From an uncultured Flavobacteriaceae bacterium (GTDB taxonomy: Bacteria > Bacteroidota > Bacteroidia > Flavobacteriales > Flavobacteriaceae): 39,433 nucleotides of DNA. How positions within the stretch are numbered: position 1 is the stretch's first letter; each line of letters starts with the position of its first letter. The position numbers and the translations under genes are program-made. The stretch is from the NCBI GenBank assembly GCA_937923515.1, contig CALDUF010000086.1, forward strand, positions 1 to 39,433. The letters run 5' to 3'. The notes under the pieces were generated by a model that made no database searches, was not told where the DNA came from, and saw only the letters and a program-made list of their open reading frames with translations. Shown in pieces: positions 1-39,433 of the stretch.

Positions 1-621
1 GATTTTGTAAAACGTACCAGAGCACAATATCCAGAAAAGGTTATCATAGCTGGTAATGTAGTAACAGGAGAAATGGTTGAGGAACTACTACTATGTGGTG
101 CAGATATTGTTAAAGTTGGTATTGGCCCAGGTTCAGTATGCACTACACGTGTAAAAACTGGTGTAGGTTATCCACAACTTTCTGCAATTATAGAATGTGC
201 AGATGCAGCTCATGGCTTAGGTGGGCAAATAATCAGCGATGGCGGTTGTACTACACCAGGTGATATAGCTAAAGCTTTTGGTGCTGGTGCAGATTTTGTG
301 ATGTTGGGTGGCATGCTAGCTGGCCATGATGAAAGTGGCGGCGAAACTATTGAAAAAAATGGCGAAACATTTAAGAGTTTTTACGGTATGAGTTCTGCAA
401 CTGCTATGAGCAAACATTCGGGTGGTGTCGCAGATTATAGAGCTAGTGAAGGCAAAACGGTTGAAGTGCCCTATCGTGGAGCAGTAACACATACCCTAAA
501 AGATATTCTGGGCGGTTTGCGCAGTACTTGTACCTATGTAGGCGCCTCACGTTTAAAAGAATTAACTAAACGCACTACATTTATTAGAGTAGCAGAACAA
601 GAAAATAGAATTTATAACTAA
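1..621 (+). CDS. guaC: GMP reductase, 3' part only (5' end outside window)
   Basis: Reductive deamination of GMP to IMP with NADPH, part of cytosolic purine interconversion. The frame is open from base 1, so the gene starts upstream and about 206 C-terminal residues remain. The visible part carries the IMPDH/GMPR barrel signature [11 protein letters not shown] with the catalytic Cys, then [10 protein letters not shown], the phosphate-binding [18 protein letters not shown] stretch and the flap region [16 protein letters not shown]. The short flap with [10 protein letters not shown], and the [27 protein letters not shown] tail pattern, favour GMP reductase over IMP dehydrogenase. No hairpin terminator is obvious after the stop. 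The call is from family motifs, and the missing N-terminus does not affect it. Confidence 0.93.
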
Positions 622-824
622 TAGCTCGATTTTAATTACAAGTAAAACAAAAACAGCCTTAATACTTCTTATTCATATAAACTAATAATTGATTTGTTCC
701 AATAAACCAAATTTCCAGAAGAAACAAAAACTACAGTAACCTGAATTACAGTTATTTAAACAAAATTAGAGATCAATTATTTTATTTTAAAGTGTATGAT
801 CGGTTTGTATGTTTTGATAAAAAC

Positions 825-1685
825 CTACAAATCTTTAGTATGAAAAGGTATTAAGCCATCAATTGGTCTACGCTCAAAATTACCCACTGTAAAGCCCATT
901 TCTTCAGCTACTTCTTTTATTTCTTTTTCAGAAAAATAAGCAATAGAACCCGCAAAGTGAACTGGAACTGTTTTTAACTCTTCTTTGTACTGTAAAATCA
1001 TATTTTTAGCAAACCGTCGTATCCCATTTTTTATAAGTTCTACTATATAATCAGAATCCTTTTGCAAGAACATAAATTCAGCAAAATTTGCCAAATAAGC
1101 ATTAGGACTTGGTTGTTTATACAGGTTATATTTTATAAAATCTGATTCTAAATTATACTTTGCGCCAAATGCTATTTTAATGTTTTCTGGCATGTGATTG
1201 AAGTAATAGTCACGTAATAGTTCTTTGCCATAATAATTTCCAGAGGCGTCATCCATAAGTATGTAACCTAGAGAGTCTACACGTTGGTGCAATACGGCGC
1301 CATCGTAATAACTACAATTAGAGCCTGTACCCATAATACACACTACAGCAGCTTCTTTAGGATGACTTATAGTGGCATACACTGCAGCTAAAGTATCTTC
1401 GTTTACCGAAACTTCAGCATTAGAAAAGATATCAGATAGAACACCTTTTAAAAGTATTCTGGGATTTTCTGTACCACAACCTGCACCATAAAAAAACACG
1501 TGTGTTACCTTTTCTCTATTAGTGATAAGCGCATCACTTTTTTTAATTGTTTTATAGAGTTTCTTTTCACTTAAAATCGCAGGGTTTAACCCCTTGGTGC
1601 GTATTTTAGGCATTAATTTATTTCCATTGTTATCTACTGCTAACCAGTCAGATTTTGTAGAACCACTATCAACAATTAAAATCAT
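825..1685 (-). CDS. N-acetylglucosamine kinase-like ATPase (BadF/BadG family)
   Basis: A 286-residue sugar-kinase-fold protein probably phosphorylating N-acetylglucosamine or a related amino sugar in the cytoplasm. The N-terminus has the phosphate-1 loop DSGSTKSDW (residues 6-14), and a second phosphate loop, MGTGSNCSYYDG, lies near residue 120; both are typical of the ASKHA (actin/hexokinase) fold. Length matches the Bacteroidota family of about 280 residues. It is the last gene of a pfkA-gap-nagK-like minus-strand group, 86 bases after gap, and that spacer holds a strong terminator hairpin ending only about 12 bases before the ATG. Its expression is therefore probably by read-through or depends on that hairpin. 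Substrate specificity cannot be read from sequence; a glucosamine or other amino-sugar kinase is possible. Confidence 0.8.
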   Translation of the reverse strand: MILIVDSGSTKSDWLAVDNNGNKLMPKIRTKGLNPAILSEKKLYKTIKKSDALITNREKVTHVFFYGAGCGTENPRILLKGVLSDIFSNAEVSVNEDTLAAVYATISHPKEAAVVCIMGTGSNCSYYDGAVLHQRVDSLGYILMDDASGNYYGKELLRDYYFNHMPENIKIAFGAKYNLESDFIKYNLYKQPSPNAYLANFAEFMFLQKDSDYIVELIKNGIRRFAKNMILQYKEELKTVPVHFAGSIAYFSEKEIKEVAEEMGFTVGNFERRPIDGLIPFHTKDL

Positions 1686-1696
1686 AAGTTTAAAAG

Positions 1697-1748
1697 ATAA
1701 AAAAACTCCACAGACTACTGTGTATTACCACAATAACTCTGCGGAGTT
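1697..1748 (-). terminator. Intrinsic terminator between gap and the sugar-kinase gene
   Basis: Arms AACTCCACAGA (1704-1714) and TCTGCGGAGTT (1738-1748) pair over 11 positions with one wobble. On the minus strand the second arm is followed by a run of seven T, then ATC. It follows gap (stop at 1772) and ends about 12 bases before the ATG of the next gene, so it can act as a partial terminator for the kinase gene. Confidence 0.75.
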
Positions 1749-1771
1749 ATTATTACTAAATATATTATTTA

Positions 1772-2794
<1,023 letters not shown>

Positions 2795-3781
2795 TTATGT
2801 GCTCATGATATCTGAGACACGTAATAATTCTAAATTAATTTTTGATTTTCCTTTAATAGCTTTATCAAGCGGTGTTAATTCCATCACATTATTATGTAAT
2901 CCTACCATGTAATTTGTTTTACCTTCTTTTAAAGATTCTACAGCCTTAACACCCATTCTACTGGCTAAAACTCTATCAAAACAAGAAGGTGAGCCACCAC
3001 GCTGCATGTGCCCTAAAACAGATACTCTAACGTCGTAACCTTCCATGTTTTCATCAACATATTCTTTAAGCTCAAAAATATTTTTACCTATTTTATCGCC
3101 TTCAGCAACTACAACAATACTAGAAGACTTACCAGATTTTCTACTTTTGTTTAGAGAATCTACTAAACGATCTAATCCTAAATCTTCTTCAGGAATTAAA
3201 ATCTCTTCAGCACCACCGGCTATACCGACATTAAGTGCTATATGGCCAACATCACGCCCCATAACTTCAATAAAAAACAATCTGTTATGCGAGCTTGCTG
3301 TATCTCTAATTTTATCAATAGCTTCTACTACTGTATTTTGCGCGGTATCAAAACCTAGGGTGTGCGACGTTCCAAAAATATCATTATCAATTGTTCCTGG
3401 AATACCAATTACCGGAAAACCATATTCTTGATTAAAAATCATAGCACCAGTAAACGTTCCATCGCCACCAATAGCAACAAGTGCATCAATGTTAGCTGCC
3501 ACCAATTGATCGTGCGCTTTTTTTCTACCTTCTTTTGTTCTAAAATCTTTAGAACGTGCAGATTTTAATATAGTACCGCCTTTATTAATAATACCTTTAA
3601 CACTTCTAGGGCCCATAACTTCAAAATCTCCTGTCATCATACCTTCATAGCCCCTGTAAATGCCAACGCATTCTATACCATGATATGCGCAAGTTCTAAC
3701 AACTGAGCGCACTGCAGCATTCATACCTGGAGAATCTCCTCCTGAAGTAAAAACACCTATTTTCTTTATTTCTTTTGACAT
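2795..3781 (-). CDS. pfkA: ATP-dependent 6-phosphofructokinase
   Basis: Phosphorylates fructose 6-phosphate to fructose 1,6-bisphosphate, the committing step of glycolysis. The 328-residue protein has TSGGDSPGMN near the start (12-21), the nucleotide loop IGGDGT (104-109), PGTIDND (128-134) with the catalytic Asp132, and the substrate motif MGRDVGH (174-180). A Gly after GGD, where pyrophosphate enzymes have Asp, points to ATP as donor. First gene of the pfkA-gap group, with gap starting 18 bases after its stop. I could not find a convincing TAnnTTTG promoter box in the 145-base spacer upstream. Confidence 0.97.
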   Translation of the reverse strand: MSKEIKKIGVFTSGGDSPGMNAAVRSVVRTCAYHGIECVGIYRGYEGMMTGDFEVMGPRSVKGIINKGGTILKSARSKDFRTKEGRKKAHDQLVAANIDALVAIGGDGTFTGAMIFNQEYGFPVIGIPGTIDNDIFGTSHTLGFDTAQNTVVEAIDKIRDTASSHNRLFFIEVMGRDVGHIALNVGIAGGAEEILIPEEDLGLDRLVDSLNKSRKSGKSSSIVVVAEGDKIGKNIFELKEYVDENMEGYDVRVSVLGHMQRGGSPSCFDRVLASRMGVKAVESLKEGKTNYMVGLHNNVMELTPLDKAIKGKSKINLELLRVSDIMST

Positions 3782-3871
3782 TAAATCCTTTATTATGAGG
3801 TAAAATTACTAAACAAAAACCATATTTATATAACATATACCATATTTTAATGCTATATAAAACTACAACGT

Positions 3872-3907
3872 TTTAGTTAATAAAAAAGACGAATTTCGTT
3901 AACTAAA
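3872..3907. other. Inverted repeat between tamB and pfkA
   Basis: TTTAGTTAA (3872-3880) and TTAACTAAA (3899-3907) are perfect inverted arms around an 18-base centre that itself holds ACGAATTTCGT. On the minus strand a run of six T lies inside the loop after the inner palindrome. It follows the stop of tamB by 20 bases and precedes pfkA, so it is either a weak tamB terminator or an operator-like palindrome. Nothing decides between these. Confidence 0.4.
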
Positions 3908-3926
3908 CTATGGGTTATAAAATGTA

Positions 3927-6900
3927 TTAATTTGCTTTTGTAGAGGATTTTACCGTAATAAAACCAGGAAGCACTTTTTCTTCTTTTTGATTAGTGCTAG
4001 CTTTTGAAGTATCGTCTAATTTTGGCTTCTTTTTAAATAAGTTTCTAAGTAGTTCTTTAAAGGTATCAAAATCTACATTATAAGACAAACCAACCCCTTG
4101 TGTGTAGCCAATGTTTTGCCCAAAACTTTGGATGTTATTTTCTCTATTAAACACCTTTGCAGATAAGGTACCATCGGCATTTAATAAGAAGTTTATTTCT
4201 AAATCGCCCGCGACTACCGTTTGGGTTTCTCCTGCGCCGCCAACGGGCACACCAACACTACCATTAAAAAACACTTTGTCGTTTATTTGCGTTTGAAACG
4301 TAGCTACTACCCTATCGTCGGTTTGGTAGTCTGGTCTGTTTTGGCCTGCTTCGTAGTTAAAGCCAAAGTTAATTTTTCCATCTTCACTCGTAAAAATACC
4401 ATTTACAATTCCATTTAAACGTTCGGCAATTGTACCTGAAACATTTAACTCTCCTGAACCTCTATTTTGAAAAGAACCACCAGTTGCTAAAAAATACAAT
4501 GCCTGATCGCTACGTTCTGATTCCGTTTCTAAACGGTACTGCAGCTCTGATCTTATGGTGGAATTCACAGTAGGAAATGCAAAATCAAAACTAGGTTGTG
4601 GCCTTTCTAAATCGCCATTAAGTGTAATATTTAACTCTACTGGAATACTTCTGTTTATAGGATTATCCAAAAGTGGCGAAGGGTTGGTTTGCGTTTTATA
4701 GGTAGCTAACATGTTTATTTGTGCTTTCAACGGGTCGCCTTCCCAAGCTACTGTTCCACCAGGTTGTACAGTAAATTGTTTTTGTACCAAACCACCGTAA
4801 GCAAAATTATAAACCCCTTCAAATACCGAGAAATCGCCCCACATATCAAACTTTCCGTTGGTATTAATTTCTACCAATAAACCACCAACACCACGACCCT
4901 TTAATGCATGCCCAGTTTCTTTATTGATAATAATTTCTAACTCTGCATCTTGGGTAACATCTAAATCAAAATCCAATTCTAAACCTTGTACATCTTCTAA
5001 AACAAAGGCTTCTCCTTTTTCTCTGGCCTGCTTTTGCTCTGGCGTTATAAAGTGTATGAATGAATTGTCTCCAAATGATTCTGTATCGCTTAACGGAATT
5101 TTAAATACCGTTCCTCTTTTAGTTTCACCTATAACACGTATCATCAGCTCTTCTGTAGGGCCATAAATACTTGCAGTACCACCAACAAAACCTGTACCGT
5201 AATATAAAGATTCTTCCGTTTCTTTGGTGTCTAAAACTAAAAATCTATCGGTAGATAAACCTAAATCTAACCTCCAAGCAGATAGGTTTACATGACTTAA
5301 TTTTCCGCTTAATCTTGCTAACGACTTATATTTTGAATCTGTTAGCAACACATCACTAAACAAAAAACTTTGGTTGTCTAAACCTACCTTGGCATTATCA
5401 TTTAGTTTGTAATCTACATTTAAATACGGAATGGTAAAGCCACCATTATTAATATTTAATTCGCCAACAATATCGGGTTTTAATAAGTTGCCTATAATAT
5501 TTGCTTTACCCGTGGCAACACCTCTAATTTTAGACAGCACACCCGACAGTAGCGGATTTAAAGGGCTTAAATTAAATCTATTGAATTCTAAATCTACATC
5601 AATTTTTGATTTATTTCTGCGTACATCTATATCGCCAATGGCGGTAAACGTGCTTTTTACTTCATCTATAATACTAACATCTACATTGTATTTTGATAAA
5701 TCTTCGTTCCCAACAATTTGTGCATTAAAATCACCTAGAGGAAAATTATTTACTTTTAAATTTTCTACAATTACTGTTGAATTAGGTAAATACGCACCGT
5801 TTTTTTGTAGAATATCTAGTTTACCATTTACAATGCCGTTAAGCTTTAAACTATCAATATCTGGTGTTATTTTTGAAAGCCTAACATCTTTAAATTTCAA
5901 TTTTAAATCCTTCTCTGTGGAGTCTTTTACAAAACCAGATAAGGTAACTTTTTCTGATCCATGATTGATATTTAAACCATTTATTTCAAACGAAGAAAAA
6001 TCTTTATTGAATGAAATCTTATTAAATCTATCGTTATTCTCATTAATTAACCATTTATAATCTTTAATACTAACATCTGATGTTTTAAAACCAATCACAG
6101 AATTATTCTCTTGATTTATGGTATGGTAAAAACTTAAATTGATCTTGTCGTTATTCTGTTTTCCTCCAGAAAATTCTGAACGCATAAAAAGTGTATCGTT
6201 AACAGTAGCGTTAATTAAACTAAATTTAGAAGCGTTGTAAAATTTTGTATTTACACTATCTATTTCTACATAAGTGTTAAAAAGCGGATTGCTATTATCA
6301 ACTTGTAGCTCTACCTTTTTTACAAAATTATTAAGTAGTTTTATTTCGGGCGATTTAAAAGTGAGCTTAAACTTATCAGCATCACTATGCATGCTACCTC
6401 TAATAAAAGTGTTTTTACCCAACTCAAGTTCGGGATATATTACCTCAATAATTTTATTATAAATTTTGAAGTTGAAATTGATACGTTGGTTATCTGCAAC
6501 TGCATGTGGTTTGTAATTGGTGTAAATATTACCCACCGAGTTTTCTAAAAGCTTAACTATGTCGCGTACTGAAAACTCGCCGCTTATACCACCTTCAATA
6601 ATATCAGGAGAATCTATATCTATATAACGCGTATTACCTTCAAACTTAGACGCTATTTTAAAACTCTCAAAATTATAAGTATCATTTTCGTTTTTGTAAG
6701 AGGTGTTTCTAAAGGTTATTCTGCCATAGGCATCATCAAAACTACTACTGTTCATATTCATATTAACAGTACTTTTAAAAATAGAAATGCTATCTTTTTT
6801 TACGAAATTTAGCTTGTTTAGGTTTGCATAGTCTACCTCAGCTTCAAAATCATACTTATTTATTGTTTCAGAATAATCAACTAAACCATTAAATTTTAGT

Positions 6901-8330
6901 TTTAGGTGCTTATCATTCACTAATAAAATACCGTCAAAAATTTTGTTTTTTATTTTCCCTGCTACTTGCGTTTTTTTATAGTTGTAATTATTAAAATTTA
7001 ATTGATATACATCACCTTTAACTTCTGTATCAATAGTTTCGGTTACAAAACCTCTACCGTTAACATTTAGATCTAAAGACACGTTTCCTACTTTAGGATC
7101 TTTAATAAAAGTGCCTAGATTAAACGTATCTAAAACTATTCTACCCTTGTAGGACGCGTTATCAATGTCATTAATATTAGTAATATTTAAATCAGACGCT
7201 ATAAACCCTAATTCTGTATCCATCTGTATATCTGCGACTACTTTAGAGGCTGTTACTTGAGAATCTCCAGTAATTTTAAATTTACCTAAGCTATCAAAAG
7301 ATGATGGTATAGCTGCACCTAAAACATTGGGCAACAATGCTTTTAAGTCTTTGTAGGTTGATGTTAAGTTAGTAAATGTACCATCCATCAAAAAATCGTT
7401 TGATGCTTTACTAAATAAATTCTTAAAATTTATATTACCGTATACAGTGGTATTAGTACTAGTGTTTAACTTTAAGTTTTTGGCATTTAAATCGTTTAAA
7501 GTTCCAGAAAGGTCTACACTAAACGTGGTTTGCTGATTTTTACCAAATTCGTTATAAAACGTGTTTAGCTCATCCATTAAAACATTCGAATCTTTAAAGG
7601 ATGCTTCTAAAGTCACCTTATTCGTAAAATATTGTAAATCTTCTCTTCTGTATAGAAATTTTAAATCACCTTTTAAAATAGAGTTTTTGGTTTTTACCTC
7701 TAGCTTATCAAACGTCATGCTAGATATGGTGTACTTAAAATTAGTCATTAAGTTTTTAACCGTAACACCTCTGCTATCTTTAAACGATAACGTATTAATG
7801 CGTGTGCTCACATCGCTACCATCAATTAAAAAATCAGTGGCATTAATATTTAAATCATCAAACTCTAAAATTTTAGTAGTTTCTCTATTTTCATCTAATA
7901 ATCTAAAAGTACTTTGGTAAATTGAAACATCGCTAGAAGACAATAAAAAATTTGAGCCTGCTTTTTTGGGATTATCAGAGGATAGTTTATCTACAAAAAC
8001 ATCAAGATTAGTGCCTTTATGCCCTTTATAAGTTTTGATGTTAAATACTAAATCTGTAATATCAATATCTCCAAACACCAATTGCCCATTCACTAAGTTT
8101 GAAAAACTTAAAATTGATGTGTTTAAGGTTTTAATACCTATAAGTGTGTCTTGTTTATAATCTTCTATATACACGTCTTTTAGCTCAACATCACCATTAA
8201 ATTGAAGCCCTACTTTGTCTATATTTATATTTGTTTTATAATCGTTATTTATACGCTTGGTAACATAATTACCCACGCTAGTTTGTACAGCAGGAATAGA
8301 AAGTGTAAGCACCAAAATAACAAATAGCAA
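3927..8330 (-). CDS. tamB: TamB-like translocation and assembly module protein (DUF490 C-terminus)
   Basis: A very long periplasm-spanning protein anchored in the inner membrane, belonging to the AsmA/TamB lipid-bridge superfamily, implicated in outer-membrane protein assembly and lipid transport between membranes. It has a hydrophobic N-terminal anchor, then over 1,000 residues of beta-rich repetitive sequence (recurrent short V/I-x-L/F-x strands separated by Asn/Asp turns), and a C-terminal DUF490 region from about residue 1,050 (GGTASIYGPTEELMIRV, LEDVQGLELDFDLDV, ELNVSGTIAERLNGIVNG). Total size, about 1,470 residues, suits the Bacteroidota family. The given start is a TTG that would cut the anchor short: in frame upstream the sequence continues KKAFKILYKILAILL before a stop near 8391, without an ATG, so translation may begin at an ATT near 8378-8381. 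The divergent neighbour tsaD is the usual partner in this phylum. Confidence 0.9.
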   Translation of the reverse strand: MLFVILVLTLSIPAVQTSVGNYVTKRINNDYKTNINIDKVGLQFNGDVELKDVYIEDYKQDTLIGIKTLNTSILSFSNLVNGQLVFGDIDITDLVFNIKTYKGHKGTNLDVFVDKLSSDNPKKAGSNFLLSSSDVSIYQSTFRLLDENRETTKILEFDDLNINATDFLIDGSDVSTRINTLSFKDSRGVTVKNLMTNFKYTISSMTFDKLEVKTKNSILKGDLKFLYRREDLQYFTNKVTLEASFKDSNVLMDELNTFYNEFGKNQQTTFSVDLSGTLNDLNAKNLKLNTSTNTTVYGNINFKNLFSKASNDFLMDGTFTNLTSTYKDLKALLPNVLGAAIPSSFDSLGKFKITGDSQVTASKVVADIQMDTELGFIASDLNITNINDIDNASYKGRIVLDTFNLGTFIKDPKVGNVSLDLNVNGRGFVTETIDTEVKGDVYQLNFNNYNYKKTQVAGKIKNKIFDGILLVNDKHLKLKFNGLVDYSETINKYDFEAEVDYANLNKLNFVKKDSISIFKSTVNMNMNSSSFDDAYGRITFRNTSYKNENDTYNFESFKIASKFEGNTRYIDIDSPDIIEGGISGEFSVRDIVKLLENSVGNIYTNYKPHAVADNQRINFNFKIYNKIIEVIYPELELGKNTFIRGSMHSDADKFKLTFKSPEIKLLNNFVKKVELQVDNSNPLFNTYVEIDSVNTKFYNASKFSLINATVNDTLFMRSEFSGGKQNNDKINLSFYHTINQENNSVIGFKTSDVSIKDYKWLINENNDRFNKISFNKDFSSFEINGLNINHGSEKVTLSGFVKDSTEKDLKLKFKDVRLSKITPDIDSLKLNGIVNGKLDILQKNGAYLPNSTVIVENLKVNNFPLGDFNAQIVGNEDLSKYNVDVSIIDEVKSTFTAIGDIDVRRNKSKIDVDLEFNRFNLSPLNPLLSGVLSKIRGVATGKANIIGNLLKPDIVGELNINNGGFTIPYLNVDYKLNDNAKVGLDNQSFLFSDVLLTDSKYKSLARLSGKLSHVNLSAWRLDLGLSTDRFLVLDTKETEESLYYGTGFVGGTASIYGPTEELMIRVIGETKRGTVFKIPLSDTESFGDNSFIHFITPEQKQAREKGEAFVLEDVQGLELDFDLDVTQDAELEIIINKETGHALKGRGVGGLLVEINTNGKFDMWGDFSVFEGVYNFAYGGLVQKQFTVQPGGTVAWEGDPLKAQINMLATYKTQTNPSPLLDNPINRSIPVELNITLNGDLERPQPSFDFAFPTVNSTIRSELQYRLETESERSDQALYFLATGGSFQNRGSGELNVSGTIAERLNGIVNGIFTSEDGKINFGFNYEAGQNRPDYQTDDRVVATFQTQINDKVFFNGSVGVPVGGAGETQTVVAGDLEINFLLNADGTLSAKVFNRENNIQSFGQNIGYTQGVGLSYNVDFDTFKELLRNLFKKKPKLDDTSKASTNQKEEKVLPGFITVKSSTKAN

Positions 8331-8446
8331 TAGTAGTATTGCTAAAATTTTATATAATATTTTAAATGCTTTTTTAATAATGGGTTTGTATTAAAATACC
8401 TTACAAGTAAACATACAACTTAGGCAAAATACAATGAAATAATGCC

Positions 8447-8454
8447 TAATTTTG
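8447..8454 (+). promoter_or_regulatory. Candidate promoter -7 box for tsaD
   Basis: TAATTTTG matches the Bacteroidota -7 consensus TAnnTTTG, 77 bases before the tsaD ATG, in the tamB-tsaD divergent spacer. No TTG is present at the expected distance upstream, so support is partial. Confidence 0.35.
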
Positions 8455-8531
8455 TATTTACGAAATTATAAAGAAAAACGGATGTTTAACTCGATTTCAA
8501 AATTAACAATTATTGTGCCTAATATTAAGTA

Positions 8532-9554
8532 ATGACTAAACAAAATATTTATATACTTGGCATAGAGTCGTCTTGCGATGATACTTCGGCATCTGTAATA
8601 CATAACGGCACTGTTTTAAGTAATGTTGTTGCAAGCCAAAGCATTCATGAAGCTTATGGCGGTGTGGTACCAGAGTTAGCCTCTAGAGCGCACCAGCAAA
8701 ACATTGTGCCTGTAGTGCACCAAGCACTTAAAAAGGCAAACATTACCAAAGCACAACTTAGTGCTATAGCCTTTACTAGAGGCCCTGGTTTAATGGGTAG
8801 TTTGTTGGTCGGTACATCATTCGCTAAGTCTTTGGCTTATGGTTTAAATATTCCTTTAATTGATGTTAACCATATGCAAGCCCACATTTTGGCACATTTT
8901 ATTGAAGAAGACGATTTTAAAAAACCGCCATTTCCGTTTTTAGCTATGACTATTTCTGGCGGGCATACGCAAATAGTTAAAGTAGACAATTATTTTAAAA
9001 TGACGGTAATAGGCGAAACTATTGATGACGCCGTAGGTGAAGCTTATGATAAAAGCGGAAAGATTTTAGGTTTAGGTTATCCTGCGGGTCCAGAAATTGA
9101 TAAACGTGCCCAATTAGGAAATCCTAAAGCTTTTAAATTTACCAAACCTAGAGTAGATGGTTTAAATTTTAGTTTTTCTGGATTAAAAACTGCTATTTTA
9201 TATTTTATACAAAAACAAACTAAAGCAAACCCCAATTTTATTACAGAACACCTTAACGACATTTGCGCTTCGATACAATATACCATCATCGGCATTTTAA
9301 TGGATAAACTAAAAAAAGCTGTTAAAGAAACTGGCATTACACATATAGCCATTGGTGGCGGTGTTTCAGCAAACTCAGGTATTCGAAAAGCACTTAAAGA
9401 TGGTGAGCAAAAATTTGGTTGGACTACCTATGTTCCCAAATTTGAATACACTACTGATAATGCTGCAATGATTGCTATTGTGGGATATTTAAAGTTTTTA
9501 GAAGGCGATTTTGCAGCACAAGATGTTATGGCTTCAGCGCGATTAAAGATTTAA
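8532..9554 (+). CDS. tsaD: tRNA N6-adenosine threonylcarbamoyltransferase TsaD
   Basis: Transfers threonylcarbamoyl from threonylcarbamoyl-AMP to A37 of ANN-decoding tRNAs, as the catalytic subunit working with TsaB and TsaE (not in this window). The 340-residue protein starts with GIESSCDDTS (10-19), has the iron-ligand pair in NHMQAH (H114, H118), the ASKHA loops ISGGHTQIV and GGGVSANS, and the late metal-ligand Asp in YTTDNAAM. All are Kae1/TsaD signatures and the length is normal. The ATG follows a 5' region with an ATTAAGTA stretch but no Shine-Dalgarno. The gene stands alone, divergent from tamB. Confidence 0.97.
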   Translation: MTKQNIYILGIESSCDDTSASVIHNGTVLSNVVASQSIHEAYGGVVPELASRAHQQNIVPVVHQALKKANITKAQLSAIAFTRGPGLMGSLLVGTSFAKSLAYGLNIPLIDVNHMQAHILAHFIEEDDFKKPPFPFLAMTISGGHTQIVKVDNYFKMTVIGETIDDAVGEAYDKSGKILGLGYPAGPEIDKRAQLGNPKAFKFTKPRVDGLNFSFSGLKTAILYFIQKQTKANPNFITEHLNDICASIQYTIIGILMDKLKKAVKETGITHIAIGGGVSANSGIRKALKDGEQKFGWTTYVPKFEYTTDNAAMIAIVGYLKFLEGDFAAQDVMASARLKI

Positions 9555-9688
9555 TCTTGCAATTAAAATCAACTAAAATTCTAATAACTAAAGGATAAAA
9601 TCAGCGCTTACTATATCCATTTAAAGTTGTAAACATAAAATTCTTAAAAACTTATTAGTAGCTAAAATTTATACAGTCGTATAACATT

Positions 9689-9696
9689 TAAATTTG
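9689..9696 (+). promoter_or_regulatory. Candidate promoter -7 box for the PPIase-rsmE unit
   Basis: TAAATTTG fits TAnnTTTG. It lies 11 bases before the first ATG (9708) and 20 before the second (9717). A transcription start a few bases downstream of the box would leave very little leader before 9708, which favours 9717. No TTG at the expected -33 spacing. Confidence 0.45.
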
Positions 9697-9716
9697 AAAA
9701 AATTAAAATGCACAAC

Positions 9717-10367
9717 ATGAAACAACACCTACTTACCTTAATTTTTTTAGCAGTTTTTACAGTACTTAACGCCCAAACTAGCACAGAAAAAACGCTACAA
9801 ACTATTGAAACCCAAGAGCAAGCAAAACAGTTTATTAAAGATAAATACGCCTTTAACAGTAAACTATTTACATTTAATGAAGAAAAACACAAAACTCAAT
9901 TAGCCAAGGCGCTTTTTAAATTAGATAAAGGTGCTGTAAAAACTGAAAAAACTGCACGTGAAAAAACAATCTATAAGATTTTAGAGAAGCACACAAATTC
10001 TTATTACAGAGTGGCCTATATTTACTTAGATGGAAACAAATATACCGTGAGCAGTATTAATGCTCTTAGAGAAACACTAATGAGAAAATACAAAAACGGC
10101 ACACCCTTTAACGCTTTGGCAAATCAATACTCTATGGATAATGGCAGTAATAATGGCAGTAATAAAGGCGGCGATACGGGTTGGGTGACCTTAGGTGAAA
10201 TGTCTGAAAATTTTGAAAGTGAAGTGTTTGCAAAAGAGCACGATATTAATACAGTCTATACTTTTGATATACCTTCTGAAAACGGCTATTATTTAGTAAA
10301 GCAAACGCATAAACCTAAAGAAATTACCGAAATAAAAGTATTGAAAATAATTGAGCCTCTAGAATAA
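9717..10367 (+). CDS. Secreted parvulin-type peptidyl-prolyl isomerase
   Basis: A periplasmic folding helper of the PpiC/parvulin class by sequence. The start at 9717 gives a classical signal peptide (MKQHLLTLIFLAVFTVLNAQ) ending at a likely signal-peptidase-I site; the ATG at 9708 would add only three residues. The C-terminal half carries the rotamase pattern: YRVAYIYLDG, then RETLMRKYKNGTPFNALANQYSMD, GGDTGWVTLGEMSENFE and a YYLVKQTHKP strand. The N-terminal third has no recognised domain. A short repeat NGSNNGSNKGG sits in the loop before GDTGW and may vary in length between strains. Its stop overlaps the rsmE start by one base (TAATG), so the two genes are translationally coupled. Exact substrate unknown. 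Confidence 0.85.
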   Translation: MKQHLLTLIFLAVFTVLNAQTSTEKTLQTIETQEQAKQFIKDKYAFNSKLFTFNEEKHKTQLAKALFKLDKGAVKTEKTAREKTIYKILEKHTNSYYRVAYIYLDGNKYTVSSINALRETLMRKYKNGTPFNALANQYSMDNGSNNGSNKGGDTGWVTLGEMSENFESEVFAKEHDINTVYTFDIPSENGYYLVKQTHKPKEITEIKVLKIIEPLE

Positions 10368-11074
10368 TGCAATTATTTTATAGCCCAGATATTCATGATA
10401 ATGCCGATACCTTCTCATTCTCTCGAGAAGAAAGCAAACACATTGTAAAGGTGCTGCGCAAAGCTATCGGAGATTTGCTTTATATTACCAATGGTAAAGG
10501 TTGGTTGTTTACCGCCGAAATACAATTTATATCCAATAATAGCTGTACCGCCAAAATTACTTCAAAAGAAAAACAAGTAAAGCGCAATTACAGTTTACAC
10601 CTAGCTGTGGCGCCAACAAAAATGAACGACCGCTACGAGTGGTTTCTAGAAAAAGCTACTGAAATTGGCATTGATAGTATTACACCAATTTTTTGTGACC
10701 ATAGCGAACGTAAAGTCATAAAACCAGAGCGTTTTGAGCGTATTTTACAATCTGCCATGAAACAATCATTAAATTGCTATTTACCTACATTAAATAAAGC
10801 ACTATCCTTTAAAGCGTTTGTAGCACAAAAATTTGAAGGTGCATTGTTTATTGCCCACTGCGAAAACACCAATAAAACATCACTTAAACAACAACTACAA
10901 GCAAAAACAGCTATTACTTTACTTATTGGGCCTGAGGGTGATTTTAGTACCAACGAAATAGAATTGGCAACAAAAGCAGGATTTTTACCCGTAACACTAG
11001 GCGAAACAAGACTACGTACTGAGACTGCCGCCATAGTAGCTTGCCATTCTGTAGCGTTTATAAACGAATTATAA
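10367..11074 (+). CDS. rsmE: 16S rRNA (uracil-1498-N3)-methyltransferase
   Basis: SPOUT-class methyltransferase that methylates N3 of U1498 in 16S rRNA using S-adenosylmethionine. The 235-residue protein has an N-terminal PUA-like RNA-binding part (about 1-70), the family motif APTKMNDRYEWFLEKATEIG (82-101), and the C-terminal knot signatures LLIGPEGDF (185-193) and LGETRLRTETAA (211-222). GPEGDF replaces the more usual GPEGGF, a mild variant. It overlaps the preceding PPIase by one base and its last six bases overlap the end of the convergent DUF1223 gene, leaving no room for a terminator between them. Confidence 0.96.
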   Translation: MQLFYSPDIHDNADTFSFSREESKHIVKVLRKAIGDLLYITNGKGWLFTAEIQFISNNSCTAKITSKEKQVKRNYSLHLAVAPTKMNDRYEWFLEKATEIGIDSITPIFCDHSERKVIKPERFERILQSAMKQSLNCYLPTLNKALSFKAFVAQKFEGALFIAHCENTNKTSLKQQLQAKTAITLLIGPEGDFSTNEIELATKAGFLPVTLGETRLRTETAAIVACHSVAFINEL

Positions 11075-11797
11075 CGCTTTTTGCACGCCTCCTGTAATAT
11101 CTAAATTTTTAGATTGTACCAAAGCTACAATAGATAGTTTATCGGTTTCTGTTACAAGTTCAGGAATAGTTATACTTGCAGTACCAGACGTATCATTTAA
11201 AGCAATGTAAAGCGTTTGCACTACAATGTTAGCATTCTTTAAAGTTCTATTTCTATTTTCACCTCGCTTTATTTGTGTGATACGTTCGTTAATGGTAAGT
11301 AATACGTTTAAACCTTTATTAGCTAGCATTCCATCAACCTTATAATTAAAACTAATACGCTTACCAGTAGTTTTTAAATTAGATATTTCTACTGTATTGG
11401 TTGGTAATTCTTTTGTGTATGATGTTATGTGGTCACGCATTTTAGCTTTGTTAGATCCCACAAAATGTGTTTTGCCATTTACTACAATTTGCGGCGTATA
11501 AATAGAGCTGCTATTAAACTTACTCGCATATTGGCGTTGTTTATTGCTAAAATCTTTACTACTAAAAGGATCTTGCCATCCTATATAATTCCAATAATCC
11601 ACATGATAAGACAGTGCAATTATTTGCTCGTTATGCGCATCTTTTACCTGTTCTAACAGCACATCGGCAGGCGGACAACTGGAACAGCCTTGAGATGTAA
11701 ATAACTCTAGCACAACAAGAGGAGGATTCTCTACCATTGGTGCTTTAAAATAAACTGAAGTAAGAAGTATAAATAATCCTAAAATTAACTTTTGCAT
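11069..11797 (-). CDS. DUF1223 thioredoxin-fold secreted protein
   Basis: A 242-residue exported protein of the DUF1223 family with a thioredoxin-like fold and unproven function. A hydrophobic N-terminal signal (about residues 1-20) is followed by VVLELFTSQGCSSCPPAD, whose CSSC pair (C38, C41) is the redox-motif position of thioredoxin relatives and is highly conserved in DUF1223. Further family features are LSYHVDYWNYIGWQDPFSS and YTPQIVVNG with the cis-Pro before the strand. It is a single minus-strand gene between two plus-strand units and converges with rsmE with a six-base overlap. An envelope redox role is inference. Confidence 0.88.
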   Translation of the reverse strand: MQKLILGLFILLTSVYFKAPMVENPPLVVLELFTSQGCSSCPPADVLLEQVKDAHNEQIIALSYHVDYWNYIGWQDPFSSKDFSNKQRQYASKFNSSSIYTPQIVVNGKTHFVGSNKAKMRDHITSYTKELPTNTVEISNLKTTGKRISFNYKVDGMLANKGLNVLLTINERITQIKRGENRNRTLKNANIVVQTLYIALNDTSGTASITIPELVTETDKLSIVALVQSKNLDITGGVQKAL

Positions 11798-11809
11798 AAT
11801 AATTCTTTA

Positions 11810-11817
11810 TATTTTTG
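11810..11817 (+). promoter_or_regulatory. Candidate -7 box abutting the DUF4159 gene
   Basis: TATTTTTG fits TAnnTTTG and ends five bases before the ATG at 11823. If used, the transcript would start at or next to the start codon. TTG at 11792-11794 is only 15 bases upstream of the box, short of the usual spacing. Confidence 0.4.
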
Positions 11818-11822
11818 AAACT

Positions 11823-12491
11823 ATGGTTTTTAGTGGCAATACATATCGAAATCTTACAATAACTTTTGTAATTAGTATAGTTTTAACAGGTTTACTTAAC
11901 AGTCAAGAAGTTGCCGTTTTAAAATATAAAGGTGGTGGCGATTGGTACAGTAACCCAACGGCTTTACCTAATTTAATACAGTTTTGCAACGCCGAAATTA
12001 AAACTAAAATTGCCACACAACCGCAAACAGTAGAAACGGGTAGCCCCGATATTTTTCAATTTCCTTTTTTACACATGACAGGACACGGCAATGTGTTTTT
12101 TAGTGAAGAAGACGCCGAAAACCTGAGTAATTATCTTATTTCTGGTGGATTTTTACATATTGATGATAACTACGGTATGGCACCGTTTTTGAAAAAAGAA
12201 CTCAAAAAAGTATTCCCGAATAAAGATTTAGTTGAAATACCTACAAATCATCCTATTTTTAATATTAGATATAAATTTCCTGATGGATTACCCAAAATAC
12301 ACGAACACGACGGTAAACGCCCACAAGCGTTAGGCATCTTTCATAACGATAGATTGGTATTGCTTTTTACGTTTGAAAGTGATTTAGGCGATGGATGGGA
12401 AGACCCCGAAGTACATAATGATCCTGAAGACGTACGACAAAAAGCCCTTAAAATGGGCGCAAATATTGTAAAATATGCTTTTGAGAATTAG
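11823..12491 (+). CDS. DUF4159 domain protein, exported
   Basis: A 222-residue protein whose body matches DUF4159 (a glutamine-amidotransferase-like fold seen in Bacteroidota). The first 28 residues form a signal peptide or anchor (LTITFVISIVLTGLLNSQE). The core includes YKGGGDWYSNPTALPNLIQF, PFLHMTGHGNVFFSEEDAENL, GGFLHIDDNYG and GDGWEDPEVHNDP. No catalytic Cys is visible, so a binding rather than enzymatic role is more likely. The only plausible start is the ATG at 11823, five bases after a promoter-like box. It heads a plus-strand run of five genes, although 70 bases separate it from the next. Function unknown. Confidence 0.86.
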   Translation: MVFSGNTYRNLTITFVISIVLTGLLNSQEVAVLKYKGGGDWYSNPTALPNLIQFCNAEIKTKIATQPQTVETGSPDIFQFPFLHMTGHGNVFFSEEDAENLSNYLISGGFLHIDDNYGMAPFLKKELKKVFPNKDLVEIPTNHPIFNIRYKFPDGLPKIHEHDGKRPQALGIFHNDRLVLLFTFESDLGDGWEDPEVHNDPEDVRQKALKMGANIVKYAFEN

Positions 12492-12561
12492 AAAAAAAAT
12501 CAAATTCCAATTTTACTTAAAGCCGTATCATTGACTCTTAAATCTTAACTCTTAGCCAAAA

Positions 12562-13062
12562 TTGCAACTCACACATTACACATCTAAATTCAAAAAACAA
12601 AAATTCCCCATTGTATTGGTGTGTGATCATGTTACTAATGCGCCAAATATTGGTAGTTTATTTAGAATTTCTGATGCTTTTGGTGTTGAAACACTGGTTT
12701 TATGTGGTGATCAAATCCCTCTAGGGAGAAAAATGACAAAAACCTCTAGAGCTACAGAAAACGTGGTAGATTTCAAAATAGAACCATCAGCTTTAAATGT
12801 TGTAGAACACTTAAAAAATGATGGCTATTTAATCCTTGCACTAGAAATTGCATCAAAAAGCAAACCCATACATACACTTGCGTTTTCAAAAGAAAAACCA
12901 ATAGCACTTGTTGTTGGTGATGAAAATTTTGGAGTTTCAGAACGAATATTGCAGCTATCTCAAACAGTAATACATATTGATATGTTTGGGCAAAACAGTA
13001 GTATGAATGTGGTACAAGCCACAAATATTGCGCTTTACGAAATCACAAAACAGTTGTTGTAA
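12562..13062 (+). CDS. TrmH/SpoU-type RNA methyltransferase with TTG start
   Basis: A 166-residue SPOUT methyltransferase, probably making a 2'-O-ribose methylation in tRNA or rRNA. Motifs: DHVTNAPNIGSLFRISDAFGV (motif 1 region with the catalytic Arg, about 22-42), ALVVGDENFGVS (motif 2) and SSMNVVQATNIALYE (motif 3, with the knot). Small size and lack of an N-terminal extension resemble TrmL/TrmH-like single-domain enzymes. An in-frame TAG lies nine bases before the TTG at 12562, and the first in-frame ATG (12733) would remove motif 1, so TTG must be the start. The target nucleotide cannot be deduced. Confidence 0.88.
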   Translation: MQLTHYTSKFKKQKFPIVLVCDHVTNAPNIGSLFRISDAFGVETLVLCGDQIPLGRKMTKTSRATENVVDFKIEPSALNVVEHLKNDGYLILALEIASKSKPIHTLAFSKEKPIALVVGDENFGVSERILQLSQTVIHIDMFGQNSSMNVVQATNIALYEITKQLL

Positions 13063-13081
13063 ATCTTCATATATTTACTTT

Positions 13082-14170
13082 ATGAAATCAAGCACTATAA
13101 CTAATGGTATTTTAAAAGCTATTGCCATAATATGTGGCGTAATACTGCTACTCTACTTTCTTTACGAAATCCGCTCGGTGATTGGTTATATTTTTATAGC
13201 TGCTGTAATATCATTAATAGGTAGACCTATTGTTTTATTCTTAGAGCGTAAACTAAAATTTAAAAACACCATAGCAGTTGTAGTTACAATGGTTGTATTA
13301 CTTGGGCTTTTTATTGGTTTAGTTGGCCTTTTTATTCCTTTAATTGTAGAACAAGGTCAAAATTTATCGCTTTTAAATATAGACGAATTACAAGGTAATA
13401 TTGAAAACCTATATGCCGAAATTATAACCTATTTTGATTTAAATAAAATTGATGTTAAGCAATCCCTAAAAGAGTCAAACTTACTGTCTAAAATAGATTT
13501 TGCACTTATTCCAGACTTTCTAAATGCAGTACTAAGCGGTTTAGGCAGTTTTAGCATTGGTTTATTTTCAGTATTGTTTATATCCTTTTTCTTTTTAAAA
13601 GATAGCAGGCTTTTTGAAAACGGCATTTTAACGCTAATTCCTGATGGTAAGGAGTCGCGTTGGAAAACCTCATCAACTAAAATAAAAGATTTATTATCGC
13701 GGTATTTCGTGGGGCTTATATTTCAAATACTTATTTTATTTATCATCTATATGATTGGGTTATTAATTATAGGTGTAGAAAACGCGGTTGTTATTGCTTT
13801 TTTATGCGCCTTACTAAATTTAATTCCCTATGTTGGGCCTGTTATTGGCGCTGTACTTATGCTAACACTAACCATGACGAGCAATTTAGGTGAAAGTTTT
13901 AGCGCTGTTATTTTACCAAAAACGTTTTGGGTATTACTCGTCTTTATTATTGGACAATTGGTTGATAATTTTGGAAGCCAGCCAGTAATTTTCTCAAAAA
14001 GTGTAAAATCACATCCTTTAGAAATTTTCTTAGTAATTCTTATTACAGGTATCCTTTTTGGCGTTATTGGTTTGGTAATAGCTGTACCCGCTTACACGGC
14101 TATAAAAGTTATTTTAAAAGCCTTTTTATCAGAGAATAAAATTGTAAAAAAGCTGACTAAAGATCTTTAA
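13082..14170 (+). CDS. AI-2E/PerM family membrane transporter
   Basis: A 362-residue polytopic inner-membrane protein of the AI-2 exporter-like (YdiK/PerM/TqsA) family. Hydrophobic segments occur near residues 10-50, 60-85, 150-180 and as a block of four from 210 to 340, in the family pattern. LLSRYFVGLIFQ, LLNLIPYVGPVIGAVLM and GQLVDNFGSQPVIFSKSVKSHPLEIF are the recognisable family stretches (the PYVGP and P-x-hydrophobic-x-S motifs). The ATG at 13082 is chosen; an earlier in-frame ATG at 13007 would overlap the previous gene by 56 bases and add a non-hydrophobic tail. The substrate is unknown: members are linked to autoinducer-2 export or Na+/H+ antiport, and nothing here chooses. Confidence 0.88.
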   Translation: MKSSTITNGILKAIAIICGVILLLYFLYEIRSVIGYIFIAAVISLIGRPIVLFLERKLKFKNTIAVVVTMVVLLGLFIGLVGLFIPLIVEQGQNLSLLNIDELQGNIENLYAEIITYFDLNKIDVKQSLKESNLLSKIDFALIPDFLNAVLSGLGSFSIGLFSVLFISFFFLKDSRLFENGILTLIPDGKESRWKTSSTKIKDLLSRYFVGLIFQILILFIIYMIGLLIIGVENAVVIAFLCALLNLIPYVGPVIGAVLMLTLTMTSNLGESFSAVILPKTFWVLLVFIIGQLVDNFGSQPVIFSKSVKSHPLEIFLVILITGILFGVIGLVIAVPAYTAIKVILKAFLSENKIVKKLTKDL

Positions 14171-14178
14171 GTTATATT

Positions 14179-15357
14179 TTGAATCACCTTATTTTACATT
14201 CTGAAATTCAAGAGTTTATATACAAAAATTTAAATTCTGATATACAGCTTTTAGTACTTAAAGGGTTTTCATTTCCTAATGTAGAAAACTCAGAAATTAT
14301 CACACAAATTGAAGCTAAAAAACGATGTAAAATAAAACTACCTACGTGGTTTTCAGCTCAAAATATTTACTATCCCAATGCGCTAAATATTGAGCAAACC
14401 TCTTCTGAAATTACAGCAAAGTATAAATCAGAATTAATTAATGGTGCATCAATTATTGATCTTACTGGAGGTTTTGGTGTAGACTGTCTGTATTTTTCAA
14501 AACGGTTTAAAACAGTAAAGCACTGTGAGATTAATACTAAATTATCTGAAATTGTAAATCACAATTACAAACAATTACATGTCAATAATGTTGAAACGCT
14601 GCCAACCGATGGCATTGCATATTTAAAAGACACCACTGCTACTTTTGATTGGATTTACATAGATCCCTCAAGACGTCACGATAGTAAAGGCAAGGTATTT
14701 TTTCTAAACGATTGTTTGCCAAATGTACCAGAACATTTAAACTTACTTTTTAAACATTCAGACCATATTCTAATAAAAACATCGCCATTACTGGATATTT
14801 CTAGTGGTATTGCAGAATTACAACACGTAAGCAGCATTCACGTTGTAGCAATACATAATGAAGTGAAAGAATTGTTGTGGGTTTTAACTAAAGGTTTTTT
14901 GGGTGACACAGTGATAAAAACAATAAATATTAAGAAAAGCGCAGCAGAACGTTTTGAATTTGTACTAAACGATGAAAAAAACCAAAATTCCAATTACAGC
15001 ACGCCTCTAAAATTTTTATACGAACCCAACGCTGCCATTTTAAAAGCTGGTGCTTTTAACCAAGTAGCACAGCAACTACCTGTTTTAAAACTCCATAAAC
15101 ATTCGCATTTGTATACTAGTGATACGCTTATTGATTTTCCAGGGAGAATTTTTAAAATTAAAAGTGTAGTGCCGTACAGCAAAAAAGCACTAAAACGCTT
15201 ACCTATAACCAAAGCAAATATTACCACTAGAAATTTTCCTGAAACCGTATCTCAACTTAGGCAAAAAACAAAAATTAAAGATGGTGGTGACACCTATTTA
15301 TTTTTTACTACCAATGTAAACAACTCTAAACTAATTTTAATCACAGAAAAACTATGA
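14179..15357 (+). CDS. PG_1098-like class I methyltransferase with THUMP-like domain
   Basis: A 392-residue SAM-dependent methyltransferase of the Bacteroidota PG_1098 type, a probable RNA modifier. The N-terminal helical part is followed by a Rossmann methyltransferase core: SIIDLTGGFGVDCLYFSK (SAM loop, about 95-110), CEINTKLSEIVNHNY (motif II acid) and FDWIYIDPSRRHDSKGKVFF (motif IV with DPSRR). The C-terminal region from about 290 fits the ferredoxin-like and THUMP-like pieces of this family (LPITKANITTRNFPETVSQLRQK). TTG at 14179 is the start, nine bases after the previous stop. It overlaps the next gene by four bases (ATGA), so it is in an operon. The substrate is unknown. Confidence 0.82.
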   Translation: MNHLILHSEIQEFIYKNLNSDIQLLVLKGFSFPNVENSEIITQIEAKKRCKIKLPTWFSAQNIYYPNALNIEQTSSEITAKYKSELINGASIIDLTGGFGVDCLYFSKRFKTVKHCEINTKLSEIVNHNYKQLHVNNVETLPTDGIAYLKDTTATFDWIYIDPSRRHDSKGKVFFLNDCLPNVPEHLNLLFKHSDHILIKTSPLLDISSGIAELQHVSSIHVVAIHNEVKELLWVLTKGFLGDTVIKTINIKKSAAERFEFVLNDEKNQNSNYSTPLKFLYEPNAAILKAGAFNQVAQQLPVLKLHKHSHLYTSDTLIDFPGRIFKIKSVVPYSKKALKRLPITKANITTRNFPETVSQLRQKTKIKDGGDTYLFFTTNVNNSKLILITEKL

Positions 15358-15710
15358 GTATTGAAGAGTTAGCGGGACAATACACTGTAACAGGTAGCAA
15401 CCAAAATGCCGAATCGCATACTTACAAAGGGGTTTTAAACTTAGAGATTGACATGCACCAAAGAGTTAAAGCCAAATGGCTAATTAACAACACACAAGAA
15501 CAATTTGGCTACGGCTTTTTTAAGGATGGTATTCTTGTAATTAATTTTAACTACAAAAATGAAAACACAACGTTTAAAGGTGTTGTAGTTTACAAATGCT
15601 TATCTAAAGATGTGCTAGATGGGTTTTGGTCTGAAAAACATGGAGACCTTGATTATCTAGGAGAAGAACAATGTTTTAGAATGGATAAACTTAAGGAAGT
15701 TGTAAATTAA
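15354..15710 (+). CDS. Small unknown protein coupled to the PG_1098-like gene
   Basis: A 118-residue cytosolic protein I do not recognise. It starts inside the stop of the preceding methyltransferase gene (ATGA overlap), so it is translated with it. The sequence alternates short beta-strand-like stretches (GVLNLEIDMHQRVKAKWLI, QFGYGFFKDGILVINFNY, TFKGVVVYKCLSKDVLDGFWSE), which suggests a small beta-barrel or lipocalin-like fold. There is no signal peptide or membrane segment and no metal-binding pattern. Its stop is one base from the stop of the convergent SPOUT gene. A role linked to RNA modification is only inferred from position. Confidence 0.75.
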   Translation: MSIEELAGQYTVTGSNQNAESHTYKGVLNLEIDMHQRVKAKWLINNTQEQFGYGFFKDGILVINFNYKNENTTFKGVVVYKCLSKDVLDGFWSEKHGDLDYLGEEQCFRMDKLKEVVN

Positions 15711-15711
15711 A

Positions 15712-16170
15712 TTAAGATCTAGCTTTATTTAAACCTCTATCGTAAAGCACAATACTACCAGCTACAGAAACATTTAAACTAAATTTAGAATTAAATTTTA
15801 CCACAAAGTGCGATGCTGCTATGGCTTGTTTAGATAAACCATGGTCTTCGGCTCCAAGCAAATACACACAACGTCTTGGATGGTGAAACGTTTCTAAATT
15901 TTCAGCATTATCGGTGAGTTCTACACCAACAATACGAGCACCTTTAGGAATGTTTTTTAGAAAATCATCAAAGGTTTCATAATGATAATATGGCATTGCA
16001 TTTACAGCATTATGCGTATCGCAAGCTTGTTTTGCATATCTATTTCCTATAGTAAATATAAAACTAGCACCTAAATTTTGTGCAGAACGCCAAAGCACAC
16101 CTAAGTTTTCGGGTGTTTTACCATTTTGAATACCGATACCAAAAAATTCGTTCTTAAAATTATCACTCAT
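15712..16170 (-). CDS. TrmH/SpoU-type RNA methyltransferase
   Basis: A 152-residue SPOUT methyltransferase, the second single-domain TrmH relative in the window. Motifs: FFGIGIQNGKTPENLGVLWRSAQNLGA (motif 1 with Asn-Leu-Gly and the catalytic Arg), CVYLLGAEDHGLS (motif 2) and FSLNVSVAGSIVLYDR (motif 3, classical SLNVS). The ATG at 16170 is preferred: the open frame reaches 16203 only with a TTG and would run into the tRNA terminator hairpin. It lies just downstream of tRNA-Arg on the same strand, beyond that tRNA's terminator. The target is unknown. Convergent with the previous gene with a one-base gap. Confidence 0.88.
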   Translation of the reverse strand: MSDNFKNEFFGIGIQNGKTPENLGVLWRSAQNLGASFIFTIGNRYAKQACDTHNAVNAMPYYHYETFDDFLKNIPKGARIVGVELTDNAENLETFHHPRRCVYLLGAEDHGLSKQAIAASHFVVKFNSKFSLNVSVAGSIVLYDRGLNKARS

Positions 16171-16202
16171 ACGTTTCAAAAATACAGATAGCATATAAAA
16201 CA

Positions 16203-16234
16203 AAAAAGCCTCACTAAAATTAGTGAAGCTTTTT
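16203..16234 (-). terminator. Terminator of tRNA-Arg
   Basis: AAAAAGC and TCACTA pair with TAGTGA and GCTTTTT around an AAAT loop, with one C/A mismatch between the two stem blocks. On the minus strand it begins two bases after the tRNA discriminator base and ends in a T run. The arms make it usable in both directions. Confidence 0.8.
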
Positions 16235-16235
16235 G

Positions 16236-16309
16236 TGAGCCCTGAAGGATTCGAACCTTCGACCGCCTCCTTAGAAGGGAGGTGCTCTATCCAGCTGAGC
16301 TAAGAGCCC
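16236..16309 (-). tRNA. tRNA-Arg(TCT)
   Basis: The minus strand folds as a complete 74-base cloverleaf. The acceptor is GGGCTCT with AGGGCTC (two wobble pairs) and discriminator A; the D arm is GCTC...GAGC with AGCTGGATA loop; the anticodon stem CCTCC/GGAGG encloses CTTCTAA with anticodon TCT; the T arm is GAAGG-TTCGAAT-CCTTC. CCA is not encoded. TCT reads AGA/AGG arginine codons, common in this AT-rich genome. Confidence 0.97.
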
Positions 16310-16341
16310 TAAATGCCTTTAACCTAAAATTAAAAGCGGTG

Positions 16342-16371
16342 CAAATATAAAACATCTTGATAATAAAACAA
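16342..16371 (-). promoter_or_regulatory. Promoter of tRNA-Arg (TTG-N19-TAnnTTTG)
   Basis: On the minus strand TTG (16369-16371 complement) lies exactly 19 bases upstream of TATATTTG (16342-16349 complement), the full Bacteroidota sigma-ABfr pattern. The box is 32 bases before the mature tRNA 5' end, leaving a short leader to be trimmed by RNase P. This is the best promoter in the window. Confidence 0.75.
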
Positions 16372-16403
16372 GACAAATGTTTTTAAATTTGATGGAAAAT
16401 TTC

Positions 16404-17492
16404 CTATTCAAAATAACTAAAACTATCGCCATCCTTTATCTTTAAAACCGTTTCGTATATCAACTTAATAACATTTTCTACATCGTCTCTATGTACCATT
16501 TCTACAGTAGTATGCATGTAACGCAATGGTAATGAAATAAGTGCAGAAGCTACGCCGCCATTACTATAGGCAAATGCATCAGTATCTGTACCAGTGGCTC
16601 TTGATAATGCAGAGCGTTGAAATGGTATTTTTTTAGCCTCGGCTGTATCTGTAATAAGATCTCTTAATTTTTGTTGTACTGCCGGTGCGTAAGCTACAAC
16701 TGGTCCTTTACCAATTTCAAGGTGGCCCGCTTTTTTCTTATCTATCATTGGGGTTGTGGTGTCATGTGTTACATCTGTAACTATAGCCACATTAGGTTTT
16801 ATGGTTTGGGTTATCATTTCTGCACCACGCAACCCTATTTCTTCTTGCACTGCATTTGTTACATACAAGCCAAATGGAAGTTTTTTCTTATTTTCTTTTA
16901 ATAAACGTGCCACTTCAGCAATCATAAATCCACCCATACGGTTATCTATAGCACGACATACAAATTTATCGTCATTTAGAATATGAAATTCGTCTGGATA
17001 CGTAATTACACAACCCACATGCACGCCTAATTTTTCTACCTCTTCTTTATCTTTACAACCGCAGTCTATAAAAATATTGTCTGGTTTTGGTGGCTCTTCT
17101 TTACTTCTATTTCTAGTATGTATTGCTGGCCATCCAAAAACACCTTTTACTATACCGTTTTTGGTATGAATGTTAACTACTTTACTTGGCGCAATTTGGT
17201 GATCACTACCACCATTTCTAATAACGTATATAAGGCCGTCATCTGAAATATAATTAACATACCATGAAATTTCGTCGGCATGCCCTTCTATAACTACTTT
17301 GTATTTTGCTTTAGGATTAATTACCCCTACTGCTGTACCGTAGGTGTCGGTAATAAACTCGTCTACATACGGTTTAAGGTAATCCATCCAAAGTTTTTGT
17401 CCGTCCCACTCGTAACCCGTTGGTGCGGCATTATTTAAATATTTCTCTAAAAATTGTAATGATTTTTTGTTTAAAATCGACTTTTTTGCCAT
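16404..17492 (-). CDS. M42 family metallo-aminopeptidase
   Basis: A 362-residue cytosolic two-metal peptidase of the M42 family (glutamyl aminopeptidase/tetrahedral aminopeptidase relatives), which trims N-terminal residues from peptides. Metal ligands and catalytic residues fall in order: H71 and D73 in EGHADEI, D183 in AIDNRMGG (bridging), E217-E218 in VQEEIGLRGAE (general base and ligand), D240 in VTDVTHD, and H327 in RYMHTTVE. Length is typical. The gene is alone on the minus strand, divergent from the DUF4294 gene with a 256-base spacer. Substrate preference is not predictable. Older annotations of this family as cellulases are not supported by the fold. Confidence 0.94.
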   Translation of the reverse strand: MAKKSILNKKSLQFLEKYLNNAAPTGYEWDGQKLWMDYLKPYVDEFITDTYGTAVGVINPKAKYKVVIEGHADEISWYVNYISDDGLIYVIRNGGSDHQIAPSKVVNIHTKNGIVKGVFGWPAIHTRNRSKEEPPKPDNIFIDCGCKDKEEVEKLGVHVGCVITYPDEFHILNDDKFVCRAIDNRMGGFMIAEVARLLKENKKKLPFGLYVTNAVQEEIGLRGAEMITQTIKPNVAIVTDVTHDTTTPMIDKKKAGHLEIGKGPVVAYAPAVQQKLRDLITDTAEAKKIPFQRSALSRATGTDTDAFAYSNGGVASALISLPLRYMHTTVEMVHRDDVENVIKLIYETVLKIKDGDSFSYFE

Positions 17493-17712
17493 GTGTTAAA
17501 GATTTTGTACTAAAATAAAATATTAATATGATTTTAAAGTTCTAGAAATGCATTTTATTATATCTATTTTAAAATTATTAGATACAAACTACATTAAGAA
17601 TTGTAATAGTAGTTTTTGGTTCTACCAACGCTATAAGCTAAATCTATTAACGAAGCACCCTAAAAAATGAATTGATTTTACTAATAAAATAGTGTAGCAA
17701 TTTGTAAATTAT

Positions 17713-17720
17713 TAATTTTG
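17713..17720 (+). promoter_or_regulatory. Candidate -7 box for the DUF4294 unit
   Basis: TAATTTTG fits TAnnTTTG, 28 bases before the ATG at 17749, in the M42/DUF4294 divergent spacer. No TTG at the expected spacing. The rest of the spacer shows no gene or hairpin. Confidence 0.4.
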
Positions 17721-17748
17721 GTATTGAAATTGCTCCTAGAGATTTTAC

Positions 17749-18429
17749 ATGAACTATTTAAAATACATATTTGTCCTTTTATCGTTTATAGGTTTTGCGC
17801 AAGTAAATGATGTTGTACAAGACACTACCGACGTAACTTACATTGTAATTGAGGGCGATTCTATACCAAAAACAGCAATAGATTTAGATGAAGTGATGCT
17901 ATTGCATAAGCTGAAATTTGACAGTAAAAAAGATAGAATACGCTATTTGATTTTACGCAGAAAAACAATTAAAGTATATCCGTATGCTAAAATGGCTGCT
18001 GAACGTTTAGACTCTTTAACAAGAACACTTAAAACACTAACTAAACAACGCCAAAAGAAACGCTACACCAAGAAAGTACAAAAATATATTGAAGGTGAAT
18101 TTTCGGATGAATTAAAAAAATTAACACGTACTGAAGGTCAAATTCTAATTAAATTAATTCACAGGCAAACAGGGCGTACTGCTTTTGATTTGGTGAAGGA
18201 ATTGCGCAATGGTTGGCGCGCGTTTTGGTACAATACTACTGCCAATGTTTTTGATATTAAATTGAAAAAAGAATATGACCCTTGGTTGGATAAGGAAGAT
18301 TATTTAATTGAAGATATTTTGCAACGCAACTTCCAGAGTGGGCGTTTGGTACGACAAAAATCTAAACTTAATATTGATTTTTACAAGCTTACCGATAAAT
18401 GGGTATACGGTAAAACCGAAGCGGAATAA
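17749..18429 (+). CDS. DUF4294 domain protein, exported
   Basis: A 226-residue Bacteroidota-specific protein of the DUF4294 family, function unknown. Residues 1-18 (MNYLKYIFVLLSFIGFAQ) form a signal peptide. Then comes a Lys/Arg-rich helical body: RIRYLILRRKTIKVYPYAKMAAERL, LKTLTKQRQKKRYTKKVQKYIEGEF, LKKLTRTEGQILIKLIHRQTGRTAFDLVKELRNGWRAFWYN. The conserved KVYPYA and RTEGQILIKLIHRQTG blocks mark the family. The basic helices suggest contact with acidic or nucleic partners, but an envelope location makes a structural role more likely. Two bases separate it from the following hemolysin-III gene, so they share a transcript. Confidence 0.88.
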   Translation: MNYLKYIFVLLSFIGFAQVNDVVQDTTDVTYIVIEGDSIPKTAIDLDEVMLLHKLKFDSKKDRIRYLILRRKTIKVYPYAKMAAERLDSLTRTLKTLTKQRQKKRYTKKVQKYIEGEFSDELKKLTRTEGQILIKLIHRQTGRTAFDLVKELRNGWRAFWYNTTANVFDIKLKKEYDPWLDKEDYLIEDILQRNFQSGRLVRQKSKLNIDFYKLTDKWVYGKTEAE

Positions 18430-18431
18430 GC

Positions 18432-19058
18432 ATGCGCATTCAAACGGCATTTGAGGAAAAATTAAATACCATAAGTCATGCCATTGGTGCGCTTTTTGGA
18501 CTTGCTGCCTTAGTACTACTTATTGTTTTTGATACTAGAAAAACAGATTACAGTTTAACTAGTGTTATTATTTACGGATTTTCCATAATTATTTTATTTA
18601 CAGCTTCTGCATTGTATCACGCTGCTAAAAACGAACGTAAAAAGCGATTTTTAAGAGTTATAGATCATATAAGCATTTACGTATTGATTGCTGGAACGTA
18701 CTCGCCTGTGCTGCTTATTATGCTAGAAGAAAGCTTAGGTTGGACATTATTTTACATTGTTTGGGGCATTGCCGGTTTTGGTGTTATTTTAAAAACGTTT
18801 TTTACAGGACGGTTCGAGCTGTTCTCTACCCTACTCTATTTGGCCATGGGTTGGCTTATAGTTTTTGATTTTTCTACCTTATCACGCATTATGGATGCTG
18901 GAGGTATCACACTACTATTTGCTGGTGGTATCGCTTACACTGTAGGTATCATTTTTTATGTGATTGAAAAAATACCGTTTAATCACGTTATTTGGCATCT
19001 ATTTGTTTTGGCTGGTGCTATTTGCCATTTCTTTATGATATTTTTATACGTAATATGA
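18432..19058 (+). CDS. Hemolysin III/PAQR family membrane protein
   Basis: A 208-residue, seven-transmembrane-segment inner-membrane protein of the hemolysin III (YqfA/TrhA-like, PAQR) family. The family's likely metal-site pieces are present: NTISHAIG near residue 12-19 (first His), LFTASALYHAA (Ser and His), FLRVIDHISIYVLIAGTYSP (Asp-His) and the C-terminal FNHVIWHLFVLAGAICHFF (His-x4-His pattern). This resembles the ceramidase/adiponectin-receptor zinc site, which suggests a hydrolase acting in the membrane; hemolytic activity should not be assumed. It overlaps the next gene (ATGA) and follows DUF4294 by two bases. Confidence 0.92.
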   Translation: MRIQTAFEEKLNTISHAIGALFGLAALVLLIVFDTRKTDYSLTSVIIYGFSIIILFTASALYHAAKNERKKRFLRVIDHISIYVLIAGTYSPVLLIMLEESLGWTLFYIVWGIAGFGVILKTFFTGRFELFSTLLYLAMGWLIVFDFSTLSRIMDAGGITLLFAGGIAYTVGIIFYVIEKIPFNHVIWHLFVLAGAICHFFMIFLYVI

Positions 19059-19546
19059 TAGCATTTAAAAAAGCAACTACTTTTTTTGATTTTGAAGTTA
19101 TAGAAGGTTTGGCTAACACCATTTGGAGAGCGCATTACATCGCAATAATTGGCAAAGCCCAAGTGGATTATATGTTGCATAAATTTCAATCTGCAAAAGC
19201 GATACAACAACAAACACTTGAAGGCTACCACTACTATACTATACATTTTGAAACTAAAGCTATTGGGTATTTTGCTATAAAACAAGATGATAACAATTTG
19301 TTTTTAAGCAAACTATACCTCTTAAAAGCTAAGCGAGGCAATGGTTTTGGTAAACAAGCTATGGTGTATATTGAAACCATAGCCAAATCTTGGAACTGCA
19401 ACAGTATTTCGCTTACTGTAAATAAAGAAAACACAAACGCTATAAAAACGTATAACATGTTAGGTTTTGAAAATTTAGGTGCTCTTGTTATGCCTATTGG
19501 TAATGGTTTTGTTATGGATGATTTTAAGATGTTGAAACACATTTAA
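19055..19546 (+). CDS. GNAT family N-acetyltransferase
   Basis: A 163-residue acetyl-CoA-dependent acetyltransferase of the GNAT fold. The acetyl-CoA loop is LLKAKRGNGFGKQAMVYIE (R/Q-x-x-G-x-G/A type), followed by ISLTVNKENTNAIKTYNMLGFE, the classical beta-strand, Asn and C-terminal helix. The N-terminal half (ATTFFDFEVIEGLANTIWRAHY) is common to small flavobacterial GNATs. The ATG at 19055, overlapping the hemolysin-III stop, is chosen; an earlier in-frame ATG at 18992 lies within that gene. The acceptor substrate is unknown (a small amine, peptide or protein). Confidence 0.9.
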   Translation: MIAFKKATTFFDFEVIEGLANTIWRAHYIAIIGKAQVDYMLHKFQSAKAIQQQTLEGYHYYTIHFETKAIGYFAIKQDDNNLFLSKLYLLKAKRGNGFGKQAMVYIETIAKSWNCNSISLTVNKENTNAIKTYNMLGFENLGALVMPIGNGFVMDDFKMLKHI

Positions 19547-19577
19547 ATCTAATATGTATACTGCTTCTTGCTTTAAA

Positions 19578-19596
19578 ACCTTTGAATTTCAAAGGT
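19578..19596. terminator. Hairpin between convergent GNAT and haemoglobin genes
   Basis: ACCTTTGAA-T-TTCAAAGGT is an almost perfect palindrome, preceded by TTTAAA and followed by GTTTGTTTTAAT. It is placed to end both converging transcripts, though the T runs are interrupted. Confidence 0.5.
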
Positions 19597-19657
19597 GTTT
19601 GTTTTAATATAAAATTTAGATTTATAAGTACTTATCTGCTTATATTTAAAGTAACAA

Positions 19658-20044
19658 TCAACTTCTAGCTTCAAACATTTTTAAAAATATAAAAGTGCGC
19701 ATTTTTCTGGCACGATGTTTTGCGTTTTCGGCGTAATCACCTTCAAATAGAGCATTTACCGCTTTTATCCATAAATTTAGCCATATGCCAAAATGCATTT
19801 CAGAAATACTATGATTAAAACGTTTGTCTAAATCTATATGTGTTTGCAACGGATCTCCAGAATACTTTGTCTTTAAAAACAAACTAGATTCCCAAAAGGT
19901 AGTTAAATGCTCTAAATGAGCATCCCAGTCTTTTATGCTGTTATTAAAAAAAGGACCACGAGTTTTATCGTTTCTTACTGTATCATAAAATGTACTCACT
20001 AACCGGTATACATCGTTTCTATCCTTTATGTCCTGTTTTGCCAT
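19658..20044 (-). CDS. Group III truncated haemoglobin
   Basis: A 128-residue single-domain haem protein of the 2-over-2 truncated globin class, group III. Recognisable features are the B-helix Tyr in VSTFYDTV (Y20, B10), the PFFNN turn, the E-helix WDAHLEHLTTFW (H43/H46, W51) and the proximal His in SEMHFGIWLNLW (H84, F8). Group III globins are linked to oxygen, NO or peroxide chemistry, and in Bacteroidota the actual ligand is unknown. A CAAAAGTA on the plus strand (minus-strand TACTTTTG) lies four bases upstream of the ATG, which would make the mRNA leaderless. Convergent with the GNAT gene. Confidence 0.93.
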   Translation of the reverse strand: MAKQDIKDRNDVYRLVSTFYDTVRNDKTRGPFFNNSIKDWDAHLEHLTTFWESSLFLKTKYSGDPLQTHIDLDKRFNHSISEMHFGIWLNLWIKAVNALFEGDYAENAKHRARKMRTFIFLKMFEARS

Positions 20045-20048
20045 ACGC

Positions 20049-20056
20049 CAAAAGTA
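20049..20056 (-). promoter_or_regulatory. Candidate -7 box abutting the truncated haemoglobin gene
   Basis: Minus-strand TACTTTTG fits TAnnTTTG and ends four bases before the ATG (A at 20044). No upstream TTG at normal spacing. Confidence 0.4.
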
Positions 20057-20135
20057 AAATTTTAAATGGTATTAGGTTTTTTAAAAAAACGCAAATCCTA
20101 AATCAAAAATCGTAATTCTTACTTATTTTAGCAGT

Positions 20136-20903
20136 ATGATTTCTGTAACACTATTAGGTGCTGGCAATGTAGCCACACATTTATTCAAAGCTTTTAAAAC
20201 CTCTAATCAAATTACTGTAAAACAATGGTTTAACAGAAATATAGATGCTATATCTACATACGAAAGCGAAGTAGAAATTACAGATAATATAGATGCTCTA
20301 GAAGCCGCTGATGTTTTTATAATAGCTGTAAGTGATAATGCTGTAGCAAACGTATCCAAAAGTTTAACAGTAAAAAATCAATTAGTGGTACACACTTCTG
20401 GTAGTGTAAATGTTCATGATTTAGATAAAAAGCACAGGCGTGGCGTGTTTTACCCTTTACAATCGTTTAGCAAAAAGGCTACTTTAAATTTTGCTGATGT
20501 GCCTATTTGTATTGAAACCCTAAATAAGAGTGATTACCCTATTTTAAAAACGTTAGCAACTGCAATAGGAAGCCCTGTAAAAAAAATAAATAGCGATCAG
20601 CGCAGGGTATTGCATCTTGCCGCTGTGTTTGTAAATAATTTTACAAACCAGATGTATCGCATTGCACACGAAATTGTAGAATCTGAAGCTGCAGAATTTG
20701 ATTTACTAAAACCACTTATTTTAGAAACTGCAAAAAAAGTACAAGACATATCGCCTTATATGGCGCAAACAGGTCCTGCAAAACGCAATGATACAAAAAC
20801 AATAAATAAACATATTGCGATTCTAGAAGATGAGCAACACCAAGAAATTTATAAATTATTAACCCAATCAATTCAAAACACGCATGGTAGATTTTCTAAA
20901 TAA
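20136..20903 (+). CDS. Rossmann-like and DUF2520 domain protein
   Basis: A 255-residue cytosolic dehydrogenase-like protein. The N-terminus is an NAD(P)-binding Rossmann fold (TLLGAGNVATHLFKAF, residues 4-19) and the C-terminal half is a helical DUF2520 domain of the 6-phosphogluconate-dehydrogenase type, with VFYPLQSFSK, VFVNNFTNQMYRIAHEI and GPAKRNDTKTINKHI. Architecture resembles ketopantoate reductase and pyrroline-carboxylate reductase relatives, but the substrate is unknown. It precedes kdsC by 20 bases, a pairing seen widely in Bacteroidota, and the two are likely cotranscribed. Confidence 0.88.
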   Translation: MISVTLLGAGNVATHLFKAFKTSNQITVKQWFNRNIDAISTYESEVEITDNIDALEAADVFIIAVSDNAVANVSKSLTVKNQLVVHTSGSVNVHDLDKKHRRGVFYPLQSFSKKATLNFADVPICIETLNKSDYPILKTLATAIGSPVKKINSDQRRVLHLAAVFVNNFTNQMYRIAHEIVESEAAEFDLLKPLILETAKKVQDISPYMAQTGPAKRNDTKTINKHIAILEDEQHQEIYKLLTQSIQNTHGRFSK

Positions 20904-20923
20904 TTTACTGTAAACTATAACTC

Positions 20924-21454
20924 ATGGAAGAGAAAAGCTATAAAGAATATTTAAATCAAATTACCACCTTTATTTTTGATGTAGATGGTGTACTTACTGA
21001 TGGTTCTGTACAAATTACTACATCTGGAGAAATGTTACGTACCATGAATGTAAAAGATGGCTACGCTCTAAAAACCGCTTTAAATGAAGGATATAGTATC
21101 TGCATTATTTCTGGCGGCACCAATGAAGGTGTAAAAAAGCGTTTATCTATTTTAGGTATAGCTGATATTTATTTAGGCGCGCACAATAAAATAGAGCAAC
21201 TGAATGATTATCTCAATAGTAATAAAATTTCTTCTGAAAATGTTTTGTATATGGGTGATGATATTCCTGATTACCCAGTGATGAAACGTATTGGCTTGCC
21301 ATGTTGCCCTCAAGATGCTGTGCCAGAAATAAAAGCCATTTCAAAATATATTTCTCATAAAAATGGTGGTAAAGGTGCCGTACGCGATGTTATTGAACAG
21401 GTATTGAAAGTTCAAGATAAATGGAACGGTAATTTTGATGCTAAGTATGACTAG
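20924..21454 (+). CDS. kdsC: KDO-8-phosphate phosphatase (HAD family)
   Basis: Hydrolyses 3-deoxy-D-manno-octulosonate 8-phosphate to KDO for lipopolysaccharide core synthesis. The 176-residue size and C0-type HAD layout fit KdsC: nucleophile D19 and acid D21 in FIFDVDGVLTDG, motif II Ser in IISGGTN, motif III Lys in the AHNKIEQL region and motif IV GDDIPDYPVM (111-120). The C-terminal KNGGKGAVRDVIEQVL is typical of KdsC. It follows the DUF2520 gene by 20 bases. Its TAG stop runs directly into a tandem heptamer array. Confidence 0.93.
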   Translation: MEEKSYKEYLNQITTFIFDVDGVLTDGSVQITTSGEMLRTMNVKDGYALKTALNEGYSICIISGGTNEGVKKRLSILGIADIYLGAHNKIEQLNDYLNSNKISSENVLYMGDDIPDYPVMKRIGLPCCPQDAVPEIKAISKYISHKNGGKGAVRDVIEQVLKVQDKWNGNFDAKYD

Positions 21455-21495
21455 TGTTCAGTGTTCAGTTTACAGTTTTCAGTTTTCAGTTTTCT
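21454..21495. repeat. Six-copy heptamer tandem repeat after kdsC
   Basis: Six consecutive seven-base units: GTGTTCA, GTGTTCA, GTTTACA, GTTTTCA, GTTTTCA, GTTTTCT, starting with the last base of the kdsC stop codon. Consensus GTTTTCA. It ends 48 bases before the prenyltransferase start. The unit is not a multiple of three, so copy-number changes would alter the spacer length or, in the other direction, frames. Confidence 0.85.
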
Positions 21496-21543
21496 AAAAT
21501 TTTAAACCTACTTTACCTGTATAAAATAAATGCATAAATTATA

Positions 21544-22452
21544 TTGGCGTTTTTAAATCTTATCCGTTGGAAGAATTTATTAATGATTGTACTTGTACAA
21601 TTACTAATTAAATATGCATTATTAGAGCCTTTTGGGGTACAAAGCGCCTTAGATGGATTGGGCATTACTCTACTTATTTTAGCTACAATTGCTATTGCTG
21701 CTGCGGGTAATATTATCAACGATATTTATGATGTAACTACAGATGCCATAAACAAACCCAAAAAATGTGTTATTGGCACATCGATTTCAGAAAAAACAGG
21801 CTATACGCTTTTTATCATCTGTAACATTATAGGCGTTGGTATTGGCTTTTACGTATCGCATTATATTGGTAAAAGCGCGTTTTTTAGCATTTTTGTAACT
21901 ATTTCAGCATTACTCTACATTTATTCCTCTTATTTAAAAGGCATACTACTTGTTGGCAATATTATAATTTCTGCTTTGGTTGCTGTTAGTATAATAATTG
22001 TTGGTTTATTTGAATTAACACCCAACCTCACTGAAATCAATAAAAACATACAACTTACATTTTTTAAAATTATTTTAGACTATGCGCTTTTTGCTTTTAT
22101 GATTAACCTCTTAAGAGAAATTGCAAAAGATATTGAAGATATAGATGGCGATTATAAAGCAGGTTTACGCACCTTACCCATTGTAATTGGTAGAGCGCGA
22201 ACTAAACATGTGTTGCTTGTATTACATAGTGTTCCGCTTTTAACTATCATTTTTTATGTGGTTTGTAAACTTTACAAGCAGCCAATAGCACTAATTTATT
22301 TTTTAGTATTACTTATCGCGCCGCTTATATACATTGCTATTCAACTTTTTTATGCTAAACATAAAAGCGATTATAGCCGCATTGCCACCTTATACAAACT
22401 GGTGCTATTATTTGGCATGCTTTCCTTATTACTCTATCCTTTTATTTTGTAA
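21544..22452 (+). CDS. UbiA-family prenyltransferase (geranylgeranylglycerol-phosphate type)
   Basis: A 302-residue inner-membrane enzyme that transfers a polyprenyl group from its diphosphate to an acceptor. Two Mg-binding Asp-rich motifs are intact: NDIYDVTTD (59-67) and KDIEDIDGD (195-203). About eight to nine hydrophobic segments follow the UbiA pattern. The Flavobacteria branch is usually named geranylgeranylglycerol-phosphate geranylgeranyltransferase, but the acceptor in bacteria is unproven. Start is TTG at 21544: the nearest ATG (21530) is out of frame. It follows kdsC and precedes maf, a conserved trio in this group. A heptamer repeat lies in its 5' spacer. Confidence 0.86.
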   Translation: MAFLNLIRWKNLLMIVLVQLLIKYALLEPFGVQSALDGLGITLLILATIAIAAAGNIINDIYDVTTDAINKPKKCVIGTSISEKTGYTLFIICNIIGVGIGFYVSHYIGKSAFFSIFVTISALLYIYSSYLKGILLVGNIIISALVAVSIIIVGLFELTPNLTEINKNIQLTFFKIILDYALFAFMINLLREIAKDIEDIDGDYKAGLRTLPIVIGRARTKHVLLVLHSVPLLTIIFYVVCKLYKQPIALIYFLVLLIAPLIYIAIQLFYAKHKSDYSRIATLYKLVLLFGMLSLLLYPFIL

Positions 22453-22489
22453 CTTCAATCATTACTAAATTTACACACTTTAAAAAATA

Positions 22490-23083
22490 ATGCTAAAAGA
22501 TATTTTAAAACATCACAACCTAATTTTAGCCTCTCAATCACCAAGGCGACACGCTTTTTTTAAAGACTTAGATGTAAATTTTGAAATTCGATTAAAACCC
22601 GTAGATGAAGAATATCCGCCAAGATTAACGCACTTTGAAATTAGTAACTACTTAGCGCAACTTAAAGCTTTACCATTTAAGAACGAATTACAACCAAACG
22701 ATATTTTAATTACAAGTGATACCATTGTTTGGCATAATAATACTGCCTTAGGAAAACCCAGAGACACAAATGAAGCTGTTGCCATATTAAAATCTTTAAG
22801 TGGTAATACACATGAAGTTATTACATCAGTTTGCTTTACAACTACTACTTATGAAAAAACATTGCACAACATTACAAAAGTAACGTTCAAACCATTATCT
22901 AAACAGGAAATAGACTATTACATAAAACACTTCAAACCTTTTGACAAAGCAGGTGCATATGGCATACAAGATTGGATTGGGCAAATAGGCGTTACCAAAA
23001 TAGAAGGTTCTTACTTTAACGTCATGGGATTACCAGTACATCTTGTTTACAAAACGTTAAATGACATTGCAGCCCTAAGTTAA
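22490..23083 (+). CDS. maf: Maf-like nucleotide pyrophosphatase
   Basis: A 197-residue cytosolic house-cleaning enzyme that hydrolyses non-canonical or modified nucleoside triphosphates (such as dTTP/UTP analogues) to monophosphates. Motifs are ASQSPRR (14-20), the substrate-pocket SDTIVWHNNTALGKPRD and the C-terminal DKAGAYGIQDWIGQIGVTKIEGSYFNVMGLP. It follows the prenyltransferase by 37 bases, with the following lipoprotein gene 28 bases on. Inhibition of septum formation is an overexpression phenotype of one relative and is not implied here. Confidence 0.94.
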   Translation: MLKDILKHHNLILASQSPRRHAFFKDLDVNFEIRLKPVDEEYPPRLTHFEISNYLAQLKALPFKNELQPNDILITSDTIVWHNNTALGKPRDTNEAVAILKSLSGNTHEVITSVCFTTTTYEKTLHNITKVTFKPLSKQEIDYYIKHFKPFDKAGAYGIQDWIGQIGVTKIEGSYFNVMGLPVHLVYKTLNDIAALS

Positions 23084-23111
23084 GTTTGTAATTTTATAAA
23101 AAATAACCATT

Positions 23112-24035
23112 ATGAAGAGAATTAACAACGCTTTACTACCATCTATCTTAGTAGGTTTAGCAATCGTACTATTTCAAAGTTGTAAGCAAGAAGCGAACAG
23201 TAAAACGCTTTTAGCTACTAAAACCAGTATAGAAAATACTAAGCCCGCAGCACCGTTATCGCAAGAATTTAAAGACTACTGGTATGCAGGACAAGCAGAA
23301 ATCTCATCTTATAAATTAGAGCAAGCACGCTATGGCGAAATGCGAGAAGGCAACGCCGTTTTAATTTTTGTAACCGAAGATTTTTTACCAGAAATTCAAG
23401 TAAAAGCAGATAATCAAAACAGTAGTAATATTCCTGTTTTAAAGCTGAATGCTACAAAAAACTTTAATACGGGTATTTATCCGTATTCGATAATGCAGAG
23501 TACGTTTTATCCTGTATCAAACAATCAGCATGCATTAAAAGTTTCTAGTTCTATGCAAGAATGGTGCGGACATATTTATGCACAATTAAATAATAAAGAC
23601 AAGTTTAATATCATGTCGCACTCTTATTTTCAAGGTGAAGCCGATGAACTTTACAAGCTCGATAAAACTATTTTAGAAAATGAGTTATGGACACAGTTAC
23701 GTATCAACCCTAAATCGTTACCCACTGGAACTATTAATGTAGTTCCTTCATTTGAATATACGAGAATGAAACACGTAAAGATTAAAGCATACAAGGCAGA
23801 AGCCCAATTAACTGATAACACATACACGCTAAATTATAAAGATTTAAACAGATCGTTAACTTTGTATTTTAACCCAAAATTTCCTTACGAGATTTTAAGT
23901 TGGGAAGAAACGTTTAAAAGTGGCGCGCAACTTATGACTACAAAAGCTACCAAGCTAAACACTATAAAATCGCCCTATTGGAGTAAAAATAATAATGCCA
24001 GTGAAGTTTTAAGAGATAGCCTGCAGTTGAATTAA
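23112..24035 (+). CDS. Flavobacterial lipoprotein of unknown function
   Basis: A 307-residue protein with a lipoprotein signal: positively charged start, hydrophobic core and lipobox LFQSC (Cys at about 27), so it is probably lipidated in the envelope. The body has no recognised enzyme motif. Notable conserved-looking stretches are FKDYWYAGQAEISSYKLEQARYG, GNAVLIFVTEDFLPEIQVKAD, SMQEWCGHIYAQL and YFQGEADELY. It lies 28 bases after maf, and proteins like it may carry the Maf name in databases because of that, though there is no sequence link. GNAVLIFVTEDF suggests a secreted binding protein. Function unknown. Confidence 0.82.
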   Translation: MKRINNALLPSILVGLAIVLFQSCKQEANSKTLLATKTSIENTKPAAPLSQEFKDYWYAGQAEISSYKLEQARYGEMREGNAVLIFVTEDFLPEIQVKADNQNSSNIPVLKLNATKNFNTGIYPYSIMQSTFYPVSNNQHALKVSSSMQEWCGHIYAQLNNKDKFNIMSHSYFQGEADELYKLDKTILENELWTQLRINPKSLPTGTINVVPSFEYTRMKHVKIKAYKAEAQLTDNTYTLNYKDLNRSLTLYFNPKFPYEILSWEETFKSGAQLMTTKATKLNTIKSPYWSKNNNASEVLRDSLQLN

Positions 24036-24043
24036 TTTGACCG

Positions 24044-24051
24044 TATATTTG
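24044..24051 (+). promoter_or_regulatory. Candidate -7 box for the MscS-like/corA unit
   Basis: TATATTTG, a perfect TAnnTTTG, ends 22 bases before the ATG at 24074. TTG at 24027-24029 is only 14 bases upstream of it, closer than usual. Confidence 0.45.
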
Positions 24052-24073
24052 TCACTAATTTTACCAAATTATT

Positions 24074-24631
24074 ATGTTCGAGCTTTTTTTTGAAACGTAC
24101 CAAAAACAATTGATACAAACGGCATTTGTTATTGTCATACTGTTCATAGTTGGTGGTGTAACAAACCTTTTAATCAAAAAAATAGGTGGTAAAAGCGGTA
24201 TTAATGATGCCAGAATAAGACTCATGCGCAGGTATGTTACTGTGTCTTTACTAATTATCGGCATTTTACTTGAGTGTTTTGTACTTGGTGCAAAGTTTGA
24301 AGATATTGCGGTTATATTTTCGTCTGTATTTGCCATTATTGGTATTGCGCTTTTTGCTATTTGGTCTATTTTAAGCAATGTAACGTCTGGAATAATTATG
24401 TTCTTTAACTTCCCTTATAAAGTGGGCGATAAAATTTCTATTCATGATAAAGATTTTCCGGTAACGGCTATTATAGAAGATATTCGCGCTTTTCAATTGC
24501 ATTTAAGAGTAGAAAATGGTGACTTAGTAACTTACCCTAACAACTTAATGCTGCAAAAAGCAGTAACACTTGTAGAAAAAGACGCCATAGAAGGTAACCA
24601 TAGTGATGATGATGGTGCTGATGCCGTTTAA
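24074..24631 (+). CDS. Small MscS-family mechanosensitive channel-like protein
   Basis: A 185-residue membrane protein with three hydrophobic segments (about 15-35, 55-75, 80-110) and a pore helix of MscS type: IGIALFAIWSILSNVTSGIIMFFNFPYKVGDKISI, followed by a beta domain (VTAIIEDIRAFQLHLRVENGDLVTYPNNLML). In known channels this releases solutes during hypoosmotic stress. It is short: the usual C-terminal alpha/beta cytoplasmic domain is missing and the tail is acidic (NHSDDDGADAV), so it is one of the minimal forms. It is 33 bases before corA, suggesting a shared membrane-transport transcript. Confidence 0.88.
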   Translation: MFELFFETYQKQLIQTAFVIVILFIVGGVTNLLIKKIGGKSGINDARIRLMRRYVTVSLLIIGILLECFVLGAKFEDIAVIFSSVFAIIGIALFAIWSILSNVTSGIIMFFNFPYKVGDKISIHDKDFPVTAIIEDIRAFQLHLRVENGDLVTYPNNLMLQKAVTLVEKDAIEGNHSDDDGADAV

Positions 24632-24664
24632 ATATTTTCTATATATTTAAAAGAAATACAAAAT

Positions 24665-25732
24665 ATGCCAAGAAAAAGAGTTAATCGGTCTAAAAAAGTA
24701 CTAGGTCAAATTCCAGGAAGTATTATTTACACTGGCGAACGCGCCAAATCGAAACTCTTTTTAGAAGCCTTTGACTACACTACCAATAATTGTATTGAAA
24801 AAGAACTCAGTACTGTTGAGGATACTTATGCCTTTAAACTTACCGATTCTATTACTTGGATAAATATAAATGGCCTAAATCATGTAGAAGATATAGGTAA
24901 ACTAGGCAAGCATTATGAACTGCACCCATTGGTGCTAGAAGATGTTGTAAACATAGCCCAACGCCCAAAGATAGACGAGTACGAAAATTACATGTTCGTG
25001 GTGCTTAAAATGTTGTACTACGACAAAAACCAAACTATAGTATCAGAGCAGGTAAGTTTTGTTTTGGGTAAAAACTACGTATTGTCGTTTCAAGAATCTG
25101 AAGGTGATGTGTTTGATACCGTACGAAACCGCATTAGGCAAGCAAAAGGGCGTGTACGTAACATGCAAGCTGATTATTTGTTATACACACTTATTGATGC
25201 TATTGTGGACCATTATTTTGGTGTTATAGAAGTGCTTGGAGATAAAATTGAAGATTTTGAAACTGAAATTTTCTCTGGAAATATAGAGGATGGCGCTAGC
25301 CAAAAAATTCAAGATTTAAAACGTGAAATTCTAAGATTACGTCGCGCTATTTTTCCTCTTCGTGAAGTGTTAAATCGTATTGAAAAAAACGAAACCGACC
25401 TTATACAACCAAAAACTATTACCTATTACCGCGACATTTACGACCACTTGATACAGGTTACCGAAAACATAGATATTTACCGTGAAATGATTTGGAGTTT
25501 AATGGATATGTATATGACAACCATTAGCAACAAAATGAATGAAGTTATGAAGGTACTAACTATAATGGCTTCTATATTTATTCCATTAACCTTTATTGCT
25601 GGTATTTATGGTATGAATTTCGAGTACATACCAGAACTACAATACAAATACTCTTACTTCATCCTTTGGGGTGTTATGATTGTTATGTTTTTAGGAATGC
25701 TGTATTATTTTAGAAAGAAAAAGTGGCTTTAA
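24665..25732 (+). CDS. corA: CorA-family magnesium/cobalt transporter
   Basis: A 355-residue inner-membrane pentameric Mg2+ channel. The large cytoplasmic N-terminal domain includes LGKHYELHPLVLEDVVNIAQRPKIDEYENYMFVVLKML and a long stalk helix with FETEIFSGN and LRRAIFPLREVLNRI. Two C-terminal transmembrane segments follow, with the signature YGMN (GMN at 316-318) and a basic tail, FRKKKWL. Length and motif order are standard. It begins 33 bases after the MscS-like gene and converges with pepD at a 31-base gap, where only weak pairing is visible. Confidence 0.96.
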   Translation: MPRKRVNRSKKVLGQIPGSIIYTGERAKSKLFLEAFDYTTNNCIEKELSTVEDTYAFKLTDSITWININGLNHVEDIGKLGKHYELHPLVLEDVVNIAQRPKIDEYENYMFVVLKMLYYDKNQTIVSEQVSFVLGKNYVLSFQESEGDVFDTVRNRIRQAKGRVRNMQADYLLYTLIDAIVDHYFGVIEVLGDKIEDFETEIFSGNIEDGASQKIQDLKREILRLRRAIFPLREVLNRIEKNETDLIQPKTITYYRDIYDHLIQVTENIDIYREMIWSLMDMYMTTISNKMNEVMKVLTIMASIFIPLTFIAGIYGMNFEYIPELQYKYSYFILWGVMIVMFLGMLYYFRKKKWL

Positions 25733-25763
25733 GCGTTAAGTGTTTCTGAAAAAAATAACATGT

Positions 25764-27227
25764 TTAGTTTTTCTCAGGAATAGCCTTTAAAATTTCTAAA
25801 ACAAATCTCCAATATTTTTGAACTGATGAAATTTGCGCGCGTTCATCTGGTGAGTGTGCCCCTTTTATATTTGGCCCAAAACTTATCATATCCATCTCTG
25901 GATAATTTTGCCCAAGAATGCCACATTCAAGTCCAGCATGACATGCAGCCACGTGTGGCTTTGTACCATTTAAATCCTCGTACAGTTTAGCCATTACTTT
26001 TAAAATAGCAGAATCCATGTTGGGCGTCCATCCAGGATAATCGCCGCTGTATTCTACTTCGCAACCTGTTAATTCAAACGTTGCTCTAAGGCTATTTGCT
26101 AAATCTATTTTAGAACTTTCTACCGACGACCGTGTTAAACACCCAATTTTAATAGCACCGTTTTTTACAATAACTCTAGCGATGTTGTTTGAGGTTTCTA
26201 CCAAATCAGGAATATCTGCACTCATACGATACACGCCATTAAGCGCAGCATATATAGCTCTTATAAGGCCTTCTTGAACACCTAAATCCATAACGTTTTT
26301 TGGTGTATCGCATTTAGAAATAGTAACTTCCAAATCTGGCTCCATCGTTTTATACTCGGTTTTTATAGTATTAACCAAGTGTTGTGTTTCTAAAAGAAAT
26401 GCGTCTTCGTGCATGGCATCTATAGCTACAATGGCTTTACTTTCTCTTGGAATGGCGTTGCGCAAGCTACCACCATCAATTTCTGAAATACGCAACCCGA
26501 AATTTTCAAAACCATCAAACAACAAACGGTTCATTATTTTATTGGCGTTCCCTAAGCCTTCATGAATTTGCATTCCAGAATGCCCACCTTGTAAGCCTTT
26601 TACGTTAATTTTAAAGCCTATTTTAAACTCTGGTGTTTCCTCTTCGGTATAGGTTCTTGTTGCTGTTACATCAATACCACCTGCACAACCCACGCCAATT
26701 TCGTCGTCTTCTTCGGTATCTAAATTCAATAATATGCCACCAGATAACAACCCGCCTTTTAAACCCATTGCGCCCGTCATTCCGGTTTCTTCATCTATTG
26801 TAAATAGTGCTTCTATGGCCGGATGCGCTATGTTTGTACTTTCTAAAATTGCCATAATTGTAGCAACGCCTAAGCCATTATCTGCGCCAAGTGTAGTACC
26901 TTTAGCTTTAACCCAATCGCCCTCTACATACATATCAATGCCTTGGGTATCAAAATTGAATACTGTATCACTGTTTTTTTGGTGTACCATATCTAAATGC
27001 GATTGCATTACCACTGTAGTTCTATGCTCCATTCCAGCGGTTGCTGGCTTTTTTATGATAACGTTACCTACTGCATCCTCAATAGTTTCTAAACCTAGAT
27101 TTTTGCCAAAGTTTTTCATAAATGCGATAACGCGTTCTTCTTTTTTAGAAGGGCGTGGTACGGCGTTTAAGTCGGCAAATTTATTCCAAAGTTGTGTAGG
27201 TTCTAGCTGTCTAATTTCTTTACTCAT
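25764..27227 (-). CDS. pepD: Aminoacyl-histidine dipeptidase / cytosol non-specific dipeptidase (M20)
   Basis: A 487-residue cytosolic zinc dipeptidase that hydrolyses Xaa-His and other dipeptides. Two-metal ligands are H77 and D79 in VMQSHLDMVHQ, D116 in LGADNGLGVAT, catalytic E146 with ligand E147 in TIDEETGMTGAMG, D170 in LLNLDTEEDDE and a C-terminal His in the CHAGLECG region. The lid-domain HSGMQIHEGLGNANKIMNRLL is a PepD hallmark. The length is normal. It is minus-strand, convergent with corA, and divergent from the DUF3810 gene across a spacer that holds the paired-arm element. Confidence 0.95.
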   Translation of the reverse strand: MSKEIRQLEPTQLWNKFADLNAVPRPSKKEERVIAFMKNFGKNLGLETIEDAVGNVIIKKPATAGMEHRTTVVMQSHLDMVHQKNSDTVFNFDTQGIDMYVEGDWVKAKGTTLGADNGLGVATIMAILESTNIAHPAIEALFTIDEETGMTGAMGLKGGLLSGGILLNLDTEEDDEIGVGCAGGIDVTATRTYTEEETPEFKIGFKINVKGLQGGHSGMQIHEGLGNANKIMNRLLFDGFENFGLRISEIDGGSLRNAIPRESKAIVAIDAMHEDAFLLETQHLVNTIKTEYKTMEPDLEVTISKCDTPKNVMDLGVQEGLIRAIYAALNGVYRMSADIPDLVETSNNIARVIVKNGAIKIGCLTRSSVESSKIDLANSLRATFELTGCEVEYSGDYPGWTPNMDSAILKVMAKLYEDLNGTKPHVAACHAGLECGILGQNYPEMDMISFGPNIKGAHSPDERAQISSVQKYWRFVLEILKAIPEKN

Positions 27228-27277
27228 AGTGTTTTTCTAATACATGGTAAAGATAGCAAAAATGCTACGACATTGGC

Positions 27278-27413
27278 AGCTACTCCTGATTGCAACGGCA
27301 TCCTTTTTGCGACTTGCCTATAATGCCAATTGGAGATAAAAAAACCACTGTTTTACAACTATTTAAACAGAAAATTAAAACTACTTCGCGAAAAGATATA
27401 GTGGAAAGCAGGA
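27278..27413. repeat. Paired-arm intergenic element, copy A
   Basis: Left arm GATTGCAACGGCATCC (27288-27303) plus T5GCGA, right arm TCGCG (27386-27390) running into AAAAGATATAGTGGAAAGCA (27391-27410) GGA. The inner stem is TTTTTGCGA with TCGCGAAAA (one wobble) and the outer stem is TCCTG with CAGGA, around a 73-base centre that also holds CTGTTT...AAACAG. The same layout occurs in copy B. It lies between pepD and the DUF3810 gene, divergent. Confidence 0.8.
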
Positions 27414-27459
27414 AGAAACTTTAGTAAATACAAAGGAACGCTGCGGTACAAATTTTTAG

Positions 27460-27467
27460 TATTTTTG
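27460..27467 (+). promoter_or_regulatory. Candidate -7 box abutting the DUF3810 gene
   Basis: TATTTTTG fits TAnnTTTG and ends four bases before the ATG at 27472, so the transcript would be leaderless if used. No TTG at standard spacing. Confidence 0.4.
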
Positions 27468-27471
27468 AGGT

Positions 27472-28563
27472 ATGCTGAAAAAGAAAAAAGTGCTTTTAGC
27501 CTTGAGCATTATACCACAGGTTTTGGTGGTAAAATGGCTAGCAAAACATCCTAAAATTGTAGAGCGCTATTACAGCGAGGGCTTGTACCCTTTTGTTTCT
27601 AAACTGTTTAGGGGTGTTTTGGGCTGGTTGCCATTTTCGTTTGGCGATGTGGTGTATGGGTTGGGTGGTTGCTATATAATTTGGTGGTTTGTAACACATA
27701 GATTGCGCATTGTTAAAGATTTTAAGGCTTGGGCGGTTGATGTGTTTTGTGCGGTGTCTTTAATTTATTTTGCGTTTCATGCGTTTTGGGGTATGAATTA
27801 TTACCGATTGCCACTGCATGATAATTTAAATTTAGAGGCCAATTACACTACGGAACAACTGGTTGTTGTGACAGAAAAACTAATTGCAGCATCAAATAAT
27901 TTGCATGTTAAAATTACCCATAACGATACGGTTGAAGTAGATGTACCGTACGATAAAACACAGATTTTTGAATTGATACCAAAGGGTTACGATAATTTAA
28001 AACAGGTGTTTCCACACTTAGATTATTATCCTAAAAGTGCAAAACAATCGTTATTTAGTTACCCGTTAACTTACATGGGTTTTAGTGGGTATTTAAACCC
28101 GTTGACTAATGAGGCGCAGGTAAATGGGCGGATTCCTATGTACAAATTCCCAACAACTACGGCGCACGAAATTGCGCACCAATTGGGTTATGCTGCCGAA
28201 AATGAGGCTAATTTTATTGGGTTTATGGCGGCGGCGCATAACGATGATATCTTTATAAAATATTGCGGTTATACTTTTGGACTGCGGTTTTGTTTGAATG
28301 AAATTTACAGACGGGATACTTGTTTATTTGATGATGTTGTTGCCGATGTTAATCCTGGAATCTTAAAAAACTACGAAGCATCGCGTGCCTTTTGGCAAGC
28401 TCACGAAAATCCGTTAGAACCCTTTTTTAAGTTGTTTTATGGCAATTTTTTAAAAGCGAATAACCAAGCTAAAGGTATGGAAAGTTATAGCTACGTTGTA
28501 GCACTTTTGGTAAATTACCTGGAAGGAAACCCATTAAGTACTTATGGTAGTTTAGCAGACTAA
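27472..28563 (+). CDS. DUF3810 integral-membrane zincin-like protein
   Basis: A 363-residue protein with two to three N-terminal hydrophobic segments (about 7-25, 55-75, 90-110) and a periplasmic or cytoplasmic metalloprotease-like body. TTTAHEIAHQLGYAAENEANF (HEIAH at 232-236, followed by candidate third-ligand Glu at 243/245) is a gluzincin-type HExxH signature of the DUF3810 family. A role as a membrane-associated peptidase is likely by motif but unproven. Codons are richer in G than in its neighbours (stretches such as GGGTTGGGTGG), a mild compositional difference. A box TATTTTTG ends four bases before the ATG. A strong terminator follows. Confidence 0.88.
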   Translation: MLKKKKVLLALSIIPQVLVVKWLAKHPKIVERYYSEGLYPFVSKLFRGVLGWLPFSFGDVVYGLGGCYIIWWFVTHRLRIVKDFKAWAVDVFCAVSLIYFAFHAFWGMNYYRLPLHDNLNLEANYTTEQLVVVTEKLIAASNNLHVKITHNDTVEVDVPYDKTQIFELIPKGYDNLKQVFPHLDYYPKSAKQSLFSYPLTYMGFSGYLNPLTNEAQVNGRIPMYKFPTTTAHEIAHQLGYAAENEANFIGFMAAAHNDDIFIKYCGYTFGLRFCLNEIYRRDTCLFDDVVADVNPGILKNYEASRAFWQAHENPLEPFFKLFYGNFLKANNQAKGMESYSYVVALLVNYLEGNPLSTYGSLAD

Positions 28564-28593
28564 AAGCATAGTGACGATTATAATACACTACAT

Positions 28594-28625
28594 AAAAAAC
28601 GCGCAGATGTGCTGCGCGTTTTTTT
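28594..28625. terminator. Strong bidirectional terminator after DUF3810
   Basis: AAAAAACGCGCAG-ATGTG-CTGCGCGTTTTTTT: a perfect GC-rich stem flanked by A and T runs. It ends the plus-strand DUF3810 gene and can also serve the convergent lipoprotein gene on the minus strand. Confidence 0.93.
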
Positions 28626-28661
28626 ATAATTTATGTTTCAAAATACTGCTATTTTGCTTCT

Positions 28662-29450
28662 TTATTCTATAATTTCGGCATCCTCTGGAGCGTCAAAAAT
28701 TTGGGCTTCTGGAGCTGTACTAGAAAGTACAATATCAGCAAATTTTAAATCGTTACGCTTTGTTGTGGGTTTATTATTCTCATAGTTGTACCACGTTAGT
28801 GTTTCTGGTAGCACTAGTCCGTTAATGGTTTGCCAGTTGCTATATTTTATAAAGTGAAACTCTTTACTTTTAGCTTTTGAAAAGAATGTAACGGTATAGC
28901 CCAACCATTCCATTTTGTGGGTTTCTGCGTTGTAGTATACAATATATTCGTCTTCTGGCGACTCGCCAACGCCAGCTTCGTAAGCAATTTTAATTCCTGG
29001 ATAGGTTTGTCCTTCAAACTCTAATGGTGGCACGTCTTCGTAAAGAATACCATCGTCTCCTAAAATAAACGGCATCGCATAGAAATAGAACATTAAATTG
29101 TAATAAAACTTTGCATTGCCTTTATAGGTTGTGGTGTCTTTGCTTTTAAGCCAAACGTCTTCACCATCAAAACCTATTGTATGATTTGGCATTTCTATAA
29201 GCGATTTTCTGTTTTTTAAATGGGTGGTAGTAACTTCATCACCATTTGGTTTTTTCATGGTAAACGCTAACGATTGCATGTTATTCCATGCATCAATACC
29301 GCCGTGGGCTTTAAATACCTTACTAATGTTTTCTGGGTAAACAGATGTTGTAACGTTAAGGTTTTCTTCAGAATAGTCTACACTAGGTGTTGTTTTGTTT
29401 TTACAATTAAAAAGTGACAGAAGTATCACTACTGCGAATACGTGTTTCAT
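28662..29450 (-). CDS. Lipoprotein of the DUF6503 type
   Basis: A 262-residue envelope lipoprotein. It has a signal with lipobox LFNC (Cys at about 16) and a beta-rich body similar to the LolA/outer-membrane lipoprotein-sorting fold used by DUF6503 proteins: VFKAHGGIDAWNNMQSLAFTMKKP, GFDGEDVWLKSKD, YEAGVGESPEDEYIVYYNAETHKMEWLGYTV, NWQTINGLVLPETLTWYNYENNKP. Proteins of this shape bind lipids or measure envelope state, but no function is established. It converges with the DUF3810 gene across the strong terminator and is divergent from the TrmH gene. Family assignment is from memory of the pattern. Confidence 0.75.
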   Translation of the reverse strand: MKHVFAVVILLSLFNCKNKTTPSVDYSEENLNVTTSVYPENISKVFKAHGGIDAWNNMQSLAFTMKKPNGDEVTTTHLKNRKSLIEMPNHTIGFDGEDVWLKSKDTTTYKGNAKFYYNLMFYFYAMPFILGDDGILYEDVPPLEFEGQTYPGIKIAYEAGVGESPEDEYIVYYNAETHKMEWLGYTVTFFSKAKSKEFHFIKYSNWQTINGLVLPETLTWYNYENNKPTTKRNDLKFADIVLSSTAPEAQIFDAPEDAEIIE

Positions 29451-29517
29451 GATCGATTAATTTTTTGATAGTTTTTCTCTTAGACGAAGTTAGTGCTATA
29501 ACATTACAATAAAGTAT

Positions 29518-29525
29518 TACTTTTG
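29518..29525 (+). promoter_or_regulatory. Candidate -7 box for the RlmB-like gene
   Basis: TACTTTTG fits TAnnTTTG and ends ten bases before the ATG at 29536, leaving only a few bases of leader. No matching -33 TTG. Confidence 0.4.
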
Positions 29526-29535
29526 TATTATCTAT

Positions 29536-30357
29536 ATGAAACATATTTTAAGCACACAAAATTCGCTTGTAAAACAGCTGGTACAATTACGAGACAAATC
29601 GCGCGAGCGTCGAAAAACGGGGAAGTTTTTAATTGAAGGCGAACGTGAAATTACTCTAGCCATAAAAGGTGGATATCAATTGGAAACTCTATTGTTTTAT
29701 CCTGATTTGTGTCCTTCTGAACATCTTAAACCCCTAATAGAACGCATTAGGTTGAAGAGCTTTGACACACCTGTTGACACTATTGAGATTTCAAAAGAAG
29801 TGTACCAAAAATTAGCATATCGTGATACCACTGAAGGGGTTTTGGCTGTGGCAACATCAAAATCAAACAGTTTAGATGATTTGAAATTAGAAACAAAACA
29901 TCCATTAATTTTAGTAGCCGAAGCTCCCGAAAAACCAGGTAATATTGGTGCACTATTAAGAACTGCAGATGCTGCAAATGCTGATGCCGTAATTATAGCT
30001 AACCCAAAAACCGATTTATATAACCCAAACATTATACGCTCTAGCGTTGGTTGTGTGTTTACAAACACTATCGCTGTAGGAACTACTGAAAATATTATTA
30101 CGTTTTTAAAAGCGCATAACATTGCTGTGTATTGTGCTGCACTACAAGCATCAGTAGAATATCACACACAAGATTTTACAAAACCAACGGCTATTGTTGT
30201 GGGAACAGAAGCTACAGGTTTAAGTGATATTTGGTTAAAGTGTGCTACCCAAAATATTGTAATACCCATGCAAGGAGAAATAGACTCTATGAATGTTTCG
30301 GTTGCTGCAGGAATTCTTATTTTTGAAGCGAAAAGACAAAGAGGCTTTAATAATTAA
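29536..30357 (+). CDS. TrmH/RlmB-like RNA 2'-O-methyltransferase
   Basis: A 273-residue two-domain SPOUT methyltransferase. The N-terminal substrate-binding domain (SLVKQLVQLRDKSRERRKTGKFLIEGEREITLA) resembles the ribosomal-protein-L30e-like domain of RlmB/TrmH. The catalytic part has APEKPGNIGALLRTADAANADAV (motif 1), IVVGTEATGLSDIWL (motif 2) and IPMQGEIDSMNVSVAAGILIFEAKRQRG (motif 3). The RRKTGKFLIEGEREI entry is shared by 23S rRNA Gm/Um and tRNA enzymes of this branch, so the substrate is open. It stands alone, with a promoter-like box immediately upstream. Confidence 0.9.
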   Translation: MKHILSTQNSLVKQLVQLRDKSRERRKTGKFLIEGEREITLAIKGGYQLETLLFYPDLCPSEHLKPLIERIRLKSFDTPVDTIEISKEVYQKLAYRDTTEGVLAVATSKSNSLDDLKLETKHPLILVAEAPEKPGNIGALLRTADAANADAVIIANPKTDLYNPNIIRSSVGCVFTNTIAVGTTENIITFLKAHNIAVYCAALQASVEYHTQDFTKPTAIVVGTEATGLSDIWLKCATQNIVIPMQGEIDSMNVSVAAGILIFEAKRQRGFNN

Positions 30358-30478
30358 TTAATGCACTCAATATCAATTTGAGCACAACCAAATACCCTTA
30401 AAATACTATTGTATTATGGGACAGGGTTACCTTTAGTGCAACATTGAAAAATGATTTTTAAACTAGAACATAAAACTT

Positions 30479-31711
30479 ATGAGCTCAGAGCTTTTATTCT
30501 ATATCATAATTGCAATAATCGTTATCAATTTTATAATTGATAAAATTTTAGACGCCTTAAACGCAAAACATTTTAATGATGAATTGCCTGATGCACTTAA
30601 AGATGTTTACGACGCTACCGAATATAAGAAATCGCAAAACTACAAGGCGACTAAATATAAATTCAGTCTCATTACCTCTCTATTTTCTGTGGTTTTAACA
30701 CTTGGTTTTTTATGGTTTGATGGTTTTGCATTTGTAGATACCATAGCGAGACAGTACAGCAATAACCCTATACTTACAGCCTTAATTTTCTTTGGAATTA
30801 TTACAATTGGCAGTGATATTTTAACCACACCGTTTAGCTATTATAGCACTTTTGTAATAGAAGAAAAATTTGGATTTAATAAAACCACCCTAAAAACATT
30901 TTTGTTAGATAAGGTTAAAGGTTGGCTTATGATGGCCGTTGTTGGCGGTGGCATTTTAGCGTTAATTATTTGGTTTTATGAGGTTACAGGCAAACACTTT
31001 TGGCTTTATGCTTGGGGACTGGTTGCTGTGTTTACCTTATTTATGAATATGTTTTATTCAAAACTAATTGTGCCATTGTTTAATAAGCAAGCGCCTTTAG
31101 AAGCTGGAGATTTGCGTGATAAAATTTCGGCTTATGCCAAAACTGTAGGGTTTAAATTGGATAAAATTTTTGTTATTGATGGCTCTAAGCGCAGTACAAA
31201 AGCCAATGCCTATTTTTCTGGTTTTGGTAGCGAAAAACGCGTAACACTTTATGATACCTTAATTAATGATTTGGACAATGAAGAAATTGTTGCAGTATTA
31301 GCGCACGAAGTTGGACACTATAAAAAGAAACATATTATTTTTAATTTATTTGCGTCTATACTACTAACTGGTGTTACGCTATACATCTTATCGTTGTTTA
31401 TATCAAACCCTGCGTTGTCTCAAGCTTTAGGTGTTACAACGCCTAGTTTTCATATTGGATTAATTGCTTTTGGATTACTTTATGCACCTATTTCTGAAAT
31501 TACAGGATTAATTATGAATGTGTTTTCTAGAGCATTTGAATACCAGGCAGATAATTATGCCAAAAACACATATAAAGCTGAACCCTTAATTACATCGCTT
31601 AAAAAACTTTCCAAAAATAGTTTGAGTAATTTAACACCGCATCCTGCGTATGTGTTTATGCATTATTCGCACCCTACGCTTTTAGAGCGTATTAAAAATT
31701 TGAGGAAGTGA
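30479..31711 (+). CDS. M48 family (Ste24/CAAX-type) membrane metallopeptidase
   Basis: A 410-residue inner-membrane zinc protease. Hydrophobic segments at about 5-25, 65-90, 98-120, 150-170, 175-195, 290-310 and 325-350 match Ste24 topology. The zinc site is HEVGH (276-280) with the third ligand Glu354 in FEYQAD. TKANAYFSGFGSEKRVTLYDTL is the M48 substrate-adjacent signature. Ste24 relatives cleave misfolded or C-terminal-CAAX membrane proteins; in bacteria the role is membrane-protein quality control, which is inference here. The 120-base spacer upstream shows no clear promoter box. Confidence 0.93.
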   Translation: MSSELLFYIIIAIIVINFIIDKILDALNAKHFNDELPDALKDVYDATEYKKSQNYKATKYKFSLITSLFSVVLTLGFLWFDGFAFVDTIARQYSNNPILTALIFFGIITIGSDILTTPFSYYSTFVIEEKFGFNKTTLKTFLLDKVKGWLMMAVVGGGILALIIWFYEVTGKHFWLYAWGLVAVFTLFMNMFYSKLIVPLFNKQAPLEAGDLRDKISAYAKTVGFKLDKIFVIDGSKRSTKANAYFSGFGSEKRVTLYDTLINDLDNEEIVAVLAHEVGHYKKKHIIFNLFASILLTGVTLYILSLFISNPALSQALGVTTPSFHIGLIAFGLLYAPISEITGLIMNVFSRAFEYQADNYAKNTYKAEPLITSLKKLSKNSLSNLTPHPAYVFMHYSHPTLLERIKNLRK

Positions 31712-31929
31712 TACTTGGAGTTGGTTTTTAAAATTTAGTTGAAACCGTATTTAAGTAATTAAAATAAGATAAAATAAACAATTTGTAATGTAATTACTTG
31801 CGTCTTGTCTGCTCAAAAAATTCTGTAAATTTTACTGCACTCGTTGCATTTTATTTTAAGGATATGTATTCTATAAAATAACGAAAGTCATTTTGTTTAA
31901 CTTTTTTTAATTAAAATTAAACAAAATTG

Positions 31930-31937
31930 TATCTTTG
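31930..31937 (+). promoter_or_regulatory. Candidate -7 box for the Lacal_2735/DUF2452 unit
   Basis: TATCTTTG fits TAnnTTTG, 42 bases before the ATG at 31980, giving a leader of about 35 bases. The preceding 31712-31929 is AT-rich (with runs of A/T such as ACTTTTTTTAATTAAAATTAA) and shows no gene. Confidence 0.5.
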
Positions 31938-31979
31938 TGTATATAACCATGATTTTTTTAGATTGAAAATCAGTTAACA

Positions 31980-32153
31980 ATGTTAGGTATGTTTGGATTA
32001 TTCAAAAAGAAAACAGAGAAAGAAAAGTTACAAGAGCAATACAAAAAACTTTTAGAAGAGGCACACAAACTTTCTACTACCAATAGAAAAATGAGCGATC
32101 AAAAAGCGTATGAAGCTGACGAGATTATGAAGCAAATTGAAAAATTAGGCTAA
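31980..32153 (+). CDS. Lacal_2735-type small protein (57 residues)
   Basis: A 57-residue protein with a charged amphipathic helix: MLGMFGLFKKKTEKEKL, then QEQYKKLLEEAHKLSTT, then NRKMSDQKAYEADEIMKQIEKLG. It has no export signal or cysteines, and is mostly Lys/Glu helix, suggestive of a small coiled-coil or membrane-surface binder (hydrophobic start GMFGLF). The pattern matches the short Lacal_2735 family seen in many Flavobacteriia, whose function is unknown. It has its own promoter box and its stop is 13 bases before the DUF2452 ATG (32167), so the two form a unit. Too short for many gene finders. Family name is from memory. Confidence 0.78.
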   Translation: MLGMFGLFKKKTEKEKLQEQYKKLLEEAHKLSTTNRKMSDQKAYEADEIMKQIEKLG

Positions 32154-32166
32154 ACCTTTGTTTACT

Positions 32167-32568
32167 ATGAAAGCAGACAAGAAGCCTGACAATGTTGTGT
32201 TTAATACAGAAACGGAAACCTACGATGCAGCATTAAAACCTTACGCAACTTCTGTTGGTGCACCAGCCATAAGCACCACAGATAACACGCCTTGGAAAAA
32301 CAGAAGCATTAGTAAAATAAATCATAAAATAGAAACCAAGTATTTAGAACTGCAAGCAGAATACAAAAAGATGATGGCAGAGTTTGAATACAACAAACTT
32401 ATTTTTGATGCTAAATTTACCTTTGAGCCTGTTATTGGCGAAGTATACCATTTGTACAAACGCGATAATGGCGAAACATTTTTATCGTTAATTGCACCAG
32501 AAGAGTGTAACTTTAACGCATTGGGTAGCTTTTATTTAAATGCGGACCAAACATGGCAAAAAGTATAG
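32167..32568 (+). CDS. DUF2452 domain protein
   Basis: A 133-residue cytosolic protein of the DUF2452 family. It begins MKADKKPDNVVFNTETETYDAALKPYATSVGAPAI, then has a helical, basic stretch (INHKIETKYLELQAEYKKMMAEFEYNKLIFDAKFTFEPVIGEVYHLYKRD), ending in a short beta part with ETFLSLIAPEEC and a terminal NADQTWQKV. The ATG at 32167 is used; the in-frame TTG at 32158 would add three residues. It is paired with the 57-residue gene. Function unknown. A strong terminator follows. Confidence 0.84.
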   Translation: MKADKKPDNVVFNTETETYDAALKPYATSVGAPAISTTDNTPWKNRSISKINHKIETKYLELQAEYKKMMAEFEYNKLIFDAKFTFEPVIGEVYHLYKRDNGETFLSLIAPEECNFNALGSFYLNADQTWQKV

Positions 32569-32593
32569 CAATACACTCTTAAAAACTAATAAC

Positions 32594-32628
32594 AAAAAAA
32601 GACCTTGCTAAACGCAAGGTCTTTTTTT
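32594..32628. terminator. Bidirectional terminator between DUF2452 and purC
   Basis: AAAAAAAGACCTTGC-TAAAC-GCAAGGTCTTTTTTT is a perfect stem with A and T runs on both sides, between two convergent genes, and works for both. Confidence 0.94.
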
Positions 32629-32649
32629 GTAAATATAATTGGGTATTAA

Positions 32650-33597
32650 TTATTTTAAATATGCCAAAACATTAGTTTCAATACGTTGTTGAATGTTAGA
32701 CACATCGGCTTTTACAAAGGTTTCGCCTGTGATGTTTTCGTAAAGTTCTATGTAGCGTTCTGAAACGCTTTCTATGTATTCATCACTCATGTGTGGTACT
32801 GTTTGCCCTTCTAAACCTTGAAAATTATTAGCAATTAACCATTGGCGCACAAACTCTTTACTTAATTGCTTTTGTGCTTCGCCTTTATTTTGACGTTCTT
32901 GGTAACCATCGGCGTAAAAATAACGTGAGGAATCTGGAGTGTGTATTTCATCAATTAGTACAATTTTACCGTCTTTGGTTTTTCCAAATTCGTATTTGGT
33001 ATCTACTAAAATTAAACCTCTTGAGGCTGCTATTTCTGAACCTCGCTGAAATAATTTACGCGTATAGTCTTCTAAAACCACATAATCTGCTTCTGAAACA
33101 ATGCCTTTTGCTAGTATGTCTTCTCTAGAAATATCCTCGTCATGGTCTCCCATTTCAGCTTTGGTTGCTGGTGTGATGATGGGTTCTGGAAACTTATCGT
33201 TTTCTTTCATCCCTTCTGGCATTGGCACACCACATAGCATGCGTTTTCCTGCTTTGTACTCGCGTGCTGCATGACCAGACATATAGCCACGTATTACCAT
33301 TTCTACTTTAAAGGGTTCGCACAAATGCCCAACGGCCACATTAGGATCTGGTGTGGCGGTGAGCCAGTTTGGAACCAAATCTTCTGTAGCAGCCATCATT
33401 TTAGTGGCTATTTGGTTTAAAATTTGTCCTTTATACGGGATACCTTTTGGCATTACCACATCAAAGGCTGATAGCCTATCGGTTGCCACCATAACCAATT
33501 CTTCGTCGTTTATGTTATATACGGCACGAACTTTTCCTTTATACAAACTCTTTTGTCCTGGGAAATTAAAATTGGTATCTATTATTGTATTACGCAT
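32650..33597 (-). CDS. purC: SAICAR synthetase (phosphoribosylaminoimidazole-succinocarboxamide synthase)
   Basis: Joins CAIR with aspartate using ATP in de novo purine synthesis. The 315-residue length is that of the longer PurC form common in Bacteroidota, against about 240 in enterobacteria. Motifs: [13 protein letters not shown] (phosphate and ATP loop), [50 protein letters not shown] and the C-terminal [15 protein letters not shown]. Together with the GMP reductase at the window start it covers purine metabolism, though they are not linked. Upstream, 33598-33890 holds the paired-arm element and no gene. Convergent with DUF2452. Confidence 0.97.
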
Positions 33598-33739
33598 TGG
33601 TAAAACTGTTTAATCGTTTATGAGTTTATTTGTTTGTTACTGGTTTGCGAATTTTTATTGCAATGTTGTTTTACACATTGCCGCACAGCGCTTAAATATA
33701 TAATTTGTTACGACGTTTTTTTGTTGTTGCCTATACCCT

Positions 33740-33880
33740 AGCCCCGATTGCAGCGGCATCCTTTTTGTGTGCTTTCTAATGGTTAACTATTTATGCTATA
33801 CAACCTTTTTGCTATTACTTTATGGAGGTGCTAAATATATGAAGCACACAAAAAGATATAGCGGAAAGCGGGATACAGCT
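33740..33880. repeat. Paired-arm intergenic element, copy B
   Basis: Left arm GATTGCAGCGGCATCC (33746-33761) followed by T5GTGTGCTTTC, right arm GAAGCACACA (33841-33850) running into AAAAGATATAGCGGAAAGCG (33851-33870) GGA. The inner stem is 14 pairs with a single-base bulge, and the outer stem is CCCG/CGGG, with a centre of about 64 bases. Core blocks match copy A almost exactly and in the same orientation, while stems differ compatibly. It lies between phoH and purC, both on the minus strand. Confidence 0.82.
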
Positions 33881-33890
33881 CCTAAAAAAA

Positions 33891-34844
33891 TTAATCTCTA
33901 TTCTCTATACTTTTATAAGCTTCTATAACTTTCTTGACTAATTTATGACGGATAACATCTTTATCGTCTAAAAATATGATGCCTACGCCATCTACATTTT
34001 TTAAAATTAACAAAGCTTCTTTTAATCCTGAAATGGTACGACGTGGTAAATCTATCTGCCCAGGATCGCCTGTTAATAAAAACTTAGCATGTTTACCCAT
34101 ACGCGTTAAAAACATCTTCATTTGCGCGTGGGTGGTATTTTGTGCTTCGTCTAAAATTACAAAGGCATTGTCTAGCGTGCGCCCACGCATAAAGGCTAAT
34201 GGCGCTATTTGTATGGTACCTTTTTCGATATAACTTGCTAGTTTTTCGGGTGCTATCATATCGCGTAATGCATCGTATAAAGGTTGCATATACGGGTCTA
34301 GTTTTTCCTGTAAATCGCCTGGTAAAAATCCTAAATTTTCGCCTGCTTCTACCGCAGGACGCGTTAATATAATACGCTTTACTTCTTTATTTTTTAAAGC
34401 TTGAACTGCTAATGCGACACCTGTGTAGGTTTTACCTGTACCTGCTGGCCCAATGGCAAACACCATATCGTTTTTATGCATGCTTTCTACAAGTCTACGT
34501 TGGTTTGCGGTTTGGGCTTTTATAAGCTTACCACCAACACCGTGTACTATAGTTTCGCCACTGGCTTTTGATGTGGTGTAGTCATCACTACTTTGACTTG
34601 TAAGCACACGTTCTATGGTATTTTCGTCTAGTTTGTTATACTTCCCAAAGTGTTTAAGAAGCATAGTGATACGTCTATCAAACTCTTCTAGTAATTCTTC
34701 ATCACCAAAGGCTTTTATTTTGTTACCACGCGCTACTATTTTTAGTTTTGGAAAATATTTTTTAAGCAGTTCAATATTAGCGTTTTGAGCTCCAAAAAAT
34801 TCCTTTGGAGTGATTTCTTCAAGTTCAATTATAATTTCGTTCAA
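33891..34844 (-). CDS. phoH: PhoH-like ATPase
   Basis: A 317-residue cytosolic P-loop NTPase of the PhoH family, an ATPase whose relatives act in RNA metabolism and stress response. Walker A is GPAGTGKT (132-139); Walker B is VILDEAQN (229-236), and LTRMGKHAKFLLTGDPGQIDLP is the family sensor stretch. The N-terminal about 110 residues form a KH-like nucleic-acid-binding piece (KIVARGNKIKAFGDEELLEEF). It is divergent from the SAM hydrolase gene, a common pairing in Flavobacteriia. A minus-strand TATTTTTG at 34945-34952 may be its -7 box, leaving a leader of about 95 bases. Confidence 0.95.
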   Translation of the reverse strand: MNEIIIELEEITPKEFFGAQNANIELLKKYFPKLKIVARGNKIKAFGDEELLEEFDRRITMLLKHFGKYNKLDENTIERVLTSQSSDDYTTSKASGETIVHGVGGKLIKAQTANQRRLVESMHKNDMVFAIGPAGTGKTYTGVALAVQALKNKEVKRIILTRPAVEAGENLGFLPGDLQEKLDPYMQPLYDALRDMIAPEKLASYIEKGTIQIAPLAFMRGRTLDNAFVILDEAQNTTHAQMKMFLTRMGKHAKFLLTGDPGQIDLPRRTISGLKEALLILKNVDGVGIIFLDDKDVIRHKLVKKVIEAYKSIENRD

Positions 34845-34916
34845 AAGCGTTTATTTAATATAGATTTTGGTTAAAACATTAATTAAAATAATGTGTATTG
34901 AGATAAAATGATTTAT

Positions 34917-34924
34917 TAGTTTTG
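34917..34924 (+). promoter_or_regulatory. Candidate -7 box for the SAM hydrolase gene
   Basis: TAGTTTTG fits TAnnTTTG, with TTG at 34898-34900, 16 bases upstream (just short of the typical spacing). A leader of about 70 bases would result. Confidence 0.45.
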
Positions 34925-34944
34925 TATATACATGTCTCTCAATT

Positions 34945-34952
34945 CAAAAATA
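34945..34952 (-). promoter_or_regulatory. Candidate -7 box for phoH
   Basis: Minus-strand TATTTTTG fits TAnnTTTG in the phoH/SAM-hydrolase divergent spacer, 100 bases before the phoH ATG. No upstream TTG at the proper distance on that strand. Confidence 0.35.
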
Positions 34953-34999
34953 CATAAATTTGGATGAGTTAACCTTAAAACATATCAACAATTTTGCCC

Positions 35000-35866
35000 A
35001 TGGCAATTATTACATTAACAACCGATTTTGGTGAGAAAGACCACTTTACTGGCGCAACAAAAGGCGCGATTTATAGTGAGCTTCCTGATGTGAATATTGT
35101 TGATATCTCGCACAAGGTGTCGCCTTTTAATATTCCTGAGGCGGCGTACATTATACAAAATGCTTATAACAGTTTTCCTAAAGGCACGATACACATTATT
35201 GGTATAGACTCTGAATTGCATGCCGAAAATAAGCATATTGCCATGAAACTAGACGACCATTATTTTATTTGTGCTAATAATGGTATTATGAGCATGATTT
35301 GCTCTGAAATTGCACCTGAGAAAATGGTGGAAATTAATATTCATGACAAAATACAAACCAGTTTTCCGGTTTTAGATGTATTTGTAAAGGTGGCATGCCA
35401 TATTGCGCGTGGTGGTACTTTAGAGGTGATTGGAAAACCCATAAACACCATAAAACCCATTAATAATTTAAAACCTTATGTTAACGCCGATAAAACAAAG
35501 ATTATTGGGCGCGTTATTTATATTGACACTTATGGTAATGTGGTAACCAACGTGCGAAAATCGTTTTTTGAAACCCTACAAAAAGGACGCAATTTTGAGA
35601 TTACAGCGCGCCAATATAAATTTAAAACTATTTATAACAAGTACAGCGATTTTGTGAATTTTGAAGTACCGAAAGAAAAGCGACAAGATGAGGGTAAAGG
35701 CTTAGTGGTATTTAATTCTGGTGGTTTTTTAGAGATTGCAATGTACAAAAGCGATTCTAAAAAACACGGAAGTGCTGCAACACTTATGGGCTTAGATATT
35801 AGAGATACCATTGGCATAGATTTTATAACTGTGCCTGTTATGCCACAAAACCAAGATATTTTTTAA
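35000..35866 (+). CDS. S-adenosylmethionine hydrolase (SAM hydroxide adenosyltransferase, DUF62)
   Basis: A 288-residue protein of the SAM hydrolase/fluorinase superfamily, which in most bacteria splits S-adenosylmethionine to adenosine and methionine using water. The start is ATLTTDFGEKDHFTG-like (here ITLTTDFGEKDHFTGATKGAIY), and ICANNGIMSMI, SFPVLDVFVKVACHIARGG and IYIDTYGNVVTNV are family blocks. The ATG at 35000 is used; the in-frame TTG at 34994 would add two residues. Halogenase activity is not expected, since no halogenase-type loop is evident. Physiological role, perhaps SAM recycling, is inference. Divergent from phoH; two bases separate its stop from the 35869 ATG of the next frame. 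Confidence 0.93.
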   Translation: MAIITLTTDFGEKDHFTGATKGAIYSELPDVNIVDISHKVSPFNIPEAAYIIQNAYNSFPKGTIHIIGIDSELHAENKHIAMKLDDHYFICANNGIMSMICSEIAPEKMVEINIHDKIQTSFPVLDVFVKVACHIARGGTLEVIGKPINTIKPINNLKPYVNADKTKIIGRVIYIDTYGNVVTNVRKSFFETLQKGRNFEITARQYKFKTIYNKYSDFVNFEVPKEKRQDEGKGLVVFNSGGFLEIAMYKSDSKKHGSAATLMGLDIRDTIGIDFITVPVMPQNQDIF

Positions 35867-35880
35867 ACATGCACCTAATA

Positions 35881-36177
35881 ATGTTGGTACGAATTGTAAA
35901 AATGAGTTTTAAAACGGAACATATTGAAACATTTCTAAGTGTTTTTGAAAAGAGTAAAACACAAATTAGAGGTTTTAAAGGTTGCGAATTTTTAGAATTG
36001 TATCGCGATAAAAACAACCCCAATATTTTTTTTACTTACAGCTATTGGAATTCTGAAGATGATTTGGAACAGTATCGAAATTCCGCCTTTTTTAAAACGG
36101 TATGGCAAAACACTAAAGTATTTTTTAATGCCAAACCCGAAGCTTGGAGTGTTGATAAATTGGAAAGTTTAAAATGA
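35881..36177 (+). CDS. Antibiotic biosynthesis monooxygenase (ABM) fold protein
   Basis: A 98-residue dimeric alpha-beta barrel protein of the ABM superfamily. The pattern MLVRIVKMSFKTEHIETFLSVFE, then KTQIRGFKGCEFLELYRDKNNPNIFFTYSYWNSEDDLEQYRNSAFF and FFNAKPEAWSV is a flavobacterial form. The ATG at 35881 gives the usual MLVRIV start; an in-frame ATG at 35869 would add four residues. Members act as quinol monooxygenases, haem-degrading enzymes or ligand binders, and this one has no diagnostic residue. It follows the SAM hydrolase by 14 bases and is likely in the same transcript. Confidence 0.87.
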   Translation: MLVRIVKMSFKTEHIETFLSVFEKSKTQIRGFKGCEFLELYRDKNNPNIFFTYSYWNSEDDLEQYRNSAFFKTVWQNTKVFFNAKPEAWSVDKLESLK

Positions 36178-36183
36178 TTAACG

Positions 36184-36274
36184 CGGTTGTGAGACAAATT
36201 ATTAGATTTGTTGCGGCAATCTCTAAAAGAGAGCTAACCACGCTGTTTGTTCCTCACGCTTGGTAATGACAAAA
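36184..36274. repeat. Hairpin-rich intergenic repeat remnant before gldF-gldG
   Basis: This 90-base segment holds ACAAAT...ATTTGT and TCTCT-AAA-AGAGA hairpins, plus GCGGTT (36183-36188) and AACCACGC (36236-36243) as outer arms. On the minus strand it begins GTCATTACCAAGCGTGAGGAAC and includes AGAGATTGCCGC, reminiscent of the dispersed GTCATTGCGAGGAACGAAGCAATCTC-type repeats of Bacteroidota and other bacteria. It lies between the ABM gene and gldF-gldG, and looks like a decayed dispersed repeat. Confidence 0.5.
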
Positions 36275-36283
36275 TGATAATAC

Positions 36284-38668
36284 ATGCTAGCACTACTTAA
36301 AAAAGAAATCAATACATTTTTTGCATCGCCAATTGGGTATCTTGTTATTGCCATATTCCTGATTTTAAATGGGTTATTCCTTTGGGTATTTAAAGGTGAA
36401 TTTAATATTCTAGATTATGGTTTTGCAGATCTTTCGGCTTTCTTTTTATTAGCACCTTGGATTTTATTGTTTTTAATTCCAGCGGTAACCATGCGAAGTT
36501 TTTCGGATGAAAAAAAGCAAGGCACTTTAGAGCTTTTGCTTACCAAACCCATTTCGCATCTCAATATCGTTTTAGGAAAATACTTTGGTGCATTAGTACT
36601 AATTTTAATGGCACTATTGCCAACACTTTTATATGTATACACCGTTTACCAATTAGGCAATCCAACTGGCAATGTAGATTTAGGTAGTGTTTTTGGCTCT
36701 TATTTGGGGCTTATATTTTTAGCTGGAGCTTATACCGCTATTGGTGTGTTTTGCTCAACCTTATCAAATAATCAAATTGTTGCTTTTATTGTTGCCGTTT
36801 TTATTTGTTTCGTGTGTTATATTGGTTTTGAAGGTGTTACTGAATTTACTTCAAATACAATAGTTGAACAATTTGGTATGAATTACCACTACAAAAGCAT
36901 AAGCCGTGGTGTGATTGATACACGAGATATTATTTACTTTTTAAGTATTATTCTACTGTTTATTATACTTACTAAATTGGGTATTAAAACAGGCCGTATT
37001 ACTAAAAAAGAGTTCACCAAACTTGCAGGTATTATTGTTGGTATCCTACTTTTAAATATTGTGTTTAATTATGCTTACAAGCGTTTTGATCTTACTAAAG
37101 ACCAACGCTATACACTAAGTACATCGGCTAAAGACATTGTAAATAGTGCAAACGCACCAATTGTAGTTGATGTGTTTTTAAAGGGTGAAGATTTTCCTTC
37201 GGAATTTAGGCGTCTACAATCAGAAACACGTCAGTTACTCGAAGAATTCGCTAATGTAAATAGCAACATTAGTTTTGAATTTATCAATCCGTTAAAAGAT
37301 GAAGCATCTCGCCAACAAACCATACAAACCTTGACTCAACGCGGATTAACACCAATGCAACTTGAGGTGAAAGAAAATGGTAAAGCTACTCAAGAAGTCA
37401 TTTTTCCATGGGCACTGGCCAGTTTTAACGAACAAACGGTAAAAATCCCGTTAGTAAAAACTAAAATTGGTACATCGCAACAAGAATTGGTGCGCAATTC
37501 GGTACAACATTTAGAGTATGCTTTTGCTGATGGTTTTAAAAAATTAGTAACACCTAAATCTAAAAAAATAGCTATACTAAAAGGCAATGCGCAACTAGAC
37601 GATAAATTCATTGCCGACTTTGCTAAAACTCTTGGAGCATATTACTTTATAGCACCATTTACATTGGATAGTGTAGCGACTAATCCACAAAAAACACTTA
37701 AAGATTTAAACGCTTACAATCTTGTTATTTCTGCAAAACCTACAGAGACATTTACCGAAAGCGAAAAGTTTGTATTAGACCAATACACCATGCAAGGCGG
37801 TAAAAGTTTATGGCTTATAGATGCTGTTGCCATGGAAAAAGACAGTTTATATAACGCCGCAGGTAAAAATTATGCCGTTGCTAGAGATGTAAACCTAACG
37901 GACTTTTTCTTTAACTACGGTGTGCGTATTAATCCTGTAATGGTGGCTACACCCTACTCTGCCCCAATAACTTTGGCAATGGGTGATGGCAGTAATTCGC
38001 AATTTCAACATTTAAATTGGCCCTATTCGCCATTAGCAACTGCTGAGCACAAACACCCAATTACAAATAACCTAAACTTAGTGCGTTTTGATTTTGCAAA
38101 TCCTATTGATACACTTAAAAACAATGTAAATAAAACGATTCTTCTACAAACCGCACCACTATCGCGACTAGAAGGCACGCCACGAGACATCAGTTTAGAT
38201 TTGGTTACCAAACCTGTGGATCCTAAAACGTTTAATACCGAAACACAAACACTAGCTGTATTACTAGAAGGCGCGTTTACTTCAGCCTATGCAAATCGTG
38301 TTACACCATTTACTATACCAGATATTAAAGCAAAAAGTACAGATACAAAAATGATTGTAATTGCTGATGGTGATGTGATTAAAAACGAAGTGGTGCGCGA
38401 ACGTCCGCAAGAATTAGGCTTTGATAGGTGGACTGGAAAACTATACGGCAACAAAGAATTTTTGCTAAACGCAGTGAATTATTTACTGGATGATAATGGA
38501 CTTATAAACATTCGCACCAAAGAAATAGATGTTGCCTTTTTAAATCAAGAAAAAATTGCAAAAGAAAAAATGAGTTGGCAACTGCTAAACATTGGATTAC
38601 CAATAGCTTTACTTGCTGTTTTTGGTTTTGCATTTCAGTACTTCCGCAAGAAAAAATATGCTAGTTAA
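36284..38668 (+). CDS. gldF-gldG: GldF-GldG fusion, gliding-motility ABC transporter permease plus substrate-binding-like subunit
   Basis: One 794-residue protein combining two gliding proteins normally encoded by separate adjacent genes. Residues 1-240 are GldF: six membrane segments (about 18-36, 52-72, 102-124, 138-160, 165-183, 216-233) with MRSFSDEKKQGTLELLLTKPIS, the ABC-2 permease pattern. Residues 243-794 are GldG: membrane segment (245-262), KRFDLTKDQRYTLS (266-279), a large extracytoplasmic part with WALASFNEQTVKIP and LVTKPVDP, and a terminal membrane segment (about 765-790) ending FRKKKYAS. The join (GRITKKEFTKLAGI) has no Met or in-frame alternative start. GldA, the ATPase, is not in this window. 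GldF/GldG are required for gliding in Flavobacterium johnsoniae. Confidence 0.93.
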   Translation: MLALLKKEINTFFASPIGYLVIAIFLILNGLFLWVFKGEFNILDYGFADLSAFFLLAPWILLFLIPAVTMRSFSDEKKQGTLELLLTKPISHLNIVLGKYFGALVLILMALLPTLLYVYTVYQLGNPTGNVDLGSVFGSYLGLIFLAGAYTAIGVFCSTLSNNQIVAFIVAVFICFVCYIGFEGVTEFTSNTIVEQFGMNYHYKSISRGVIDTRDIIYFLSIILLFIILTKLGIKTGRITKKEFTKLAGIIVGILLLNIVFNYAYKRFDLTKDQRYTLSTSAKDIVNSANAPIVVDVFLKGEDFPSEFRRLQSETRQLLEEFANVNSNISFEFINPLKDEASRQQTIQTLTQRGLTPMQLEVKENGKATQEVIFPWALASFNEQTVKIPLVKTKIGTSQQELVRNSVQHLEYAFADGFKKLVTPKSKKIAILKGNAQLDDKFIADFAKTLGAYYFIAPFTLDSVATNPQKTLKDLNAYNLVISAKPTETFTESEKFVLDQYTMQGGKSLWLIDAVAMEKDSLYNAAGKNYAVARDVNLTDFFFNYGVRINPVMVATPYSAPITLAMGDGSNSQFQHLNWPYSPLATAEHKHPITNNLNLVRFDFANPIDTLKNNVNKTILLQTAPLSRLEGTPRDISLDLVTKPVDPKTFNTETQTLAVLLEGAFTSAYANRVTPFTIPDIKAKSTDTKMIVIADGDVIKNEVVRERPQELGFDRWTGKLYGNKEFLLNAVNYLLDDNGLINIRTKEIDVAFLNQEKIAKEKMSWQLLNIGLPIALLAVFGFAFQYFRKKKYAS

Positions 38669-38707
38669 CTGTTAATAAGTTTGTTTCTTTAAAACACTAG
38701 TTTCGAA

Positions 38708-38715
38708 TATATTTG
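38708..38715 (+). promoter_or_regulatory. Candidate -7 box for dnaN
   Basis: TATATTTG fits TAnnTTTG, with TTG at 38681-38683 about 24 bases upstream (one base beyond the common range). It gives a leader of roughly 120 bases before the dnaN ATG. Confidence 0.5.
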
Positions 38716-38721
38716 TAAGTA

Positions 38722-38738
38722 ACGATTTTTTAAATCGT
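38722..38738. other. Hairpin/palindrome at the dnaN transcription start
   Basis: ACGATTT-TTT-AAATCGT is a perfect seven-pair hairpin, seven bases after the -7 box. It would be at the very 5' end of the dnaN mRNA, or could be an operator palindrome over the start point. Confidence 0.5.
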
Positions 38739-38843
38739 ATCGTACAATACCTATGCAATAATTACATTAAAAATTGCCTTAAAACAGCTAATTTTAAATG
38801 ATAGTTATTTCATAAAGACCTCTAAAAACATAAAAAACAACGA

Positions 38844-39433
38844 ATGAAATTTATAGTATCAAGTACTTATCTTTTAAAGCAATTACAAGTTTTAGGTGGT
38901 GTTATTAACAGCTCTAACACACTACCCATTTTAGATAATTTTCTGTTTGAATTAGACCATACTAAACTTACAGTCTCAGCTAGTGATTTAGAAACTACCA
39001 TGTCCTCTACACTAGATGTAGAAAGTGATAGTGAAGGTAGTGTTGCTATTCCTGCGCGTTTATTGCTAGATACTTTAAAAACATTTCCAGAACAACCTTT
39101 AACTTTTGTGGTTGAAGACAATAATACGGTAGAAATAAGCTCTAACCATGGTAAATATGCGTTGGCTTATGCTAGTGGTGAAGAATTTCCAAAAGCAGTA
39201 GCCCTAGAAGACCCTAGTAAAACCGTAATACTTGGTGATATTTTAGCCACAGCCATCAGCAAAACTATTTTTGCTGCAGGAAACGACGATTTACGCCCTG
39301 TAATGAGTGGTGTGTTTTTTCAGTTTTCTACTGAAGGCTTAACCTTTGTAGCTACAGATGCGCATAAATTGGTTAAATATACTAGAGCTGATGTTAACGC
39401 AAGTCAAGTCGCAGAGTTTATTATGCCTAAAAA
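38844..39433 (+). CDS. dnaN: DNA polymerase III beta sliding clamp, 5' part (runs off window end)
   Basis: The ring-shaped processivity factor of the replicative polymerase. The first 196 codons (of about 370) are present from ATG 38844 to the window edge: MKFIVSSTYLLKQLQVLGGVINSSN, TLPILDNFLFEL, LTVSASDLETTMSSTL, IPARLLLDTLKTFPEQPL, LAYASGEEFPKAV and the second-domain start FAAGNDDLRPVMSGVFFQF with FVATDAHKLVKYTR. These are DnaN domain I and early domain II blocks. The truncation is only the window edge. A promoter box and hairpin lie upstream, so it has its own transcription start after gldF-gldG. Confidence 0.97.
   Translation, partial: MKFIVSSTYLLKQLQVLGGVINSSNTLPILDNFLFELDHTKLTVSASDLETTMSSTLDVESDSEGSVAIPARLLLDTLKTFPEQPLTFVVEDNNTVEISSNHGKYALAYASGEEFPKAVALEDPSKTVILGDILATAISKTIFAAGNDDLRPVMSGVFFQFSTEGLTFVATDAHKLVKYTRADVNASQVAEFIMPK

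Follow-up and report, generated by a model that had tools for sequence, protein, structure and literature searches.

The Flavo-1 family as a dispersed folding repeat with a three-way junction frame and two alternative cores

Two intergenic elements, hereafter copies A and B, in a 39,433-nucleotide stretch of DNA from an uncultured Flavobacteriaceae bacterium (contig CALDUF010000086.1; the whole stretch is referred to as the window) are ordinary members of Flavo-1 (Rfam RF01705), a known, unexplained family that behaves as a dispersed intergenic repeat. New features include a frame extending beyond the single arm modelled by Rfam, which forms a three-way junction with strong covariation (115 of 223 copies), and the occurrence of two alternative P2 cores in the same frames. 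We give roughly even chances to the view that Flavo-1 is an old, dispersed, DNA-level folding repeat with a REP- or attC-like logic and a putative mobiliser, a view that fits somewhat better than that of an RNA gene.

Two Flavo-1 copies in the window

A sequence-only reading of the window had described a paired-arm element in two copies. This observation is confirmed and non-random: the combined pattern (left core, T5G, gap, right core, GGA) has exactly two matches in the window, at 27288-27413 and 33746-33873, both on the plus strand and hence in the same orientation, as had been described, and none in 100 dinucleotide shuffles. The left core alone, with up to three mismatches, was found in the window only at the same two places (0.21 expected). 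Both copies match RF01705, the family that the sequence-only reading had named for comparison, and exceed its gathering score of 42. Copy A (27278..27419, plus strand; cmscan 52 bits) is composed of the left core GATTGCAACGGCATCC (27288..27303), an apical P2 part with T5G, an inner stem and a long variable loop (27304..27390, delineated from the sequence and its orthologues), and the right core AAAAGATATAGTGGAAAGCAGGA (27391..27413). Copy B (33736..33879, plus strand; 67.6 bits) has the left core GATTGCAGCGGCATCC (33746..33761), an apical P2 part on the plus strand whose base forms 13 consecutive Watson-Crick pairs (33762..33850), and the right core AAAAGATATAGCGGAAAGCGGGA (33851..33873). All four cores, on the plus strand, were placed by pattern search. 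The helix with two symmetric internal loops and conserved core letters that characterises Flavo-1 was recognised in copy B aligned to the model, with exact cores in both copies. Each has core module A, a long P2 arm and a class I frame, which is shorter than that of class II and in which no clear P3 was seen.

The outer stems differ between the copies yet remain complementary, as first reported (CCTG/CAGG in A, CCCG/CGGG in B), and the R/Y pair is also compensated, A-T in copy A versus G-C in copy B. The inner stem of copy A (TTTTTGCGA/TCGCGAAAA) contains one T·G pair. The proposed core spacing of 65-75 bases holds only when the inner stems are removed, the gap from T5G to AAAAGATATAG being 81 bases in copy A and 83 in copy B. 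Both copies lie outside plausible genes, in agreement with the initial description. Copy A is located between the divergent genes of an M20 peptidase (25764..27227, minus strand; Pfam PF01546) and a DUF3810 protein (27472..28563, plus strand; PF12725). Copy B stands between two minus-strand genes, purC (SAICAR synthetase; 32650..33597; PF01259) and phoH (33891..34844; PF02562 and ORF), with 17 bases between the phoH stop codon and its right core. The window also carries a tRNA-Arg (TCT) gene at 16236-16309 on the minus strand.

Rfam assigns RF01705 the gene type sRNA, and Weinberg et al. 2010 included Flavo-1 in their table of Bacteroidetes motifs, where the accessible part marks the RNA column y and the cis-regulatory column n (PMC2864571). 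In the accessible text of the F. psychrophilum transcriptome study of Guerin et al. 2021, Flavo-1 matches are indistinctly sense or antisense to transcribed regions, many lie outside any transcribed region, and no real functional clue is offered (PMC9723704). A 2022 review lists Flavo-1 among the most abundant small RNA families, with no function given in its accessible part (PMC9029176).

A three-way junction frame with strong covariation

In total, 223 unique copies, which form a non-random sample, were gathered and assigned by simple rules to class II (115), class I (96) or an unclear group (12). The Rfam model spans 76 positions and pairs the P2 arm only. Class II elements extend outward from it, with a stem P1 (typically GCGTTA ... 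TAACGC) and a third hairpin, P3. RNAalifold analysis of 52 class II copies, picked for short loops and a recognised P1, yielded a three-way junction of P1, P2 and P3, in which P2 is the long arm with two internal loops that the Rfam model represents. Among these 52 copies, 98.4% of the cells in 24 pairs were paired, as compared with 39-54% in slid controls, and 15 pairs had changed on both sides. Cells changed on both sides numbered 163 versus 44.8 +- 6.3 in shuffles, none of 500 being as high, with 54 of the 163 (columns 22, 23 and 25) reflecting an alignment shift between two core variants. Rather than an isolated pair of copies or uncompensated stems, which the sequence-only reading had named as its refutation, many copies with much additional covariation were thus found.

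P1 occurs with 16 distinct left arms. In 43 copies the left arm differs from GCGTT; in 28 of these it is fully complementary to the right arm, and in a further 10 the arms are GGCTT/AAGCT, with G·T as the last pair. Arms taken from other copies reached the same high score in 21.5% of cases versus 85.1% for the real ones, the P1 arm having been selected as the best complement, which favours pairing. At the base of P2 in the 223 copies, the first position is GC in 111, CG in 68, TA in 38, AT in three and another combination in three, and the second is GC in 114, CG in 95 and AT in 14, with neither G·T nor A·C in the 446 cells. P1 positions 0-3 gave no G·T, three A·C and three other combinations among 902 cells. 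This lack of G·T concerns P2-base positions 1-2 and P1 positions 0-3 and not the whole structure, since G·T was found in 13 of 223 copies at one core pair and in 12 of 114 at the terminal P1 pair. Earlier wobble counts from walked inner stems (18 G·T and 37 A·C, 28 of the latter from one misaligned position) were excluded. Pair changes are mostly whole Watson-Crick swaps, with few intermediates.

The idea that apical parts of about 81-92 nt represent unrelated content of fixed length was dropped, as recurring second repeats were found inside many of them; the pattern listing of apical loops covered loops up to about 93. In the genomes of the genus, many long P2 arms carry other recurring repeats near their 3' side (GGATTCCTGCCTTCGCAGG, GATTGCCACGTCGCTCACTCCTCGC, GAGATCCCGAAACGAGTTCGGGAC), and the G010 copy at the site of copy A has a second hairpin near the 3' side of its apical P2.

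An alternative core in the same frames

At the site of copy B, three other genomes (G001, G004, G008; degenerate in G003) have the same outer frame with a different inner part, GAGGC..TTTGTTGRAGC..hairpin..GCGACTGCC, hereafter core B. Elements with this core are mostly missed by Rfam, two scoring 24.5 and 24.9 bits (L147 and L155), one being unlisted (L149) and one reaching 42.6 (L143). The exact core B pattern was found at 125 places in 46 of 199 genomes of the family, while the pattern read backwards, as a control, gave none. Inspection of 33 copies indicated that core B occurs in both class I and class II frames.

Distribution among genomes, plasmids and viral contigs

The suspicion that similar arms recur in other Flavobacteriaceae was borne out at the level of the genome, the genus and the family. 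The genome of the window has 60 Flavo-1 matches at E<=0.001, of which 32 are above the cut-off. All 12 genomes of the genus have matches, from 3 to 60 per genome, as do 42 of the 60 genomes in a family sample, with at least 65 in one of the genomes analysed (G044). Under stricter filters, with at most 15 candidates scored per genome, 44 of 296 genomes across the phylum matched; no Flavo-1 match was found in 14 control genomes.

Beyond the phylum, Rfam identified four copies, scoring 50.7 to 64.2 bits, on three plasmids of Paraclostridium bifermentans (Bacillota). These plasmids came from a search with one genomic copy (L069, from G274) that returned 20 records, with five of P. bifermentans the strongest; Flavo-1 was present in all three of these five that were checked against Rfam. 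The copies lie at 571-647 and 3511-3586 (L125), 3992-4068 (L126) and 31376-31452 (L158), and the three inspected by eye have a P3 hairpin and complementary ends. Phage or plasmid carriage was set aside as an explanation: copy B as a query gave no plasmid match, and a phage search with L069 gave weak matches only (best E 0.6). Two pattern scans of viral contigs returned 2 and 11 stretches, with a good element in 7 of the 13.

Fixed sites and gene context

The site of copy A carries Flavo-1 or a variant in five other genomes (G003, G004, G005, G006, G010), with nothing similar in G007. Two further positions are occupied across genera. In the gap between sufD and sufS, nine genomes from seven genera carry core A, and two genomes, each from a different further genus, carry core B. 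Beyond phoH, where copy B lies, core A is present in nine genomes (five genera) and core B in five (three genera), with no element recognised in G002, G007 and G009. Loci of both sites were fetched as bearing an element or matching the neighbourhood of copy B, so that these counts are not a census, and purC was checked as the other neighbour in one subset of the phoH loci. The names SufD and SufS are predicted from gene order and from the SufBD and aminotransferase class V domains (Pfam) that flank one element (L043). In every filled locus seen at the two sites, the Rfam strand runs antisense to the neighbouring genes. At both sites the element lies shortly after the stop codon of the upstream gene in operon direction. 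Copies A and B are best read as old, vertically inherited, fixed copies, and the stability of the two best sites over several genera suggests a local function.

For 25 of 30 loci in G274, gene orientations were mixed (++ 6, -- 8, -+ 8, +- 3). In a pooled set, where orthologous sites inflate the counts, -- was commonest (44 of 70 class I and 13 of 29 class II). Numerous further copies are located between divergent genes or at a distance from stop codons.

These sites bear on the possibility that a REP-like repeat is retained in operon gaps where its hairpin, formed in an mRNA complementary to the Rfam strand, shields the message upstream or takes part in its processing. Its position behind the upstream stop codon at sufD-sufS and phoH and the prevalence of the -- context are in keeping with such a role. 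We nevertheless consider it improbable, as the mRNA strand is the less stable one in most elements, G·A pairs become C·U on it, and many copies are placed between divergent genes or away from stop codons.

The folded strand and its nature

The strand under folding constraint is the Rfam strand, because G·T exceeds A·C on it (24 versus 2 cells in the 52 class II copies, and 16 versus 4 in a further count) and because, among 193 elements, it proved the more stable of the two strands in 81% of cases under DNA parameters and in 74% under RNA parameters. Whether this strand acts as RNA or DNA is less directly indicated. Short core B hairpins have GNA triloops in 55 of 62 cases, and some short P3 loops (GATA, GTTA, GGTA, GACA) are not GNRA loops of RNA. 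Neither loop rule accommodates CTTGT, which is the most frequent short P3 loop (21 of 73), and by our own reading about 20 of the 73 are G..A loops. The scarcity of G·T and the many GNA triloops suit single-stranded DNA; the G·A-type internal loops are compatible with RNA as well as DNA. For comparison, G·T occupied 10 of 105 pairs in five tRNAs, a small control. A -7-like promoter showed no clear enrichment upstream of the copies (35 of 223 versus 29.1 in shuffles and 37 on the opposite strand).

Insertion borders, decay and candidate mobilisers

In G044, the variable arms are in large part common to the 21 copies read, and the flanks of these copies are unlike. Flank profiles of 114 class II pairs have a right border CC-AAA and mostly T or C on the left. 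No 5' GTAG-like tetranucleotide foot was recognised in these profiles, which have mostly Y before P1 and CC-AAA after it. Target-site duplications, regarded in the sequence-only reading as a sign of a mobile element, were not supported, since neither the 114 flank pairs of class II nor the 62 of class I showed a clear k-mer excess; the most favourable of many duplication offsets gave 6 versus 1.9 expected, for class I 3-mers. On this basis a classical element of that type was rejected. Composite elements were also discarded, the genes between neighbouring copies appearing ordinary, from translations read by sight, in two stretches each of G044 and G010.

No clean pair of empty and filled sites was found for those of the 30 G274 loci that gave matches in 0.8 Mb of the relative G371. 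The two genomes have one element in common (L096). At L101 both element ends are kept and P2 was lost between short direct repeats, at L098 half of the element was lost, and two other sites have diverged. Copies can thus decay by deletion. A replication-strand bias is expected for IS200-like movement. Orientation with respect to the replichores in eight single-contig genomes was weakly biased (111 versus 80, p 0.03), as computed from 150 listed of 218 matches plus 41 of G274, with dnaA as origin proxy (at 3.59 Mb in G274) and partly rounded lengths; a strong bias was rejected on these counts.

The Y1/RAYT domain PF01797 was found in 20 of 39 genomes; no match was obtained for six that carry 11-37 copies (G007, G008, G014, G016, G028, G060). 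Among 26 Y1 loci scanned for core A (L179-L188, L202-L217), one had a copy, about 2.4 kb from an IS200-type gene (L217), and core B was not found near the Y1 genes of L202-L217. In the 11 of 16 fetched loci where RAYT-like genes were read with their flanks, the hairpins appeared by eye to differ from Flavo-1. A RAYT as mobiliser of Flavo-1 is not supported, as no RAYT gene was flanked by a copy in the loci examined and PF01797 was not found in the six copy-rich genomes. RAYT-like genes at seven loci (L202, L203, L204, L206, L209, L213, L215), mostly with YIHNNP or YIHQNP, carry their own hairpins of several kinds, those of L203 and L209 sharing CTACCGCTAG...CTAGTGGCGGTAAGAGTAAG. Another locus (L212, G000:C24:10001-10342) has an open frame of 505 residues that weakly matches a Y1 transposase domain, and long frames similar to it occur in G002, G004, G011 and G047. 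RAYTs of the Bacteroidetes subclass 2.6 are described, in the accessible part of the source, as flanked by atypical structures (PMC6006769); at the loci inspected here, the flanking structures are not Flavo-1.

Interpretation

The sequence-only reading had left the choice between a structured RNA and a mobile palindromic repeat. A folding repeat with covariation is upheld, the balance leans towards a dispersed repeat acting at the DNA level, and the classical target-site duplications of a mobile element are not part of it. The DNA-level reading is favoured by copy numbers from 3 to 60 within one genus and the similar arms with unlike flanks in G044, by whole Watson-Crick swaps without G·T at P2-base positions 1-2, and by the GNA triloops (55 of 62) and non-GNRA P3 loops. 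It is further favoured by a folded strand that is antisense at sufD-sufS and phoH and of mixed orientation in G274, by transcripts that are strand-inconsistent and often absent in the accessible published record (PMC9723704), and by the lack of clear promoter enrichment. Against it stand the mobilising enzyme, which was not found, and the clean empty/filled pair, which was not obtained; the non-random pooled gene context, the G·T pairs that do occur and the small tRNA control; the CTTGT loop as the commonest, template switching, and G·A loops that suit RNA too; and the weak replication-strand bias and the stability of the two best sites over genera.

As a mechanism, the folded molecule would be single-stranded DNA arising from replication or transfer rather than a transcript. 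A putative single-strand recombinase or transposase may recognise the junction and core and spread copies, much as RAYT acts on REP hairpins or IntI on attC sites. Once inserted, copies would remain in place, have their cores exchanged or replaced, or lose P2 via slippage, and those in operon gaps may be retained for a secondary use. In its boldest form, which we advance tentatively and at somewhat less than even odds, Flavo-1 would not be an RNA gene; it would be a folding single-stranded DNA three-way junction with interchangeable cores, belonging to a putative single-strand recombination system, with in-place core replacement at ancient sites.

The main competitor follows Rfam in taking Flavo-1 as a structured RNA, made from the Rfam strand as an sRNA, an antisense RNA or a protein-binding RNA, with core loops that contact a partner. 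Covariation on that strand, the preference for G·T over A·C, two conserved G·A-type internal loops, long-term conservation at fixed sites and the sRNA gene type speak for it. We judge it unlikely, though a serious contender, given the mixed gene orientation in the G274 lineage expansion, matches that are sense, antisense or untranscribed in the accessible published data (PMC9723704), unclear promoter enrichment, little G·T at most varying pairs, and triloops and GNYA loops in place of GNRA. Least probable of all is covariation produced by mutation, through quasipalindrome template switching in decaying repeats of no present function: whole-pair swaps with few intermediates, a site at which P2 was deleted between short direct repeats, and the reported ability of template switching to create and maintain RNA hairpins, whereby it can mimic compensatory change even in RNA genes (PMC8794818, accessible part), are in its favour, yet homogenisation alone would erase the mismatch loops and frame that are conserved across genera and on Bacillota plasmids.

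Returning to the DNA-level repeat, its larger frame, the interchange of cores at old fixed sites and the lean towards single-stranded DNA give the family more interest than its sRNA label would suggest. If Flavo-1 is a DNA element, the sRNA annotations in Rfam and in the review cited above (PMC9029176, accessible part) are misleading, and dispersed folding DNA of a new kind, whose recognition cores can be swapped, becomes testable. The sufD-sufS and phoH-purC copies offer conserved, defined places for such tests.

Comparison with known systems

Copies A and B share the core loops and P2 arm of Flavo-1 as modelled in RF01705 and exceed its gathering score, whereas the P1/P3 frame and the alternative core B lie outside that model. 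As with REP elements and their RAYTs (TnpA-REP, Bacteroidetes subclass 2.6 included), Flavo-1 copies fold into mismatched hairpins, are scattered through intergenic regions and vary in number. They differ in that no RAYT gene was flanked by a Flavo-1 copy in the loci examined and that RAYT-like genes carry, as judged by eye, their own hairpins. The attC sites of integrons are imperfect hairpins of one folded strand with an apical part of variable length, features also found in Flavo-1. Class II ends, however, read GCGTTAGGG ... AACGCCCA, and inspection by eye revealed neither RYYYAAC ... GTTRRRY ends nor such a pair in attC arrangement. Finally, the BOX elements of Streptococcus pneumoniae are modular dispersed repeats with an exchangeable inner part, a general description that applies to Flavo-1 as well, with the difference that module exchange in Flavo-1 is confined to one hairpin arm.
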